The notes beneath the pieces were generated by a model that searched no databases, had not been told where the DNA came from, and saw only the letters and a program-made list of their open reading frames with translations. From Spirochaetae bacterium HGW-Spirochaetae-1 (GTDB lineage Bacteria > Spirochaetota > UBA4802 > UBA5550), in contig PGXY01000001.1 of assembly GCA_002839375.1 (NCBI GenBank), positions 124,001 to 188,000 of the forward strand: 64,000 nt of DNA, given 5' to 3'. Positions 1 to 64,000 of this stretch are shown here, one piece after another (the stretch's first letter is position 1; each line of letters opens with the position of its first letter). The position numbers and the translations under genes are program-made.

Positions 1-1224
1 GTAGGGAATAAAGCGTCTGTCGTTATACAACAGCGACCTGCCTACAACATGGGGATGCATGGTCAGGCAGGAGATGATGTCATTATTCATCATGATGCTG
101 TTTCTGTCGGGTTTTTCTCCAAAGTTGTAGGTCAGGGAAAAAAGGTTTTCTCTTTTGTTGAGAATAAAGAATGAAGCACGGTTTATATCGAATTTTTCCT
201 TAAAAGAATAGATGGTGCTTTTATAATAGCTGCTCCACATGATGTCCTGGATATCAGAAGTCACCTCGTCGTCGGCCGGCCTGAAAAAGCCGTTTATAAT
301 CCCGATAATTCTGCTGTACTCCCTGATGAGAAAATTATCAAACCGGGGTTTCAGAATCCTGTAGGTGATAAAAAGATAGATAAATATCAGTATGGTTATT
401 GCCGTTACAGCGGTGATGTCGCCGGTCAGTAAATCCTTGATATAATAGAGACCGATGGCGACAGGGAGTGCCATTATATTAAAAAGTAAAATCCATGAAA
501 AAATGCGAAGATATAACTGCCGGAAATCCACTCCCGGAAGATCGTATACGGCATGATGGAAGATTATGAGGAGAAAAATCTGGGGTGCATAGGTAAAATT
601 GCTTCTGTACATGGAATAGTCTGTCAAAACAGGCCACAGGAATATGATCGCCAGCATGACTGAATAGCCAAGGATGGTGCCGAGCAGGAGATAGAGCAGT
701 TCCCTGCGAAAGGCTCGGTTTTCCAGGGTCAGGTATCGGTAAAAGAGGATGATTGTTCCCCCGATGCTGTAGAATGCCAGAACTGCCAAATAGATGCTGA
801 CGTATTGTCCTGTTGAAATATTGATAAAACGGTCAACCTGCACATCCTTGACAACATAATCCGTGAGGAAAGCGAAGGCGGCCACGGCGATGCCGGGGAT
901 ATCGGTCAGTATGATGTATGGTATCCTTTTCCTGATGTCTCCGTCGGGATATATCTGAATTAGATGAAAAACCGTTAATGCCTGTAGTACCAGGAAAAGA
1001 GCGTACATTTTCATTATCAGCAAACGTGAGATAAAAGGAGGATTGAGGAGCTGCAGCAGATGCAGAGCGCTCAGTATGGCCAGCAGCAGGGCTACTATGG
1101 CGAACAGCCGGTTCAGGTTAAAAGCAAATCGTTTGATTATATTAATAAAAAATATGATCAGGGAGAGGATTATTCCCAGAGATGCCAATATTATTTCAGT
1201 GTAGAAAAATTCCTGGAAAAACAA
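1..1224 (-). CDS. Polytopic membrane sensor protein, 3' part outside window
   Basis: This reading frame is open for 408 codons and runs off the left edge, so the C-terminus is missing. I place the start at a TTG (1224-1222) because AGGTG lies 5 bases upstream and an in-frame TAA lies just before it. No in-frame ATG precedes the membrane region. The protein opens with about seven hydrophobic segments and continues into a soluble part that includes ASFFILNKRENLFSLTY, which resembles a GAF-type sensory domain. That layout is typical of membrane-anchored signalling proteins whose output domain (SpoIIE phosphatase, histidine kinase or cyclase) follows. The output domain is not visible, so the function stays open. 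It may share a transcript with the HAD gene 126 bases upstream on the same strand. Confidence 0.7.
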   Translation of the reverse strand, partial: MFFQEFFYTEIILASLGIILSLIIFFINIIKRFAFNLNRLFAIVALLLAILSALHLLQLLNPPFISRLLIMKMYALFLVLQALTVFHLIQIYPDGDIRKRIPYIILTDIPGIAVAAFAFLTDYVVKDVQVDRFINISTGQYVSIYLAVLAFYSIGGTIILFYRYLTLENRAFRRELLYLLLGTILGYSVMLAIIFLWPVLTDYSMYRSNFTYAPQIFLLIIFHHAVYDLPGVDFRQLYLRIFSWILLFNIMALPVAIGLYYIKDLLTGDITAVTAITILIFIYLFITYRILKPRFDNFLIREYSRIIGIINGFFRPADDEVTSDIQDIMWSSYYKSTIYSFKEKFDINRASFFILNKRENLFSLTYNFGEKPDRNSIMMNNDIISCLTMHPHVVGRSLLYNDRRFIPY

Positions 1225-1350
1225 GATATCACCTGCATGTGGTTATTGATGCGTCCTGATATTAATTATCTTCTATTATTTATTATCGATAGCTTGAGAC
1301 TAATTCTATATATAAAAGCCGGTTATAATAATTAAAATTTTCTATTAAAC

Positions 1351-1956
1351 TCAATAGTGCAACAGCAATTCTTCCACGGAGTTAATAAAGGCATACCTGT
1401 CGTGCCGGCCCACATGGAGATACTCTATGGCGGCACTGTGGGCCGCCTGGGAATCGGACACGGAATCACCAATAAAGAGTGAATATTCAGGAGAGATATC
1501 AAAATATTCCAGACAGGAAATCAGCATGTCCGGGGCGGGCTTGGGTCTGGCATCAAGGGCTGATATTTTAAAGTGAAAATAATCGAAGAGGTTATAATGC
1601 TTCATTACCTTCACAAGCGATTTACTTCTGTTTGAGGCCAGGGCTAGAAAGTACCTGCTCCGGAGATGGGAAAAAACCCGGTGAAAATCAAAAAGCGGCT
1701 CAAGCATGGGAAGAAAATCATCATAGGGCAGATTCTGGCTGACTCTGGATGCCTCATCAGCCCTGACCGGGTCACCCAGAATCTCAAGAAAAAGCTGATG
1801 CACCGACAGGAAAACTGCCCGCGACTTCATGGTTTCCGATAAATGCGGCAGATTAAGCCTCTCAAGGCACAGGTTGAAATAGGCAATATTCGCCCCGGCT
1901 GAATCAAAGAGTACCCCATCGCAGTCAAAAATCAGTAATTGTTTGTTTTCTATCAT
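1351..1956 (-). CDS. HAD-superfamily hydrolase, phosphoglycolate-phosphatase-like
   Basis: A 201-aa soluble protein with the HAD motifs in order. The nucleophile motif FDCDGVLFDS is near residue 10. Motif II (ALASN) lies mid-protein. A KPAPDML lysine is followed by the acidic motif FIGDSVSDSQAA. The cap is the helical type 1 kind seen in Gph/PGMB-like enzymes. It most likely dephosphorylates a small phosphorylated metabolite in the cytoplasm. Phosphoglycolate phosphatase and beta-phosphoglucomutase relatives share these motifs, so the substrate cannot be read from sequence. It is divergent from ispE and lies upstream of the truncated membrane sensor on the same strand. Confidence 0.85.
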   Translation of the reverse strand: MIENKQLLIFDCDGVLFDSAGANIAYFNLCLERLNLPHLSETMKSRAVFLSVHQLFLEILGDPVRADEASRVSQNLPYDDFLPMLEPLFDFHRVFSHLRSRYFLALASNRSKSLVKVMKHYNLFDYFHFKISALDARPKPAPDMLISCLEYFDISPEYSLFIGDSVSDSQAAHSAAIEYLHVGRHDRYAFINSVEELLLHY

Positions 1957-2065
1957 AATCCGATAAATGCGGTTAAATTCTTAATTGTCATAGAATTTTC
2001 AGTTTTGAGCAGGCTGTCAAATACAATAATTGGTCAGAACTGATATAAGCAGAATAAAATAATTA

Positions 2066-2094
2066 TTGACAAAAAAAACCGGTTACAATATTTT
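2066..2094 (+). promoter_or_regulatory. Sigma-70-type promoter for ispE
   Basis: TTGACA (2066-2071) is followed, after 17 bases, by TATTTT (2089-2094). A TACAAT also lies at 2084-2089, but too close to this -35. Transcription from here would begin near 2101, which excludes a TTG at 2094 as the ispE start and supports the ATG at 2118. Confidence 0.5.
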
Positions 2095-2117
2095 TGCCAC
2101 TCAAATGTGTTGAACAT

Positions 2118-3023
2118 ATGTCATTGGGTAGATCAGTAAAAGCCTGTGCGAAAATAAACCTTCATCTGGAAGTATTGAATAAGCGCGATGATGGTTATCA
2201 TAACATCTTCAGCGTTATGGCGCAGGTCGATCTCCACGATCTTTTAAAACTTGAAAAGGCAGATATTAGACATTCCGAGGGGAATGTCCAGGTTTTTGTA
2301 AACAATGCGGGCGGTTTGAATGCATCTGTTATTGATGCCATATCCCCGCAGGATAATCTTATTTCCCGTGCTGCACATCTCATGATGAAAAAACGGGGTT
2401 ATTCCGGAGAATTGACCTTTTCCATTGAAAAAAATATTCCCGCCGGTGCCGGATTGGGAGGGGGCAGTTCAGATGCCGCCATGACGTTTAAGCTGCTTGA
2501 TGAATATCTTGAAACAAAGGATAGTCGCCTGATGGAATTCGGAGCATCTATCGGAGCCGATGTTCCTTTTAACATGGTGGGTGGATTTGCCATATGTGAA
2601 GGTATTGGCAATGTGGTTGAGCCAATAACAGGCGGACTTGATTATACTGTTCTTGTTGCCAACAGGGGAATTCATATTGAGACTGGACAGGCTTACCGAA
2701 TGCTGAATAGAAGCGTGACGACAAAATATGATGAAATAGATATTGCTTCTAAAAAGGAAAGAATCAGACAATCATTTCAGATCCGGTCTCTTGAGCCTAT
2801 AAAAGATATACTTATAAACGATTTTGAAAGGCCGGTTTTCCAGTTGTATCCCGAACTGAAGGAATTGAAGGAAGAAATGCAGGGCCTCGGTGCCGAAATT
2901 GCCATGATGACCGGTTCCGGCTCAACCATGATAGGGCTTTTCAACGATGAAAAAATGGCGCAGGCTGCGGAGAAATGCTTGAAAAAGAAAGTACAGCTTG
3001 CTATGGTAACGAAGTTTTATTGA
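2118..3023 (+). CDS. ispE: 4-diphosphocytidyl-2-C-methyl-D-erythritol kinase
   Basis: A GHMP-family kinase of the methylerythritol phosphate pathway. It phosphorylates the 2-hydroxyl of CDP-ME on the way to isopentenyl diphosphate. The N-terminal signature AKINLHLEV and DGYHNI, and the glycine-rich ATP loop PAGAGLGGGSSDAA, are intact. The C-terminal MTGSGSTMIGLF matches the third GHMP motif. From the ATG at 2118 the protein is 301 aa, close to the usual 280-300. An in-frame TTG 24 bases upstream lies in the -10 region of the likely promoter, so I reject it. The ATG itself has only a weak ribosome-binding site. The gene leads the common bacterial cluster ispE / tRNA-Gln / prs / rplY / pth. Confidence 0.95.
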   Translation: MSLGRSVKACAKINLHLEVLNKRDDGYHNIFSVMAQVDLHDLLKLEKADIRHSEGNVQVFVNNAGGLNASVIDAISPQDNLISRAAHLMMKKRGYSGELTFSIEKNIPAGAGLGGGSSDAAMTFKLLDEYLETKDSRLMEFGASIGADVPFNMVGGFAICEGIGNVVEPITGGLDYTVLVANRGIHIETGQAYRMLNRSVTTKYDEIDIASKKERIRQSFQIRSLEPIKDILINDFERPVFQLYPELKELKEEMQGLGAEIAMMTGSGSTMIGLFNDEKMAQAAEKCLKKKVQLAMVTKFY

Positions 3024-3098
3024 TAAGATGTAGAATGTTATTTTATAATTATACTTAAATTGGTTTTTGATACTAAATGCTCCGGCATTTACATATAT

Positions 3099-3170
3099 TG
3101 AGGCGTAGCCAAGTGGTAAGGCACCGGGTTTTGGTCTCGGCACTCCAAGGTTCGAATCCTTGCGCCTCAG
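3099..3170 (+). tRNA. tRNA-Gln (anticodon TTG)
   Basis: The acceptor arms TGAGGCG and CGCCTCA pair fully. The anticodon stem CCGGG/CTCGG encloses the loop TTTTGGT with anticodon TTG. The T-loop GTTCGAATC is present and the discriminator is G. The 3' CCA is not encoded. It lies between ispE and prs, as in many bacteria, and is probably co-transcribed. A small CTCC/GGAG hairpin followed by CCTTTT just downstream could be a weak terminator or processing site. Confidence 0.97.
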
Positions 3171-3401
3171 ATGTTTTGCTCCTCACGGAGGATCGCCTTT
3201 TCATCAATGCTCAAATGTCGTAACAGGGCCGGGTATGATTGTCTGTCATTTTTTATCGTGGCAATACCTTAGAAAGGATAAAGCAAATTAAGCTCCCGGC
3301 TGCTGTTGTCACCTGTGGACTTTCCTGCCAGGTAATAACGGTAAATTGAATGAGACTAAGCCGGGTTTTTCCCGGTATGAAACCAAAACACAGGCTGAAT
3401 T

Positions 3402-4343
3402 ATGCCAAACAGCACACTAAAAATATTTTCCGGTTCATCCAATCCCGAACTATCACAGGAGATAGCCAGCTATCTCAATGTGGAACTTGCCAGACTTGAA
3501 TTAAAGCGGTTCATGGATGGCGAGATTTCGGTAAAACTCAAGGATAATGTCAGGGGACATGATGTCTTTATCATACAATCCACCTGTAATCCCACGAACG
3601 ATAATGTGGTTGAACTGCTGCTTATAATTGATGCAGCCATGCGCGCATCGGCTTCTCGGATAACGGTTGTTATTCCCTATTATGGTTATGCACGACAGGA
3701 CAGAAAAGTAGAACCGCGTGTTCCCATATCCGCAAAGGTTATGGCTAATATTATCCAGGTAACCGGTGCTGACCGTGTTTTAACAATGGATCTGCACGCG
3801 GACCAGATACAGGGGTTCTTTGATATACCTGTTGACAATCTGTTCGCTACTCCTATTGCCATTGATTACGTCAAGACACTCAGGATAAAGGATGTAGCGG
3901 TTGTATCACCCGATGCGGGTGGAGTGGACCGCGCGAGATTTTTCGCCCGATTTATAAACGCCGGCCTGGCAATTGTGGATAAAAGGCGGCCCGAGGCCAA
4001 TGTTGCCGAGGTCATGCATGTTATCGGCGATGTCAAAGGCAAGAACTGCATAATGATTGACGATATGGTGGATACGGGCGGTTCAATCTCTAAGGCATGT
4101 CTTGCGTTAAAGGAATTTGGCGCAAAGGATGTGTATTGTCTTTTTACGCACCCCGTACTCTCGGGAGAAGCCGGGAGCAAGCTACTGTCAGCCGGATTCA
4201 AGGAAATAATCTGTATGAATACCATACCGGTGAGGGAAGAAAAGCAGCTTGAAAACATGACCGTGCTTTCAGTTGCTCCTCTGTTCGGTGAGGCAATACG
4301 AAGAATTCATAACGGTGAATCGGTCAGTTCGCTGTTTGTTTGA
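3402..4343 (+). CDS. prs: Ribose-phosphate pyrophosphokinase
   Basis: This enzyme makes phosphoribosyl pyrophosphate from ribose 5-phosphate and ATP, feeding purine, pyrimidine, NAD, histidine and tryptophan synthesis. The 313-aa length is typical. Visible family features are FSGSSNPEL near the N-terminus, the ATP-loop region with YARQDRKVEPR, the metal-binding MDLHADQIQGFF, and the PRPP loop MIDDMVDTGGS. The gene follows tRNA-Gln in the same orientation, with a GC hairpin (CCGGG/CCCGG around 3361-3375) in its leader. It sits 36 bases ahead of rplY, with which it is probably co-transcribed. Confidence 0.97.
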   Translation: MPNSTLKIFSGSSNPELSQEIASYLNVELARLELKRFMDGEISVKLKDNVRGHDVFIIQSTCNPTNDNVVELLLIIDAAMRASASRITVVIPYYGYARQDRKVEPRVPISAKVMANIIQVTGADRVLTMDLHADQIQGFFDIPVDNLFATPIAIDYVKTLRIKDVAVVSPDAGGVDRARFFARFINAGLAIVDKRRPEANVAEVMHVIGDVKGKNCIMIDDMVDTGGSISKACLALKEFGAKDVYCLFTHPVLSGEAGSKLLSAGFKEIICMNTIPVREEKQLENMTVLSVAPLFGEAIRRIHNGESVSSLFV

Positions 4344-4379
4344 TAAACTTTGAAAAAATAACCTACTCGAGGTTCAGAT

Positions 4380-5012
4380 ATGGAAGCAAAAACATTAAAT
4401 GTTGAAGTCAGATCAGAAAAAGGAAAAAACGCCAACAGAAGACTGCGTTCGACGGGATATATTCCCGGTGTTATTTACTCGCACGGAGAAGTGGAGCAGA
4501 TACAATTCAAGGAAAGGGATTTTTTCAAGCTATTCCGGGGGCATATAACAGAAAGTGTTATTTTTGACCTGAATTACGTCAACAAGACGGATAAAACAGA
4601 GGTAATGGCCTTTGTCAAGGATTACCAGATGGATCCCGCTTCAGAGGATATTCTGCACGTTGATTTGTTCAGGGTAACCAAGGGAGAAAAGATCCACACC
4701 ATGGTCCCCGTTGAAATTATCGGAACTGCAAAGGGCCTGAAATTCGGTGGAATGCTCGAGGTCTATGAGCGTGAGATCGAGATACAGTGTCTCCCCAGGC
4801 ACCTGCCGGAAAAATTTGTCGTGGATGTTACGGAACTCATGGTTGGACAATCCATTCATACCAAAGACCTTAATCTTGGTGAAAATCTGGAGCTTTTGGG
4901 AAGTCCTGAAGCCGTTATCGCTGCGGTGCATACAATTAAAGTAGCCAAAGAAACTGAAGAAGCTGTTGTTGAAGCCGTTGCAGAGACAGTTGAAAAGAAA
5001 GCCGGGGAGTAA
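4380..5012 (+). CDS. rplY: 50S ribosomal protein L25/CTC family
   Basis: A 5S-rRNA-binding protein of the large subunit, in the long CTC (general stress) form. The N-terminal half (EVRSEKGKNANRRLRSTGYIPGVIY) is the L25 beta-barrel that contacts 5S rRNA. The C-terminal half (about residues 95-190) is the TL5/CTC extension. The tail is rich in Glu and Ala, common in this family. The 210-aa length fits CTC rather than the short E. coli L25. The order prs-rplY-pth is widely conserved. A hairpin follows the stop codon, so pth-like expression downstream may be lower or separately processed. Confidence 0.95.
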   Translation: MEAKTLNVEVRSEKGKNANRRLRSTGYIPGVIYSHGEVEQIQFKERDFFKLFRGHITESVIFDLNYVNKTDKTEVMAFVKDYQMDPASEDILHVDLFRVTKGEKIHTMVPVEIIGTAKGLKFGGMLEVYEREIEIQCLPRHLPEKFVVDVTELMVGQSIHTKDLNLGENLELLGSPEAVIAAVHTIKVAKETEEAVVEAVAETVEKKAGE

Positions 5013-5027
5013 CATTTTTTATATTAT

Positions 5028-5062
5028 AGCTACTAAATAAGAGGTATTTTAATTTAGTAGCT
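5028..5062 (+). other. Intergenic hairpin between rplY and the Pth-like gene
   Basis: AGCTACTAAAT (5028-5038) and ATTTAGTAGCT (5052-5062) are perfect 11-base inverted arms with a 13-base loop. The DNA around it is AT-rich but has no long T run directly after it. It could be a processing site, an mRNA stabiliser or a weak attenuator. Confidence 0.55.
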
Positions 5063-5094
5063 CAATAATATAATTTTATAAAGGGAGAAATTTA

Positions 5095-5724
5095 TTGAAG
5101 CTAATCGTTGGTTTTGGAAACCCAGGAGAACGATATGCCAATAACAGGCAAAATATTGGATTTAAAGTTATAGATATTCTTGGAAATAATGAGAATATAG
5201 ACGTACGGATAAAAAAGAAAAAATCGCTTATAGGAAGAGGTCAGATAAACAAGCAGGAGGTCGTTCTCCTGAAACCTCAGACCTTTGTAAATCTTATCGG
5301 TGAGTCGGTTTTATATATTGCCTCCTTCCTGAGAATCAATGTCAAAGATATAATTTGTGTTGTGGAAGATTCGGCCCTTCAGCTTGGTGAAATGAGGGTT
5401 GACTTTGTTTTTTCCAAGCTCAGCCATCCCGGTGTTCAATCCATGGAAAAAGCACTGAAATCCGATCGCTTTGCCAAGGTACGTGTTGGCATATCTGAAA
5501 AACCCGATGACATCGCAATGGACGCCTATCTGCTGCAGGATTTTACTGACGAGGAGAATCTGATTCTTATTGATGTTTTAAATAAGACGGAAGAAGTTGT
5601 AAAAATGCTTATAACCCGGCCCATTGAAGAGGTTCAGGAGAAATATAATCCTGAAGGCGCGCCGAAAATAAGGAAAAGAACAGTCAAAAAAATACACATC
5701 GATCATCGTAAAATAAAACACTGA
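5095..5724 (+). CDS. Peptidyl-tRNA-hydrolase-like protein lacking the catalytic His
   Basis: The fold is clearly that of bacterial Pth: GFGNPG at residues 6-11, IGFKVID, QTFVNLIG at 62-69, and Asp92. It occupies the standard pth place after rplY. However, the conserved R-H-N motif reads R-Q-N, so the catalytic His (E. coli His20) is Gln19. The GGHNG loop reads S-H-P-G-V, losing the Asn (E. coli Asn114). It also carries a basic C-terminal tail of about 25 residues. A second pth with every catalytic residue lies at 53561-54097. This copy is therefore probably not the working hydrolase; tRNA or ribosome binding is possible but unproven. The TTG start is supported by GGAG 8 bases upstream. Confidence 0.85.
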   Translation: MKLIVGFGNPGERYANNRQNIGFKVIDILGNNENIDVRIKKKKSLIGRGQINKQEVVLLKPQTFVNLIGESVLYIASFLRINVKDIICVVEDSALQLGEMRVDFVFSKLSHPGVQSMEKALKSDRFAKVRVGISEKPDDIAMDAYLLQDFTDEENLILIDVLNKTEEVVKMLITRPIEEVQEKYNPEGAPKIRKRTVKKIHIDHRKIKH

Positions 5725-5741
5725 TCTGCTTTAAAGAATTA

Positions 5742-6869
5742 TTACCCCTTCACCGTATCTTTGTACCTCCAATACAGTATTGCACTCACCATGGCGCTGA
5801 TCAATATGACGAATGATGCCAGTGGAATGATAATTTCCGCCATTCCTGCTATGGCTATGAGGCAGAATATCAGCGAAAATGATTCTTTTTTAATCATAGA
5901 CGTCATTGACTTTGCAAAACGGGCAAGGAAATCTTCATCGGGCAGTAATTGTAAAAAGTGCTTATCAAAAGCAGTGAGAAAACCGGTTTCATTGTATTTG
6001 CGTACATACCGAACCATAAAGGGAAGAAATACTGCCAGTGATGCAAACATGACAATAATCGAGGCCAGGGACACGGTGCCACCAAGATAGGAATAGTTAA
6101 GATATGATGAGGATATGAGAAAGAATAACAGAGTCAGGTTATTACCGATTGTTTCTATCCAATCACCTGTTTTCGAAAAATTAAATGTGAATTTTGACAC
6201 CTCGTCGTTGACACCATCAAATACAGAGGACGTTTGAAAAAAAATACCGGCCATGGCCATCATGAAATAGCGGTATGATGATTCGGACGATCTGTCTGCA
6301 GCCAGCATCATGAAGACTGAACTCATAAGACCGATAAACATATTCAGAACTGAAAAGTATCCGGGATGAATTCTGATCCCGGCCACCTTTAGGCTTATGG
6401 GAATGGAAATCCTTTTATAGATTTTCTGTGCGATAAAACCGCCCGTGTTGGAAATGATAAACTGAGAAACCAACTGTTCCGCATTTCTAATGTCATTTAA
6501 GTTAAAAATGAGAAATTGATCACCTTTTATGAGAGGTGTAAGCTGATTCTTTCTCTGCTGGAAATAGGTTTCAACTGTATTCAGGTAGTGGGCCTGAAAA
6601 AAAAGGTTGGAAGGGACGATAAGAACGGTTTTTTTCGTACTGAGGCGGGTGTTTTCCAGCATGGCCACTCTCCCCGCTGACCTGATATGCCTGCTTATTT
6701 TGTTATTATAGAAGGCCTTTTCCTCTTCATTCAGATCAAGGTAAATCATGGGAATTCCGGCCTTGAGAAGTACATTTATATTTCTCTCCAGTAAATAGAG
6801 ACCGCCCAGTTTTTTATCGTGACTGTAAGGTTTATCACTGCTTTTAATGATGGCAATTTCCGGTTGCAT
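5742..6869 (-). CDS. CDP-alcohol phosphotransferase-like membrane protein, degenerate active site
   Basis: A 375-aa two-part protein. Residues 1-165 resemble the nucleotidyltransferase half of IPCT/DIPPS-type fusions (GGLYLLERNINVLLKAGI), but the usual G-rich nucleotide signature at the N-terminus is missing. Residues 165-375 hold about six membrane helices and the CAPT-like segment FDGVNDEVSKF. Intact IPCT/DIPPS-type CAPTs have DGxDGEIAR, then an invariant G, D and D. Here the aligned residues are D218, N221, D222, S225, K226, G235, E239 and N243, so three of the four metal-binding Asp are changed. It may be a binding or regulatory relative, or use altered chemistry. It is convergent with the Pth-like gene, 17 bases apart. 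Confidence 0.7.
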   Translation of the reverse strand: MQPEIAIIKSSDKPYSHDKKLGGLYLLERNINVLLKAGIPMIYLDLNEEEKAFYNNKISRHIRSAGRVAMLENTRLSTKKTVLIVPSNLFFQAHYLNTVETYFQQRKNQLTPLIKGDQFLIFNLNDIRNAEQLVSQFIISNTGGFIAQKIYKRISIPISLKVAGIRIHPGYFSVLNMFIGLMSSVFMMLAADRSSESSYRYFMMAMAGIFFQTSSVFDGVNDEVSKFTFNFSKTGDWIETIGNNLTLLFFLISSSYLNYSYLGGTVSLASIIVMFASLAVFLPFMVRYVRKYNETGFLTAFDKHFLQLLPDEDFLARFAKSMTSMIKKESFSLIFCLIAIAGMAEIIIPLASFVILISAMVSAILYWRYKDTVKG

Positions 6870-7406
6870 ACGATCCTCTGCTAGTTTTAACTCACAACAA
6901 ACTGAGAGAATGTCTATTTGCCGGGTTTAATTATGCAAGTAATTATTTAAATTATGGGCACCTCTAAGAATTAGGTTTTTCAACCCCCTCTTTTATTCTC
7001 CCCCTAATAGGGGGAGTTAGTGGGGGTAAAAAACCTAATTTTTCCTATGTTTGTGCCCATAAGGGAACATTTAATAATGTTTTATGAAGGTTTTTTTATA
7101 ATTACCCGGAAGGTTCCAGTTTGTAAGAAAACGACTATGAGTTTTTGAAAAGGCCAAACCTGTCTAATCTGAACCCACTTTTACTTGTATGATATATAAA
7201 TTTTTCTATTTCCCGCATTGCAGGGGTAATTTTCCTTGACTTTATCCATTCAGGAGATAAAATCTAATTAATTGACATTAATATATCGATAATGAAATGA
7301 AGGGGAGGTCATTCAGACCTCTGTTTAAATGAAATCAGTGATATTCTACATTTTAATGTGCCGGTGATTTCGACACGGGCTGTTAAATTCATAAGGGAGT
7401 TATAAC
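6870..7406. other. 537-base intergenic region with a palindromic element
   Basis: The interval separates the minus-strand CAPT-like gene from the secreted-protein gene at 7407. Its main content is the palindromic element at 6954-7060. TTGACT (7236-7241) and TTGACA (7272-7277) are possible -35 boxes, but neither has a good -10 at the proper distance. A purine-rich site (AAGGGAG, near 7392) precedes the start at 7407. I see no protein-coding gene here. Confidence 0.6.
6954..7060. repeat. Nested palindromic intergenic element, MITE- or REP-like
   Basis: The outer arms are ATGGGCAC (6954-6961) and GTGCCCAT (7053-7060). Inside are AATTAGGTTTTT (6969-6980) and AAAAAACCTAATT (7028-7040), then ACCCCC against GGGGGT, then CTCCCCCTA (6998-7006) against TAGGGGGAG (7008-7016). 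The whole 107-base unit could fold into one long hairpin. It has terminal inverted repeats but no coding capacity, like miniature inverted-repeat elements. Only one copy is visible in this window, so repetitiveness is not shown. Confidence 0.6.
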
Positions 7407-8117
7407 ATGGCAAAGGGATTTCGATTTATCAGTATACTGTTTTCAATTGTTATGGCAGCTTCAGCTGTTTCAGGTCAAGCAGTAAGTTATGATCCGGTAT
7501 ATGGCCCGCCCCAGAGGAAAGCGGAACCCATTAATATTGTTATGAGGCTCAGTTATGAAAATTTTAAGTATATAAAACTGCTTCAGGCCTCGGTAATGAA
7601 TTATGGAGGCGGCGAGGCTGAAATTGAAAGACTCGTTGACCAGTACGCTGAAGCCAGCGCTCTCTATTTTCAAAATAAAGTAGAAGAAGCGGCTGATAAA
7701 TTTATGGAAAATGAAAAAGAAATTCTTAAGATGTCTCAGAAGCTGGCGCGCCAGTACCGGGAAGATTCCGAAAAATTGCTTAACATGGGAATAAAAATGA
7801 ACATCAGGGATTCCCTTAAAAAGGGTTTGAAGGGAGAAAAGCGTGATGCTGTAGCGGATAAATATCTCAGCAATGCTAAATTTGGTGTTCAGAAGGCCAA
7901 TGATTATTTTGACCGGTATATCAATGCTCCCAGCGCCTCTCCCAGGGGACTGGTGACGGCAATTTACTATTATCGCCGTTCGAAGGAAAATATTCTCGGC
8001 ATGGTGGAAGTGCTGGATGTAGATCCCGAGAAGAAGAACCAGATTCTGACGCAGCATAAAAAAGATATTGAGGACAATAAAAACAAGGTATATAAATCCA
8101 TGGAGAAGGAGAATTAA
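7407..8117 (+). CDS. Secreted helical protein of unknown function
   Basis: I do not recognise a family. The 236-aa product has a Sec signal peptide (about residues 1-23, ending ASAVSGQA). A Lys/Glu-rich, almost fully helical body follows, with an N-terminal YDPVYGPPQR segment. It should be periplasmic or outer-membrane associated. Its composition recalls the helical secreted protein at 11267-12214 (both contain long charged helices and Tyr/Arg-rich segments), but I cannot show homology. AAGGGAG lies 8-10 bases before the ATG. The gene stands alone on the plus strand and its stop codon lies just inside the arm of a long hairpin. Confidence 0.75.
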   Translation: MAKGFRFISILFSIVMAASAVSGQAVSYDPVYGPPQRKAEPINIVMRLSYENFKYIKLLQASVMNYGGGEAEIERLVDQYAEASALYFQNKVEEAADKFMENEKEILKMSQKLARQYREDSEKLLNMGIKMNIRDSLKKGLKGEKRDAVADKYLSNAKFGVQKANDYFDRYINAPSASPRGLVTAIYYYRRSKENILGMVEVLDVDPEKKNQILTQHKKDIEDNKNKVYKSMEKEN

Positions 8118-8145
8118 TGTAATTCTCCTTCTGTCTCATTTTCTT
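8104..8145 (+). terminator. Hairpin terminator overlapping the stop codon of the 7407 gene
   Basis: AGAAGGAGAATTA (8104-8116) and TAATTCTCCTTCT (8120-8132) are perfect 13-base arms with a 3-base loop. A T/C-rich tract follows (CTCATTTTCTTCC). The stop codon TAA lies at the tip of the left arm. The T run is interrupted, so termination may be partial. It also separates this gene from the convergent HEAT lipoprotein gene. Confidence 0.6.
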
Positions 8146-8146
8146 C

Positions 8147-8986
8147 CTATCTATCAGTTTTTTCCTCTAAGACAGGTATGTTTTGTTCCTCTTTCAGTAC
8201 TCTGAGAGCCAGTATTCTTATGGTCGTATTTGAATGGGTCAAAAGGGTAATAATCTTTTCCCGCGTGGCTGAATCAAGCGAATATCCTTTAATTGCTACA
8301 AGTGCAGATCGCATGAGAGAATAGGGTGGCGGTGTTTTTGCCTTGATGATGCTGCTCAGAGCCTCATAAATGCCGGGGCTTTTTATGCTGAGATATTTCA
8401 GAGTAGTTATTTTAACGCTTATTGATGGATCGTTCAGGGCTTTGATAATTTGAGGCTCTAGGTCTCTCTGCAGGGTTTCATCCCTAAGGAGGAGAATTCC
8501 TTTTATAGAAGCCTCCCGGATGAGCCAGTCCTCACTTTTGATATTCTGGAGAAAAGCAGGAACTGCCCTGGGCGAACGGTGCTGACCCAGGGTTAGCAGG
8601 GTGAACCATCGAACATTCCCATCCCGTTCATCAAGGGACATTTCCAGAAGACGATTGAGGACCCTGTCTGAGTGATACCGGGCCAGGCCTTTGAGCGCCT
8701 CTATTTTTACAGCCCCGTGAATGTCTCTTGTCGCATCAAGGAGTAAAGATTCGGTCTGTTTGTCGGCCATGGACAGGGTTCCGTAGTTGCTAATGCCGAT
8801 TATATCCTGAATTGCTTCCAGCCTTATTTTCCAGTCCGGCGACTGGTATTTTTTTTCAGCCTCCATTATGATGTACTGATCCAGGCTCTGATGCTCCCTG
8901 GTCTTGCTTTTTCCGCATCCGGTAAAGAGCGGTGCAAGACAGAGCACGAGAAGGATAATTATCCCGCGATGCAGCTTACCGTCCAT
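8147..8986 (-). CDS. HEAT-repeat lipoprotein
   Basis: The protein has a lipoprotein signal (hydrophobic core, lipobox LFTGC) and then tandem helical repeats of about 30-35 residues. Repeat marks include WKIRLEAIQD, GAVKIEALKGLARY, GNVRWFTLLTLGQH, WLIREASIKGILLL, ISVKITTLKYL and TTIRILALRVL, which identify HEAT/PBS-type repeats. Such lipoproteins usually act as protein-binding scaffolds facing the periplasm. I prefer the ATG at 8986 (279 aa), since the one at 8998 gives an unusual extra MIVY before a normal signal n-region. The start overlaps the end of the transglycosylase gene by 11 bases, so the two are probably translated together and may work together on the cell wall. Confidence 0.8.
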   Translation of the reverse strand: MDGKLHRGIIILLVLCLAPLFTGCGKSKTREHQSLDQYIIMEAEKKYQSPDWKIRLEAIQDIIGISNYGTLSMADKQTESLLLDATRDIHGAVKIEALKGLARYHSDRVLNRLLEMSLDERDGNVRWFTLLTLGQHRSPRAVPAFLQNIKSEDWLIREASIKGILLLRDETLQRDLEPQIIKALNDPSISVKITTLKYLSIKSPGIYEALSSIIKAKTPPPYSLMRSALVAIKGYSLDSATREKIITLLTHSNTTIRILALRVLKEEQNIPVLEEKTDR

Positions 8987-11255
8987 ATACACAATCATAC
9001 TGTGTCAGGAATTTGCCTGTCCGGAGGATGTAATACCTGGTTTCCATAAAGGGAATGAATTCAGTGAAGAAATCCTCGTCCTGTGAGGAGAATTTCTGGC
9101 GCCATTTCTGGACATTGCCGGCCCCGGCATTGTAGCCGGCTACCATGTAGGTGAAATTGTTGTTAAAGAATTTTCGCAGCCATGCCAGATATCGGGTTCC
9201 GAACTGTATGGATGTACAGGGATTTTTCAAATCAAAGGAATTGATGCCGAGTTCCCGGGCAAGATCCTTTGCTGTCGGGGGCATGAGCTGCATGAGTCCC
9301 ATGGCGCCGGCTGATGATACGGCCTTGTGGTTGAAAAGTGATTCCGCTTTTATGACCGAGAGGATCATATTTTTTCCAACGGGATACTTCCCTGTATATA
9401 TTTCAAGACACTGCGGGAACGATTCGGGAAGCAGCATTTTTACAGCCTTTTCCGGCTGTATGAAGATATTTTCCTGCATGGAGAGAATTTTCAGCAGTTC
9501 CTGGCTGTAGTATGCGGCATAAAAATAGTTATGGTATTTCATCCCCAGTGTTGCAAGCAGGGCGTTTTTTTCAGCTTCGGTTTGCTTGTCCTTGGGAAGA
9601 AGGCTGCAGGTTCTCTGGATCGCTTCATCATTTCCGATACGGGCATATTTATCAAGGAGAGGAAGTTCAGCGTCCTGACGTGATCCCTTTTCCGCTTTCA
9701 CCAGCAGGGATTCCAATTCTTCATAGTGATTTCTGATATCGGTCATTTTCTGCAGACGGGCGTTTCTCTTCTGGAAGTCCTTTTCTTTAAGGAATAGAAG
9801 GGAATGATAGAAAAGTGATTTCACCGGGTCTTTTTCTTTTCGGGCTTCGGTAAAGTGCTTATCCAGGGATTCCAAGGACTCCTGAGTGGCCAGTTTTTCG
9901 GCCACGATCCATGCATAGGGTGAATCGGGATTTTTTGTTATAAGGTCCAGGGCCGCTGAACGGGCCCCGTTGTTGTCGCCGTTTTGCAGGCGGATTTTAT
10001 AGAGCCAGAAACGGCACTGATCGCTGTATTTTCCGCCGGGGTGATTTTTGTCTGATGTCATAAGGTATTGCAGGGCTTCCAGGGACCGGCCGTCTTTTAT
10101 CTCATGGCGTCCCAGGAGCCACAGCATGGTATGCGACACCATGTCCCGGGGGTAGGCATTGACGTATTGCAGCAGATATGAGGTGAATCCCTGAGTAGAC
10201 CGGTCTTCCATGTAGATGGCCAGGCGCTGCAGGGAGATACGTTTAATATCATCCCTGTCCGATTGGAGGAGCTTTTTATAATACGGGATCGATGCGTATT
10301 TTCTATTCATGGACCAGAGTTCATCGGCAAAAACGAATTGAATATCCTGCTCATCTACTTTTTTTATTTTCCTGGTCAGTGCGCCAAAATCCTTTGTGCT
10401 TCCGGTCCTGGCCAGTGTCCGGATAAAATACCTGAAGGATTCACTGTGCGGCGGTGCTGCAATATCCTTAACAGATTCAAGTACCTGCTTTGATTCATTG
10501 TACTTTTGTGCATGGTAGAGGGCTATGCCCAGGTCCTGTTTTTGCCGGTCATCAAGAATGATCGACCCCTTGTTGTGAAAAAGATGCAGATGTTCCGCGG
10601 CGATTGTTGCCTGCCAGGAATCGGGATTTATGGAGAGGATGATGAAGTAATCCGCAGCAGCCTTTTCAATGCTGCCTGACTCCTCAAGGATGGAGGCCTT
10701 TTTAATGAGAATAACGGATCGGGGTGAAGGCTCAGTAAAATCAGCGAGAAGTGTTTCCAGTATGGCAAGTGCCTGGCCGGTTTTCCCCGAGTGCTTGTAA
10801 TTCTGTGCTTTTAAAAGCCGGGCCTGCAGGTACAATGGGAGGTTGTCCTTTGAAACGCGCTCAAGGAATTTATCAACGTAATCATACTCACGGTACAGGT
10901 AAAAAAGTCCGGCAATTTCGTATAACGCGTCATCATAGTATTCGGATTTGACATGGAATGACGTTACAAAGCGGTATACGGGCTGGGCATAGAGCTTCAG
11001 GCCGGGAGCCCGGCAGGTCGTGAAACAGCTGTTAGCCAGGTGATGCAGGGCCTTTTTATAATCTTTTTTTTCCTTCCAGGTTATGCCCAGGAGAAAGTGT
11101 TCTGCCGGTGAAAGTTTTTCGCCTTTAATTGATGATATTATTTCATCGGGAGTGTGGTAAAACCCCAGGTTGGAGAGGTTATTGCCGTTTCCGCTGCTTC
11201 CGGAACAGGCGAGTGTGATAAGAAATGTGGATAAGATGAGATACCGGTAATTCAT
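8976..11255 (-). CDS. TPR-containing soluble lytic murein transglycosylase lipoprotein (Slt-like)
   Basis: The C-terminal about 150 residues form an SLT domain that cleaves peptidoglycan between MurNAc and GlcNAc to give 1,6-anhydro products. It has the catalytic Glu in VIKAESLFNHKAVS, then GAMGLMQLMPPTA, and finally AGYNAGAGNVQKW. The long N-terminal part is an alpha-helical superhelix with TPR-like repeats, as in Slt70. A lipobox (LITLACSG) near residue 16 predicts membrane anchoring. I prefer the ATG at 11255 (759 aa), although a TTG at 11270 that overlaps the upstream stop is possible. The gene lies between the helical secreted protein and the HEAT lipoprotein and overlaps the latter. Confidence 0.9.
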   Translation of the reverse strand: MNYRYLILSTFLITLACSGSSGNGNNLSNLGFYHTPDEIISSIKGEKLSPAEHFLLGITWKEKKDYKKALHHLANSCFTTCRAPGLKLYAQPVYRFVTSFHVKSEYYDDALYEIAGLFYLYREYDYVDKFLERVSKDNLPLYLQARLLKAQNYKHSGKTGQALAILETLLADFTEPSPRSVILIKKASILEESGSIEKAAADYFIILSINPDSWQATIAAEHLHLFHNKGSIILDDRQKQDLGIALYHAQKYNESKQVLESVKDIAAPPHSESFRYFIRTLARTGSTKDFGALTRKIKKVDEQDIQFVFADELWSMNRKYASIPYYKKLLQSDRDDIKRISLQRLAIYMEDRSTQGFTSYLLQYVNAYPRDMVSHTMLWLLGRHEIKDGRSLEALQYLMTSDKNHPGGKYSDQCRFWLYKIRLQNGDNNGARSAALDLITKNPDSPYAWIVAEKLATQESLESLDKHFTEARKEKDPVKSLFYHSLLFLKEKDFQKRNARLQKMTDIRNHYEELESLLVKAEKGSRQDAELPLLDKYARIGNDEAIQRTCSLLPKDKQTEAEKNALLATLGMKYHNYFYAAYYSQELLKILSMQENIFIQPEKAVKMLLPESFPQCLEIYTGKYPVGKNMILSVIKAESLFNHKAVSSAGAMGLMQLMPPTAKDLARELGINSFDLKNPCTSIQFGTRYLAWLRKFFNNNFTYMVAGYNAGAGNVQKWRQKFSSQDEDFFTEFIPFMETRYYILRTGKFLTQYDCVYGR

Positions 11256-11266
11256 GTGCCACCATT

Positions 11267-12214
11267 TCAATAATTAGTCTGATATTCCTTATATTCCTTG
11301 ATTTCTTCCAGGCGGGGGTCGTCCCATACCATATCAAAGAACGATGTGCCCTCGCGCGTTCGGTAGTAGTTGTCGTTATGAACCAGGCTGTAATAGTCTT
11401 TTTTATCGTCGGAAATAGTGATGATAAGTTCATGGAGCCGGTCAAAGGATAGATATCCCAGGTCTGCCCGGGCAAGTTCCAGTTGTTCCTTGTCCTTCAT
11501 GAGCTGTTTGCGCAGTTCTTCCATCCTGGCCTCATCGTTGGTTTTATGCATCTCGCCGTAGGCCATGTTTATTCGCTCCCGTACCTGCTCGGGTTTTTCC
11601 CGAATTTTGCGCGACTCAACGATGGAGAGAAATGCATAGCGTTTGGCGATTTTAATACGCTTGATCGCCCGGACATATTTATCCAGACGCATTGAGTAGA
11701 GAGTTTCACGATAGTTATCGGCCATGAGAAGAAGCTGGCGGGTCACGGCCAGGTCGCGGTATCCCAGGTTGATATAGTGCCGGGCCTTGTTGTCATTGGT
11801 ATTGATGACCTCGGGGGCGAACCCGTTCAGGAGCTCCCTGGCCGCCGCAATATCCTTCTGCAGGGTGGTCCGGTACAGGTCGATGAGAAGTTTCTGCGCT
11901 TTACGGATCTCAACGAAGGAATCGTGAAAGGAAAATTTCATGTAAAGTATACGGGCTATCAAATCACGCTGTATGGCTTCCCGGTACAGGGCCTTCTGTT
12001 CCTCGCTTCCAAGGTTGGATACGGAAGAATTGATAAAATAAAAAAAATAACGGTTGTCCTTCAATCCTTTTTCGGCGTAACGCTGCTGTCCCGAATTCAG
12101 GCTTGATTTCGTGCGCTGTGCCTTGCCATCAAAAAAGGGGATAGCTGCGATGACCAGAGTCATCATGGTTATTGTTACTATTCTTTTGTGGTTCATGAGA
12201 GTTGACGGAAACAT
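11267..12214 (-). CDS. Secreted helical protein, unknown function
   Basis: I do not recognise a family. The product begins with a signal peptide (MNHKRIVTITMM..., cleavage probably after DGKA). About 280 residues of charged, Arg/Lys/Glu-rich alpha-helix follow, with several paired-helix segments that look TPR- or coiled-coil-like. It is predicted to be periplasmic. The ATG at 12214 sits one base after the TAA of the MBL hydrolase gene, a spacing typical of translational coupling; an ATG at 12196 is also possible. The next gene, the lytic transglycosylase, starts around its stop codon. Position suggests a role in envelope or peptidoglycan biology. Confidence 0.75.
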   Translation of the reverse strand: MFPSTLMNHKRIVTITMMTLVIAAIPFFDGKAQRTKSSLNSGQQRYAEKGLKDNRYFFYFINSSVSNLGSEEQKALYREAIQRDLIARILYMKFSFHDSFVEIRKAQKLLIDLYRTTLQKDIAAARELLNGFAPEVINTNDNKARHYINLGYRDLAVTRQLLLMADNYRETLYSMRLDKYVRAIKRIKIAKRYAFLSIVESRKIREKPEQVRERINMAYGEMHKTNDEARMEELRKQLMKDKEQLELARADLGYLSFDRLHELIITISDDKKDYYSLVHNDNYYRTREGTSFFDMVWDDPRLEEIKEYKEYQTNY

Positions 12215-12215
12215 T

Positions 12216-13175
12216 TTATAGTGTAAAGGTCATGCCTTCTGTTGCCTGAAGTATTTTCAGCGTGTTATTCCCGTTGTCAAGGGCATGCTGGAGGGCGCTT
12301 TTATGGTTTTCAAATAGGGCTTCGTCGCTGTAGTCAGGTTCATGGTGAGTCAGGACCAGCGTTTTGACGTTCCATCTCAGCCCGCAATTGACTGCCATGG
12401 TGTAGCTTGTGTGGCCCCAGTCTATTTTCATGAAGGATTCTTCCAGCGTATATTGCGAGTCAAGAACCAGGATGTCGGCATCGAGAAAAAAATCGGTATG
12501 ATTGCCGATTTTTTCCAGGGTTTCGCCGGTAAATTCTGCATCGGTAGCGAATATAAAAATCTTTCCATTCTGTCTGAACCTGTAGGCGAAACTTCCATTG
12601 GGGTGCGTAAGGGGATAAAAATCAAGCAGAAGATCATCTTCAAGCTGAATGGGATTTGTCGTTTGTGAATCCAGGGTATGGAAAAATTTTGTTGATCCTG
12701 TACTGCCAAAGGCCGCGGGGAAATTGGGAGCGGACATCTGGTTTTTAAGTATTTCCTCCTGTCCCTTGTACGGCGAATAAAAATGTATAACATTGCCGGG
12801 AACATAGATGGGCTTGAAAAAAGGGAGTCCCTGGATATGGTCCCAGTGATTGTGGGTCAGCAGGATGTTAACTTCTCCCTTTCCCTTGCCAAAGGCCCCT
12901 TTCATGAGTTCGTTCCCCAGGGGGCGGATTCCTGTTCCGCAGTCCAGTATATATGTTGCACCGCTGTCGGAAACGACTGAAACACAGGTAGTATTGCCGC
13001 CATACACGGATTTCAGGTCGTCGGGGAGTTCATTGATAAACCCGTCAATGGATTCCTTCGAAGAAATGCCCGCGGAGAGAGCCTTGTCAAGAATTGCCCT
13101 TATTTTTGAGGTATATTCAGTGTTTGAAAGGGGTGATGGCAGGGAACCCCTCACACCCCACAGTTTGATATGCAT
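12216..13175 (-). CDS. MBL-fold metallo-hydrolase (PhnP/RNase Z-like)
   Basis: A cytoplasmic metallo-beta-lactamase-fold enzyme of 319 aa. The metal-binding signature THNHWDHIQG (HxHxDH) is intact. Further family marks are the N-terminal KLWGVRGSLPSP, the GGNTTCV segment, LDCGTGIRPLG, the acidic ATDAEFTG and the C-terminal THHEPDYSD. The opening WGVRGS plus GGNT pattern is common in MBL proteins related to PhnP phosphodiesterases and to proteins fused to cyclic-nucleotide domains. The substrate is unknown; a phosphodiester is the best guess. It is the first gene of a four-gene minus-strand run ending with the HEAT lipoprotein. Confidence 0.85.
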   Translation of the reverse strand: MHIKLWGVRGSLPSPLSNTEYTSKIRAILDKALSAGISSKESIDGFINELPDDLKSVYGGNTTCVSVVSDSGATYILDCGTGIRPLGNELMKGAFGKGKGEVNILLTHNHWDHIQGLPFFKPIYVPGNVIHFYSPYKGQEEILKNQMSAPNFPAAFGSTGSTKFFHTLDSQTTNPIQLEDDLLLDFYPLTHPNGSFAYRFRQNGKIFIFATDAEFTGETLEKIGNHTDFFLDADILVLDSQYTLEESFMKIDWGHTSYTMAVNCGLRWNVKTLVLTHHEPDYSDEALFENHKSALQHALDNGNNTLKILQATEGMTFTL

Positions 13176-13286
13176 AGTCTTTAAATACTCCTCAAGGGAA
13201 TTATGACAGATTCCATATAATTATTCACTGTAAAGAGCCGCTGTTTTTTCTGCAAGATATTTTTTAATAGAACCGGTATCCGCAAG

Positions 13287-15518
13287 CTATTGCATTTTTT
13301 TCACAAAGTCCCGGCTGATCTCTCCGATGCTGTTACAGCCCGTTAGAATCATGGCTTTTTTCAGATCCGTTATCAGGTTCTTGAAATAGAAGGACGTTCC
13401 TTCCGCTCCCATGCCCACGGCTGCGATGGCAACGGGACGGCCGATTAGGACATAATCGGCACCGAAGGCGATGGCCTTGATGATGTCAACCCCCTTGCGG
13501 AAGCCGCCATCAATTATTATCGTGATTTTTCCTTTTACCGCGTCGGCGATCTCTTCCAGGACATCCATGGTCCCCACCATTTCGTCAAGAACCCGTCCTC
13601 CGTGATTTGAAATGATGATGGCACTGGCCCCTGCTTCAGCGGCTTTTATGGCGTCATCGGGATTCATTATTCCCTTCAGAATGAAGGGTAGTTTTGTCGA
13701 TGCTATCAGCTCCTTCAGGCTTTCCATGCCCTTGGGGCCCACGGACTGGTTTCTCATCTCCATGGTTTTAAAGACGACGGCGTCTATATCGACACCCACG
13801 GCAATGGCCCCGGCCTTTTCCGCGGCCTTGATGCGGGTTATTATTTCACTGTTTTCACTGCGTGGTTTGAAAATAGCAATACCCATTCCCTTGTTTTCTT
13901 CGATGGCCTGAAGACCTATTTTATATTTTGTGGGTGTTGCGCCGTCACCGACAAAGCTGAGTGTTCCCGCCTCCAGCGTGCCCTGTATAACGGCCCTGTT
14001 ATATTCCAGTTCATCGATGGCGCCTCCCATGTTGGTGACCGCTCCCGTTATAGGGGCGGCCATGACAGGGAGGGACAGCTTGTGTCCGAGAAATTCCACC
14101 GATGTATCGGGGTCCGTAACGTCATGAATGAGCCGCGTGGTAAGTTTATATCGCTGGAGGGACTCGGCATTTCTTCGGAACGAGGCGCCTGTTCCGGCTC
14201 CTCCCATACCGGGAACTCCCGTGGGACAGTCCTTGCCGTCACAGTTTTTACAGACATAGCAGATTTTTTTGAATTTTTCCCTGGCGGCAAGATAGATTGC
14301 CTCCATGCTTATTTCGGGTTCATCCAGGAGATCAATATTGAGTTTCTTCATGCATTCAGCCACATGAGACTCGGCCTCTTCAAGCGTATCGCCTGTGGCA
14401 ATGATGTGGCCGGCCTTGTCAATATTGCATCGCGGCTGGACAACCTTGTCGCCGATTTTAACGTTGATGAAGATTTCCTCGATGCCGGGAACCTTTAAAG
14501 CCTCTTCAAGGCCGTTGATTTTTTTGACGAAACCCGGCTTCAGGATGATGGCCCGTTCAATGGCGACCTTGTTGATAACCGGTATGAGGTTCCCCGGTTC
14601 CTGGCCCAGGGCGATTTCAATGGCAGCTTTCATCAGATCCACTCCGGTCGAGAGAGGATAGGTGTAGGCTGACATGAATCCACCCGAGAGACGGGCCGCC
14701 AATTCCCCGATCATGGCGCCGTTTTTGGTGACTTTAATATCACCCTTGGCCGCCCCGATATTGATTCCCAGAGCATGTATCCCCTGCCGCATGACATTGC
14801 AGGCGTCATCGAGCATTTTTTTCGAAAGGGCCGAGGGCATGTTATGGCCGATTTCCACAAAATAGGGAGGATACTTGATGATACGGTCGGCGATACCGGT
14901 CCAGGTAATCTCGTCGTTGAATATCATGGCGTCAATGGACAGTTCCGGCCCTTCCATGTATTCCTCTATGAGCAATTCTCCGCTGGGCGAGGCGCTCTTG
15001 GCGTACTGGAAGGCATCAGCCAGTTCATTCAGGTTATTCAGCCTCATCACGCCGCGGCCTCCCATGTTGTCCGACGGCTTGATCACCACGGGGAACTGCA
15101 TGATTTTGCAGGCCGCCTTCGCGTCTTTGAGTGACCACACAGGGAGAAAGCTGGGAGAGGGCACTCCATGCTCCTTGAAGCGCATGCGCATTTTTATTTT
15201 ATTGGTGGCGGCTTCAGCGTTTTCGAATTTTATGCCGGGAAGCTTAAGAGCGTTGGCCACGGCAGCCACGGTCATGGAGGCGTCGGTTCCCACGGTCAGC
15301 ACGCCATGTATGGGGGTTATTTCATTCTGGGATTTTGCTATACGCACTGAGCCTTCAATGTCGCGGGTGCTCATTATGATGGGTATATCTGCATCTTTCA
15401 TGCCCATGGCATTGGTGTCGTAATCGGTGACAATAACCTGATAGCCCATTTTCTTTGCCGTCACAATGACAGGGGCCTGAAGCAGCCCGCCGCCTATGAT
15501 CATGATTGTCTTTTTCAC
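13287..15518 (-). CDS. ATP-grasp / FMN-dependent alpha-hydroxy-acid oxidoreductase fusion
   Basis: A 743-aa two-enzyme protein. Residues 1-395 form an ATP-grasp ligase module: a Rossmann-like pre-ATP domain (MIIGGGLLQAP), the ATP-binding VVIKPSDNMGGRGVM (144-158) and the acidic ELAARLSGG (272-280). Residues 415-743 form an FMN TIM barrel of the lactate/glycolate oxidase family. It opens with a cysteine cluster (C420, C423, C426, C431) as in clostridial members, and keeps the catalytic SNHGGR (637-642), IDGG and LIGRP. ATP-grasp enzymes join a carboxylate to a nucleophile, while the FMN half oxidises hydroxy acids or similar compounds, so a two-step conversion of one metabolite is plausible. 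The start is a GTG with GGAGA upstream. Product and pathway are unknown. Confidence 0.85.
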   Translation of the reverse strand: MKKTIMIIGGGLLQAPVIVTAKKMGYQVIVTDYDTNAMGMKDADIPIIMSTRDIEGSVRIAKSQNEITPIHGVLTVGTDASMTVAAVANALKLPGIKFENAEAATNKIKMRMRFKEHGVPSPSFLPVWSLKDAKAACKIMQFPVVIKPSDNMGGRGVMRLNNLNELADAFQYAKSASPSGELLIEEYMEGPELSIDAMIFNDEITWTGIADRIIKYPPYFVEIGHNMPSALSKKMLDDACNVMRQGIHALGINIGAAKGDIKVTKNGAMIGELAARLSGGFMSAYTYPLSTGVDLMKAAIEIALGQEPGNLIPVINKVAIERAIILKPGFVKKINGLEEALKVPGIEEIFINVKIGDKVVQPRCNIDKAGHIIATGDTLEEAESHVAECMKKLNIDLLDEPEISMEAIYLAAREKFKKICYVCKNCDGKDCPTGVPGMGGAGTGASFRRNAESLQRYKLTTRLIHDVTDPDTSVEFLGHKLSLPVMAAPITGAVTNMGGAIDELEYNRAVIQGTLEAGTLSFVGDGATPTKYKIGLQAIEENKGMGIAIFKPRSENSEIITRIKAAEKAGAIAVGVDIDAVVFKTMEMRNQSVGPKGMESLKELIASTKLPFILKGIMNPDDAIKAAEAGASAIIISNHGGRVLDEMVGTMDVLEEIADAVKGKITIIIDGGFRKGVDIIKAIAFGADYVLIGRPVAIAAVGMGAEGTSFYFKNLITDLKKAMILTGCNSIGEISRDFVKKMQ

Positions 15519-15610
15519 AGTCTTTTCTCCGGGAATTTTGGTGTCGGGTCGATACCTGGTTATTATGTCTCATAATGTTAGTATACTTGCATCAAGAGTC
15601 AATAAATAAA

Positions 15611-15640
15611 TTGTGCAAACTGTACATTTTTTTGTATACT
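15611..15640 (+). promoter_or_regulatory. Probable promoter for the GlpX-like operon
   Basis: TTGTGC (15611-15616) is followed, after 18 bases, by TATACT (15635-15640). This would give a leader of about 85 bases before the ATG at 15734. The interval is shared with the divergent ATP-grasp/FMN gene, which has TTGACT and TATACT boxes on the opposite strand but at non-ideal spacing. Confidence 0.5.
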
Positions 15641-15733
15641 ATTCAACTTTCCACGATATATTCAGCGGTGAAAAGAGCTTGAAAATAAAATTCATGGGAA
15701 TATACATGGTTTGAACCTTGATATGGAGGATCT

Positions 15734-16684
15734 ATGGACAGATATTTGACTCTCGAGGCGGTGCGTCTTACCGAAATGGCCGCTCTTCATGCCAGCAGGT
15801 TCATGGGAAGGGGAGATGAGGATATTACCTATTTTTCCGCCTCGGAGGCCATGGTAAATCTTTTGAATACTATGAACGTGGATGTGGATATTGTTATAGG
15901 TTCCGACAGCCAGGAGAGCAAGCTCATGGATGGCACTGTTTTCGGACCGGGGAATGGAGCCAAAATCGATGTGGCGGTCAAGCCGCTGGACGGAAAGATG
16001 ACCTGCGCCAGGGGAGGCCACAATGCCATATCCATTATTGCCGTGGGAAACCCCGGTTCATTCATGAGAACGCCTTCCGGCCATATGATGAAAATTGCCG
16101 TGGGTCCCGATGCCAAGGGGAAGATAGATATAGACCAGACACCGGAAATAAACATCAAGCGCGTGGCCAGGGCCAAGGGAAAATATATCGAGGATATGAC
16201 CGTATGTGTTCTTGACCGTGAAGTGAACAGTAACATGGTTGAAGAGATCCGCCAGACCGGGGCGCGTATAAAATTCATACGTGACGGTGATATTTCCGGT
16301 GCTATTTCAGCGGCCATTACGGATAATCCCATTGACCTCCTCATAGGAGTTGGGGGAGCCAAGGAAGGTGTTCTGGCGGCTGCAGCCCTCAAATGCCTCG
16401 GGGGCGACATGCAGGCGCGCTACATACATGATGACAGACGACAATCCCGTGGAAATGCCGATGATTCCCATATCGATTATGAAAAAATCTATTCCATAAG
16501 TGATCTTGTCCGGGGGAGTGAAATTATGGTGGCGGCTACGGGTGTTACCGATGGGGTGCTTCTCGCCGGTGTCAGGTATTTTTCAGGCGGTGCCGAGACC
16601 TCGTCCATTGTCATGCGTCAGAAGACACACACGGTACGCCACATCAATGCCGTACATCATTTTGATTTTAAACCAATTTTCTAA
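15734..16684 (+). CDS. GlpX-like (class II fructose-bisphosphatase family) protein without catalytic residues
   Basis: The 316-aa protein aligns along its length with E. coli GlpX: the N-terminal helix, GRGD (25-28), IVIG (53-56), VGGAKEGVLAAAALKCLGGD (206-225), and the HTVRHINAVHH C-terminus. The residues needed for metal binding and catalysis are changed. E. coli Asp33 is Tyr33, Glu57 is Ser57, the DPIEGT motif (Asp85, Glu88, Thr90) reads KPLDGK (83-88), and only Glu213 is kept (Glu211). It is therefore unlikely to hydrolyse fructose 1,6-bisphosphate in the normal way, but may still bind sugar phosphates. GGAGG precedes the ATG. A GAF-SpoIIE phosphatase gene follows after 32 bases, suggesting a signalling role. 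Confidence 0.85.
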   Translation: MDRYLTLEAVRLTEMAALHASRFMGRGDEDITYFSASEAMVNLLNTMNVDVDIVIGSDSQESKLMDGTVFGPGNGAKIDVAVKPLDGKMTCARGGHNAISIIAVGNPGSFMRTPSGHMMKIAVGPDAKGKIDIDQTPEINIKRVARAKGKYIEDMTVCVLDREVNSNMVEEIRQTGARIKFIRDGDISGAISAAITDNPIDLLIGVGGAKEGVLAAAALKCLGGDMQARYIHDDRRQSRGNADDSHIDYEKIYSISDLVRGSEIMVAATGVTDGVLLAGVRYFSGGAETSSIVMRQKTHTVRHINAVHHFDFKPIF

Positions 16685-16716
16685 TTCAAATAGTAACAGG
16701 GAAAGAAGGCTGTACA

Positions 16717-18501
16717 ATGGAGACATCTTCAACGGAAACAATGGAGTATAAATTCGATATTTCTCTTGTCCGTTCCATCAATAAATCCATAACTTCGCAT
16801 ATGCCTCTTCCCACTCTTCTGGAAAGCATTCTGGAGGTGGCGAAAACTCTCATTGGTGCTGAATCCTCGTCCCTTCTTCTTACCGACAGGCAAAGCGGGG
16901 ATCTTATCTTTAACATTGTCATTGGAGATAAGGGGGAGATAATCAAAGGACGGCGGGTTCCCCGGGGAAAGGGCATTGCGGGAATGGTTGCTGAAACGGG
17001 CAAGCCGCTCCTGGTCAATAATGCCCAGGATGATCCCCGCCTGTTCAAGGAAATAGACGACAAGTCCGGTTTCTTGACAAGAAACATTATAACTGTTCCC
17101 ATGATCGTCATGGATGAGCTGGTAGGTGTCCTTAATGTGGTCAATTCCAAGGGCAAGGACCGTTATGATTCCGTTGACCTGGAAAAGGCTCAGTATATCG
17201 CCGAACAGGCGGCTATCGCCATCACCAACAGGATGCTCTATGACGACCTGGAAAAAAGGATTGCTGAACTTTCTGCGCTCTATGATGTGGCCAATGCCAT
17301 TTCCCTCACCGGCCATAATGAAGATGTTCTTCAGAATATTTTGTCTTCGCTTTCGGCGTCCATGAATGTCGAACGGGCATCCATCGCCATATACAACCGG
17401 GAGAAAAAAAAGCTTATTCTGGAGGCGATGTGCGGATTTGAAAAAAGGGGAGATGCGAGGATCGAGGTGGATATCGACTCAACCATATGCGGGAAGGTTT
17501 TCAAAAGCGGCGATCCGCTTATAGTCTCCAGCGCCGATGGCGAGCTTCCCCTGCATTTGCGAAGGTACCGGAAAAATTATCATACTGATTCTTTCATATC
17601 AGCTCCCATCATCTACAAGAATGAAACGATTGGCGTTTTAAACCTGGCGGACAAGAAAAACGGCGGCATTTTTGATTCCTTTGATCTCCGTGTTCTTACC
17701 ACCGTGGGAACGCAGATCGCCGAGGCATACCAGAACGCTCTCAACTTTAAAAACAGGGAGGAGCAGCGACGCCTGGCCCAGGAGATAGAGATTGCATCCA
17801 GGATACAGCGGGGAATACTACCCAGAATCCCCGCAGTATTTCATGACCACAGGCTGGCCGCCTACATACAGCCTGCCCGGGAGATCGGCGGCGACTTCTA
17901 TGACTTTTTCCAGATTGACGAAAGGAAATACGGCATTCTCATCGCTGATATTTCAGGAAAGGGTATTCCGGCAGCGTTGTTTATGGGATCGGTGCGCAAT
18001 ATTATCAATGCTGAAAAAGAGACCGATCCCCGGCCGTCGCACCTGCTTAGAAACTGCAACAGGCATGTGTATAATGATTCTGAATCAGGCATGTTCGTCA
18101 CGCTGTTTTATGCCACCGTGGACATGGATACGCGGATCATTACCTACAGCTCCGCAGGACATAACAATCAGCTCCTGGTACGGAAAAACAGGTGTGAAGA
18201 GGTCATTCTCAACACCCGGGGAAAGCCCCTGGGTGTGCTTGATGACCAGGAATTTCAGGAATGCACGGTGCAATATGAACCGGGCGACATTCTGCTTTTG
18301 TACACCGACGGTGTTCTGGAAAACCTGGGCGGCAGTGATCTGGATGCGGATCTAGGCGAAAGGGAACTTTCCAGGGTTGTGTCGGGATTTGCCGACACCG
18401 ACCCCGGTGAACTGATTAATCATCTGAAACTGGTAATGAGCCGAAACCGCATTGCAACGGATATGAAAGATGATATTACTATTGTAGCTGTAAGTCTTTA
18501 A
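16717..18501 (+). CDS. GAF-GAF-SpoIIE (PPM-type) serine phosphatase
   Basis: A 594-aa cytoplasmic signalling protein. Two GAF domains (about 25-180 and 195-355) likely bind small ligands or mediate dimerisation. A helical linker (EEQRRLAQEIEIASRIQRGILP) joins them to a SpoIIE/RsbU-type phosphatase (about 385-594). The metal-binding acidic residues are visible in REIGGDFYDFF, LIADISGKGIPAALFM, LYTDGVLE and DMKDDITIVAV. Such proteins dephosphorylate STAS-domain anti-anti-sigma factors in partner-switching pathways. A STAS protein gene lies far away in this window (53185); a link is speculation. The gene shares a transcript with the GlpX-like gene, whose ligand-binding state could be an input. 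Confidence 0.93.
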   Translation: METSSTETMEYKFDISLVRSINKSITSHMPLPTLLESILEVAKTLIGAESSSLLLTDRQSGDLIFNIVIGDKGEIIKGRRVPRGKGIAGMVAETGKPLLVNNAQDDPRLFKEIDDKSGFLTRNIITVPMIVMDELVGVLNVVNSKGKDRYDSVDLEKAQYIAEQAAIAITNRMLYDDLEKRIAELSALYDVANAISLTGHNEDVLQNILSSLSASMNVERASIAIYNREKKKLILEAMCGFEKRGDARIEVDIDSTICGKVFKSGDPLIVSSADGELPLHLRRYRKNYHTDSFISAPIIYKNETIGVLNLADKKNGGIFDSFDLRVLTTVGTQIAEAYQNALNFKNREEQRRLAQEIEIASRIQRGILPRIPAVFHDHRLAAYIQPAREIGGDFYDFFQIDERKYGILIADISGKGIPAALFMGSVRNIINAEKETDPRPSHLLRNCNRHVYNDSESGMFVTLFYATVDMDTRIITYSSAGHNNQLLVRKNRCEEVILNTRGKPLGVLDDQEFQECTVQYEPGDILLLYTDGVLENLGGSDLDADLGERELSRVVSGFADTDPGELINHLKLVMSRNRIATDMKDDITIVAVSL

Positions 18502-18546
18502 AATCGGAGCGGACATATCATCCTGTTGTGATCAACTGGTGAACAT

Positions 18547-19542
18547 GTGAAAAAAGCAAATTATGTTTTTCTTGCGGCGGGTCTTTTTATCCTTCTTCTG
18601 CTCTTTAAGTCCTTTGGTATTGCGGCGACGATAAATCACATCAAGGCTATGGGGTGGCGCTTCGCCCTTGTTGCAGGTATCCACATTGTCAATAATAGCT
18701 TTCTTGCCCTGGCATGGGGGCTGTTTATTCCTGTGCCTAAAAATGCCGCTTTCATTATAAAGCTTTTCCTGGCCCGGGTGGCAGGAGATGCGTCGTCGTC
18801 GATCAATAGTCTGGGAGCCGTCGCCGGGGAACCTTTAAAAGCGATGTATCTTCAGGACAGCGTGCCCCTGCAGACCGGTCTTGCCGCGGTGGTGCTTGAC
18901 CGAACGATCCATTCCTTTGCTGCGATTCTGATCTTTCTTACCGGCATTATGGCGGGATTTTTCTTGCTGAATCTTCCGCTGTCCGTTTCTGTGATCAGCC
19001 TGGCAGCCATGCTTTTCGTTATGGCTCTCATGTTTTATGTTCTCCACAAAGAGAAAGATGGTTTTATCGAATTTATTCTCTCAATGATCCCGGCAGGAAT
19101 GATCCGGCGATTTATGAATGAGGGACGTTGGGAAAAAGTGAAGACCCTTGACAAGGAAATCAGCGGCCTCCTGAGTCGGGAAAACAGGAATAAATTTTAT
19201 ATTGCGCTATCGATTCACTATACATCGGTGCTGTCTATCCTGACTCTGGAGATTTACATTATTGTTCATTTCATAGAATCGGTGGCTGCCTTTTCCATCC
19301 TGCATGCCATGTTTGTATATATCTTAGGATTTATCGTTACCAGCACAATGTTTTTCATGCCTGCTAATCTGGGAACCAGCGAGGGTTCCTATTCACTGGC
19401 CCTTTTGTTGCTCGGCTTTGACCCGGCACTGGGCCTTACTGTGGGTATGATAAGAAGACTCAGGACCTTTGTCTGGGCTGGTATAGGGATCGTGATCCTC
19501 TTTTATGCCGGTCTGACCGGAAAGAACAGCAAGAGAGTCTGA
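18547..19542 (+). CDS. Flippase-like integral membrane protein (UPF0104/MprF transmembrane domain family)
   Basis: A 331-aa polytopic protein with about eight hydrophobic helices. Family marks include the polar segment ARVAGDASSSINSLGAVAGEP, the VVLDRTIHS helix, and the C-terminal NLGTSEGSYSLALLLLGFDP. These match the lysylphosphatidylglycerol-synthase transmembrane domain family (YbhN-like), whose members are proposed to move lipids or glycolipids. The start is a GTG: the overlapping ATG two bases earlier is followed at once by a stop. It lies 45 bases after the phosphatase gene in the same direction, so all three genes from 15734 may form one operon. Confidence 0.85.
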   Translation: MKKANYVFLAAGLFILLLLFKSFGIAATINHIKAMGWRFALVAGIHIVNNSFLALAWGLFIPVPKNAAFIIKLFLARVAGDASSSINSLGAVAGEPLKAMYLQDSVPLQTGLAAVVLDRTIHSFAAILIFLTGIMAGFFLLNLPLSVSVISLAAMLFVMALMFYVLHKEKDGFIEFILSMIPAGMIRRFMNEGRWEKVKTLDKEISGLLSRENRNKFYIALSIHYTSVLSILTLEIYIIVHFIESVAAFSILHAMFVYILGFIVTSTMFFMPANLGTSEGSYSLALLLLGFDPALGLTVGMIRRLRTFVWAGIGIVILFYAGLTGKNSKRV

Positions 19543-19700
19543 CATTTTATTGCGGAAAATACAACCGCGTGATGGTGATGCTCCATGTTGTATGCTCGGT
19601 AAATTCATGAAGATGGATAGCCTTTATACCGACAAATAGAGGGGACCCCCATTTCTATTGTTAAATGGGAAGTGGATTGTTCCTAATAAATATACAGGGT

Positions 19701-20261
19701 ATGGCCATGGAAAAAAAGTCGAGGATGAGGACATTTCTGTTCTTTTTTATGATGACGGCAATTCTTTTCACCGGCGGTCCCATGTGCAAAAAGGATATGG
19801 AAACCACCGAACCAACAGAGATGAAAGAAGAAAAGAACGGGTCGGTGATAAAGGGCAGGGAAGAAGACAGGCATATTGAAGGTAAAACAACAAAAGAGAC
19901 CATAAAAGAGAATAAAGAAACTGGTGTCATTGAATATAAATTTTATGTGGGAAGTTACCGGTTGAAGATGTCGGGTTTTACCGGTGTCTTGAACATTACA
20001 TTTACAGAAGGCGCCTACCAGGGGACCATTTACTTTGAAAACTGGGGCAATAAAACCCCGCAGCCTTTAAAGAACCTGAAGATACGTGAAAAAAAGATAT
20101 ATTTCATCCGCAGCATTACAACGGAAGAGGAGAAAATAAAATTCGGCAGCAGCCGTTATTTTCAGCAGACCTATTATGGACTGTTTTCCGATGATGGTAT
20201 GATGATTCGCGGTTATTATAACGATTCCGGCGCTGAGAATAAATGGGAAGCACGTCGTTAA
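19701..20261 (+). CDS. Probable lipoprotein, unknown function
   Basis: I do not recognise a family. The protein has a hydrophobic N-terminal segment ending in GGPMCKK, which could be a relaxed lipobox of the spirochaete kind but does not match the strict L-x-[GA]-C rule. A low-complexity linker rich in Thr, Glu and Lys follows. The folded C-terminal domain of about 110 residues is rich in Tyr, Phe and Gly (beta-strand-like, with YQGTIYFENWG and YFQQTYYGLFSDDGMMIRGYY), recalling small lipocalin- or DUF-type beta sandwiches. I chose the ATG at 19701 (186 aa), since an earlier in-frame start at 19665 puts a poor extension before the signal. It is alone in its orientation between the flippase-like gene and the flavoprotein. 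Confidence 0.65.
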   Translation: MAMEKKSRMRTFLFFFMMTAILFTGGPMCKKDMETTEPTEMKEEKNGSVIKGREEDRHIEGKTTKETIKENKETGVIEYKFYVGSYRLKMSGFTGVLNITFTEGAYQGTIYFENWGNKTPQPLKNLKIREKKIYFIRSITTEEEKIKFGSSRYFQQTYYGLFSDDGMMIRGYYNDSGAENKWEARR

Positions 20262-20298
20262 GGTAAAACAGGATTAAATAAATACAGACGGTTTTTGG

Positions 20299-21513
20299 AT
20301 GAAAAGAATTGCTATCATAGGTGCAGGTGCATCAGGTCTTACTGCAGCCTGTTATGCGTCAGGGGACGGCAGGCATGTGCTTCTTTTTGAAAAGCAGAAA
20401 AAAATCGGCAGAAAACTTTTGGTAACGGGAAACGGCAGGTGCAATATATCAAACAGAAATATTATCGCCGGACATTATCATGGCCATAACTCCCGTTTTG
20501 TTGATGCCGTCTTTTCCCGTTTTTCACTCCAGGATACGATCACCTTTTTTGAGGAACTGGGCGTTCCTTTTATCGAGGAGGATGAGGGGAGACTGTATCC
20601 CGCATCGCTCCAGGCATCAACTATCACAAAAGTTTTTCAGTACGAATTGAAAAAACGAAATGTCGATCTGCAGCTTCACCGCAGGATAGAAAGGATAGAA
20701 TACGAGGAGACAGGCTTCACCCTGTATACTGCAGGAGCCGAGGAACACCGCGTTGATTCGGTTATATTGGCGGCGGGGAGCTGCGCCTTCCCACCTGCGG
20801 GCGCTTCCAATATTGGTTATGACCTGGCCCGCTCTCTGGGGCACCGGGTTTATGAGCCATGGCCGGTCATACTCCCCGTCACGATTCCCCTTAAATCACT
20901 GCATCAGCTCCAGGGAATTAAATGGGATGCAGCCATTCGTGTCGAGGTTAACGGGAAGGAGCAGGAGAGAAGTGTGGGTGAACTGCTTTTTACCGCTTAT
21001 GGAATATCCGGACCGGTTTCGCTCAACGTGTCTAGATCGGTAAATGCCGCAGTCATTGCCGGTAAAAGCCCGGTTGTAATCATCGATCTGTACCCTTCCA
21101 TGTCGGGCGATGACCTGGCCCGGCGGCTGGACAGGCTCTGGTCCGATGGCGGGAAAAAGACTGGGTTCAGTCTTCTGGGTATCATGAAAGAGCGGATGCC
21201 AGAAGTGCTTTGCGGAATTGCCGGCGTTGATCCGGAAAAACGCGTTGCATCCCTTACACCCGCGGATAAAGAAAAGATTGCCGGTACCATGAAAAACCTG
21301 ATCCTTGAGCCGGGAAAGCCCCGCGGATTCCAGGAAGCCGTTGCTGCCGCAGGCGGTGTTGATGTCGATGAAATAGACCCGGCCACCATGGAATCGAAAC
21401 TTGTCAGGAACCTGTACATTACCGGCGAACTTCTCGACGTAGACGGAGACAGCGGCGGATACAATCTGCAGTTTGCCTGGAGCACCGGTGCTATAGCCGG
21501 CATGGCTCAATAA
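20299..21513 (+). CDS. BaiN/HI0933-family FAD-dependent oxidoreductase
   Basis: A 404-aa flavoprotein with an N-terminal dinucleotide-binding motif (IIGAGASGLTAAC) and the family signature GRKLLVTGNGRCNISN near residue 45. The C-terminal region has GGVDVDEIDPATMESK, ITGELLDVDGDSGGYNLQFAWSTG and a second FAD contact. Members of this family (YhiN, HI0933, BaiN) are annotated as NAD(P)/FAD-dependent oxidoreductases, and their natural substrates are mostly unknown; BaiN acts on bile-acid intermediates in gut clostridia. It should be cytoplasmic. fdhD follows after about 50 bases in the same direction, so they may be co-transcribed. Confidence 0.92.
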   Translation: MKRIAIIGAGASGLTAACYASGDGRHVLLFEKQKKIGRKLLVTGNGRCNISNRNIIAGHYHGHNSRFVDAVFSRFSLQDTITFFEELGVPFIEEDEGRLYPASLQASTITKVFQYELKKRNVDLQLHRRIERIEYEETGFTLYTAGAEEHRVDSVILAAGSCAFPPAGASNIGYDLARSLGHRVYEPWPVILPVTIPLKSLHQLQGIKWDAAIRVEVNGKEQERSVGELLFTAYGISGPVSLNVSRSVNAAVIAGKSPVVIIDLYPSMSGDDLARRLDRLWSDGGKKTGFSLLGIMKERMPEVLCGIAGVDPEKRVASLTPADKEKIAGTMKNLILEPGKPRGFQEAVAAAGGVDVDEIDPATMESKLVRNLYITGELLDVDGDSGGYNLQFAWSTGAIAGMAQ

Positions 21514-21565
21514 TTCACGCAGAGGTGCATTCCCGTGCCGGTGGATGCAGATCAGGAGGAAAGCC

Positions 21566-22345
21566 ATGGCCCTGCCAATTCATCAGTTTATTGATATTCA
21601 TGAATATACAGGATCAGACATTGTACCGGTCTCCGTGCCCGTAAGTGCCGAGTATGCCTTCACCTTTATGCTCAATGGCAGTCCATACATGACCTTTGCG
21701 TCATCGGGAAGTGGGCTTGAATCCTATGCCCTGGGGCATCTTATAAGCGAGGGGATTGTCACGGGGAAGCAGGATATTAAAAGCATAACCGTGAATGAGG
21801 AGGAGAGGATTATCAATATCGTCCCTCATAATGACAGGAATGTTTCACGAAAATTGTCGGAACTGGTGAACGTAACGGCAGCGGGCGGGAAAAGCAGGCG
21901 GGAGCTTCCTCCGCGCGAGCGTGAACGCAGGGAACTGCCCGTGATTGACGCCCGAATCATATGCCGGTGTGCCGGGGATTTCCTCGCGTATTCCAATGAG
22001 CACGACCTGACCCATGGTGTGCACAGCGCAGCCCTTTTCGGCCTGACAGGGGATAGAAAGGCATTTTTTGACGATATAGGGAGACACAACGCCGTGGATA
22101 AAATTATCGGCTTTGCCGCCGCCGGTGAAATGTCCTGGAATGAGAATATGCTTTTCACCACGGGCCGAATATCCTCGGAGATCACCTTCAAGATCATCAA
22201 TTCCGATGCGTCGGTGCTGGTTTCACGGGCATCACCCACCAGCTTTGCCGTGGAGCTTGCCAGGATGTACAACCTGCTTGTCATCGCAAGGGCACGCGGC
22301 GCCGGTTTCTGGATCATAAACGGCCGTGACCGGGTGACGTTTTAA
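21566..22345 (+). CDS. fdhD: FdhD-family sulfur carrier/formate dehydrogenase accessory protein
   Basis: FdhD passes sulfur from IscS to the molybdenum cofactor of formate dehydrogenase. This protein has family marks such as LESYALGHLISEGIV, THGVHSAALF, DIGRHNAVDKIIGFA, MLFTTGRISSEITFKI, SRASPTSFAVELAR and RARGAGFWIINGRDRVTF. The segment that usually carries a CxxC (CGVCG) reads VTAAGGKSRRELP and contains no cysteine. That loss raises doubt about classical sulfur transfer, although some homologues lack the motif. AGGAGGA (21554-21560) fixes the ATG at 21566 (259 aa). No formate dehydrogenase gene is in this window. Its last four bases overlap the convergent DUF493 gene. Confidence 0.85.
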   Translation: MALPIHQFIDIHEYTGSDIVPVSVPVSAEYAFTFMLNGSPYMTFASSGSGLESYALGHLISEGIVTGKQDIKSITVNEEERIINIVPHNDRNVSRKLSELVNVTAAGGKSRRELPPRERERRELPVIDARIICRCAGDFLAYSNEHDLTHGVHSAALFGLTGDRKAFFDDIGRHNAVDKIIGFAAAGEMSWNENMLFTTGRISSEITFKIINSDASVLVSRASPTSFAVELARMYNLLVIARARGAGFWIINGRDRVTF

Positions 22346-22605
22346 AACAGGGTCATGAAGCCTTCCAGTGAAGAAATCTTCCCGCATAATGATTGGAGCT
22401 CCTCTTCCGAGGAGAAGCAGGCCGTTATAGTGAATGATATGAATTTGCCGTTCCTGCTTTCCCTGCTTTCGATATTTCCCCCGATATCACTTTCCGAAAG
22501 GATGCTTTTGATGCTTTCCAGTGTGTGAAAACGGTTCCTGAATATTGATTTGAATGACATTTCAGCGGGATATTCAATGCCGCTGATTTCGTTTTCCCGT
22601 GTCAT
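22342..22605 (-). CDS. DUF493 (YbeD-like) family protein
   Basis: An 87-aa ferredoxin-like-fold protein with the family pattern YPAEMSFKSIFRN, then HTLESIKSIL, and the C-terminal KFISFTITACFSSEEELQSLC...MTLF. E. coli YbeD lies next to the lipoate genes, but no lipoate gene is seen here, so the role is unknown. It lies 7 bases after the transaldolase-type gene on the same strand. Its stop overlaps the stop of fdhD by 4 bases (convergent). It may be part of a two-gene unit with the aldolase. Confidence 0.8.
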   Translation of the reverse strand: MTRENEISGIEYPAEMSFKSIFRNRFHTLESIKSILSESDIGGNIESRESRNGKFISFTITACFSSEEELQSLCGKISSLEGFMTLF

Positions 22606-22612
22606 GTCCGGT

Positions 22613-23257
22613 TCACTTGCCTATTTTTTTATAGTCCTCAAGAAATTGGGCAAGGCCCCGGTCCGTGAGAGGATGCTGGATGAGCTTCTGGAAAACGGAA
22701 AATGGTATGGTGGCGATATGGGCTCCGGCAAGGGCTGCGTATTTTATATGCAGTGAGTTGCGCACGGAGGCGACTATCACCTCGGTCTCGTAACCGTAGT
22801 TGTCATAGATGGCCGTTATTTCCTCAACCACTTCCATGCCGTCGGCGTTAATATCGTCAAGACGGCCGACAAATGGAGAAATGTAGGTGGCACCGGCCTT
22901 GGCTGCCATAAGGGCCTGGACGGCGTTGAAACAGAGAGTCACATTGGTTTTGATACCCTCCGATGAAAGGGTTTTTACCGCCCGGAGCCCCTCCTCTATA
23001 AGGGGAATTTTGATGTTGATATTTCCCCCCAGTTTTATCAGCTCATGGGCCTCTTTCAGCATGCCTTTATAATCAGTGGATATGACCTCGGCTGAAACGG
23101 GACCATCCACCTCCCTGGCAACTTCCGTCAGCACTTCGATATAGGGTCTCCCGATTTTACTCACCAGAGACGGGTTAGTGGTGACGCCATCCAGTATGCC
23201 CAGTTCACGGGCCTTGCGGATCTCATTCACATCGGCCGTATCGATAAAAAATTTCAT
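22613..23257 (-). CDS. Transaldolase / fructose-6-phosphate aldolase (TalC/Fsa type)
   Basis: A 214-aa class I aldolase of the short transaldolase family. The start [25 protein letters not shown], and the Schiff-base lysine segment [13 protein letters not shown] are characteristic. [22 protein letters not shown] and the C-terminal [11 protein letters not shown] also match. It either exchanges dihydroxyacetone units between sugar phosphates (pentose phosphate pathway) or cleaves fructose 6-phosphate; the short family cannot be split by these motifs alone. It is cytoplasmic and probably shares a transcript with the DUF493 gene. Confidence 0.9.
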
Positions 23258-23400
23258 AGGATTCCCCTGTTTTTATTTTTTGACTCAGCGGAAGAAATAA
23301 TCCGCATTATACCCCATACATCAGTGAAAAAATGGGGAAATAATGCAATTATTTTTTCCCGTGGAAAGCAGTACCTGATAAAAATATGATGGATTGTCAA

Positions 23401-24780
23401 TTATTTACAGTATTGTTTTATAAAAAGACCGGCGTCATCGGCCTTCAGTGGTTTGCCGAAATAGTAGCCCTGTCCATAGTCGCAGCCAAATTCCTTGATC
23501 AGCCTGTAGTGATCGTCGCTTTCAATGCCTTCCGCCACGACCTGCTTGTTCATGTTTTTGGCAAGATCAATTACAGATTTTACAAGCTGAAAGCTCTGCT
23601 CATCAATATGCATCCACTCGACAAAAGACTTATCGATTTTTAAAATGTCCACGGGAAAATGAAGAAGATAGGTCAGTGAAGAGTAGCCTGTTCCAAAATC
23701 ATCGAGATACAGAGGAAAGTTCAGTGATTTGAGTGTGAGCAGGGTGAGATTGGCCATCTTCATATTTTCCATAAAGGCGCTTTCAGTAATTTCCAACCCG
23801 ATATTTGGAGTCTGTACTTTATATTTTAGCGCCGTATCAAGGATATTGTCGCTTAACCCGGCGTGAAGAAACTGTCGTGCCGAGAGGTTTATATTGACGC
23901 GTAATTGCTGATCGATACTGAAACCCTCATGCCATTGATGCAGCTGTTTCATGGCCTCTTCTATTATCCAGGACCCCAGGGGAATGATGATTTCCGATTT
24001 TTCGGCAATGGGAATAAAGGAGTCGGGGGGGATGGTACCTCTTTCCGGGTGTGCCCAGCGGATGAGCGATTCAAACCCGGCAAGACAATCGCTTTCCAGG
24101 GAAATGACCGGTTGATAGTAGAGCCTGAATTCATTTTGTTCCAGGGCACGGTACATCTCTTTTTCCAGGCTTAACTCTTCCTGGTTGGCGATTTCCTGGT
24201 CTTCCATGATGGGCTCTTCGCAGATATTCTGAACGGCAATCGATTTGTTTTTCAAAATGTTTATCAGCATCCGGTTCTGGTCCAGGGAATTTTCCATGGT
24301 GGATATGAGTGATGCCAGTACATGGTTTCCCGGGAGTGAAATTTCGTAATTGTTGCCACGGTAGGCGAAACTTACGGTGAACTTTTCTTGAAGGGATGTC
24401 CCCCTGTCGGAGGTTCCTAATTCCGTAATGCGGTTCAGAAGAAAGTTTTTGCCGCAGGGGGTATGAATGTAGTAGATAATTCCGGCTTCAAGACCTTTTA
24501 AATAGTGTTCGGGATCAGAGAGAGAACCGAATATGAGAGACCTGGCCTTTTGTCCCGGGGAAAAGGCTTTGATATCTTGCCAGAATTTGTCTTTTTCCAG
24601 GAATCCTTTTCTGACGCTGAGTATAATAAGATCACTTTCAAGAGAATCGCGTATTCTCTCCAGGTCCCGTGATTCTACCATGGAAATAGTATGGCCTGCA
24701 TCGGAAAGAATTTTTGCCACGAGGCCCGCGTTTCCCGATTCGAATTCAATAATGGTAATGGTCAGTTTTGGTATATCCAT
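23401..24780 (-). CDS. EAL-domain c-di-GMP phosphodiesterase with degenerate receiver domain
   Basis: The C-terminal about 250 residues of this 459-aa protein are an EAL domain that would hydrolyse cyclic di-GMP. The motif reads ESL instead of EAL, but its Glu is kept, as are NINLSARQF, LEITESAF, LDDFGTGYSS, LKIDKSFVEW and VAEGIES, so it is probably active. The N-terminal about 130 residues look like a CheY receiver, but the phospho-acceptor position in DLIILSV is Ser, not Asp. It may sense by protein contact rather than phosphorylation. The middle is a linker of unknown role. The divergent hybrid histidine kinase may be a regulatory neighbour. A promoter is predicted at 24865-24892. Confidence 0.9.
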   Translation of the reverse strand: MDIPKLTITIIEFESGNAGLVAKILSDAGHTISMVESRDLERIRDSLESDLIILSVRKGFLEKDKFWQDIKAFSPGQKARSLIFGSLSDPEHYLKGLEAGIIYYIHTPCGKNFLLNRITELGTSDRGTSLQEKFTVSFAYRGNNYEISLPGNHVLASLISTMENSLDQNRMLINILKNKSIAVQNICEEPIMEDQEIANQEELSLEKEMYRALEQNEFRLYYQPVISLESDCLAGFESLIRWAHPERGTIPPDSFIPIAEKSEIIIPLGSWIIEEAMKQLHQWHEGFSIDQQLRVNINLSARQFLHAGLSDNILDTALKYKVQTPNIGLEITESAFMENMKMANLTLLTLKSLNFPLYLDDFGTGYSSLTYLLHFPVDILKIDKSFVEWMHIDEQSFQLVKSVIDLAKNMNKQVVAEGIESDDHYRLIKEFGCDYGQGYYFGKPLKADDAGLFIKQYCK

Positions 24781-24864
24781 TCTACGCCTCTCCGGTACTG
24801 CCTGATTTGCTTCGGGAAAGGGCTTTAACTTTTATTCTTTACACAGGCATTTCCGACTTTCATG

Positions 24865-24892
24865 AGTTTATCAGAGAAATGGATATAGTCAA
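24865..24892 (-). promoter_or_regulatory. Probable promoter for the EAL gene
   Basis: On the minus strand, TTGACT (24892-24887) and TAAACT (24870-24865) are separated by 16 bases. The start codon at 24780 is about 85 bases beyond. The -10 match is moderate. Confidence 0.45.
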
Positions 24893-25028
24893 GATAAAAG
24901 ATATACAGGGAATATGAAAAATGATATAGTTTTTTCACGCCATTTTTTCCAGCCAGTGGATTTATCAGAACGATTGATATTGTGCCGAGTTGTGGCAAAT
25001 ACCGGTTTTTAAGGAGCCTATAAAGGAA

Positions 25029-25058
25029 TTGACATGGAGAAAAGAGTCCTGATACATT
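25029..25058 (+). promoter_or_regulatory. Probable promoter for the histidine kinase-fumarase operon
   Basis: TTGACA (25029-25034) and TACATT (25053-25058) are 18 bases apart. Transcription would begin near 25065, shortly before the ATG at 25092. Together with the minus-strand promoter at 24865-24892 this accounts for the 311-base divergent intergenic stretch; I see nothing else in it. Confidence 0.5.
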
Positions 25059-25091
25059 ATTATTAAAAGAGGTGCCCGTTGAGAAGGGCTT

Positions 25092-27692
25092 ATGGAAATG
25101 AAAGGGATAGTTTATTTTGTCATAACATTGATTCTGCTGCTCAGTGCTTCATCCTGTAATCGTAATAATGATGCTCAGAGAACCATGCCCGGACCTGTGG
25201 CAGGCGTCCTTGATTTAACCGCTTCCGGTTCTGAATGGAACTTTGAAAAGGACGGTCTGCTGAGAATCGTGGGAGAATGGGAATTTTATTGGAACCAACT
25301 CTATAATTTTTCACAGGTGAGGGAAAGCGGTTCATTAAAAAAAACTTACGTTCGGGTTCCCTCCAACTGGCAGGATTATCGCATCGACGGTGAAGCTCTT
25401 CCGGCAAATGGATGCGCCACGTACCATCTTACTATAACCGTACCGGAAGCGGACAGGATGTATGCCTTCAAGATAAACCGGCTGTTTACGGCATATCGCC
25501 TGTACATCGATGATGAGCTTGTTGCTCAGGAAGGAAACGTCAGTAAGGACAGACTGTTTTTTCTGCCCAAGCTTTCCTCAAAGGTCATAATCTTCAGGCC
25601 GAAATCAGCGACCTTTCATGTTATTGTGCAGGCGAGCAATTATTTTTCTGAAAGACCCGGTATAAGCCGGGCTGTTATCATGGGCACCGCGGCCCAGGTT
25701 ATGCATCTCAAATTTGTTTTCATCTCCATAGTTCTCTTCGTAAGCGGCATTATTTTTATCATGTCCCTCTACCATTTTGTCATTTTTCTCTTTCGCAGAA
25801 AAGACCTGGCAAGCCTGTATTTCGGTATTTTTTGTTTCGTTGTTTTCATGCAGGCTATATTTGAAGGGGAACTGATGTTCAGTTTTTTCTTTCCCGATAT
25901 CAATTATTATGTTGAAGAAAAATTACAGAGAATAATGGCCTTCATTCTTATTCCTTCGTATCTGTATTATTTAAATTATTTTTTTTCCAGAAAAATTCCC
26001 CGGTATATTCTGCGCCTCTCATGGATCATCTCTCTGCTTTTTGTAATATTGATCGTTTTATCCCCCCTTGATTTCCTTTTTCCCGTCTGGAAATCTTATA
26101 CACCTTTTATGATTTTTTTTACCGGTTATGGCATATGGTATCTTGTGCAGAGAGTGCGGGAAGGTGATTCCTATGCCCTTACCGCCTTTATAGGTACTCT
26201 CTTTATCACGGCTCCAGCTGTTCATGATTTTTTTTATGATATTACCAATCAACCGGGCCCGAATCTTTATCCCTATGGATCGATATTTTTTATTCTGGTC
26301 CTCACATCGGTAAACGCCGCGAAGATGTCCGGGGCATTTTCAAAAGTTGAAGTCCTCTCCGATGAATTGAATATCAGCCACCAGGCCCTGATAAAATCCT
26401 ATTCGCTCATGGAAAAACGCGTCGATGACAGGACGGCCGAATTGACAAAATCGAACGAGGAACTGGAACACGAAATCGTGATACGGAAGCAGGTGGAACA
26501 CGCACTCATACGGGCAAAGGCCGAGGCTGAAGGGGCAAACAGCGCGAAGAGTTTTTTCCTTGCAAACATGAGCCATGAGATTAGGACCCCGCTTAACGGA
26601 ATTATCGGGCTATTGCAGCTCATTGAAGACCGCGCCGAATCACAGGAGCAGAAGGAATACCTGCGCCTAATGGATCTTTCCGCCAGGAATCTCATGAATC
26701 TCATAAATGACATCCTTGATTTTTCGAAGATTGAATCGGGAAAACTTGAGATGGAACAATCACGGTTTAATATTCATGATATCTTTACCTCTCTCATGGA
26801 AACCTTCACATACCAGGCTGAACAGAAAAAGGTCGGTCTTATCTATAAAATAAAAGGAGAGGTCCCCCGCGAAGTAATCGGCGATTCGGGCCGTCTGAGT
26901 CAGATACTTATAAACCTCATCAGCAATGCCGTAAAATTTACACAGAAGGGAAGCATTGAAGTTGAAGTGAGTGTGGAGACGATGCAGGATAATACGACCG
27001 TACTGCTTTTTGAGGTGCGGGATACGGGTATTGGAATACCTCCGGAGAAGCTGCAAATAATATTTGACAGTTTTTCCCAGGCCGATGCATCTACAACACG
27101 TCATTATGGGGGGTCCGGACTCGGTCTTGCAATCGCCAGAAAGCTTGTGGAGCTCATGGGCGGCTCAATACATGTCGAAAGCACGGTGGGCAAGGGGAGT
27201 CGGTTTTTCTTTACGGCCCGCTTTGACCTGCCCGTTGATCTTTCGCACGAGCAGCCGAAGACAGCGCGATACTCCGAGGAAAAAAATCTCTCGCCCATGA
27301 AGATTCTGGTGGCCGAGGATGACATGGTGAGCCAGAAACTGATCAAGAGGCTCCTGGAGATACGGGGACATCAGGTTGTAATCGCGATAAACGGGCTTGA
27401 GGTCCTGGACCTGCTTGAAAAGGAAGACTATGATTGCGTTCTCATGGATGCCTTTATGCCCGAAATGGACGGTGTGGCCGCGACGATGCGGATACGTGAA
27501 CGGGAGCGGAACAGCGGCATGCATGTACCCATAATAGCACTTACCGCCGATGCGCTGTCGGACAGCAGGCAAAAATATATATCGGCCGGCATGGATGGAT
27601 ACATAACAAAACCGGTTAAAATAAAGGAGCTTCTTGCCATGCTGAGAGATATTATGGCCGGAATTAAAATGGAAAAGAATGTGAACATATGA
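25092..27692 (+). CDS. 7TMR-DISM hybrid sensor histidine kinase
   Basis: An 866-aa inner-membrane sensor. A lipoprotein-like signal (SASSC, Cys22) precedes an extracellular beta domain (about 30-200, carbohydrate-binding-like 7TMR-DISM ectodomain). Seven transmembrane segments follow (about 205-410), then a coiled coil (415-480). The HisKA domain has SHEIRTPLNG with the phospho-acceptor H495. The HATPase has DTGIGIP and GGSGLGLAI. A receiver (from about 736) has Asp786 in LMDAFMPEMDG and Lys in YITKPVK. The ligand is unknown. The last four bases overlap the start of the fumarase alpha gene (ATGA), so kinase and enzyme are translationally coupled, an unusual pairing. Confidence 0.93.
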   Translation: MEMKGIVYFVITLILLLSASSCNRNNDAQRTMPGPVAGVLDLTASGSEWNFEKDGLLRIVGEWEFYWNQLYNFSQVRESGSLKKTYVRVPSNWQDYRIDGEALPANGCATYHLTITVPEADRMYAFKINRLFTAYRLYIDDELVAQEGNVSKDRLFFLPKLSSKVIIFRPKSATFHVIVQASNYFSERPGISRAVIMGTAAQVMHLKFVFISIVLFVSGIIFIMSLYHFVIFLFRRKDLASLYFGIFCFVVFMQAIFEGELMFSFFFPDINYYVEEKLQRIMAFILIPSYLYYLNYFFSRKIPRYILRLSWIISLLFVILIVLSPLDFLFPVWKSYTPFMIFFTGYGIWYLVQRVREGDSYALTAFIGTLFITAPAVHDFFYDITNQPGPNLYPYGSIFFILVLTSVNAAKMSGAFSKVEVLSDELNISHQALIKSYSLMEKRVDDRTAELTKSNEELEHEIVIRKQVEHALIRAKAEAEGANSAKSFFLANMSHEIRTPLNGIIGLLQLIEDRAESQEQKEYLRLMDLSARNLMNLINDILDFSKIESGKLEMEQSRFNIHDIFTSLMETFTYQAEQKKVGLIYKIKGEVPREVIGDSGRLSQILINLISNAVKFTQKGSIEVEVSVETMQDNTTVLLFEVRDTGIGIPPEKLQIIFDSFSQADASTTRHYGGSGLGLAIARKLVELMGGSIHVESTVGKGSRFFFTARFDLPVDLSHEQPKTARYSEEKNLSPMKILVAEDDMVSQKLIKRLLEIRGHQVVIAINGLEVLDLLEKEDYDCVLMDAFMPEMDGVAATMRIRERERNSGMHVPIIALTADALSDSRQKYISAGMDGYITKPVKIKELLAMLRDIMAGIKMEKNVNI

Positions 27693-28537
27693 CAAAAAGA
27701 ATAATCAATACGGATAAAATTCTGGAAGAGGTCATCAGGCTTATTTATCAGGCCAGTTTCATCCTTCCCCCCGAAGTGGAAGCCTCAATTGACTCAATGA
27801 TAAAAGGCGAACAATCGCCGGGCGCCATTGAGACTCTCAAGGTTCTGAAGGAGAACTCCCTCATTGCAAGGACTGAGGAATTGCCGCTGTGCCAGGACTG
27901 CGGGGCCGTCATAATATTTATTGAAATGGGGCAGGATATTTCCCTGGAGGGGAATTTTATCGGGGATGCCGTCAACGATGCCGTAGCCGAAGCCTATAGA
28001 AAATATTATCTGAGGAAAAGCATTGTGAGTGATCCCCTGAACAGGATTAATACGGGAACCAATACGCCGGCCTTCGTTCATTATGACCTCGTTCCCGGCA
28101 CTGTTTTCCGGCTCACCGTGTATCTGAAGGGCGGCGGTTCGGAAAACATGACATCGCTGAGAATGTTTCGTCCAACGGACCCTGTCGAGGAGATTTTGGA
28201 TCATATCGAAAAGGTCGTCGTGCAGGCGGGCCCAAATCCATGCCCGCCCGTTTATCTCGGTGTTGGACTGGGCGGCATGGCCGATGTGGCCATGGTAAAC
28301 GCCAAAAAGGCCGTCTTGCGAGGCATAGGAACGCAGCATCCCGATCCCTATTATGCCGATCTTGAGTTAAAGATTATGGAACGCCTGAATAAAACAAATG
28401 TCGGCCCCCTGGGGTTCGGCGGAAACAGCACTGTCGGCGGTGTTTTCATCAAAGAAGCGCCGGCTCACATAGCGTCCCTGCCCGTGGCTCTGAATCTTAA
28501 CTGTCATTCCCTGCGATTCAGGACGGTGGAATTATGA
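27689..28537 (+). CDS. Fumarate hydratase class I (tartrate dehydratase-type), alpha subunit
   Basis: The alpha subunit of the two-subunit, oxygen-sensitive iron-sulfur hydro-lyase that interconverts fumarate and malate. Cysteines expected to bind the 4Fe-4S cluster are visible in PLCQDCGAV, in the NPCPP segment and near the end (NLNCHS). Other marks are RINTGTNTPAFVHYD, YLKGGGSENMT, GVGLGGMADVAM and GPLGFGGNSTV. The related TtdA (tartrate) subunits share these motifs, so tartrate cannot be excluded. The gene overlaps the kinase upstream and the beta subunit downstream, each by 4 bases. Such a split enzyme is common in anaerobes. Confidence 0.92.
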   Translation: MTKRIINTDKILEEVIRLIYQASFILPPEVEASIDSMIKGEQSPGAIETLKVLKENSLIARTEELPLCQDCGAVIIFIEMGQDISLEGNFIGDAVNDAVAEAYRKYYLRKSIVSDPLNRINTGTNTPAFVHYDLVPGTVFRLTVYLKGGGSENMTSLRMFRPTDPVEEILDHIEKVVVQAGPNPCPPVYLGVGLGGMADVAMVNAKKAVLRGIGTQHPDPYYADLELKIMERLNKTNVGPLGFGGNSTVGGVFIKEAPAHIASLPVALNLNCHSLRFRTVEL

Positions 28538-29079
28538 CGACATGGAAGCGTATCAGTACACCGCTCTCATATGATGATGTGAGCCTCATGCATTCGGGAG
28601 ACCGGTTCCTTCTTTCAGGGATTGTCTATACCGCCCGTGACCGGGCCCATGAACGGCTGCGATATATGGTGGCTGAGGGGAAAGAGCTCCCTTTTATGCC
28701 GGCGGGCCAGGTGCTTTACTATGTGGGCCCAAGCCCGCAACCCCGGGGCAGGATCATCGGGGCGGCGGGCCCCACGACATCATACCGCATGGATCCCTTC
28801 ACCGAAGTGATGCTGAAGACGGGAATACGGGGCATGATAGGCAAGGGGAAGCGGGATGAAAAAACCCGTTCTCTTCTGCAGCAATACGGCGGAGTGTACT
28901 TCAGCAGCTATGGCGGAGCCGGTGCTTATCTGGCAAAGCGAATAACGGAGGCCCGCGTGATCGCATTTGAGGACCTGGGACCTGAGGCGATCTATGAACT
29001 GCGCGTTCTTGACTTCCCGGTAATTGTTATCAATGACATATATGGCGGTGATCTGTATGAAGATGCGATTCGAAAATGA
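28534..29079 (+). CDS. Fumarate hydratase class I, beta subunit
   Basis: The 181-aa beta subunit forms the swivelling half of the two-subunit hydratase. Family features include GDRFLLSGIVYTARDRAHERL near the N-terminus, YVGPSPQPRGRIIGAAGPTTS mid-protein, and the conserved IGKGKR and YGGAGAYLAKRI. It overlaps the alpha subunit gene by 4 bases, so the two are made in equal amounts and would form the active complex in the cytoplasm. As with alpha, tartrate dehydratase is the main alternative. The NUDIX gene begins inside its 3' end. Confidence 0.92.
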   Translation: MTTWKRISTPLSYDDVSLMHSGDRFLLSGIVYTARDRAHERLRYMVAEGKELPFMPAGQVLYYVGPSPQPRGRIIGAAGPTTSYRMDPFTEVMLKTGIRGMIGKGKRDEKTRSLLQQYGGVYFSSYGGAGAYLAKRITEARVIAFEDLGPEAIYELRVLDFPVIVINDIYGGDLYEDAIRK

Positions 29080-29662
29080 AGACGATTTCCGGCTTTTCAA
29101 GGAAGAATTGAAACATCGTCTCGCACGACATTCGATCAGGACCATGGAGTCGGACGGATACCGCCGCTCAGCCGTAAAAATACTGATAATGAACAAGGAA
29201 AATGAGCCCCATGTTCTTCTGACAAAGAGGACACATAAAGTATCAACGCATAAAGGGCAGATTTCCTTTCCCGGCGGGGGCTATGATGAAGGTGACGGTG
29301 AAATTCTTAATACGGCGCTGCGCGAGACCTATGAGGAAGTGGGGATTCCCGCCGAGGCCATTGAATACATCGGTCAGTTTGATGATTACGTGTCAATATT
29401 TGGGCATCATGTGAGCTGTTTCGTGGGAGCCATTACCCATCCCTTTCCCTACGAATTCAATGATGACGAAATTTCCGATTATGTAGAGGCGCCGCTGCGT
29501 CTTTTTGTCAATCGTGAATATGAAAGGCTCCAGACCTATCAGCACGAAGGGAAGGATTATACCGTTTACCATTATCTCTTTAATGGATATGAAATATGGG
29601 GGCTTACGGCGAGAATTCTCACCGATTTCGCCGGGAAAATCATGAGTGAAGTGCATGAGTAG
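29057..29662 (+). CDS. NUDIX hydrolase (CoA pyrophosphatase-like)
   Basis: The Nudix box is clear: GGGYDEGDGEILNTALRE followed by TYEEVG, giving the metal-binding Glu residues. Upstream, VLLTKRTHKVSTHKGQISFPGG matches the NudL/YeaB CoA-pyrophosphatase group, which cleaves CoA or acyl-CoA to phosphopantetheine and ADP. Thus a CoA or nucleoside-diphosphate derivative is the likely substrate. I place the start at the ATG at 29057 (201 aa), 23 bases before the end of the fumarase beta gene; an ATG at 29063 is also possible. It closes the kinase-fumarase operon. Confidence 0.85.
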   Translation: MKMRFENEDDFRLFKEELKHRLARHSIRTMESDGYRRSAVKILIMNKENEPHVLLTKRTHKVSTHKGQISFPGGGYDEGDGEILNTALRETYEEVGIPAEAIEYIGQFDDYVSIFGHHVSCFVGAITHPFPYEFNDDEISDYVEAPLRLFVNREYERLQTYQHEGKDYTVYHYLFNGYEIWGLTARILTDFAGKIMSEVHE

Positions 29663-29692
29663 AAAAAAAAGACAATAATTTGGCTATTGCCC

Positions 29693-29721
29693 TTGACAAA
29701 AGCATCTGCAGATAGTAGCAT
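29693..29721 (+). promoter_or_regulatory. Sigma-70-type promoter for cheD
   Basis: TTGACA (29693-29698) and TAGCAT (29716-29721) are exactly 17 bases apart. Transcription would start near 29728, leaving a leader of about 50 bases before the cheD ATG. Confidence 0.65.
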
Positions 29722-29776
29722 ATTTAGGAATTGACTCCAAAAGATTTTGTGTAATCTAGGACGCAGAGAAAACACT

Positions 29777-30262
29777 ATGAATGATTCACTTATCAATGTC
29801 GGAGTAGCCCAGCTTAAAGTGGGTGTGAATCCGGCTGTTTTGCGAACAATACTGGGAAGCTGTGTCGGTATCTGTATTTATGACCGTATGAAAAAGATCG
29901 GAGGTCTTGCCCATATACTGCTTCCTCAGGATACTTCGGGCGGGGCCACTCCTGAAAAATATGCTGATACGGCTATTCCAATGCTGGTTGAGCGGCTTCT
30001 GAAGGATGGGGCCAAAAAAGAATTCATGTCGGCGAAAATAGCCGGTGGTTCAGCCATGTTCAAATTTCAGTCAAATGTCTCACTGGGACAGATAGGTGAA
30101 AGGAATATTGAAGAAGCAAAAAAAATGCTGGATAAACTGGGAATCAAGGTAGTTGAAGAAGATGTAGGGGGGAATACAGGGAGAGTTATTGATTTCTTTA
30201 TGGATGACGGCCATCTGAAAGTTAAAGCCGCGGGCAAGGAAAAGATGTATTACAAAGTATAA
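29777..30262 (+). CDS. cheD: CheD chemoreceptor glutamine deamidase
   Basis: CheD deamidates glutamines of methyl-accepting chemoreceptors and, in many bacteria, binds CheC. The family motif TILGSCVGICIYD holds the catalytic Cys and Thr. GGLAHILLP holds the catalytic His. KYADTAIPMLVERLL and IAGGSAMFKF are also conserved. I place the start at 29777 (161 aa), since a longer in-frame start lies in the leader and would add nonconserved residues. No cheA, cheC or chemoreceptor gene is nearby. The next gene encodes an HDOD protein, 21 bases on, which suggests joint control of motility or signalling. Confidence 0.93.
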   Translation: MNDSLINVGVAQLKVGVNPAVLRTILGSCVGICIYDRMKKIGGLAHILLPQDTSGGATPEKYADTAIPMLVERLLKDGAKKEFMSAKIAGGSAMFKFQSNVSLGQIGERNIEEAKKMLDKLGIKVVEEDVGGNTGRVIDFFMDDGHLKVKAAGKEKMYYKV

Positions 30263-30283
30263 GGATTTTCCCTGGAGACGCAA

Positions 30284-31144
30284 ATGCACGAGCACATAAA
30301 ACAAAGAATAGAAACAATCATAAGTAATATAGATCAGCTGCCTTCAATCCCGGAAGTTGCCAGCAAGATTATCAATATGGTCAATGATCCCAATGTGTCC
30401 TTTAAGGCTATTGCAGAAGAAATATCCAAGGACCAGTCTATGACCACCAATATCCTGAAGCTCTGCAATTCAGCTTTTTTTAGCAAAGGGAAAGAGATAA
30501 CATCCATTGACCGTGCCATTGTAACTCTGGGTCTCAAGGAAGTTAAGGATATCGTCATGGTTGTTGCGACAAAACCGGTTCTGGATAAATTTGTCATTGG
30601 ATATGATCTTGCCAAGGGCGATTTATGGAAACATGGACTCGTCGTTGCAACGGTATCGAAAAATATAGCCATGGATGTGGGCAGGAAAGATATCGCCGAT
30701 GTCGTTTTTACCGGCGGGATTATCCACAATGTGGGTAAGGTCGTTCTGGCCCTTTTCGTGCAAAGTACTTTTAAAGAGATTATGGCTGACGTTGAAACTA
30801 AAAGCATCACCTTCAGCCAGGCTGAACGGGATATCATGGGTTACAGTCATCAGGAAGTGGGCGAAAAAATCCTGACGAAATGGCAGTTTCCCACCGTCCT
30901 TAAATCAATTGTACGTTTTTACCAGGATCCGGAACAGGCACCCAAGGAGCACAGGGCGGAAGTTTCAATAGTCCATATCGCCAATACCCTCAGCCTCATG
31001 GCAGGAATCGGGATTGGCAGTGACGGCCTGTACCATCAGTTGAATGGAGCGGCCCTGGAGGTTCTTGGCATTAAAGAAGATATACTGGAGAAACAGTTTT
31101 CCCGTATACCCGAGACCATCAAACAGGTCCGGGACCTGCTGTAA
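30284..31144 (+). CDS. HDOD-domain signalling protein
   Basis: A 286-aa protein built around an HDOD domain: QLPSIPEVASKIINMVNDPNVS at the start, ILKLCNSAFFS and RAIVTLGLKEVKDIV in the middle, and GIIHNVGKVVLALF, which is the site of the HD pair. The metal-binding Asp is Asn (HN), so it is most likely non-hydrolytic, as usual for HDOD proteins. These proteins act in signalling, often downstream of two-component or c-di-GMP pathways. GGAG precedes the ATG. It follows cheD and precedes a zinc-ribbon membrane protein, all on one strand. Confidence 0.92.
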   Translation: MHEHIKQRIETIISNIDQLPSIPEVASKIINMVNDPNVSFKAIAEEISKDQSMTTNILKLCNSAFFSKGKEITSIDRAIVTLGLKEVKDIVMVVATKPVLDKFVIGYDLAKGDLWKHGLVVATVSKNIAMDVGRKDIADVVFTGGIIHNVGKVVLALFVQSTFKEIMADVETKSITFSQAERDIMGYSHQEVGEKILTKWQFPTVLKSIVRFYQDPEQAPKEHRAEVSIVHIANTLSLMAGIGIGSDGLYHQLNGAALEVLGIKEDILEKQFSRIPETIKQVRDLL

Positions 31145-31156
31145 CGAAAAAATACC

Positions 31157-31570
31157 ATGTATTACATACGGCCCTGCCCTTCATGCGGACAAAAGGTCCG
31201 TTTCCCCATAGATAAAGGGAAAATAAAAGTGAGCTGTTCCTGCGGACACAGCTTTATTGCCGATCCCGATGATCCATCGCTTTTCAGGGATGGTGCTTTT
31301 GACCTGGGGGGCGGCAATAAGAAGAAAAGCGTATCTATGCAATCCATCTTTGCCAGGGTCCGTATTCCTGACCTGCACGCGATTAAGTCACGGATAATAA
31401 GTTCACTGTATGATCTCAGCTATAGCGTGCAGAATTTCAAGCTTCTGCCTGATGTGGAAAAAAAACGCCTCATTATGAAAATCCTTCTTTTTTTTATTGT
31501 TATTATTTTTCTTGTTTATATGCTTCTGTATTGTTCCGCACCCGCTTCTGTTGATGGAAACGTCATTTAA
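31157..31570 (+). CDS. Small zinc-ribbon, single-TM protein of unknown function
   Basis: I do not recognise a family. The 137-aa protein begins with a probable zinc ribbon (CPSC at 7-10 and CSCG at about 27-30), as in zinc-ribbon or MJ0042-type domains. A basic linker follows, and a single transmembrane helix lies near residues 110-125 with a short outer tail. It starts 12 bases after the HDOD gene and is probably co-transcribed. It could help recruit the signalling proteins to the membrane, but that is a guess. Its stop lies 23 bases from the convergent lipoprotein gene. Confidence 0.75.
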   Translation: MYYIRPCPSCGQKVRFPIDKGKIKVSCSCGHSFIADPDDPSLFRDGAFDLGGGNKKKSVSMQSIFARVRIPDLHAIKSRIISSLYDLSYSVQNFKLLPDVEKKRLIMKILLFFIVIIFLVYMLLYCSAPASVDGNVI

Positions 31571-31593
31571 TCGCCGGTCTTTTTTCATCTCTC

Positions 31594-33150
31594 TCAGAAA
31601 GACAGCACATAGGAAATAGTACTCGTTATGCCTCCTTCCGATATGGTTGTTCCCGTTGTATAGCCGTCCTCCATGGGAATGGTGAAGCTGTAGGCCTCGC
31701 CCCCAACCATATGAGGTAATGTCATGTCCTGACCATCGGGACAATAAATGGTCTTAGTCGTATTGAAGTCGGGCTCTATAGTGAGATGCAGCTCAGGCGT
31801 GTCTGATGGGGGAATTTCCAGCGTTCCTTCAATGGTAAATGTCACTGTACCCTGTGTTGTCGTGGTGCAGTCATCGGTGCCCCCGCTGCCCGAGACATCG
31901 AAGGTGTTGGTTCCTTCAAGATTTGCCGTACCATCGGCATTTGTTCCGGTTATATTAATAATTACCGTTCCGCCGTAGTGCATTGAATCGGCAAAATCAT
32001 CAATGAGAGTGGCCTGATCGAATGTGATGGCTAAATTGAGAGAGTCGGGGGAAACCCACAACAGAGCAGTTTTTTCCACGGGTTTTTCCGCATCACAGGC
32101 GCCATGATAGGCCTTTACCGTAGCGTCATAATCAGCTGCGGTGAAGGTGGTCGTGGCGACACCCGATGAATTCGTCGTGGTCAGTCCAGGACTTATTTCC
32201 CCCGGCCCTGAGGGTATTGTGAAATTAACTTCCTTGCCGGTCATGGCTGTTCCGTCACACATAAGTGTTGCTTGTATGTCAGCTTCTTCTCCTGGGGCAA
32301 GGACCGATGGTTCAGCGGTCAGTGTCATGTCCGGTGCAGTACAGTCATTGTATATGACAACATTGAGATTTATGGTGGCGTTATAGGATTGACCGTTGCT
32401 GACTTCATAGCTATAATCGATCATGGGAAGAGGTGAATCGGGATAATCCGATGTTCTCTCGGTGAGATGATAGGCGCCTCCTTTCTGTCCGTTAATATCA
32501 AAGGTGAGATCATAGGCGATACCCACCACCTCAAAACAGGTGTTGTTCTTGGCGCTTTTATCACCGATTTTCCTGATATTGCTTTCAAACCATTTAATAA
32601 AATCAGACATAAACTGGTCGGCACTGCCGCCATTCAGTAAATCTTCAAATGAGCTGCCGCCGTATCCGCAGAAATGGGTTACTTCTGCGCTGAAGGAATT
32701 GCCGTCGGCATTGACTACGGCAGTGAAAGCGGACTGTACCCATATGCCGTCGGCGGTATCCAGATACATTAAAGGAAATGTTTCGCCCGGGGTCATGGGT
32801 GGATCAACCGGTATGGTAATTTTTACGGGCTGCAGAAAGGTGGTAGTATCGGGACCAAAGGATGCCGCACCTGCCAGGCAGGGAAGGGGCGACCAGGTGT
32901 CCGGCATTAATTTGTTGGTTGTATACAGGGTAATGCTTATGTCAGTGACTACTGTAAGGGCCCCGGCGGGTATTTCGATTGCTGAGCCCAGGGGACCTTC
33001 CAGCGTGCCTCCTGATGGACCGATAAGTGCCGATGTGGTGAGAGGTGCACCCTTGCTGTCTTTTACTGCACTGCAGTCAGTGAAAAAAGAGAGAGTGATC
33101 AGCAGAATTATGGACAGAATATCCCATCCAGGTTTTTTATATTTTTCCAT
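31594..33150 (-). CDS. Surface lipoprotein with ZU5-like and Ig-like regions
   Basis: A 518-aa lipoprotein: signal peptide with lipobox FFTDC (about residue 26), then GGTLEGPLGSAIEIPAGAL, a ZU5-like signature often seen in bacterial surface proteins. The middle contains a cysteine-rich segment, and PSVLAPGEEADIQATLMC with GLTTTNSSGVATTTFT resembles Big_1/invasin Ig-like repeats. The rest is Thr/Ser-rich beta-sandwich sequence. It is probably anchored in the outer membrane, with the repeats outside. Function is unknown; adhesion or structure is likely. It lies on the same strand as the 5'-nucleotidase-like gene, beyond a strong terminator, so it is transcribed separately. Confidence 0.75.
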   Translation of the reverse strand: MEKYKKPGWDILSIILLITLSFFTDCSAVKDSKGAPLTTSALIGPSGGTLEGPLGSAIEIPAGALTVVTDISITLYTTNKLMPDTWSPLPCLAGAASFGPDTTTFLQPVKITIPVDPPMTPGETFPLMYLDTADGIWVQSAFTAVVNADGNSFSAEVTHFCGYGGSSFEDLLNGGSADQFMSDFIKWFESNIRKIGDKSAKNNTCFEVVGIAYDLTFDINGQKGGAYHLTERTSDYPDSPLPMIDYSYEVSNGQSYNATINLNVVIYNDCTAPDMTLTAEPSVLAPGEEADIQATLMCDGTAMTGKEVNFTIPSGPGEISPGLTTTNSSGVATTTFTAADYDATVKAYHGACDAEKPVEKTALLWVSPDSLNLAITFDQATLIDDFADSMHYGGTVIINITGTNADGTANLEGTNTFDVSGSGGTDDCTTTTQGTVTFTIEGTLEIPPSDTPELHLTIEPDFNTTKTIYCPDGQDMTLPHMVGGEAYSFTIPMEDGYTTGTTISEGGITSTISYVLSF

Positions 33151-33285
33151 GGCTGGACTCCAGGTATGTATGTCGATGTTTATAAGTAATTAAATATAGG
33201 GGCGAAAAGCAAATAATTGAGAGGATTGATTTATGGGGATAATACCTTTGAGGGACTGCTGACGAGCAGGGGTCAGTTTGGGTCA

Positions 33286-33326
33286 ATAAAAAGACATCCG
33301 GTTCTTAGAATTGAACCGGATGTCTT
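33286..33326 (-). terminator. Rho-independent terminator of the 5'-nucleotidase-like gene
   Basis: AAGACATCCGGTTC (33291-33304) and GAACCGGATGTCTT (33313-33326) form a perfect 14-base stem. On the minus strand a T run follows (TTTTTATT). The hairpin begins 7 bases beyond the stop codon at 33334. Confidence 0.85.
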
Positions 33327-33333
33327 ATTTCTG

Positions 33334-35307
33334 TCAGGGCATGCCATGCTCAGCAACATCCCACACTCTCCGGTATTCCGGACCAATAGGATTGTTCGTG
33401 TCATCATCGTCATAACGATCAGGAACAACACTTCCGATGAAGCTTTCAATAAAAGCTGCGACGGCATACCACGCCTTGACCTCTGTTCCGCTATCGGTTA
33501 CGATGAACTGGTCAAGGTCGGTAACCTGGTCCCAGTTTACCTGCGCGCCGACGTTATCTCTGGGCCAGAGGTCGATGCTACCGCCGGGACCGTCGCTGTC
33601 AGACAGATATTTAAGTCCGATGAGGGTCAGGAGACTCGTACTTACCGACAACATCTGGTAAGGATCTCCCGGAAGGCCCGTAGTTCCGGGCGCGGACATC
33701 CAGCTTCCCGTGGCATCCCAATCCGAGTTGGTGCGGTCAAAGATCAGGGTTTCGCTTTCTTCATCGGGGGATACGAGATACATCTGAAGAATATAACCGG
33801 GACCTGTTCCGGCAGCCAGGTCGGCTGTGTTGAAGAGAATCCTTACGCCCGATGGAACCACGAAGAGATCCCGGTCGCCCTGACCCATATTGCAGGTTCC
33901 CATTTCCAGGATGCCCTGCAGTTCGGCAGCCAGGAGGTTGAAGCGATAGAGTGATCCTCCATTAAGCCCATCTCCACCGATGTTATGCGGCATGGCTTTG
34001 AAAGCCTCGTATACGGTAATTTCTCCCGATTCATTGGGCTTTGCCCAGGCCGTATCAGCACCCGGTGTGACAAGTGCAACATCGCTCCCTGAAGAGGAGC
34101 GCATGGCGTCAGAGACCATGTTCATGCCGTTAAGCTCACCGTAGTAGAAGGATGATGAGGCTAGGACAGCGAAGAGACTGCCGTCGCCGAGCGCTGCGAA
34201 TTGGGAAAGATAATTCGTTTCAATGTCGGCAATATAATCAATTATTTTAGTCAGAATTTCCGGCTTACCGGTGATCGAATCATCTATGGCAATAAAATCA
34301 GTGACGCTTTTTGATGGATCAACGACGCCCCTGCTCAGGAAAAGGTCGGTCCTCCCGGCAAAATCGGTCATGTCATTGGCTTCAATAATAGTGGTGGTCC
34401 AGTCCGATCCCGCAACCTCGCAGGGAACCTGGGCGGAATCCATGCTGTGAGAATGTCCGGCGCAGATAAGATCAATACCGCTGACGTTTTTTGCCAGGTC
34501 CGCCAGTTCACCCTCGGGAGTATCACCGCTGACTGAAAAAGACGCGTGGGAAAGACAGATAACCGTGTTGACTTTTTCCGTTTCACGAAGGGTTTCAACC
34601 ATGTCCTGGATTTCGTCATAATCGACGGTGAATGTGCAGGGCATGGCATCGGGCATGAATACATTACCGCCCATGAGTCCCAGTATGCCGACCTTTATTC
34701 CCGAGGCGGTTGTCCTGACTATATAAGGATAAATGAACTTGCCGGTTTCCTCTTCACTGCCGTACAGGGCCTCCAGGTCATCATCGGCATTATCGGTGCC
34801 ACTGAATTGAATGTTGGCGCAGAGAAGCGGGACAATTTTGCCATCGGCATCCTTTTCAGCGTTAAGAATCATGTCGGCCAGACCCTTCGGACCCATGGAC
34901 ATCTCATGGTTTCCAAGGCAGGCCGCGTCATATCCCATGGTTGCAAGCATGTTGAGATCGGCAGAGCCGCCGTCGCCTGTTATGAAAATTGTTCCATCGA
35001 CAAAATCCCCGGCATCGAAAATCAGAGTATCGGATTCAGCCGACCGGACATCATCAAATACCGTGGCTAGGCGCGCAAGGCCGCCCGTGGATGACGCGCC
35101 GAGTGTAGTTGGATTGCCCGGTGTGTAGGGATTGTCAAGAAAGCTTGAATGACGATCGTTTGTTGTTAGAACTGTAAGCTTTCCCGATATCCCCGGATCT
35201 GAACTGCTATCGGAGCCGGAACAGCCCGTGAGAATAGTGCCGGCCGTGAATACAAAGAAAAGAAAAAGTAATGAAGAAATGGGTGTGATAAATCGCTTTG
35301 ATTTCAT
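33334..35307 (-). CDS. 5'-nucleotidase/UshA-type metallophosphatase lipoprotein
   Basis: A 657-aa lipoprotein (lipobox LTGC near residue 29) with a calcineurin-like phosphoesterase domain followed by a 5'-nucleotidase C-terminal domain. The metal and catalytic motifs are in order: LTTNDRHSS, FDAGDFVDGT, GNHEMS, SHAS and AGHSHSMDS. The C-terminal part carries the substrate-binding beta-alpha domain, with DVALVTPGADT and NSDWDATG segments. It is expected to release phosphate from extracellular nucleotides or similar compounds. A strong terminator follows. It is divergent from the LuxR-type membrane regulator at 35564. Confidence 0.9.
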   Translation of the reverse strand: MKSKRFITPISSLLFLFFVFTAGTILTGCSGSDSSSDPGISGKLTVLTTNDRHSSFLDNPYTPGNPTTLGASSTGGLARLATVFDDVRSAESDTLIFDAGDFVDGTIFITGDGGSADLNMLATMGYDAACLGNHEMSMGPKGLADMILNAEKDADGKIVPLLCANIQFSGTDNADDDLEALYGSEEETGKFIYPYIVRTTASGIKVGILGLMGGNVFMPDAMPCTFTVDYDEIQDMVETLRETEKVNTVICLSHASFSVSGDTPEGELADLAKNVSGIDLICAGHSHSMDSAQVPCEVAGSDWTTTIIEANDMTDFAGRTDLFLSRGVVDPSKSVTDFIAIDDSITGKPEILTKIIDYIADIETNYLSQFAALGDGSLFAVLASSSFYYGELNGMNMVSDAMRSSSGSDVALVTPGADTAWAKPNESGEITVYEAFKAMPHNIGGDGLNGGSLYRFNLLAAELQGILEMGTCNMGQGDRDLFVVPSGVRILFNTADLAAGTGPGYILQMYLVSPDEESETLIFDRTNSDWDATGSWMSAPGTTGLPGDPYQMLSVSTSLLTLIGLKYLSDSDGPGGSIDLWPRDNVGAQVNWDQVTDLDQFIVTDSGTEVKAWYAVAAFIESFIGSVVPDRYDDDDTNNPIGPEYRRVWDVAEHGMP

Positions 35308-35528
35308 ATATACCTCCCGTTATTGAATTATGCAGATGAATTGCCGTGGTTTAGGGCAGAACCCTGCCTGAATATGCCGCACAGGGTATGTCAGTTGATT
35401 GTCCTTGTAAATAGAGAGAGTTACTCAGGGATGGGCAATTATTTCGTATTTTAATGAGTAAATATACTCAGTTTTATGATAATTTTCAGGTTATGGAGAT
35501 TGGCATAACCGGTGATACCGATTAAGCC

Positions 35529-35557
35529 TTGACTTTTTGATTTATGGAATATATGCA
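35529..35557 (+). promoter_or_regulatory. Possible promoter for the 7TMR-DISM-LuxR gene
   Basis: TTGACT (35529-35534) is 17 bases from TATGCA (35552-35557), which matches the -10 consensus only in part. A start site near 35564 would fall at or next to the ATG (35564-35566), making the message leaderless. This is a weak call. Confidence 0.3.
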
Positions 35558-35563
35558 ATAGCC

Positions 35564-37078
35564 ATGAACAGTGCATGTCAGTATATATCATGCCGGAAAT
35601 TCCCATCGTGTTTTATTCAGACATGCAAATGGGTTTTTTTTCTTGTCATTGTATGGATTCCCCTGGGCTGCGGGTCTGAAAAACAGTTAATGGAAATCAG
35701 CGGGCCATGGAAATTTCATCGGGGATTCGATCAAGCCTGGCTCTTGGGACATAACACGGAGTCAATGGAAAATACCGTGCTCCCGCGGATGTTTTATACC
35801 ACGGGGAATAATAAAGATGTACAGGGTCTTTTTACTCTTCAGGCGGAGATTCCCCGGGAGCTGGCAATAAAGGCGGAAAGGGAGGGGACTCTGGCCTTTG
35901 AGAGCGGCGAGATGACATCGCACCGCATTGACTGTTACATAAATGAAAAAATGATAGGATCTGTAGGAACACTTGATCCCTATAATCCGGCAATGGGACG
36001 CAACATTGTCCTGGTCATTCCCTGCAGTGCATTCCGTAATTCGGGAGATAATTATCTCACCATGGTTTTTTATATGGAAAGATCTGACAGGGTAGGACAC
36101 GGCATTTATGGATATCCGTTGATAGGGAATACGGGCAAGGTTTATTTTCACTGGTACCGGGAAAATATAATAGGCTTGATCCTGGTCACCATATATCTGA
36201 TGGTGGGGATTATATTTTTTTTGCTGGGTTTGCGGCGACCAAGCGATTTGTATAACCTGTATTTTGGCCTCTTTGCCCTGTGCTTTTCCCTTTTTGAAAT
36301 GGCAAATCTGCAGTGCAGCGAGATCATCTTCGGAGATAATGTGCTGCTGCGTATGCGGGTAGACCAGGTCTCCCTGAAACTTATGATAGCAGCCTTTGTA
36401 TTGTTTATTTCTCATCTCTTTCACCGGGAGCACCGGCCGTTCGTCCTTGTTCTTACCGCCTATTGTTTTTTCCTGGCTTTTTTGGATATGTTTAAAACGT
36501 TTGAATATAATCTGGATGACCGATATAATTTCTGGCATCTGGCAGTCATCACCGGTTTTCCCTATACACTGCATCTCATGATAAAGAAAGTACGCGGGGG
36601 AAACACCGATGCAGCTATTCTCCTAGCGGGGATTCTTGTCTTTACAGCGGGTTCAGTTCACGACATATTGCTCGACAGCGGTTTTATTGAAGGAACGTCA
36701 ATTATCCGTTATGCGTCTCTTGGTTTTTTTGTCTGCATGGTGCTCATGCTGGTTAACCGTTTTGTAAGGCTGCTGGAAGAATCGAGGGAACTTAACCAGA
36801 ACCTGGAAAGGAAGGTGTCTGAGCGATCGGAGGAACTGCGTGCTGCCAATGAACAGATACGCCTTCTTTCGAAGAAGGAAAAGTTCATGAATACCTTTCA
36901 GCTCACGGCCCGGGAGCGGGAAATTCTGAGTCTCATGATGGACGGTCTTTCCGGCAATGAACTGGCTGTTAAACTGGACATATCATACCGAACATTGAAT
37001 AACCATGTCTACAACATGTACAGGAAAATGGGAGTTCACTCGCATCTGGAGATATTCGCCCTTTTTAACCGGTTATAA
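35564..37078 (+). CDS. 7TMR-DISM membrane-anchored regulator with LuxR-type HTH
   Basis: A 504-aa protein with a signal and lipobox (PLGC, Cys36), an extracellular beta-rich domain, seven transmembrane segments, a coiled coil (ELNQNLERKVSERSEELRAA) and a C-terminal LuxR-type helix-turn-helix. The last about 55 residues read LTAREREILSLMMDGLSGNELAVK, then TLNNHVYNMYRKMG, typical of GerE/LuxR. It would sense an outside ligand and act on DNA without a phosphorelay, as a one-component membrane regulator. I chose the ATG at 35564; a TTG 27 bases earlier is possible. The divergent 5'-nucleotidase lipoprotein is a candidate target, by position only. Confidence 0.85.
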   Translation: MNSACQYISCRKFPSCFIQTCKWVFFLVIVWIPLGCGSEKQLMEISGPWKFHRGFDQAWLLGHNTESMENTVLPRMFYTTGNNKDVQGLFTLQAEIPRELAIKAEREGTLAFESGEMTSHRIDCYINEKMIGSVGTLDPYNPAMGRNIVLVIPCSAFRNSGDNYLTMVFYMERSDRVGHGIYGYPLIGNTGKVYFHWYRENIIGLILVTIYLMVGIIFFLLGLRRPSDLYNLYFGLFALCFSLFEMANLQCSEIIFGDNVLLRMRVDQVSLKLMIAAFVLFISHLFHREHRPFVLVLTAYCFFLAFLDMFKTFEYNLDDRYNFWHLAVITGFPYTLHLMIKKVRGGNTDAAILLAGILVFTAGSVHDILLDSGFIEGTSIIRYASLGFFVCMVLMLVNRFVRLLEESRELNQNLERKVSERSEELRAANEQIRLLSKKEKFMNTFQLTAREREILSLMMDGLSGNELAVKLDISYRTLNNHVYNMYRKMGVHSHLEIFALFNRL

Positions 37079-37082
37079 TTAA

Positions 37083-38267
37083 TTATTCTATACCGGCTAT
37101 ATGTCGAATTATTCTCCCCTTCAGCCTGGTCAGGGGATTACCCTTTCGCATTATAAGCTGGTCCATTTCAACGGGATAACCTGTCAGCAATGTATGTCCT
37201 GACGATGTAATGAGCACCGTGTCGGAGTGCCGAACACCGCCGACCCCCGGAAGATATATGCCGGGCTCAATGCTGATTACCATGTTTTCTTCAAGTAAAT
37301 GTCTGCTTCCCATGGCAACCCAGGGGCCTTCATGATTGCCAAGACCGATGCCGTGTCCCGTACGGTGAAGCAGGTTGCCGCCATATCCCTTTGAAGCGAT
37401 AAAATCCGTGACATGCTGGTCAATAGCATGACAGGGGGTGCCGGGACCTGCCATGGACAGGGCAATATCCCTGGCTTCCATCATGACAGCAAAGGCTTTT
37501 CTAACCTCCGGGACTGGATCTGTCAGGAACCAGGTGCGCTCACACTCGGCCGCATAGCCGTTAACCCTGAGAAAGGACATGGCGATGTGCGGTCCTTCCC
37601 TCAGACGGTCTTCAACCCGGGGAACGCTGTGCGGCATGGCGCTGTCAGGTGCAACCCATGACATACAGAGAATACTGGTTGTCAGTGCCTCATATTCCTG
37701 TTCTTTCAGTATCCTCATCTGGACTGCCCGGCCCCGTGAAAAAATCTCCAGTTCGGAAATATTATAATAGGCTCCGCCCAGAATTTCTTTCATGCCGATA
37801 TCACAATACCCTGCCGTTGTCCGTATCATCTCGATCTCGGCCGGGGATTTTATTATCCTCATATCCTCAACAAGAGAATTGATTTTTGCAGAAAACCCCT
37901 TCAGTTCATGAAAAATATCAACAGACATAGAGGGCTCAACACCAATATTTTTTGTTTTTCCCAGAACCTTCTTTAGAATTTCAGGCCATCCACGTCCCCG
38001 GGGAGAAGGATATTCCCAGTAGACGGCAATTTCACCGATTCCTTCGGCTTTCCTTAAATGGACCTCTTCCATGGCCGGGACAATGAGGCCAGGTTTTTTT
38101 TTCGGCCAGATTATTATAAAGAAGGGTCTTTCCAGGGGGGTATAGGGAACGCCGGTGAGATAATAGATGCTTTCCTGGGATGTCACCAGGAAAGCGCCAA
38201 GCTTTTTCTGTTGTACTTTTTGTTGTAATCGATTCAGCCGGTCCAGGTATTCTTCAGTATGTATCAT
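37083..38267 (-). CDS. M24 (pita-bread) family protein with altered metal ligands
   Basis: A 394-aa homologue of Xaa-Pro aminopeptidase/creatinase. The N-terminal about 150 residues are the creatinase-N domain. The C-terminal pita-bread domain has HRTGHGIGLGNHEG (301-313) and ISIEPGIYLPG. The metal ligands of active M24 enzymes (Asp, Asp, His, Glu, Glu) appear as Met230, Glu241, His305, Glu334 and Ser348. The segment NGYAAECERTW and the VRHSDT near the C-terminus resemble the metal-independent creatinase branch more than prolidases. It may therefore be a non-peptidase hydrolase of amino-acid-like substrates. The next gene downstream on the same strand is missing; it stands alone, facing the LuxR-type gene. 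Confidence 0.85.
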   Translation of the reverse strand: MIHTEEYLDRLNRLQQKVQQKKLGAFLVTSQESIYYLTGVPYTPLERPFFIIIWPKKKPGLIVPAMEEVHLRKAEGIGEIAVYWEYPSPRGRGWPEILKKVLGKTKNIGVEPSMSVDIFHELKGFSAKINSLVEDMRIIKSPAEIEMIRTTAGYCDIGMKEILGGAYYNISELEIFSRGRAVQMRILKEQEYEALTTSILCMSWVAPDSAMPHSVPRVEDRLREGPHIAMSFLRVNGYAAECERTWFLTDPVPEVRKAFAVMMEARDIALSMAGPGTPCHAIDQHVTDFIASKGYGGNLLHRTGHGIGLGNHEGPWVAMGSRHLLEENMVISIEPGIYLPGVGGVRHSDTVLITSSGHTLLTGYPVEMDQLIMRKGNPLTRLKGRIIRHIAGIE

Positions 38268-38459
38268 ATTATTCCCCGATTTAAAGTGGTTTAATAATGA
38301 TTATACTATTGGCTTTATAAAATCAATGATTTAATGAATAATTATAATGTCTTCCCATGATAAGAAAAGGCATGCACTCAATTCCCTTGACATATTTTCT
38401 TAACATTAGAACAGTGAGTTGAGAAGGTATTATAATATGATAAATTTTGGATAAAGAGA

Positions 38460-39425
38460 ATGCCATATAGATTAAACGATACATCGGATTATCATCGACA
38501 CGATATGGATTCCCTGGGCTGGGAGCTCACGGTATGCAACATGCTGGAACCCGTGGTGAGTCCTGTTCGGGATATACTTATGAAAAACGGCACATTCGGG
38601 AATCTCCTCATGGATTATATGGAGAAACATGCTCCGCTGCAGAGAGTAAAAAATGTCCTGGAGGTGGGAGGCGGATATGGATTTCTCATGCGTGATATTA
38701 TCGACAGGCTGAGGCCTGAAGGGGTCACCATGATGGACATATCACCCTTTCTTCTGGACAAACAGCGTGAATATCTCTCCCCGAAGACAGAACTGGTTCC
38801 CTCGGGAGTCAATTTTATCGAGTCGGATTTTTTTGCCGTCGGGAATGATTTTCTGGAAAAATTCGATCTGGCTGTTTTTAATGAGAACATCGGTGATTTT
38901 CCCACGGTCTGTGACATCGATCCTCAGATTTTTCAGAGAGATGTTAGCGGGTTCTCGGATGATCCAATCATGGCGGAGATCGGTGAAATGTTTGAGACCT
39001 ATGGATTCATAAAACCACGGGAGCGTTTTAATTTCAATCTCGGCGCGGTAAGGGCCCTGGAAAGACTTTGTAAAAGCGGGGTGCCCGTAATTTATATGAG
39101 CGAGCACAGCTGTGAGGCAGCGGCACCGGCCTGGCTGTCTGAAAGAATTTCAATTGCACCTGTTGAGAATCCCGAACGTATAAGTCTGAAGGGGCATGAT
39201 GAATATACGATACGGTTTTCTCACCTGGAAAAAATCGGCCGGCATTTCGGATACGGTGTTGTGCGAAACCAGTACATCGATTTCATCGGAATAAATTATT
39301 CTGAGAAAATAAATTTCATTTTGACTTCGCATTCCACAAAGGACGATCATGAGATAATTCGTCACTTTATCGAGGATCTTGTCAAATATGAATCCCTGGT
39401 GCTGGTAAGGGAAGGGGAAGGATAA
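38460..39425 (+). CDS. SAM-dependent methyltransferase-like protein
   Basis: The N-terminal half contains a Rossmann-like motif VLEVGGGYGF (66-75) and an acidic post-motif (MMDISPFLLDKQ), typical of class I SAM methyltransferases. The C-terminal part (about 150-321) shows no clear motif; it includes ERFNFNLGAVRALE and YMSEHSCEAAAP. The substrate is unknown. The ATG follows a purine-rich AAAGAG, and a possible -10 (TATAAT, 38431-38436) lies upstream with a poor -35 (AGAACA, 17 bases before). It is divergent from the M24 gene and not in an operon. Confidence 0.7.
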   Translation: MPYRLNDTSDYHRHDMDSLGWELTVCNMLEPVVSPVRDILMKNGTFGNLLMDYMEKHAPLQRVKNVLEVGGGYGFLMRDIIDRLRPEGVTMMDISPFLLDKQREYLSPKTELVPSGVNFIESDFFAVGNDFLEKFDLAVFNENIGDFPTVCDIDPQIFQRDVSGFSDDPIMAEIGEMFETYGFIKPRERFNFNLGAVRALERLCKSGVPVIYMSEHSCEAAAPAWLSERISIAPVENPERISLKGHDEYTIRFSHLEKIGRHFGYGVVRNQYIDFIGINYSEKINFILTSHSTKDDHEIIRHFIEDLVKYESLVLVREGEG

Positions 39426-39497
39426 AGAAACAGGGAAGACCGACAGGGACGACCGGGACTGGCCGCTGTATCGGGCTTCCGTGTTTCCTCCGATGTG

Positions 39498-39695
39498 TTA
39501 CTGCTGTTTTGCTTCCATTTCTTTTTTGCGCTGCAGCAGATGTTTGTAGTATTTTGACAGAGTGAGCTTTTGCTCTTCCATCGCGGCGATCTTTTTGTTT
39601 ACTTCATCCAGCGAATACCGGTTCATTTTTTTCTTCTTGCCGGCCTGTTCTGCGCCTTCTGCCGTCTGCTGGCCGTCTTTTACTTCTTCAGTCAT
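39498..39695 (-). CDS. Short coiled-coil protein
   Basis: A 65-aa Lys/Glu/Gln-rich protein. The second half (YSLDEVNKKIAAMEEQK...) is a predicted coiled coil. I do not recognise a family. A good ribosome-binding site (AGAGGTGG) precedes the ATG, which supports it as a real gene. It lies 16 bases after smpB on the same strand, and may be co-transcribed with it. The function is unknown. Confidence 0.65.
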   Translation of the reverse strand: MTEEVKDGQQTAEGAEQAGKKKKMNRYSLDEVNKKIAAMEEQKLTLSKYYKHLLQRKKEMEAKQQ

Positions 39696-39711
39696 ATGTC
39701 CACCTCTTTTG

Positions 39712-40170
39712 TTATGTATATTTTTTCATCTCGCGCTGCATGTCGCGATCCAGGTCCCGTTTCTGAATGGTCTTTCGTTTGTCGTAGCTGGCTTTTCCCT
39801 TGGCAAGACCGAGTTCAATTTTTGCCCTGCCGTTTTTAAAATAAATTCGCAACGGTACCAGTGTAAGGCCCTTTTCCTTCAGTTTTCCCGTCAGCCTTTT
39901 TATCTCCTGTTTGTGAAGAAGAAGCTTGCGGTCCCTGTCGGGTTCATGATTATAGCGATTCCCCATTTCATAGGCTGAGATGGTGAGTCCCGTAATAAAT
40001 GCCTCGCCGTCCTTTATTTTTACGTATGATTCCTGTATGCTGCACCGTCTCTGGCGCAGGGATTTGACTTCCGTGCCGTGAAGAACGATCCCGGCCTCAA
40101 AGAATTCCAGTATCTCGTAGTCAAAGCGGGCTTTCTTGTTTCTTATAATGTCGATAAAGTGGTCTGTCAT
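39712..40170 (-). CDS. smpB: SsrA-binding protein SmpB
   Basis: SmpB binds tmRNA and rescues stalled ribosomes by trans-translation. The 152-aa length is typical. Family marks include RNKKARFDYEI at the N-terminus, GIVLHGTEVKSLR, the KDGEAF segment, HEPDRDRKLLLHKQEI, GLTLVPLRIYFKNGRAKIELGLAKGKASYDKR, and a basic C-terminal tail (IQKRDLDRDMQREMKKYT), which enters the mRNA channel. No ssrA gene was recognised in the window. The gene is followed by the coiled-coil gene and preceded by the htpG terminator, so it is transcribed on its own. Confidence 0.97.
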   Translation of the reverse strand: MTDHFIDIIRNKKARFDYEILEFFEAGIVLHGTEVKSLRQRRCSIQESYVKIKDGEAFITGLTISAYEMGNRYNHEPDRDRKLLLHKQEIKRLTGKLKEKGLTLVPLRIYFKNGRAKIELGLAKGKASYDKRKTIQKRDLDRDMQREMKKYT

Positions 40171-40278
40171 GGTTCTGCTGTTTTTATAGAATTTGTTTTG
40201 TTTTCAGTGAGATATGCGACGTATACAGGCGATGTATCCGAGATAACAGCATCGCCCAAAAGGAGTCAAGATATATTT

Positions 40279-40309
40279 AAACGGCCGGCCCTTACGGGTC
40301 CGGCCGTTT
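40279..40309 (-). terminator. Terminator downstream of htpG
   Basis: AAACGGCCGG (40279-40288) and CCGGCCGTTT (40300-40309) are a perfect GC-rich stem with an inner CCC/GGG pair. It lies 17 bases after the htpG stop. The longer T run is on the plus strand (GTTTTTTAT), so it could also stop plus-strand transcription. Confidence 0.8.
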
Positions 40310-40325
40310 TTTATACGGAAGCCGA

Positions 40326-42200
40326 TTACAGGGCCTTGTTCATGACACGGTTGAGCCGTTTTACAAATTCCGTGGGGCTTTTGAGTTCGATCCCTTCAAT
40401 GATCATGGCCTGTTCAAGGAGCAGGTGGCTGATATCGCCGATAACGGATTCATCATCGGTGTGGGACAGCTTCTCCACTATTTCATGGCTGGGATTTATT
40501 TCCAGGATTGGTTTGAATTCCTCCATTTTATCCTGGCCCATGGCCTTCAGAATATGATGCATCTGAACCGTGGGATCGTTTTCGTCGGCCACAATGCATG
40601 ACGGTGAATCACTGAGGCGGGTACTGGCCTTGACATCTTTGACAGCCTCACCCAGGGCCTTTTTAATTTTTTCAATGAGAGGCATAACCTCTTTTTCCCG
40701 CTCTTTATCTTCGGCGGTTTTAAGGTCTTCGGCCGCATCGGTGCGGTTGACTGATTTCAGGTCAAAGTCTTTATATTTCTGCATCATGGTCACGACGATC
40801 TCGTCGATTTCATCATCCATGATGAGGACCTCGATATCCTTGTTTCTGTACATCTCCAGGAGGGGGCTGTTCCTGAGGTTCTCCTCTTTCCCGCCTGTTA
40901 TGTAATAAATTGATTTCTGATCAACCTTCATGCGCCCCATATATTCTGCCAGAGTCGTAAAGCCTTCAGTACCGGTCGATTTATACATGACCAGATCCAT
41001 GAGCTTGTCTTTGTTTTCATAATCCTGGTAGAGCCCTTCTTTAATGGGGATTCCGAATTCCTTATAGAATGATGTGTATTTTTCGCGATCATTGTTCTTG
41101 ATGGTCTCAAGCTCGCCGAGAATTTTTTTCACCGACGAAGACTTGATCTTCGCCAGGACCTTGTTCTGCTGAAGTATCTCGCGGCTCACATTGAGGGGAA
41201 TATCCTCGGAGTCGATGACGCCCCGGACAAAACGAAGGTATACCGGCATGAGCTCCTTGTCATCATCGGTGATGAATACCCGTTTAACATAGAGTTTGAT
41301 GCCGGGTTTGTAATCGGCCCTGAAAAGATCAAAAGGTGCCTTTGATGGTATGTAGAAAAGTGTGGAGTAATCCATGGTTCCTTCGGCGTGGGTGTGTACA
41401 TAATGCAGAGGGTCCTCATAACCATGGGAAATTGTCTTGTAGAACTCCTGGTAGTCCTCATCCTTGAGCTCATTCTTGGGACGCTTCCAGAGTGCCGATG
41501 CAGCGTTGATCTGGCTTACGGTCGGTTCCTTGATCTCTTTGCGGTTGTCTCCCTCGCCCTCGTAGCGTGTGTCTTCATAGTGAAGAAAAATGGGGAAGGG
41601 AATATGGTTGGAGTATTTTTTTATGATATTCTCAATGGTCCAGCGGTTTGCGAATTCCTTTCCGTCTTCATTGAGGAAAACCGTCACCGTGGTGCCGATT
41701 TTATCGCGCACTGCCTCTTCCAGATCATATTCACCCTTGCCGTCGCTGGTCCATTTCCAGGCCTTATCCTCGCCGGCACGTCTGCTCACAACCTCCACCT
41801 TGTCGGCCACCATGAAGGATGAATAAAAACCGACACCGAACTGCCCGATGAGATTGGAGTCCCTTTTATCATCACCCGTGAGCTGCTGCACGAAATTTTT
41901 GGTGCCGGAGCGGGCTATGGTTCCCAGATTTTCTTCGAGCTCCTGGGCGTTCATCCCGATACCCGTGTCCTCAATGGTGAGAATTTCACTGTTGTGGGCA
42001 TCGAAGCTTATATCGATGCGGGGACTAAAGTCGATTTTTTTGAACTCCTCGTCAGTGAGGGTGAGATACTTGAGTTTATCCAGCGCGTCCGAGGCATTGG
42101 ATATGAGTTCCCGGATGAATATTTCCCGGTGTGAATAGAGTGAGTGGATGATGAGGTGCAGGAGCTGGTTCACCTCGGTCTGAAATTTGTGTTTGGCCAT
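40326..42200 (-). CDS. htpG: Molecular chaperone HtpG (Hsp90)
   Basis: A 624-aa Hsp90 homologue. The N-terminal ATP-binding GHKL domain shows FIRELISNASDALDKLKY, DTGIGM, GTIARSGTKNF and GQFGVGFYSSFMVADKV. The middle domain has YKTISHGYEDPL and the conserved region around the catalytic loop (VRGVIDSEDIPLNVSRE). The C-terminal domain dimerises. It assists folding of stress-sensitive client proteins in the cytoplasm, using ATP. A good ribosome-binding site (AAAGGAG) precedes the ATG. No CIRCE operator was seen upstream. A terminator follows. Confidence 0.97.
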   Translation of the reverse strand: MAKHKFQTEVNQLLHLIIHSLYSHREIFIRELISNASDALDKLKYLTLTDEEFKKIDFSPRIDISFDAHNSEILTIEDTGIGMNAQELEENLGTIARSGTKNFVQQLTGDDKRDSNLIGQFGVGFYSSFMVADKVEVVSRRAGEDKAWKWTSDGKGEYDLEEAVRDKIGTTVTVFLNEDGKEFANRWTIENIIKKYSNHIPFPIFLHYEDTRYEGEGDNRKEIKEPTVSQINAASALWKRPKNELKDEDYQEFYKTISHGYEDPLHYVHTHAEGTMDYSTLFYIPSKAPFDLFRADYKPGIKLYVKRVFITDDDKELMPVYLRFVRGVIDSEDIPLNVSREILQQNKVLAKIKSSSVKKILGELETIKNNDREKYTSFYKEFGIPIKEGLYQDYENKDKLMDLVMYKSTGTEGFTTLAEYMGRMKVDQKSIYYITGGKEENLRNSPLLEMYRNKDIEVLIMDDEIDEIVVTMMQKYKDFDLKSVNRTDAAEDLKTAEDKEREKEVMPLIEKIKKALGEAVKDVKASTRLSDSPSCIVADENDPTVQMHHILKAMGQDKMEEFKPILEINPSHEIVEKLSHTDDESVIGDISHLLLEQAMIIEGIELKSPTEFVKRLNRVMNKAL

Positions 42201-42527
42201 AATTCTGTCTCCTTTCGAATAGTATATAAAGAATTGCTAAAAAATATGGGAACCTCGAAAATTATTCTATGAATGTTTCCTTTTTCATTAAGCCGGGAAC
42301 CGGTGCAATGTATCAGATATTACGGTTTTTGGGAATCAAATCAATAGCGGTCATTGCCCTCTCTACTGTGATTATCTGTTACTTGATCCCCTTAGAAGGT
42401 TACATTTTCAGTAAAAGTGTACTAAAAAAAATATACATGGAAAGATCAAGTATTATCGATTGTTTTTTGTAAAATATTTCAAGTAATAAGTACAACCCTT
42501 TTATCTTGTTTACATTTTTAATGCTGA
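42201..42527. other. 327-base intergenic region upstream of htpG
   Basis: The region carries the htpG ribosome-binding site (minus strand, AAAGGAG) and an AT-rich TATACT near it. I see no good matching -35, CIRCE or other heat-shock operator. A 67-codon plus-strand reading frame (42269-42472) with one hydrophobic stretch is present but has no clear ribosome-binding site, so I do not call it a gene. Confidence 0.5.
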
Positions 42528-42566
42528 ATGGTATATTTTATCCTGATGTCATTGAAAGTAAAGCAC

Positions 42567-43601
42567 ATGAACAAAATAAGCAAAAAACAGATCAGGATAG
42601 CAGGACTTTTTTTCATTATATATAGCCTTGCTTTGACCTGCATAACGGCCTTTTCCTCGGAATTACTGGAAAGCCCTGTCAAACATGCCCGTAACTATAA
42701 AGCGTTTCCCATTGATATGAGGAAACCCCTCATATCACGGGTTCAGCCCGTACCCGATTTTGTTCTGAAGGCATGGCGGGAATGGGATGAAAAACCCGGG
42801 TATATCCCTTATATGCCCGACGAAGCGGAGATGAGGATCATCGGAGAATATATCGAGCTGCTACCTTCTTTCGTGAAAAGCGTTATGAAAGAGCGCATGC
42901 TGGGCATTTATTTTGTAGATAATCTCCTGGGAAGCGGGCTTACAGACTGGGTCGTTGATGACGGGAACAATATATACACCTATATGATTTTCAATCCTTC
43001 GACCCTGAAGAAGAATATTTCAGAACTGGTGACCTGGAAGGAAGAGACCTGCTTCATTAAGAATGACGGGGATATACGGGTCCGTATAGACCTGGACAGT
43101 AATATGAATGGCTTCTATTATATCCTCCTCCACGAAGCTACGCATATCGTTGATTACGTGCAGCAGATTACTCCCTATACGGAGCCTGATATTAAACGGT
43201 TCATAAAGAACCCCCGCGAGGCAACGGATTTTACTCTGCGGGTCTGGAAGGGCTATCGTGACACGGCCATGCCGCAGTCTTTCCGGTCCGGAATAACCTT
43301 TTACGGTTTTGGCAAGGGGCCGAAGATCAATATTACCGATGCTCCCGATATCTATGAAAATCTGTCCCGGTCACCCTTTATTTCGCTCTATGGTGCCCAG
43401 AACTGGGCCGAGGACCTGGCCGAGTTACTTACCTTCTATCACCTGACAAATAAAATGGGCATGAGCTATCGTATCGTCGTGTACAGGGGGGATACGGTGC
43501 TGTACCGGTTGAACCCGGCAGAGAATCCTTATGTGAAGACGCGGTTCCCCCAAATGGAGCGCTTTTACCGTGTTACTCCCGGCCGTAAAAAAGGAAACTG
43601 A
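42567..43601 (+). CDS. Probable gluzincin zinc metalloprotease-like protein, exported
   Basis: I do not recognise a named family. The protein (344 aa from the ATG at 42567) has an N-terminal hydrophobic segment (GLFFIIYSLALTC), likely a signal anchor or signal peptide. It contains YILLHEATHIVDY, an HExxH zinc site, and a later NWAEDLAELLTFYH, where the glutamate could be the third zinc ligand. So a gluzincin-like exopeptidase or endopeptidase in the periplasm is the best guess. An earlier start at 42528 adds a non-conserved segment. The 3' end overlaps the convergent membrane-protein gene by 29 bases. Confidence 0.7.
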   Translation: MNKISKKQIRIAGLFFIIYSLALTCITAFSSELLESPVKHARNYKAFPIDMRKPLISRVQPVPDFVLKAWREWDEKPGYIPYMPDEAEMRIIGEYIELLPSFVKSVMKERMLGIYFVDNLLGSGLTDWVVDDGNNIYTYMIFNPSTLKKNISELVTWKEETCFIKNDGDIRVRIDLDSNMNGFYYILLHEATHIVDYVQQITPYTEPDIKRFIKNPREATDFTLRVWKGYRDTAMPQSFRSGITFYGFGKGPKINITDAPDIYENLSRSPFISLYGAQNWAEDLAELLTFYHLTNKMGMSYRIVVYRGDTVLYRLNPAENPYVKTRFPQMERFYRVTPGRKKGN

Positions 43602-44031
43602 GAGCGGAAAAAACCGTGAATATAACCGGTACCGCGATGTTGAGATAATATCCCGCCGTAAGTTCATAGGGAGCCCTGGACAGTTCCCGGGAAAGATGTA
43701 TATAAATGACCCAGCCCATGTAATACAGGTTGGCCAGCGATTTTACCGCCAGTTGTATCAACGGAGAAAGATAGTCCGAAAGATAATGCAGGACATAGAT
43801 AATGATGACGATGGCAATCATGTACACTGCCAGGGGATTATTGATGTAAAACCATGTCTCAAAGATGAAGTATCGCGCCACGGGGAGAATGATGGCAAAA
43901 AAGGCCAGGAGCGTATTGATGATGAGAACCTTTTCAAAAATATTCAGCTCCATGAACCGGTTGAGAAGCCTATCCAGTATTCTTTTAACAAAGGACAGAA
44001 TAGTTTTTAGTAGATCGATTATTATATCCAT
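43573..44031 (-). CDS. Integral membrane protein of unknown function
   Basis: I do not recognise a family. The 152-aa protein has about four hydrophobic helices, with an amphipathic N-terminal helix (IDLLKTILSFVKRILDRLLNR) and a short positive stretch. Its start lies 10 bases inside the 3' end of the MPGP gene, upstream on the same strand, so it is probably translationally coupled. The 3' end overlaps the convergent metalloprotease-like gene by 29 bases. The frame on the opposite strand is also open, but it lacks hydrophobic or conserved features, which is why I favour this strand. Confidence 0.7.
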   Translation of the reverse strand: MDIIIDLLKTILSFVKRILDRLLNRFMELNIFEKVLIINTLLAFFAIILPVARYFIFETWFYINNPLAVYMIAIVIIIYVLHYLSDYLSPLIQLAVKSLANLYYMGWVIYIHLSRELSRAPYELTAGYYLNIAVPVIFTVFSALSFLFYGRE

Positions 44032-44816
44032 AATGTTTTCACTGCCTCGGTAAATCCTGCCGGCCCGATGTTTTTTGTGATAAACACCTCGGGCAGTCCG
44101 GTCTGTATGATGCTGCCGTCATGTTTCCGCACCAGGCAGGGCCTGTCAACTTCCTTTAGCATGGGAATATCATTTTCACTGTCGCCCACACCCATGGTGA
44201 CAACGTCCTCTTTTTCATGGAGGAGCGTATAAGAGGAGATGATTTTTCTCACGGCACTGCCTTTTGTCGAGCCCCGGGAAATGAGGTGCAAAAAGCGGCC
44301 TCCCTTGGTGATGGCCAGGCCCTGCTCGTACAGTTTTATGTTGATTTTTTCGAGTTCAAAAAAATCGATATCGTGCTTTTCCTGGAGGATAAAGGGAATT
44401 GATGAGCGCCTCTCCCTGGCAAGGGCGGCTCGTTTGTGCGGCAGGCCGGTTCTCTCCATGACCTCTTCTATTGACATGTCCAGTATACTTTTTACCGGAA
44501 CCGGTATGACCGTGTTCAGCATATTGAATTTATCCCGCAGTTCCCGCTCCGGGAGGCCCTGGAACTCCACCCGGAGTGGTTTCCCGGTACTGCTATCGTG
44601 GGGCCAGGCGATACCGCCGCCGTTTTCGAACACAAAGGGTGAGCCGAGGCCCAGCATGCTATGCAGCTCCGTCATTTCAGGAAGTGTCTTGCTCGAGACA
44701 AGGACCAGGGGCACCGACCGTTCCCTGAGGAGATCGATGCCCTCCTGCGCTCCGGCATGACTGTAGGTGTTGTGGTCCAGCAGCGTGCCGTCAAGATCGG
44801 AGAAGACTATATACAC
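44022..44816 (-). CDS. Mannosyl-3-phosphoglycerate phosphatase-like HAD hydrolase
   Basis: A HAD-IIB enzyme. Motif I is FSDLDGTLLDH. Later motifs are LVSSKT, VFENGG, the lysine region (ITKGGRFLHL), and the acidic GVGDSENDIPML. The pattern matches mannosyl-3-phosphoglycerate phosphatase, which makes mannosylglycerate, a compatible solute; glucosyl-3-phosphoglycerate phosphatase or other sugar phosphatases are alternatives. A longer reading frame starts inside the OmpA gene, but I start at the GTG at 44816 (264 aa): GAGAGGA precedes it and the first motif follows soon after. No MPG synthase is seen nearby. It is 16 bases after the envelope-protein gene. Confidence 0.8.
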   Translation of the reverse strand: MYIVFSDLDGTLLDHNTYSHAGAQEGIDLLRERSVPLVLVSSKTLPEMTELHSMLGLGSPFVFENGGGIAWPHDSSTGKPLRVEFQGLPERELRDKFNMLNTVIPVPVKSILDMSIEEVMERTGLPHKRAALARERRSSIPFILQEKHDIDFFELEKINIKLYEQGLAITKGGRFLHLISRGSTKGSAVRKIISSYTLLHEKEDVVTMGVGDSENDIPMLKEVDRPCLVRKHDGSIIQTGLPEVFITKNIGPAGFTEAVKTLWI

Positions 44817-44832
44817 GGGTCCTCTCGTTCCT

Positions 44833-47466
44833 TCAGTTTTTCTTGATAAGCAGAAATTCGACGCGACGGTTCCTTCGCCGGTTTTCATCGTTCTTGTTGG
44901 GGTAGAGCGGGACCGTCTCGCCCATGCCCACAAATTGAAGCCTTCCCTTGCTCGTGCCGTTTGAGACCAGGTAATCCATGACCGATTTTGCCCTGCGCTC
45001 GCTAAGACCCAGGTTATATTCTTCTTTCCCGATATCATCGGTATGTCCTTCTATGATGATGTCATAGCGTTCGTATTTCTGGAGAATGACATAGACGCGA
45101 TCCAGTATTTTTTTGCCCTGTTTCTTGAGATCGGCGCTGTCGAAGGCGAACTGGATATTGCTGATGCGCATCTTCAGGCCCCGCTCGGTAACCACGACGA
45201 GAATATCAATGGATATTTTTTCGGGCTTCGATTTACCGATGTTGCCGGCCAGGTCCACGGCCTCGAGAACCATTTCATAATCCACGGCAGACTCCACGAT
45301 ATCCCTGTCGTCACTGAGTCCGTCCCAGAGTATTTTATCCGGAACGTTGCCCGTACCGCTGAAAGATTTGAAGAGGATGCCCGATGGATTTGAAATGGAA
45401 ATCTTCCATTCCCTGATGCCGAAATCCTCGCCGGCTTCGGGGCTGATGGTCAGCACATCATTTTCCTCGTCGCCGTCGGGAGAAAAGAGATCCGGCGAAT
45501 GGCCGATGGAAAGGCGCGGCGGCGTGCTGTCCACGATCAGTTTTTTCTCAAAAGAAGATGGTGTGTTGCCGCTGTTGAAGCGTGTTTCCAGTTTGACAAA
45601 GTAGATGCCGTCATCGAGATTTTTTCCTTCGGCCCCTTTGCCGTTCCAGGTCAGGATACCCGGCATTACACCGGTTCCCTTCAGTTCATGAACGGGTTTC
45701 CTTTTTTCATCCATGATGAGAACCGTATATTCCTCCATCCCCTTTGCATTGGAAAGGGACAGGTACATGCGAAGTTCCTTGTCGATGACATAAGAGAGAT
45801 AGCTCTTTTCGAGGCGTATATCGGCAGTTTCATACTGGCGCGTCAGGGTGATTTCCTTTATATTGGCCTGGGCGCCGTTTCCCGCCTTGTCTTTGGTTAC
45901 AATGTAATAGTAGTAGAGTCCCTCCGCGGCGTCATTGCCGTTATTGTCTTTACCGTCCCAGACAACGCTGCCGGGGACTTTACTCCCTTCAAAGGAGTAG
46001 TCTTTTACCACTATACCTTCGACATTTTTAAACCCGGCCTCCCACTGATCTTCGGGAGAGGTAACAATAGTCTGCTCGATGACGAATACATCCTTCTGCT
46101 TGTCGCCATTGGGAGAGAAGAGAGATTCCTTTGCTGCAAGCTTCACCTCGGGCATGGTAGTATCGATGAAAACAACGCCGCTTTTCTGTTCTGCTATGTT
46201 ATCGCGCTCATCCCATGCCGTGAATGCGTAGGTGTATTTCCCGTCAGGCGCGGCGCCGCCTTTCGCATCGGTACCGTCCCACATTATGTTTTTGGGAACG
46301 TCCAGGGATGTCTTCTTTGAAAAGAGGCGGCTGAAAAAGTCTTTGAAGGTGAGCCCCTTTACCATGTCGCGATCAGAGATGCGGTATTCACGTATGACGC
46401 TGCTCTGCGGATTGATTATCTGCAGCCGCCACCCCTTAATGCGGCTCCGGTCCTCCACGTTGATATCAAAGACTACGTAGTCCTGGACGCCGTCATGGTT
46501 GGGAGAAAAATATTTCTGGTCAGGCGTAACTGCCGTAACCGGGGCCTGACGGTCCAGTTCGCCGTATTCCATGTTCAGTCCCACATAGTGGACTACTTTC
46601 GATTTCTTGTCATAGGCCAGGGAGTAGTTTACCGAGCCGGCAAAGTTTTGTACCGTGAACTGGTATCCGACTCCGGCAGTGAAAGTTCCGAAGTCGTATC
46701 CGTTCAGGGCAATACCGCCGGTCCGGACGATGTAGTGGTCCAGGATGAGCGATTCCAGGCCGAACTTGATGGGAAATTCCTTGTAGTAATTGACCAGGGA
46801 AACATCATTGTAAAAGCCCAGGTCAAAGGCGTTGTGGCGGAAGAACCTGAAAGCATATCCCGTAGTGACGCTGTTGAAGTTGATGGAACCCGTGGGATTG
46901 CCCAGGGGAATTCCCGCATTTACCGAGATACCGGCCGTGGGATCGAATATCCCGAAGCCCCGCGACTTGTTCATGCCGCTGAATTTATAAATGGCTCCCA
47001 GGGAACCGCCCAAATAGAAAAGATTATTTTCGTTTAGATCGGCGCCGAAGACCATGTCAATACCGAGACCTATCATCAATTTTTCCGTCAGGTCCTTGGC
47101 TGCTCCTACCCTGAAGCTGTAGGCGTTTTTCAGATCAACGGCGTCGGGAATGGCTATAAGGCGGAAAGAGCCGCCGATATTACCATACGATGTAGGCACG
47201 GCAATGGTAATATCGGGATTGTATATATTTCCTCCCAGGTTGCCATACTGAAGACTCAGCCCCAGGCGTTCCAGTGTGGCAATGGAGGCCGGGTTGAGAT
47301 AGAAGAGGTCCGTGCCGAAGGAAGAAACTCCAGCGGTTCCCCGGCCCATGTTGGCCGCTGAATCGCCGTAAAGATAGAGACCCTTGCCGCTGTAAACCTG
47401 GGCGTGGGCCATGGTTATGCTGAAAATGGATATGATAATAGCGCATGAAAGGACTATTTTTTTCAT
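44833..47466 (-). CDS. Large envelope protein: PorV/UPF0164-like barrel + FlgD-Ig-like domains + OmpA
   Basis: An 877-aa protein with a signal peptide ending near AHAQ. Residues about 25-330 resemble the PorV/UPF0164 outer-membrane beta-barrel (GRGTAGVSSFGTDLFYLNPAS; repeated aromatic strand patterns). Three FlgD-Ig-like segments follow, each opening with a SPNGD- or SPDGD-like Ca-binding mark and ending in WDG-type turns. The C-terminus is an OmpA domain, with IQFAFDSADLKKQGKKILD and the peptidoglycan-binding IIEGHTDDIG, LSERRAKSVMDYL and RRRNRRVEF. It likely links the outer membrane, surface or gliding machinery to peptidoglycan. It precedes the MPGP gene by 16 bases. Confidence 0.9.
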   Translation of the reverse strand: MKKIVLSCAIIISIFSITMAHAQVYSGKGLYLYGDSAANMGRGTAGVSSFGTDLFYLNPASIATLERLGLSLQYGNLGGNIYNPDITIAVPTSYGNIGGSFRLIAIPDAVDLKNAYSFRVGAAKDLTEKLMIGLGIDMVFGADLNENNLFYLGGSLGAIYKFSGMNKSRGFGIFDPTAGISVNAGIPLGNPTGSINFNSVTTGYAFRFFRHNAFDLGFYNDVSLVNYYKEFPIKFGLESLILDHYIVRTGGIALNGYDFGTFTAGVGYQFTVQNFAGSVNYSLAYDKKSKVVHYVGLNMEYGELDRQAPVTAVTPDQKYFSPNHDGVQDYVVFDINVEDRSRIKGWRLQIINPQSSVIREYRISDRDMVKGLTFKDFFSRLFSKKTSLDVPKNIMWDGTDAKGGAAPDGKYTYAFTAWDERDNIAEQKSGVVFIDTTMPEVKLAAKESLFSPNGDKQKDVFVIEQTIVTSPEDQWEAGFKNVEGIVVKDYSFEGSKVPGSVVWDGKDNNGNDAAEGLYYYYIVTKDKAGNGAQANIKEITLTRQYETADIRLEKSYLSYVIDKELRMYLSLSNAKGMEEYTVLIMDEKRKPVHELKGTGVMPGILTWNGKGAEGKNLDDGIYFVKLETRFNSGNTPSSFEKKLIVDSTPPRLSIGHSPDLFSPDGDEENDVLTISPEAGEDFGIREWKISISNPSGILFKSFSGTGNVPDKILWDGLSDDRDIVESAVDYEMVLEAVDLAGNIGKSKPEKISIDILVVVTERGLKMRISNIQFAFDSADLKKQGKKILDRVYVILQKYERYDIIIEGHTDDIGKEEYNLGLSERRAKSVMDYLVSNGTSKGRLQFVGMGETVPLYPNKNDENRRRNRRVEFLLIKKN

Positions 47467-47615
47467 ATCGAGACTCCTTTGATATTGATTTTTGTATGTT
47501 TATGGTTTAAAGATAAATCCTGACATCTTATGGACAGGAAAAATTTTCGCAAGTATTTTTTGGTAAAAGAACATCTGTGTTCATAGCCCTGATGTTCTGG
47601 CTGGCGAGGATTATA

Positions 47616-48359
47616 TTAATAATTTAAATATTTATCCATCAGGTAGGCGCGGATTCCTTTAAGGTCATCTTCTGATGGATCATCACAGATGATAAAATCT
47701 CCAAGATACATGGAGCAAAACTGAGAATGTGAAAGATCGGAACCAATGTTGATGCCCGTACCGAAACTTGACGAATATGCGGTGTTAAATGTACCCATAT
47801 TAATGTTATTAATCAGCATCGTTACAAAACTATTATAAACCTGAAATTCGATTACATTATATCCGGAGATAGCATAAGCAAAAGTACAATCCATGAAGGT
47901 TATATCCGCGCCGTTATTTACCATGTATGGAGATCCTGATAGTGAATGGAAAATATAACTGTTCGTAAGATCACCCGCAGCTATAAATACAGTATAATTC
48001 ATTGGATCAATGCTGATTTTTGAAGGAGTGTACATGGCAGAATTTGAACCGGCGAAATATATCATGTCGTTATTATTATAATAATTGTCATTTTTTACAA
48101 CTGAGTTATAAACAGGGCCATTATAATAAAAATAATTAATCAATTTTATCTTGTTTTTAGAACCGTCTTCCCATGTATATACCGTATAAGTAACTGGATC
48201 ATATTCAATTCCCCTGCCCGCATCGAGCCAGAACTCTACGGACTCATAATCACCGGGCACGGTATAGAGCAAATCGCCATCGCCGAAGGCGCAGCCCAGG
48301 GATGAGAAGAGAATCAGTGAAATGATATATATTATGCCGTGTTTGAATTTTATTTTCAT
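47616..48359 (-). CDS. AT-rich LamG/concanavalin-like lipoprotein
   Basis: A 247-aa lipoprotein with a signal ending in SSLGC. EFWLDAGRG near the start and the C-terminal YLMDKYLNY resemble LamG-like concanavalin lectin/glucanase folds, in which W-L-D-A opens and a conserved Y-L-x-x-K-Y closes the domain. It is rich in Asn, Tyr and Ser, and the gene is visibly AT-richer than its neighbours, which suggests transfer or different codon use. It is likely exposed on the surface and might bind sugars, but this is an inference. The OM-barrel gene lies 28 bases downstream on the same strand. Confidence 0.65.
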   Translation of the reverse strand: MKIKFKHGIIYIISLILFSSLGCAFGDGDLLYTVPGDYESVEFWLDAGRGIEYDPVTYTVYTWEDGSKNKIKLINYFYYNGPVYNSVVKNDNYYNNNDMIYFAGSNSAMYTPSKISIDPMNYTVFIAAGDLTNSYIFHSLSGSPYMVNNGADITFMDCTFAYAISGYNVIEFQVYNSFVTMLINNINMGTFNTAYSSSFGTGINIGSDLSHSQFCSMYLGDFIICDDPSEDDLKGIRAYLMDKYLNY

Positions 48360-48387
48360 AATGTCACTCTATCCTGAATTTTTTCCA

Positions 48388-49062
48388 TTACCTGGCCCAG
48401 GTGATATACGTTGCTCCCAGGTAGCATTGCATACCCTCTACATTGGCTTTACTGTCACCCACGGGAGTATATCCGTAATCTACCTCCAGAAAGAGCCCCC
48501 ATTTTTTTGCCAGGGCCATTTCAAAACCGGTCCCTGCCACGGCCCCCAGTGAAAAGAGATTTTTATTTTTCCCATATGAGCCGTCATCCTGGCGGTACCG
48601 TGTGGCGCTGAAAAGAAAGCGCGGTGCCATGGAAATATAATAGGACCAGTCAGTCCCCAGGAAACTGAAGTTTACCTTGGCCCGCGCACCGGCATCGAGG
48701 CCCGGCATGAACAGGTGGTGCTGCTGGATGCCCACATCCATGGGATCTATATTATCCTCTTTAACTTCGAAGTGCCTGAAGGAAAATCTGCCATAAAGGT
48801 CAAGGCCGAACCTGGACCGGTGCAATCGCTTATAATTATAGTCGACGAGCAGACCCTGTCCAGGACCGTAATGGTCATCCATATCTTTATCGTCGAGGAA
48901 AGCAACGCCCAGGCCGGTCCGTATCAGGGGTGCATAATACTTTTCCTTCATAGGCGGTCTGAAATTGTCCCAGTATGACTGGGCAAAGACAATGCCGGGC
49001 GAGAGGAACAGAATAGTCAGCAGGAGCAGCGCGGCATATGCGGTTTTCCGTGTCATATTCAT
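48388..49062 (-). CDS. Outer-membrane beta-barrel protein
   Basis: A 224-aa protein with a signal peptide (cleavage after FAQ). The body alternates aromatic and polar residues in strands of beta-barrel type and ends in YLGATYITWAR. Conserved-looking patches include GLGVAFLDDKD and EVDYGYTP. It is probably a small outer-membrane barrel, of the OmpW/OprF-N-like class. I cannot assign a substrate. It follows the LamG-like lipoprotein in the same direction of reading and might share a transcript, with the gene order reading lipoprotein after barrel on the minus strand. Confidence 0.75.
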   Translation of the reverse strand: MNMTRKTAYAALLLLTILFLSPGIVFAQSYWDNFRPPMKEKYYAPLIRTGLGVAFLDDKDMDDHYGPGQGLLVDYNYKRLHRSRFGLDLYGRFSFRHFEVKEDNIDPMDVGIQQHHLFMPGLDAGARAKVNFSFLGTDWSYYISMAPRFLFSATRYRQDDGSYGKNKNLFSLGAVAGTGFEMALAKKWGLFLEVDYGYTPVGDSKANVEGMQCYLGATYITWAR

Positions 49063-49175
49063 GAAAAAAGCCCCCTTTTATGTAAAGATCGGCACGACGC
49101 GCCGACCTGCATAACATTATACTATCGTAATTCTCAAGATGCAATAGTTTTTTCGGATTCAGGGAGCGGAGAAAG

Positions 49176-49880
49176 CTACTTTTTCCAGGCGTAGATAACC
49201 AGACTTTTGGGGAAAAAGAAGTTAAAAAAACCTTCGGTTTTACGCCAGAACTTTGAATAGAGGCCATAATGAAGAAATTTATGATAGGCCTTTGTGATGG
49301 GATGGTCGCTCCAGTGGAGTCCCACGACGGAACGGATCATCCACCAGATGGTATGATAGGCATGCTTGAAACCGATGGCATAGACTTCCAGGCCGCATTC
49401 CCGCATGATGGCCGCAAGCTCCCCGGGCATGTACCGCCGCACATGGCCTCCCGGTGAGGTGTAATATTCATGGGTCAGCAGGTCGTAAATCTGTTCACTA
49501 AAAAAGGTGGGGACCGTTATGGCAATTCTGCCGTTCTTTTTCAGGACCCTGGCCAGCTCTTCACAGGCCTTATGATCGTCGTTGACGTGTTCCATAACCT
49601 CGGAGCAGATGATGCGGTCAAAGGTATTGTCCTTGAAAGGAAGATTCAGCGCGTCGCCCACGTGGGTCAGGTAACTGGCATTTTTTGCCTTTGCAACGGT
49701 TTTTTTCATTTCCACCAGTGAAAAGCGCGTGCGGCGCAGGGATTCGGTGTCGATATCCATGCTCACCACATGGGCACCCCGGGAGATGAACTCCAGGCTG
49801 TGACGTCCGAACCCGCAGCCCGCATCCAGGACGATCTGTCCCTCCATGACGGCGAGGCGGTTAAAATCGACGGTAAGCAT
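49176..49880 (-). CDS. Class I SAM-dependent methyltransferase
   Basis: A 234-aa methyltransferase with motif I VLDAGCGFGRHSLEF, the acidic post-I SMDIDTESL, and IICSEVMEHV followed by ARVLKKNGRIAITVPTFF, a typical class I fold. I start at the ATG at 49880, since GAGG lies about 6 bases upstream; the longer reading frame runs back into the glycosyltransferase gene. It overlaps that gene's end by 20 bases. Its place beside two glycosyltransferases suggests methylation of a glycan or glycolipid, but the acceptor is unknown. Confidence 0.85.
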   Translation of the reverse strand: MLTVDFNRLAVMEGQIVLDAGCGFGRHSLEFISRGAHVVSMDIDTESLRRTRFSLVEMKKTVAKAKNASYLTHVGDALNLPFKDNTFDRIICSEVMEHVNDDHKACEELARVLKKNGRIAITVPTFFSEQIYDLLTHEYYTSPGGHVRRYMPGELAAIMRECGLEVYAIGFKHAYHTIWWMIRSVVGLHWSDHPITKAYHKFLHYGLYSKFWRKTEGFFNFFFPKSLVIYAWKK

Positions 49881-51105
49881 GTATGACCTCTTCGTATTCC
49901 TGTACCATTTCTTTTGCGGCATTTTCCCAGGTGAACATCTCCAGGACGCGTTTGCGGGCCCTTTTCCCCATCTCCTCGCGGATGCGGGGATTTTCGATGA
50001 GATAGTCTATGGCCGTTGCCAGGGCCTGGGCGTCACGGGGAGGCACCAGGTAGCCGGTCTTCATATGCTCACCCACCACCTCGGGAAGAGCTCCTCCCGT
50101 GGCTGCTATGACGGGAAGCTCGCAGGCCATGGCTTCGGCGGCCGGAAAGCCGAAGCCTTCGTACAGCGAGGGGGATACGGCTATTTCAGTTTCGGAATAG
50201 AGCCGGATGAGTTTTTCGATGGGGATTTTCCCCGTAAAGGTGACGCGGTCGTTTATGCCGAAACGGTCGATCCATTTTGGCACATACTTCCTGTTAGGCG
50301 CTCCTCCGTCGACGATGGTGAGATGAACGCGGTTCCTGGTCATGCTCAGGGCTTTGAGGAGATACGTAATGCCCTTCTTGCGGTCCTCTACGTTGCCGAC
50401 GAAGATAATGCTGTTCTTTCTTTTCTTGGCGTTGCGGATGGGATAGAATATGCCGCTGTCCATGCCGTTGTAAACGACCTTGATTTTTTTCAGGGGAACC
50501 TTGAAGGCCTTGTTTATTTCGATGGCCGAGTCGTGTGAGACGGTGATGATTTTATCCATTCGGTTTGCCACGTGTTTTTGCATTGCCAGGGGATAATAGA
50601 GGACCCGTTTCATCTTGATATTGAAGTCCGAGGGATACTCGAACCAGGTTGTACGGTCGATGGAGAGGGGATGATGAATGGTCGAGACGAAGGGTATCCC
50701 CAGGGTTTTTATGAGCAGGAAGCCGAATCCCAGGCACTGGTTGTCATGAATGATGTCGAATTTGTATTTACCATGGAGCTCTTTCAGCTTGGGGAAGGCC
50801 CTGAAGGAAAAGGCCTCAATCTCAGGGAACTTGCCGAACTTGGAGGCGATGAATTCATAAAGATTCAGCGGCTGTAGCGTGGCAAAGGGCTTGTGAGGTT
50901 TCACAAAGTCATTTTTTTTATTAAAATAATTGTGATTGCTTACATGATGTATATGAACCCCTTCCATGGGAGGAAAGTAGGGAGGGCCCTGGACTACATG
51001 GACTTCGTGTCCCTGTTTTACCAGCTCTTTCGCCAGGTACATGACATAGATACCCTGTCCTCCGCAGTAAGGGTTACCCCTGTAAGAGAGAAGACATATT
51101 TTCAT
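49861..51105 (-). CDS. GT4-family glycosyltransferase
   Basis: A 414-aa retaining glycosyltransferase of the GT-B fold. The N-terminal MKICLLSYRGNPYCGGQGIYVMYL has the glycine-rich acceptor/donor loop. The C-terminal half has FVGNVEDRKKGI and SPSLYEGFGFPAAEAMACELPV, with the EGFGFPAAE donor-binding motif. It is closely similar to the next gene upstream, so the two likely arose by tandem duplication. The first codon overlaps the paralogue's stop by 4 bases. Its product is probably part of an extracellular or cell-wall glycan pathway with the methyltransferase. Confidence 0.9.
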   Translation of the reverse strand: MKICLLSYRGNPYCGGQGIYVMYLAKELVKQGHEVHVVQGPPYFPPMEGVHIHHVSNHNYFNKKNDFVKPHKPFATLQPLNLYEFIASKFGKFPEIEAFSFRAFPKLKELHGKYKFDIIHDNQCLGFGFLLIKTLGIPFVSTIHHPLSIDRTTWFEYPSDFNIKMKRVLYYPLAMQKHVANRMDKIITVSHDSAIEINKAFKVPLKKIKVVYNGMDSGIFYPIRNAKKRKNSIIFVGNVEDRKKGITYLLKALSMTRNRVHLTIVDGGAPNRKYVPKWIDRFGINDRVTFTGKIPIEKLIRLYSETEIAVSPSLYEGFGFPAAEAMACELPVIAATGGALPEVVGEHMKTGYLVPPRDAQALATAIDYLIENPRIREEMGKRARKRVLEMFTWENAAKEMVQEYEEVIHAYRRF

Positions 51106-52343
51106 TTTTTTCTCCTCTGTCCATTAATGACATCGTTATATATTTCCAGTGTATTCCTGGCGGCAACGGGCCAGGCGTAATTCGCTACGGTCCATTTTCT
51201 GCCGAATTCGCCCATTTTTTGCCGCCGTTTTTTATCGGCCAAAAGTATCAGGATGGCTTCCTTCAGCGCTGCGGGATCTTTGGGCGGGACCAGGATGCCC
51301 GCTTCGGGCGGAACGATCTCCTTTAGCGCCCCCACGGCCGTGGCCACGACGGGAGTCTTGCACGACATGGCCTCGGCTGCCGGAAGACCGAATCCTTCAT
51401 AAAGGGATGACATGACCACCAGTGTTTTCGTGCTGTAAAGGCTCACCAGGCGTTCGTAGCTCACCTTTCCGGTAAAGGTTACTCTCTTCTCCAGCCCCAG
51501 ACTCACCACCATGTCCCAGGCTTTTTTCTTGCCTGGAGGGCCTTCGTCCACGATGGTTAAATGGATATGTTCAGGGAGCATTTTCAATGCCTCTAGAAGA
51601 AAGATCATGCCTTTTTTATAATCCTCGCCGTTCCCCACGAAGAGCAGTTGATTTTCCTCGCGCGGCTCCCCTGTATTCGTGAAGAGTTCCACATCCATGC
51701 CGTTGTATACCACGGATATTTTATCCTTTCTTAAACCGAAGGCGCTGTGCAGTTCATCAACGCCCTTCCGGAAGGATGTTATAACACGGTCAAGACGTTT
51801 TATAACGAAGCGCTGCATGATGAGGGGATAAAAAAGAACCGTGGTCAGCTTGTCCCAGAAATTATTATTCATCATAAGATCGGCATCCCTGTCCCTGGTG
51901 AGAGGGTGATGGACCGTGGTAATCATGGGAATGCCGTAGCCCTTCATGGGGATCATTCCCCATCCCAGGGTCTGTATATCATGTATCAGATCATACTGTT
52001 TGTGTTTTAAAAGGGCTTGCATGGACGAGAAGGCTCTCATGCTGAAGGTCTGCATCTCGGGAAAAACATGGAAACGGCTGAGAAGGTAATCAACAAAATT
52101 CCAGGGTGATAACAGCCTTAAGAGTTTGTCATGGGGAAGGCTTTTTGTTTTTACCATCCAGAGATGGAGATTCTCCAGCCGGTATACCGTGGCCCAATCC
52201 TCCATGGGGTCGGGATAGGGCGGTCCCACGAGAATGTCTATTTCAACGCCCAGCTTGGACAGTTCTTTGGTGAGATTGTAGAGATATATTCCCTGACCGC
52301 CGCAAAAGGGGTTTCCCCGATACAATAAAAATAATACTTTCAT
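51102..52343 (-). CDS. GT4-family glycosyltransferase (tandem paralogue)
   Basis: A 413-aa retaining GT-B glycosyltransferase. It starts MKVLFLLYRGNPFCGGQGIYLYNL and has SSLYEGFGLPAAEAMSCKTPVV in the C-terminal donor domain, matching its downstream neighbour in nearly every block (PPYPDPMED against PPYFPPMEG; FVGNGEDYKKGM against FVGNVEDRKKGI). The pair overlaps by 4 bases (ATGA) and would be translated together, perhaps adding successive sugars to one glycan. The gene upstream on the same strand encodes a small membrane protein, which may be part of the same unit. Confidence 0.9.
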   Translation of the reverse strand: MKVLFLLYRGNPFCGGQGIYLYNLTKELSKLGVEIDILVGPPYPDPMEDWATVYRLENLHLWMVKTKSLPHDKLLRLLSPWNFVDYLLSRFHVFPEMQTFSMRAFSSMQALLKHKQYDLIHDIQTLGWGMIPMKGYGIPMITTVHHPLTRDRDADLMMNNNFWDKLTTVLFYPLIMQRFVIKRLDRVITSFRKGVDELHSAFGLRKDKISVVYNGMDVELFTNTGEPREENQLLFVGNGEDYKKGMIFLLEALKMLPEHIHLTIVDEGPPGKKKAWDMVVSLGLEKRVTFTGKVSYERLVSLYSTKTLVVMSSLYEGFGLPAAEAMSCKTPVVATAVGALKEIVPPEAGILVPPKDPAALKEAILILLADKKRRQKMGEFGRKWTVANYAWPVAARNTLEIYNDVINGQRRKK

Positions 52344-52360
52344 CCGGAGATAACATTCTA

Positions 52361-52813
52361 TTATTTGTTATCCGGCAGTGTTGTTCTGGTGGTTATGATG
52401 GCGACGCCGACCCAGAATACCGATCCAAGGATTACCAGTGAGATAACCGCGGCGGGAATTGCCAGGGCCCAGTAGCTTTTGATATAAATTCCATAGCCTA
52501 ACAACACGGCCAGTGCAAGACTTATGACACAGAGTAAAAATGCCTGAATTTTGGAAAAGTCCTTTTTTTCTACTATTTCCGGCATGGGAGGCACCACCTT
52601 TATCGTAAGAATCGTTAATCCAATCCATAAACCGGTTCCCAGCAGCGCGTAGGAAACGAGCCCTATTGGAACGGCAATGGTGAAATATGAAAAAGGATAC
52701 AGTGTCTCAAAACTATAGTCATTGGAAAGTATGAAGGCTGAATAGGAAAACAGCCCTCCCAGAAGTAAAACCACTATGAGAGACAAATATCCCCAAATTT
52801 TTCCCCGCGGCAT
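52361..52813 (-). CDS. Small four-helix membrane protein
   Basis: I do not recognise a family. The 150-aa protein (ATG at 52813, MPRGKIWGYL) has four hydrophobic helices, arranged as two similar helix pairs: each pair ends in a stretch of the kind GLWIGLTILTIKVVPP and GSVFWVGVAIITTRTTLP, so it looks like an internal duplication. AAGGT lies 8-9 bases before the start. It is 17 bases upstream of the first glycosyltransferase on the same strand and may be co-transcribed, perhaps helping glycan or lipid handling at the membrane. Confidence 0.65.
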   Translation of the reverse strand: MPRGKIWGYLSLIVVLLLGGLFSYSAFILSNDYSFETLYPFSYFTIAVPIGLVSYALLGTGLWIGLTILTIKVVPPMPEIVEKKDFSKIQAFLLCVISLALAVLLGYGIYIKSYWALAIPAAVISLVILGSVFWVGVAIITTRTTLPDNK

Positions 52814-53184
52814 TTGAGTTGACCTTACCTGTTTACAGAACACAACCGGAAATGAGAGACAGCTTCAGAAGTATTCAATCAGCCTGCTTTTTGCTATCTT
52901 TGAAGTAGGATGTGTTCATTTAAATTTTATTAATCAAGAATCCGATGTGCTGAAAATTTGTCAACAGTTTTAATCGGGAGATTTGTTTTATTGGACGCTC
53001 ATTCAATATAGTATCCGGGGCCCTGATTTTTTAGTAAGGAAAAATAATTTGCTTTATTTTTCAAGGAAAACGACCGACAAAGATGATAAGGTAATTGGTG
53101 CGCATTAATTATTCTTTCTTGACAATTCCCTGATTTTTGTTGATAATGCTTTCAGAATAATAATCCAGGCAATAAACGGCAGGT
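52814..53184. other. 371-base intergenic region with a promoter
   Basis: This AT-rich interval lies between divergent genes. It holds the promoter at 53119-53147 for the STAS gene. Toward the minus strand it contains the ribosome-binding site of the small membrane protein. I see no small RNA or coding frame that I can support. Confidence 0.5.
53119..53147 (+). promoter_or_regulatory. Strong sigma-70-type promoter for the STAS gene
   Basis: TTGACA (53119-53124) and GATAAT (53142-53147) are exactly 17 bases apart. Transcription would begin near 53154, 30 bases before the ATG. Confidence 0.75.
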
Positions 53185-53523
53185 ATGAAATTACATTCAC
53201 AATACACGGAAGATTATTTTCTCCTGAAGGTGGAAGGTTCCCTGTCAGTAGAGACCCTGAACACCTTTGAACATGAACTGCTAAATGCCCATAACAAGGG
53301 CCTGCATATTATTATTGATTTTTCAAGCCTGGTCTTTATTGACAGCTCATCACTTGGCGTTATTGTTGTCTTTTTCACAAAACAGATTTCAGTGAAAAAA
53401 CACCTGGTTTTGCTGAATGTCGGCAAGGATATTATGGAAATGTTCGAAATAACAGGGCTTTCCAAGCGTGTTCATATCTTCAGCTCGCTCGATAGGGCCC
53501 TGGATTATATACATAAGAATTGA
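53185..53523 (+). CDS. STAS-domain anti-anti-sigma factor-like protein
   Basis: A 112-aa STAS protein. FIDSSSLGVIVV holds the phosphorylatable Ser of SpoIIAA/RsbV-type antagonists. Phosphorylation by an anti-sigma kinase and dephosphorylation by a SpoIIE phosphatase would control it; the window has a GAF-SpoIIE phosphatase at 16717, but any link is unproven. A strong promoter and a compact operon (canonical pth next, 37 bases on) suggest housekeeping expression. Its partners (anti-sigma factor, sigma factor) are not seen here. Confidence 0.9.
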   Translation: MKLHSQYTEDYFLLKVEGSLSVETLNTFEHELLNAHNKGLHIIIDFSSLVFIDSSSLGVIVVFFTKQISVKKHLVLLNVGKDIMEMFEITGLSKRVHIFSSLDRALDYIHKN

Positions 53524-53560
53524 CTGCTCATGTTTTTTTCTCTCTGGAGTACATGCAATC

Positions 53561-54097
53561 ATGAAAATTATCGCTTTTCTCGGAAATCCCGGTAAAAAGT
53601 ATGCCAGGAACCGGCATAATATAGGGTTTATCGTTGGAGAATATTTTGCCCGGCAACATGGCATTTCCTGCGGACAGAAAAAATTCAATGCCCTTTCAGG
53701 CAATGGGAAAATTGACGGGGAAGATATCTGTCTCCTCTTTCCCCAGACATATATGAATAAGAGCGGCGAGTCGGTCATACCTGCTCTTAACTATTACGGT
53801 CTCGATGTCCATGACCTGGTGGCCGTTCATGATGAAATAGAGTTCAATTTTGGGAGAGTGGAAGTCAAATTTGGCGGGGGGCACAAGGGCCACAACGGGA
53901 TACGTTCCATAGTACAGTGCGCCGCTTCAGCTGATTTTCATCGTATCCGTTTCGGCGTGGGACGGCCCGAAAATCCCGAGATTCCCGTTGCAGACTATGT
54001 CCTCGGTAACTTTCTTCCCGAGGAAATGGTCAGAATAGAAGAATTGCTTCCCCGTATTGACGAAATGCTCATTGATGTGATAAAAAAGCGGGACTGA
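53561..54097 (+). CDS. pth: Peptidyl-tRNA hydrolase
   Basis: Releases peptides from peptidyl-tRNA that has fallen off ribosomes. The 178-aa protein has FLGNPGKKYARNRHNIGF with the catalytic His, QTYMNKSGES, AVHDEIEF with the catalytic Asp, and GGGHKGHNGIRSI. It is the complete canonical enzyme, unlike the Pth-like gene at 5095. I start at the ATG at 53561; a longer reading frame overlaps the STAS gene and lacks homology. GGAG lies upstream, rather far. It is not next to rplY, which is the usual place for pth, and it lies in an operon with the STAS gene. Confidence 0.95.
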   Translation: MKIIAFLGNPGKKYARNRHNIGFIVGEYFARQHGISCGQKKFNALSGNGKIDGEDICLLFPQTYMNKSGESVIPALNYYGLDVHDLVAVHDEIEFNFGRVEVKFGGGHKGHNGIRSIVQCAASADFHRIRFGVGRPENPEIPVADYVLGNFLPEEMVRIEELLPRIDEMLIDVIKKRD

Positions 54098-54131
54098 ACA
54101 AAAGACTGTCATTAAACAAGGGAGATAGGGT

Positions 54132-54728
54132 ATGAAGACAAGGACTCTTGTGGCGCTTGCTGCCGGTGTGGGGGCATATGTTCTCTGTTCGCGCCTGCTG
54201 GTATTTTCCACTGTTCTCTCACTTTTCATAAGCCTGATTATTTTTATCCTGTTCCGGCGCATTCTCTCGTTTGTCATCGACAGGCTGGCTGCCGCGAAGA
54301 ATACCGTTGATGCCTATCCCAGGGATATCACGAAGGTGGTGGAAGAGGGTGTAGCTAAACTGAAAAACATACGCAACAACACACGGAAGATAGACAACAA
54401 CACCGTGGCTGAAAAAATCATCGAAATCTGCCGAGTGGGTCTCGACATCTTCGAGAATATAAAGATCCATCCCGAGGATCTGCAGCGGGCAAAACCCTTC
54501 ATTAATTATTATCTCGATGCCACGGACAAGATCGTATCGCGTTATGTGGAGCTTTCACGCAACAGCAACAACCCGGAAATCAGGGATTCCCTGGACCGGG
54601 TCGAGGCAATGCTGGACCAGATACAGGAAACCTATAAAAAACAGCTCCGGTATCTTCTGGAGGATGATGTGCTTGACCTCAATACGGAGATAACGGTTCT
54701 TGAGAGAACCATGAAGCTCGAGGGGTGA
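54132..54728 (+). CDS. XpaC-like (5-bromo-4-chloroindolyl phosphate hydrolysis) family protein
   Basis: A 198-aa protein with two N-terminal hydrophobic segments and a long helical cytoplasmic tail. The C-terminal part with FINYYLDATDKIVSRYVELS and a run of predicted coiled coil matches the XpaC family, members of which are linked to phosphate-ester hydrolysis phenotypes and are usually of unknown function. GGGAG lies upstream of the ATG, and the gene follows pth by 34 bases, so it may belong to the STAS-pth operon. The stop is 7 bases from the convergent dsbD gene. Confidence 0.75.
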   Translation: MKTRTLVALAAGVGAYVLCSRLLVFSTVLSLFISLIIFILFRRILSFVIDRLAAAKNTVDAYPRDITKVVEEGVAKLKNIRNNTRKIDNNTVAEKIIEICRVGLDIFENIKIHPEDLQRAKPFINYYLDATDKIVSRYVELSRNSNNPEIRDSLDRVEAMLDQIQETYKKQLRYLLEDDVLDLNTEITVLERTMKLEG

Positions 54729-54735
54729 TACGTCC

Positions 54736-56628
54736 CTATCGTATCTGAAAGATGAATCCCGGTGCACCCGCCTTTGTTTCTTTTCCTTTTCCCGACATAT
54801 CTATGGCCCTGAGTACGTCTTTTTCAGAGTAAATATCCCTGAGACAGATGGGGCGGCTGAAATCCGCGCCGGGCGGTATTACGACGAGGAAAGGTATGGA
54901 TCGGCTCCCCATTTTTTCCATGAGTGCCTCGGCTGCCGCATTTTTTACGGTGATATCGGCTATCATAAAGTCGATTCCGCTGTTCCTCACGGCTTCTGCT
55001 ACGGCCGGCGTATAGAGAGAAACCTTTTCCACGAATTTACAGTTGGGGCACCAGTCTGCAGTGAACTTAACCATGCTGACTCTGCCTGAATCGCGGTTCG
55101 TGAGTATTCTTTCTTCGCTGAAGGCTGATGATGATATCTGCGCCGTACCCTCGTCTTTTGTGAGAAATGAAAAGGCGAAGAGATATCCGCCTGCAATTAT
55201 CGCGATGAGTGCCGCTGTTGAAGCGATTCTTTTCCAGCGGGGCTTGAACAGTGCGCCGAATTTTCCGTACTGCCAGAAGGCCGCAGCCAGGAAGGCCAGG
55301 AAGGCCGCCATGGGCAGGTGAAGCGACGAATCAAGGATCGATATGAGATATACGGCAGTGAAGATGAGGAGAAATCCCATGATGTTCTCAAAGGTTCTCA
55401 TCCATTCCCCCGGTTTCGGGATGAGTTTCAGGAGAGGCGGTCTCACGGTGAGGATGAAATAGGGAAGAGCCATTCCCACACCCACGCTCATGAAGATTAT
55501 GAATATAATATAAGGCGGCCGGGTCAGAGCCCAGGCCAGTGTGCCGCCCAGGAAGGGACCGCTGCACGGAGTCGCCAACAGGGTGGCCAGCAACCCCTTT
55601 ATGAACGCGTCGCTGTACCGGTTATCCCTCACCTGTGCAGCTTTGCCGGAGAAAGAGGGTGCCGATATAGTAAAGACCTCAAACATGGACAGGGCCAGTA
55701 CAAAGACAAAGCCCGTCATGACGATAAGAAACAGCCGGTGCTGAAAAAGCCCGCCCCATCCATAACCGAAAAAAGATGCCAGCAGGGCCAGGGCCAGAAA
55801 GCTCGTGAGTATGCCCAGGGAAAAGAGCGAACCCAGCTTTACCAGTTCCTTCCTGCTCTCCCCGGCGTGTTTGACAAAACTCATGATTTTCAGGCTCACC
55901 ACGGGAAGCACGCAGGGCATAAAGTTGAGGATAAAACCGGCGATGAGGCCGAAGATGATGGCCTGAATCAGTCCTGTTATATTCGAAGACTCAATATAGC
56001 GCGGCTCAAAAGTACTGCCTTTTAGGATAGGCCCCGTTTTTTCTGCCGAAGATGCAGTGTCTTTTTTCTGAAGGGTTGCACCGGGAGGAGACGAAGCTGC
56101 GAAGAGAGCCGCAAGGGACGTGCTCTGTATGGTGCTCCCATGGCCGGGATCAGTTATGGTGACAGGATATGGCAGTCTCACCTGTTTCGGTATGCATGTC
56201 GTGGCTGAGCACAGCAGAGCGTCGAAGGTAATGGCCAGTTCATGGAGACCATTCCGGGCGTTTGTCCCTGCCGTGACAGGGACAAAGATTGTAGTTTCAT
56301 CTTTGTATATCCAGACAAACTCTTTTTCGTCCGGGGCATTATATTTTTTTGCCTGGAGGAACTGGGGTACACCGAAGGTGAAATTGTCGTTTTTAGCAAC
56401 AATGATATCTGTGGCCTTTCCTGTTCCGGGTCCTTTAGGGTTGCCGTAAATATGACTCTTGTCAGGCATCTCCACACGAAAAGCAACGAAGGATTTTGAT
56501 CCCCGCTCAAGGGTCAGGGAATCAGGGAGGGGGTAGACGCGGAATTCCGTATATTTTTCTTTTCCGCATCCCGAAAGGGCAAGCAGGGCAGGGAAAAGAG
56601 ACGCAATGATGAAGGTTTTTCGGAGCAT
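54736..56628 (-). CDS. dsbD: DsbD-family thiol:disulfide interchange protein
   Basis: DsbD passes electrons from cytoplasmic thioredoxin to periplasmic disulfide reductases. The N-terminal domain has a lipobox (LSGC) and ALLCSATTCIPKQVRLPY with the redox cysteines. The central part has about eight transmembrane helices, with conserved Cys in FMPCVLPVVSLK and TPCSGPFLGGT. The C-terminal thioredoxin-like domain has TADWCPNCKFVEK. So all three modules are present. I start at the ATG at 56628 (630 aa) since GAGG lies 6 bases upstream; a GTG at 56646 is possible. It is convergent with the XpaC-like gene. Confidence 0.93.
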   Translation of the reverse strand: MLRKTFIIASLFPALLALSGCGKEKYTEFRVYPLPDSLTLERGSKSFVAFRVEMPDKSHIYGNPKGPGTGKATDIIVAKNDNFTFGVPQFLQAKKYNAPDEKEFVWIYKDETTIFVPVTAGTNARNGLHELAITFDALLCSATTCIPKQVRLPYPVTITDPGHGSTIQSTSLAALFAASSPPGATLQKKDTASSAEKTGPILKGSTFEPRYIESSNITGLIQAIIFGLIAGFILNFMPCVLPVVSLKIMSFVKHAGESRKELVKLGSLFSLGILTSFLALALLASFFGYGWGGLFQHRLFLIVMTGFVFVLALSMFEVFTISAPSFSGKAAQVRDNRYSDAFIKGLLATLLATPCSGPFLGGTLAWALTRPPYIIFIIFMSVGVGMALPYFILTVRPPLLKLIPKPGEWMRTFENIMGFLLIFTAVYLISILDSSLHLPMAAFLAFLAAAFWQYGKFGALFKPRWKRIASTAALIAIIAGGYLFAFSFLTKDEGTAQISSSAFSEERILTNRDSGRVSMVKFTADWCPNCKFVEKVSLYTPAVAEAVRNSGIDFMIADITVKNAAAEALMEKMGSRSIPFLVVIPPGADFSRPICLRDIYSEKDVLRAIDMSGKGKETKAGAPGFIFQIR

Positions 56629-56879
56629 GAATGTCCTCTTGTTCACAGGTAATTTGCGGCAGACTATTATCCATGACCAACCGCTGAAACAAATCCTTTT
56701 TACCGCTTGTTAAGTATGACAGGGTTTCCCCCTGAATGCAAGCTGGAATTGTTGATATTGACACTTCTATTTATTAATTGAACTTTAGAGGTGTTAAAGG
56801 ATAAGAATATAGTAAAATACTAAACAATAATTGTTTCATTTTTTTGAATTGGGGTGGGATATTTTTAATTATCCCCGTA

Positions 56880-57710
56880 TCATCCTGTTTTTCGGGGAAG
56901 ATAGCGCAACGGATCGGCCGTTTTTCCGTCATAATCGATTTGAAAGTGTATTTTTCCTGTATCACGGTCCACATATCCCAGGGTTTTTCCCGAGGAGATA
57001 CGATCCCCTTCCCGGACGGTGATATTCTCCAGGTTGGCATATACGGTAATAAAATTATTGTTGTGCTTGAGGACGATATAGCGGCCATAGCCCCGCATAT
57101 ATCCGATTTTTTCCACGGTTCCTGCAGCCGAAGACATGACCGGCGCGCCGTTTTTCCCCCGTATTACCAGGCCAATGGACTTGACTCCCTCCATGCCGTC
57201 GCGGTCATATCGTACGACATGGGCAAGGGGCCACTTAAAAGAAGGGGAAGAGCCCCGGGTTGCTGCCGGAATTGTTTTTGCCGGAGCTTTCCGGCCGGTC
57301 CCGGCGGATACTTCTTTTTTAACAGGGATTCGCAGTGTAGACCCAGCCGCTATATGATTACCTGATTTCATATTGTTGGCTTTTTTCAGTGCATCGGTTG
57401 AAAGACCATATTTTCCTGCAATACTGTAGAGGGTGTCTCCTTTTTTTACTTTGTATCTGACATACACCGTTGTAGTCGATGAAGGGGATACGGTTTTTTT
57501 GACTTTTATGTTTTTTTTCGTGTTTGTGTTACCACTATATTCTCCGCGGATATACTTGTATCTTTTTTGTGAGTAATCCTCGTAGCTTTCCCGGCTTGCA
57601 TAATATTTTTTCCCGTCATGGTTCTGGGCATAGGCAGATACCGGGGCCGCAAGAAGCCCGGTTAAAATAAAAATCTGCAACCTTAGCGTTACTATCCTGT
57701 CTATAAACAC
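56880..57710 (-). CDS. NlpD/EnvC-like protein: LysM plus degenerate LytM
   Basis: A 276-aa exported protein: signal peptide (to about 28), a Lys-rich linker, a LysM domain (84-129, YKVKKGDTLYSIAGKYGLS) and a LytM (M23) domain (159-272). The zinc-binding motifs of active M23 peptidases are lost: HxGxD reads SIGLV, YAHL reads YANL, and the final HxH reads KIH. The end DPLRYLP matches E. coli NlpD almost exactly. It would therefore activate an amidase during cell division rather than cut peptidoglycan itself. Unlike NlpD it shows no clear lipobox. It stands alone, divergent from purA. Confidence 0.9.
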   Translation of the reverse strand: MFIDRIVTLRLQIFILTGLLAAPVSAYAQNHDGKKYYASRESYEDYSQKRYKYIRGEYSGNTNTKKNIKVKKTVSPSSTTTVYVRYKVKKGDTLYSIAGKYGLSTDALKKANNMKSGNHIAAGSTLRIPVKKEVSAGTGRKAPAKTIPAATRGSSPSFKWPLAHVVRYDRDGMEGVKSIGLVIRGKNGAPVMSSAAGTVEKIGYMRGYGRYIVLKHNNNFITVYANLENITVREGDRISSGKTLGYVDRDTGKIHFQIDYDGKTADPLRYLPRKTG

Positions 57711-57817
57711 GGTTTATGCCATCCACACATCGAAGGCGCTATTTTGCCTTAATCTACCTATCGGGTTCAGGAGCTTTATAGTTTAGCATTAATAAAATTA
57801 TTTTTTTATATTTTCTG

Positions 57818-57835
57818 CCCCTGCTCCGGCAGGGG
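57818..57835 (+). other. GC hairpin in the purA leader
   Basis: CCCCTGC (57818-57824) and GCAGGGG (57829-57835) form a 7-base stem with a 4-base loop, followed by GAGAGATTTTATT. No upstream plus-strand gene needs a terminator here, so it may be a leader structure of purA or a boundary for the divergent NlpD-like gene. Confidence 0.4.
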
Positions 57836-57989
57836 AGAGATTTTATTGAAAAGGAATACACAAAAGGGTATTTTTGTAGAGAAATGAGCTGTGAGCCGAT
57901 GATCGGGGTGAAAAAGGCTTGTTATTTTTAACTTTTATTTTTTAATGACGGTTTGTTCGCAAAATATTTCAAATAATACAGAGGTAGTG

Positions 57990-59258
57990 ATGAGCTGTTC
58001 GGTCGCCATAGGAACGCAATGGGGAGATGAGGGCAAGGCCAAGATGATCGATTATTTCACCAAGGATGCGGATATTGTTGTCCGTTATCAGGGGGGTGCC
58101 AATGCCGGTCATACGGTCGTAGTAAACGGAAAAAAATATGTGTTTCATCTCGTTCCATCGGGTATCCTGCATAAGGATAAGCATTGCGTTGTAGGGAACG
58201 GCCTGGTGCTGGATCCCGTACAGCTCATGGAGGAAGTGGAGTCGCTCGAACTGGAGGGGCTCGATGCTAAAAAGCGCCTGTTTATTTCCGACGCGGTTCA
58301 CCTGATCCTTCCCTATCACAAGGCCCTGGATGCGGCCATGGAAGAATTTCGTTCACAGAAAATAGGCACGACCAACCGGGGAATCGGCCCCTGTTATGCC
58401 GATAAGTGCCTGCGTACAGGTATCCGCGCCGGCGAAATTTTTGATGAGAATACTTTGAAAGAACGGGTCACCATCGCCCTGAAAATGAAAAATCTCGAAC
58501 TGGAAAAGGTATACAATAAACCTCCTTTTACGCTGGAAGAGATCATGGATATCCTTACGGTTTTCAGAAAAAAGGCCGGAAAGATGATTATCAACACTCA
58601 GAATTATCTGCACCAGTCGCTCAAAGAGAATAAAAAGATACTTCTGGAAGGCGCCCAGGGATATGCCCTTGATATAGATCATGGCACCTATCCCTATGTG
58701 ACATCATCGAACCCCACAATCGGCGGGGCGCTTCTGGGCACGGGACTCAATTCCTTTCATGTCAACGAGGTGATTGGCATTGCCAAGGCCTATGTGACGC
58801 GTGTCGGCGAAGGCCCCTTTCCCACGGAAGACACCGGTAGCGATGGAGACCGGCTCAGAGTAAACGGCAAGGAATTCGGATCCACCACGGGAAGGCCGCG
58901 GCGATGCGGCTGGTTTGACGTGGAACTCCTGAAGCAGTCAGCCAGGATAAATGGACTTACCAGCATATCACTCACCAAGCTCGATGTGCTCACCGGTTTC
59001 GGGAAAATAAAGGTTGCCGTAGGATATGAAAAAAAAGGCAAAAAAATTGATTATTTTCCCTCGGCAGAACTGGGAACGATAAAACCTGTATATGAAGAGC
59101 TTGACGGATGGGAGGAGGATATCGATCGCGTTATGAATTATGAGGATCTTCCTTCAGGAGCCCGCGACTACATTGATTTTCTGGAAAAAGCCGTGGGAGT
59201 AAAAATTACTGTTGTATCCGTAGGGCCAGGCAGGGAAAGCACATTTCTGCGGGGCTGA
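57990..59258 (+). CDS. purA: Adenylosuccinate synthetase
   Basis: Joins IMP and aspartate with GTP to give adenylosuccinate, the first step to AMP. The P-loop-like GTQWGDEGKAKMIDYF, the loop QGGANAGHTVV, IGTTNRGIGPCYADK, EGAQGYALDIDHGTYPYVTSSNP and GEGPFPTE are typical. The C-terminal TTGRPRRCGWFD and KLDVLTGF motifs are intact. I start at the ATG at 57990 (422 aa), since a longer frame adds a poor, non-conserved N-terminus, and AGAGGT lies upstream. The gene is monocistronic, followed by its own gap and the tRNA-Lys promoter. Confidence 0.97.
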   Translation: MSCSVAIGTQWGDEGKAKMIDYFTKDADIVVRYQGGANAGHTVVVNGKKYVFHLVPSGILHKDKHCVVGNGLVLDPVQLMEEVESLELEGLDAKKRLFISDAVHLILPYHKALDAAMEEFRSQKIGTTNRGIGPCYADKCLRTGIRAGEIFDENTLKERVTIALKMKNLELEKVYNKPPFTLEEIMDILTVFRKKAGKMIINTQNYLHQSLKENKKILLEGAQGYALDIDHGTYPYVTSSNPTIGGALLGTGLNSFHVNEVIGIAKAYVTRVGEGPFPTEDTGSDGDRLRVNGKEFGSTTGRPRRCGWFDVELLKQSARINGLTSISLTKLDVLTGFGKIKVAVGYEKKGKKIDYFPSAELGTIKPVYEELDGWEEDIDRVMNYEDLPSGARDYIDFLEKAVGVKITVVSVGPGRESTFLRG

Positions 59259-59293
59259 CCGGGCACTTTTTTAACAAAAACTTTTATTTTTTA

Positions 59294-59321
59294 TTGACAG
59301 TGAAGGCAAGGTTAATATATC
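59294..59321 (+). promoter_or_regulatory. Promoter for the tRNA-Lys/tRNA-Glu pair
   Basis: TTGACA (59294-59299) and TATATC (59316-59321) are 16 bases apart. Transcription would begin near 59328, 13 bases before tRNA-Lys. Confidence 0.6.
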
Positions 59322-59340
59322 GGTATTCCTACGCTTTTGC

Positions 59341-59413
59341 GAGTCGCTAGCTCAGTTGGTAGAGCAACGGCCTTTTAAGCCGTGGGTCCTGGGTTCGAAT
59401 CCCAGGCGACTCA
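59341..59413 (+). tRNA. tRNA-Lys (anticodon TTT)
   Basis: Acceptor arms GAGTCGC (59341-59347) and GCGACTC (59406-59412) pair fully, with A as discriminator. The anticodon stem ACGGC/GCCGT encloses the loop CTTTTAA with anticodon TTT. D-arm and T-arm (GGTTCGAATCC) are normal. It is the first of two tRNAs in one transcript. CCA is not encoded. Confidence 0.97.
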
Positions 59414-59481
59414 CAGAGTCTACAGGGTTTTCAGTAATGCATTTGGTTGCTGGCAATTCAATATGATTCAATATATAATTT

Positions 59482-59554
<73 letters not shown>

Positions 59555-59560
59555 CTTAAA

Positions 59561-59600
59561 AGAAAGGGCGGTTCAGATGAATCGCCCTTTCTTGTTTTAA
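59561..59600 (+). terminator. Rho-independent terminator of the tRNA operon
   Basis: AGAAAGGGCG (59561-59570) pairs with CGCCCTTTCT (59583-59592), followed by the T-rich TGTTTT. It lies directly after tRNA-Glu and ends the Lys-Glu tRNA transcript. Confidence 0.85.
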
Positions 59601-59684
59601 AAGTTTATCGAACCCTGGAAAAAAATTGTAATTGTCATTGCCAGCATCCTGATTTCCCGCAAAAAAAAATTATCCATCCCGCCC

Positions 59685-59712
59685 TTGACTTGACCTCAAA
59701 TCCATGTATACT
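59685..59712 (+). promoter_or_regulatory. Promoter for the porin-like gene
   Basis: TTGACT (59685-59690) and TATACT (59707-59712) are 16 bases apart. The message would have a leader of about 135 bases before the ATG at 59856, which has a strong AAGGAGG. The interval 59601-59855 contains nothing else I can support; one open plus-strand frame there spans tRNA-Glu and is not a gene. Confidence 0.55.
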
Positions 59713-59855
59713 TGTAAACACGAAAAATGAATTATCTTTTTTAAAATGGACAAAACCGTGTGATCAAATGTATCGCATGCGTTATTGTCTGAATAACCGT
59801 CACGGTTAGCCGTGGAAAATCCCTATACGTACATATAAATTAAGGAGGTTTTTCG

Positions 59856-60881
59856 ATGCGTAAAATAACAGCAGTTTTGTTTATGCTCATAGTTGCCGGG
59901 TTCACGAGCCTGGTCCTGGCACAGGACGTGCCGGAGAAGAAGGAGACAAGCTCTTTTTCAGGTGTAATTTTTATGGAATACATGCAGGACCTGGCCGATG
60001 ACCATGCCGGCGTCTTTGCGGTGAACCGGGTGTATTTGGACTGGAAAAGGGGCTTTGGTGACATATTCAGCGTGCGTGTAACTACGGATGCTCTGTTTGA
60101 ACGACAGGGGGGCTCCAGTAGCGGTACTATCGATAATAATGGTTATGAGCTTCTCATTAAGTATGCTTACCTGCAGGCTGCTCCGGAAATTGATCCGGTA
60201 AAATTTACAATACAGGCAGGAGTTATCCCCACACCTGCTATAGCACTCATGAACAGTCTGAGCGGACTTCGATGGATCGGCAACACCTATCTGGGAAACA
60301 GTAAGGTTATCCTGCAGAATAAGACAATTGATTCTTCCGCTGATCTGGGAGTTACTGTTTCCGCTGAAGTGATGAAGATAGTTACCATATCAGGCGCTGT
60401 CGTAAAAGGTGAAGGTTATAAGAAAGTTCAAGCGGAGAACATGGTTTACGGCCCATCCTATTATGGCCTTGTTTCGGTGAACCCCCTGGAGCATGTCTAC
60501 ATCAATGGATTTTATCGTTACAATGAAACAAGCACTACAACCATGATGTATTATGGAGGCGGCCTGGCCTGGAAGGACAGCATAATAAAAACCGGCCTGA
60601 ACTTTGTCGGTGTCAGTTATTCCAATGGAACCGATACAAGTGGTTATTTTATAGAAGCGTGGCTCAATATTAATTTTGACTCGCTTATAGGCATGCCGGT
60701 GCTGGGTATTGGAAAGGCTGGCTATGGGAACTATGAAGACGCAAAGCAGGGAATATTCGGTTTCGGTCCCGGCTGGCAGTTTAATAAGTATGTGCAGACA
60801 GTACTGTATTATGAACTGACTTATGACGATAGCGCCGCAGAGGATCATAATCTCTATGTAAAAGTTGAAGCAAAGTTTTGA
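59856..60881 (+). CDS. Outer-membrane porin-like beta-barrel protein
   Basis: A 341-aa exported protein (signal cleaved after VLAQ). The body is a repeat of amphipathic beta-strands with aromatic girdles, ending in LYVKVEAKF, with a C-terminal Phe as in outer-membrane barrels. DLADDHAGVFAVNRVYLDWKR at the start and TIQAGVIPTP in the middle fit phosphate- or anion-selective porin-like proteins. An AAGGAGG site lies 7 bases before the ATG. It lies upstream of tupABC in the same direction and may aid entry of tungstate or other anions, but that is inferred from position alone. Confidence 0.75.
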   Translation: MRKITAVLFMLIVAGFTSLVLAQDVPEKKETSSFSGVIFMEYMQDLADDHAGVFAVNRVYLDWKRGFGDIFSVRVTTDALFERQGGSSSGTIDNNGYELLIKYAYLQAAPEIDPVKFTIQAGVIPTPAIALMNSLSGLRWIGNTYLGNSKVILQNKTIDSSADLGVTVSAEVMKIVTISGAVVKGEGYKKVQAENMVYGPSYYGLVSVNPLEHVYINGFYRYNETSTTTMMYYGGGLAWKDSIIKTGLNFVGVSYSNGTDTSGYFIEAWLNINFDSLIGMPVLGIGKAGYGNYEDAKQGIFGFGPGWQFNKYVQTVLYYELTYDDSAAEDHNLYVKVEAKF

Positions 60882-61082
60882 TGGCAAAAAATAAATTTTA
60901 AATTGCGCTGATGCTCGGTATATGATGTTCTTGACAAATATGAAATTGTCGGAGAAATGAATGTCCGGGCATTTTTATTTTTGAGATATTTTCAGAATTA
61001 TAAAAACATTTAGACATATAGACCTGCCTGTTACCGGAAGTCAGTGTTTTTACCATTAAAAACTTTCTCAATGGAGGAAATT

Positions 61083-61922
61083 ATGAGAATCAGTTTTAAA
61101 AAAGATCTGGTAATGGTGCTAATTCCGCTCCTGCTCATGACAACGGGTCTTGTTGCCGCAAAAAAAGTCGGTATTTTGATGATGGCCACAACGACAAGCA
61201 CGGACAATACGGGACTCCTGGACTATCTGCAGCCCGTTTTTGAAAAGGAAACGGGTATTGAACTGAAGTGGGTTGCCGTGGGAACAGGAAAGGCCTTGGA
61301 ACTAGGGAAAAATTGTGATGTGGATGTGCTTCTTGTGCATGCCCCGGCAGCGGAAAAAAAATATGTAGAAGATGGATACGGCATTGACCGCCGCCCGGTC
61401 ATGTTCAATGATTTTATAGTCATCGGCCCCGCCGGTGATCCGGCAAAGTTGAAGGGAAAAAAGGTTATTGATGCCTTTAAAATTATGGCGAAGAACAAGA
61501 TACCCTTTGCCAGCCGCGGTGATGATTCGGGCACGCACAAAGCCGAATTAAAAATCTGGAAGGATGCCGGCATCACGGCCCCGGACAAAGAGCAGTGGTA
61601 TATCAGCACCGGTCAGGGCATGATAAACACAATCAGTATTGCAGCCGAGCGGAACGCGTACACTTATACCGACCGGGGAACTTATTACAAATACGATGCT
61701 GGGCAGAAAGGACACTCCCCCCTGGTGATCATCCTTGAAGGGGACAAGGCCCTTCTCAATCAGTATAGCGTCATTGCAGTTAATCCGGCGAAATGCGGCA
61801 AGGTAAAATATAACCTGGCGAAAAAATTCAGTGACTGGATGGCCTCACCATCGACGCAAAAACTCATTGGTAATTTTAAGGTGGAAGGGAAACAGCTCTT
61901 CACGCCTAATGCAGAAAAATAA
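61083..61922 (+). CDS. tupA: Tungstate ABC transporter, substrate-binding protein TupA
   Basis: A periplasmic binding protein of about 279 aa with a signal peptide (cleavage near VAAKK). TTTSTDNTGLLDYL near the N-terminus is the signature of TupA-type tungstate/molybdate binders, followed by VLLVHAPAAEKKYVEDGYG and DDSGTHKAELKIW. I start at the ATG at 61083, since GGAGGAAATT precedes it; an earlier in-frame start lacks such a site. The gene leads tupB (15 bases on) and tupC, a classical ABC set. Tungsten would serve aldehyde ferredoxin oxidoreductases or formate dehydrogenases, and FdhD is encoded elsewhere in the window. Confidence 0.95.
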   Translation: MRISFKKDLVMVLIPLLLMTTGLVAAKKVGILMMATTTSTDNTGLLDYLQPVFEKETGIELKWVAVGTGKALELGKNCDVDVLLVHAPAAEKKYVEDGYGIDRRPVMFNDFIVIGPAGDPAKLKGKKVIDAFKIMAKNKIPFASRGDDSGTHKAELKIWKDAGITAPDKEQWYISTGQGMINTISIAAERNAYTYTDRGTYYKYDAGQKGHSPLVIILEGDKALLNQYSVIAVNPAKCGKVKYNLAKKFSDWMASPSTQKLIGNFKVEGKQLFTPNAEK

Positions 61923-61937
61923 TCTTCAATATCAGTC

Positions 61938-62627
61938 ATGGATTATATTACAAACGGCATCATCCAGGCGGTGAAACTGCTTCTTTCGGGAAACGAGGAA
62001 ACCTTTTCCGCTATTTTTATCACCCTGAAGATATCCACGCTTTCTATTAGTGCAGCCCTCATGATGGGGCTGCCCGCCGGATTTGTTCTGGGCTATTACA
62101 ACTTCCCGGGGAAGGGGCAGATCAGGTCCGTGGTGGATACCCTCCTTGCACTGCCCACTGTTGTGGTGGGCATCATCGCCTATGCCTTTCTGTCAAAGCG
62201 GGGCCCCCTGGGAGAATTGAATCTGCTCTATACGATACCCGGCGTTGCTATAGCCCAGACGGTCCTGGTGCTGCCCATTGTCATTTCCCTCACTGCTACG
62301 GCCATTGAGTCCCTCGATGCCCGTCTCAGGTTGACGCTCATCACCCTGGGAGCAAGGGGAAACCAGATCATTCTGACCAGTCTCAAGGAAGCGCGCTTTG
62401 CCATCACGACGGCAGCGGTAACGGCTTACGGGCGGGCCATCTCCGAGGTGGGGATTTCCATGATAATCGGCGGCAATATAAAATGGCATACGCGGACCAT
62501 CACGACGGCCGTTGCGCTTGAGACGGGCAAGGGAGAATTCGCTCTTGGCATAGCTCTGGGCATTGTTCTGCTGCTCATCGCCTTTTTGGTGAACGGCGCT
62601 CTTATTTTCCTGAAGAAGAGGGCATGA
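61938..62627 (+). CDS. tupB: Tungstate ABC transporter, permease TupB
   Basis: A 229-aa inner-membrane permease of the ABC binding-protein-dependent family. It has about five to six hydrophobic helices and the EAA-like loop (TLGARGNQIILTSLKEARFAITTAAVTAYGRAISEVG), which contacts the ATPase. The sequence begins MDYITNGIIQAVKLLLSGNEETFSAIFITLKIST, typical of TupB/WtpB. It works with the periplasmic TupA and the ATPase TupC, whose gene overlaps its end by 4 bases. Confidence 0.93.
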   Translation: MDYITNGIIQAVKLLLSGNEETFSAIFITLKISTLSISAALMMGLPAGFVLGYYNFPGKGQIRSVVDTLLALPTVVVGIIAYAFLSKRGPLGELNLLYTIPGVAIAQTVLVLPIVISLTATAIESLDARLRLTLITLGARGNQIILTSLKEARFAITTAAVTAYGRAISEVGISMIIGGNIKWHTRTITTAVALETGKGEFALGIALGIVLLLIAFLVNGALIFLKKRA

Positions 62628-63655
62628 AGGACATGGCAGAAGAATTACTTTACAAAGTTACAGACCTGGTGCAGCGCTATGATTCCGGTTTCACCCTCAG
62701 TGTACCGAATCTGGAAATACGGAAAGGGACTATCACAGGCTTTGCCGGTCCTAACGGCAGCGGGAAAAGCACCCTGTTCAGGATTCTTTCATTCCTGGAA
62801 AATCCCGCGGAGGGAACAATTTCGTACAACGGCTTTCCCGTGTTGGATATATCTTCAATGCGGAAACGCGTCACTTTTCTTATGCAGGATCCGTATCTGC
62901 TGAAGAGATCGGTCTTTGAAAATATCGCCTACGGGTTGAGAAAAAGGGGCGAGAAAACCGATCTGCGCAATGACGTCTTTGAAGCAATGCAGTGCGTCGT
63001 ACTGGATCCTGAAAAATACGCTCATCGTAAATGGTATCAGCTTTCAGGTGGTGAGGCCCAGCGTGTAGCCCTGGCTGCCCGCCTGGCCATAAAGCCCGAT
63101 GTGCTTATTCTCGATGAACCGGTTTCCAGCAACGACATGGCAAGCGCGGAGCACATACGGGAGGTCATAAAAAGCATCCGGGAACGGTTTGGCACCACGA
63201 TTCTACTCACAAGCCACGACATGATATGGCTCAGCAAAATATCCGATGAAATCATGCGTTTAAACGAGGGCATGATAATTGCGGCAGGAACGGAAAATGT
63301 GATCCCCGGTCCCTGGCAGGCCGGTGATAATAATCTCTGGTACAGGCAGTTCAGGGACGGGATAAAAATTTACTCAACAAAACCGCCACGGCATACAGCA
63401 TCGGCGATTCTTGAGCCCTCGGATATCATGATATCGGCAAAGAAACCGGTCTCGCTTTCGGCCCATAATATCATTCGGGGTACCATAAGTACTATGTCGC
63501 GGGATACGATTTCAGGAAAAGTCAGGATTTCCGTTGACATGGGTCATATGGAGCTCGATGCCCATGTCACGGATGATTCCGTTATTAAAATGTCTCTTAT
63601 TCCCGGGAAAATGATATGGCTTGTTTTCAAAGCTTCCTCCCTCCGCTGGAATTGA
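62624..63655 (+). CDS. tupC: Tungstate ABC transporter, ATPase TupC
   Basis: A 343-aa ABC ATPase. Walker A is GPNGSGKST, the signature is LSGGEAQRVALAARLAIKPD, Walker B is VLILDEPVSS, and the H-loop is LLTSHD. A C-terminal extension (about residues 245-343) contains SAHNIIRGTISTMSRD, similar to the TOBE/Mop regulatory domain of molybdate importers, which may bind the oxyanion and inhibit transport when it is plentiful. The start overlaps tupB by 4 bases; an ATG 9 bases later is also possible. Confidence 0.95.
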   Translation: MKDMAEELLYKVTDLVQRYDSGFTLSVPNLEIRKGTITGFAGPNGSGKSTLFRILSFLENPAEGTISYNGFPVLDISSMRKRVTFLMQDPYLLKRSVFENIAYGLRKRGEKTDLRNDVFEAMQCVVLDPEKYAHRKWYQLSGGEAQRVALAARLAIKPDVLILDEPVSSNDMASAEHIREVIKSIRERFGTTILLTSHDMIWLSKISDEIMRLNEGMIIAAGTENVIPGPWQAGDNNLWYRQFRDGIKIYSTKPPRHTASAILEPSDIMISAKKPVSLSAHNIIRGTISTMSRDTISGKVRISVDMGHMELDAHVTDDSVIKMSLIPGKMIWLVFKASSLRWN

Positions 63656-63726
63656 TTTAGTGGAATATTGCGGGAGGAGTCTGATGTGCTGTTACGGTTT
63701 GGATGGTGATCCTGGATCAGGAAATG

Positions 63727-64000
63727 CTACTGGGGTTCTATTTTCAATGTCTCATATATTTTCATCGACGTGGTCTGTTCAAAATCAATCATGACCTGTA
63801 TATCGGCATAGTCTGATATTTCTGAAAGATATTGCTGAAACTGCTCCGTTATCTCGGCTATCCTGTTTTTTTCAACCCAGGCAATGACGTCTGACGTGCC
63901 GTGAATCTCGATGAAGCGTCTGAGCCCGTTTGTGATCTTGCTTGAGATGCCGGGGTCAAATTCAGCCACTTCCAATTCCTTCGCCAGGCCGGAATAGAAA
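63727..64000 (-). CDS. Unknown protein, C-terminal fragment
   Basis: The reading frame is open to the right edge, so the N-terminus lies outside the window. The visible 91 residues contain VAEFDPGISSKITNGLRRF, a predicted helical SDYADIQVMIDFEQTT and the end LKIEPQ. I do not recognise a family. It is convergent with tupC, with a 71-base gap. Confidence 0.6.
   Translation of the reverse strand, partial: FYSGLAKELEVAEFDPGISSKITNGLRRFIEIHGTSDVIAWVEKNRIAEITEQFQQYLSEISDYADIQVMIDFEQTTSMKIYETLKIEPQ

Follow-up and report, generated by a model that had tools for sequence, protein, structure and literature searches.

A GlpX-family gene with a replaced active site

The window, as we term the whole 64,000-nucleotide stretch of DNA analysed here, encodes a protein that was originally predicted to belong to the GlpX family, and the open reading frame at 15734..16684 does give full-length matches to both PF03320 (FBPase_glpX; 355 bits over 305 residues, cut-off 27) and the NCBIfam equivalog TIGR00330 glpX (273 bits, cut-off 259.3). 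Profile match and GlpX fold together place it in the PF03320 sequence and fold family, its nearest solved relatives being the class II fructose-bisphosphatases (FBPases) of F. tularensis, M. tuberculosis and E. coli. No second GlpX was found in the host genome; the window copy is thus its sole GlpX, which rules out a separate active paralogue doing the catalysis. The features considered below are the following, GlpX of E. coli MG1655 being the reference for alignment and residue numbering.

15734..16684, + strand: pseudo-GlpX (pGlpX), 316 aa, predicted catalytically dead class II FBPase homologue (PF03320 match, sole genomic copy, fold)
15830..15832, + strand: Tyr33 codon, replacing the metal ligand Asp33; Tyr in 15/15 aligned family members (alignment)
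15902..15904, + strand: Ser57 codon, replacing the metal ligand Glu57; opens the degraded EGExDEAPM loop (alignment)
15980..15982, + strand: Lys83 codon, equivalent to E. coli Asp85, the M1 metal ligand; Lys in 15/15 of the family (alignment)
15995..15997, + strand: Lys88 codon, equivalent to E. coli Thr90, the catalytic nucleophile (alignment; PMC10289334, PMC5892879)
16283..16291, + strand: Asp184-Gly-Asp186, the kept furanose-hydroxyl-binding motif (alignment; role from PMC10289334)
16361..16366, + strand: Lys210-Glu211, equivalent to E. coli Pro212-Glu213; a new Lys adjoining the kept metal ligand (alignment)
16717..18501, + strand: GAF-GAF-SpoIIE phosphatase, the next gene, 32 bp downstream of pseudo-GlpX (Pfam, synteny, orthologue search)

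Alignment with MG1655 GlpX bears out the replacement of Asp33 by Tyr, Glu57 by Ser and Asp85 by Lys that had been noticed at the outset, as well as the retention of Glu213 (as Glu211), and the substitutions in the motif blocks hold against characterised GlpX proteins; the metal ligands D33, E57, D85 and E213 of active enzymes therefore read Y, S, K and E in the window protein. The original prediction also took the change of DPIEGT into KPLDGK as the loss of both Asp85 and Glu88, of which the former stands but the latter is a conservative exchange to Asp, since M. tuberculosis GlpX has Asp82 at this place (PMC5892879). What it overlooked was the most telling loss, that of Thr90, which is Lys (K88) in the window protein; this residue is the proposed nucleophile of class II FBPases, and its replacement by Ala inactivates the GlpX proteins of M. 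tuberculosis and F. tularensis (PMC5892879, PMC10289334). Moreover, the entire metal loop 57-EGExDEAPM-65 is gone and Pro212, beside Glu213, has become Lys. In the substrate pocket (IxDGD, R/K-x-R) the window protein keeps R164 and the DGD motif, which binds the furanose hydroxyls (PMC10289334), and its 6-phosphate pocket is altered by the changes of Tyr119 to His and Arg166 to Val. A misalignment of the motif blocks can be discarded because they are unambiguous in 35 orthologues and the structural model fits solved structures, the register being uncertain only within the shortened 57-65 loop. As judged from these residues, pseudo-GlpX has very probably lost its phosphatase (FBPase) activity. 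It nonetheless resembles the canonical class II FBPases (PF03320, TIGR00330; PDB 2r8t, 3d1r, 7txg, 7txb) in full-length homology, with up to 50% identity to canonical relatives, in its predicted fold and in the shared DGD, E213 and R164, and departs from them in the replacement of Thr90, Asp33 and Glu57 (and, in the window, Asp85), the lost loop and the lysine-rich site.

Loss of the catalytic residues across one order

Our sample comprised 46 genomes of one order of uncultured Spirochaetota (the host and 45 relatives); GlpX is present in 38 of them, three genomes having contig-edge fragments only, and residues were compared in 35 aligned orthologues, 15 of the window's family and 20 of other families. 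All GlpX proteins of the order that are readable at these sites lack Asp33 and Thr90, a loss common to all 35 orthologues aligned there, and with one exception they also lack Glu57. At position 90 the 35 aligned orthologues have K, H, R or G, with P occurring as well across the order, where position 85 holds K, D, T, N, S or A. Two levels of change can be told apart. All 15 aligned members of the window's family have Tyr at position 33 and Lys at positions 85, 90 and 212, with Arg166 and Tyr119 drifting and His167 changed to Asn; the fragmentary copy of genome G011 has Arg at position 90. In the other families Asp33 is replaced by N, S, F, G or L and Thr90 by K, H, R or G, Asp85 persists in 13/20, and Arg166, Tyr119 and His167 are invariant. 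Within the ligand pocket DGD and R164 are invariant and G210 is invariant or nearly so. The metal site has turned lysine-rich, and the mean net charge over 15 active-site positions went from -7.0 in canonical GlpX to -2.6 in the other families and -1.1 in the window's family (-2.0 for the window protein itself).

The lysines could be taken as the mark of a neo-functionalised enzyme which would act, for example, by altered-metal-ligand phosphatase chemistry or by lysine-based chemistry on a sugar phosphate, a reading favoured by the invariance of Lys85, Lys90 and Lys212 in the 15 aligned family members and by the D85 retained in most members of the other families. However, it fits less well because positions 90 (K/H/R/G/P) and 85 (K/D/T/N/S/A) vary across the order, unlike a conserved catalytic residue, and the metal loop is lost in all; we regard such an enzyme as quite unlikely.

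In a quick maximum-likelihood tree pseudo-GlpX forms one clade (SH-aLRT 100) whose stem measures 0.58 changes per column. Outside it, GlpX proteins such as those of other Spirochaetota, Thermodesulfobacteriota and Nitrospinota retain the canonical residue set. The public named records with pseudo-GlpX belong to uncultured Spirochaetota, e.g. UBA5550, UBA5368, UBA5763 and UBA2205.

Purifying selection and an intact predicted fold

The suggestion that this protein is a pseudoenzyme and not a product of decay is strongly supported by the clade-wide loss, by dN/dS values of 0.02-0.06 between close pseudo-GlpX pairs and by an intact predicted fold; no internal stops were found in the pseudo-GlpX genes of the order. 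Canonical GlpX has 87 invariant columns, of which the pseudo clade has lost 18, and these losses affect 10/11 columns at the metal/nucleophile site and 57-65 loop vs 8/76 elsewhere (Fisher p = 1e-7). Fifty columns are identical (at least 94%) in both the canonical and pseudo sets, and dozens are near-invariant in the pseudo clade yet not in canonical GlpX. The AlphaFold model of the window protein (pLDDT 88.6, pTM 0.89) superposes on solved GlpX structures at TM about 0.9 (0.84-0.92). With its catalytic motif lost and its fold and purifying selection retained, pseudo-GlpX shows the features of a pseudoenzyme, and the sequence data strongly support the view that the protein is conserved while its active site has been taken apart. 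A non-functional, decaying relic, which the lost catalytic residues could by themselves suggest, is next to inconceivable in view of the dN/dS values, the absence of internal stops in the order and the order-wide retention. A local pseudogene or a sequencing error was likewise dismissed on the grounds of order-wide sharing and dN/dS.

Pseudophosphatases such as STYX are among the known pseudoenzymes (reviewed in PMC10211241, PMC8269279), which pseudo-GlpX resembles in combining a fold conserved under selection with an absent catalytic motif, but from which it differs in fold and pathway. Pseudoenzymes in general are already known; among open-licence papers, none describing a GlpX pseudoenzyme was found.

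Gene neighbourhood and the SpoIIE phosphatase

The next gene had been identified as one for a GAF-GAF-SpoIIE phosphatase, and Pfam confirms this for the same-strand gene at 16717..18501. The original prediction went further, proposing that pseudo-GlpX is a sugar-phosphate sensor that directly feeds this phosphatase in a partner-switching pathway. The two genes are indeed only 32 bp apart on one strand, the SpoIIE gene comes next after pseudo-GlpX in roughly two thirds of the window's family, across several genera, and two genomes (G004 and G007) lack both pseudo-GlpX and the SpoIIE orthologue. On the other hand, the genome search for this pairing revealed that the locus lacks the SpoIIE gene in G012, G017, G018, G019 and apparently G011, and in the first four of these, which retain pseudo-GlpX, no SpoIIE orthologue was found anywhere at E <= 1e-60. 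In G020, G022, G024 and G027 the SpoIIE orthologue lies on contigs other than that of pseudo-GlpX, and in the other families checked it is unlinked to pseudo-GlpX. The adjacency is dispensable, being absent at some loci and restricted to part of one family, and the conserved association expected of a partner-switching component was not found. The proposal is thus unsupported as an account of the core function, and a sensor feeding the adjacent phosphatase appears very unlikely. The genomic association that holds is with class III FBPase, not with SpoIIE.

In other families pseudo-GlpX is mostly placed between genes for a LysM-like lipoprotein and an uncharacterised protein and those for an aminotransferase and a YacP-like NYN protein, with a transaldolase gene inserted at the locus in one of these families. 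A LysM-like/DUF4398 lipoprotein gene and an uncharacterised gene are conserved immediately upstream of pseudo-GlpX there (L071:5433-7980 and equivalents). Separately, the window encodes on its reverse strand (13287-15518) an unusual 743-aa fusion protein, one half of which is ATP-grasp/L-amino-acid-ligase-like and the other an FMN-dependent dehydrogenase, and which shows 62-76% identity across the window's family and in family f3.

Another reading is a structural or moonlighting role for pseudo-GlpX, as a scaffold or protein partner (e.g. in transcription, or with the products of cell-envelope or transaldolase neighbours) that is independent of sugar-phosphate binding. Unlike pseudo-GlpX, SuhB keeps its catalytic residues. 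This protein of the related IMPase superfamily fold has a role outside sugar-phosphate hydrolysis, in the rrn antitermination complex (PDB 6tqn), and it resembles pseudo-GlpX only weakly in fold (TM about 0.34). The drift of the 6-phosphate residues R166 and Y119 in the window's family and the columns near-invariant in the clade only would also be in keeping with a scaffold. Against this, DGD, R164 and G210 have hardly changed and R166, Y119 and H167 are invariant in the other families, and we consider a role of this kind rather unlikely.

Co-occurrence with a class III FBPase homologue

The host genome encodes a PF06874 protein (class III, Firmicute type; L147:6394-8190, or G000 C3:376423-378183), and a class III FBPase homologue is present in all 38 pseudo-GlpX genomes, a few copies being cut by contig ends. 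The motifs SDxHG, GDxxDRG, WGNHD and GHxPV, common to the canonical class III proteins of other spirochaetes, are kept in the copies read. The homologue of the order is divergent, its full-length matches scoring 342-394 bits vs 835-1020 for canonical class III, and none of the NCBIfam FBPase models matched it; therefore, its assignment being based on Pfam and motifs, class III FBPase activity is putative. Class III (PF06874) has a metallophosphoesterase fold unrelated to class II.

Both genes occur in 38 of the 46 genomes of the order, pseudo-GlpX alone in 0, class III alone in 2 (72-73% complete) and neither in 6, an association whose Fisher p of 3e-6, counting genomes, is overstated because the co-absences trace back to roughly two phylogenetic events, G004 and G007 being sister genomes (100/99) and the other four belonging to one family, f3. 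The class III gene thus shows the co-occurrence expected of a functional partner, with about two independent co-absences; it is not adjacent to pseudo-GlpX. G004 has the ATP-grasp/FMN and LexA genes of the pseudo-GlpX neighbourhood, with no GlpX beside them. Outside the order, the 251 genomes compared include 2 with both families, 42 with GlpX only and 35 with class III only, so that GlpX and class III are usually alternatives.

Class I FBPase is absent from the host genome and 43/45 relatives and, occurring in G012 and G027 only, was rejected as the replacement; class V FBPase is absent. PFK-family genes (PPi- and ATP-dependent types pooled) occur in nearly all genomes, including those without either FBPase, and reverse PPi-PFK activity may offer an alternative route.

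A putative regulator of the pathway it once served

The loss of catalytic residues in a protein whose sequence is otherwise almost frozen suggests that pseudo-GlpX is probably a sugar-phosphate-binding regulator of metabolism. The explanation that we favour, plausible though somewhat short of probable, is that catalysis passed to class III FBPase, and that GlpX turned into a regulator of the same pathway which binds a sugar phosphate without metal. The class II enzyme would have lost its hydrolytic activity once, in the ancestor of the order, the class III FBPase (PF06874) supplying the FBP-to-F6P step and thereby relieving GlpX of catalysis. Thr90, Asp33 and Glu57 would have been replaced early, and in the window's family Asp85, Thr90 and Pro212 would all have become Lys. 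The DGD motif that clamps the sugar ring was retained, as was R164, an arginine of the phosphate pocket. Pseudo-GlpX may then bind fructose-1,6-bisphosphate, F6P or a related sugar phosphate independently of metal and without hydrolysing it, the positive side chains of the lysines substituting for the lost metal-ion charge. We infer from the conserved pocket that binding of a sugar phosphate is fairly likely, although fructose-1,6-bisphosphate may no longer be the ligand in the window's family because Arg166 (and Tyr119) are not kept there. The loaded or the empty protein would regulate gluconeogenic flux, and a link between such regulation and class III FBPase can be put forward tentatively, the simplest target being this enzyme itself or its expression. 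In its boldest form, which we hold to be unlikely, the dead class II FBPase would be a metal-independent sugar-phosphate receptor subunit that allosterically controls the unrelated class III FBPase.

A genome with both class II and class III families is not without precedent. B. subtilis GlpX (YwjI) and class III Fbp are, according to the account of Jules et al. 2009 in PMC4535450, both active and functionally equivalent. The order resembles B. subtilis in housing both families in one genome and differs in that its class II member is predicted to be inactive.

GlpX is relied upon to indicate gluconeogenesis. The TIGR00330 equivalog cut-off for class II fructose-bisphosphatase is exceeded by the window protein and three orthologues; therefore, automated pipelines would label an apparently inactive protein the FBPase of the group. 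If pseudo-GlpX is indeed a regulator, it would be a clear case of an enzyme displaced by a non-orthologous gene and then retained as a pseudoenzyme, and active and inactive orthologues would be on hand for comparison within one phylum; if it is a receptor subunit, one FBPase class would regulate the class that displaced it.

Other divergent GlpX homologues

A second GlpX clade, in Myxococcota/Binatota-like records (L093, L095, L100, L102, L103, L108, L113, L114, L117, L119 and L121-L130), has E213 changed to Q and T90 to S, A or P, with D33, E57, D85 and E88 kept; it represents another altered active site, with at least some members possibly inactive. Two families (f11 and f34) of the same phylum as the host carry a divergent GlpX homologue (L181-L198) that keeps all metal and nucleophile residues, but in which the furanose-binding DGD has given way to SGS and DPxEGT to DPLECT; to judge by these motifs, it is probably an active phosphatase with a different substrate. 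Genomes G124 and G164 additionally carry a canonical GlpX. Finally, the canonical GlpX at L175 (G171:C81), from a draft genome, contains one internal TAA that may be a sequencing error.
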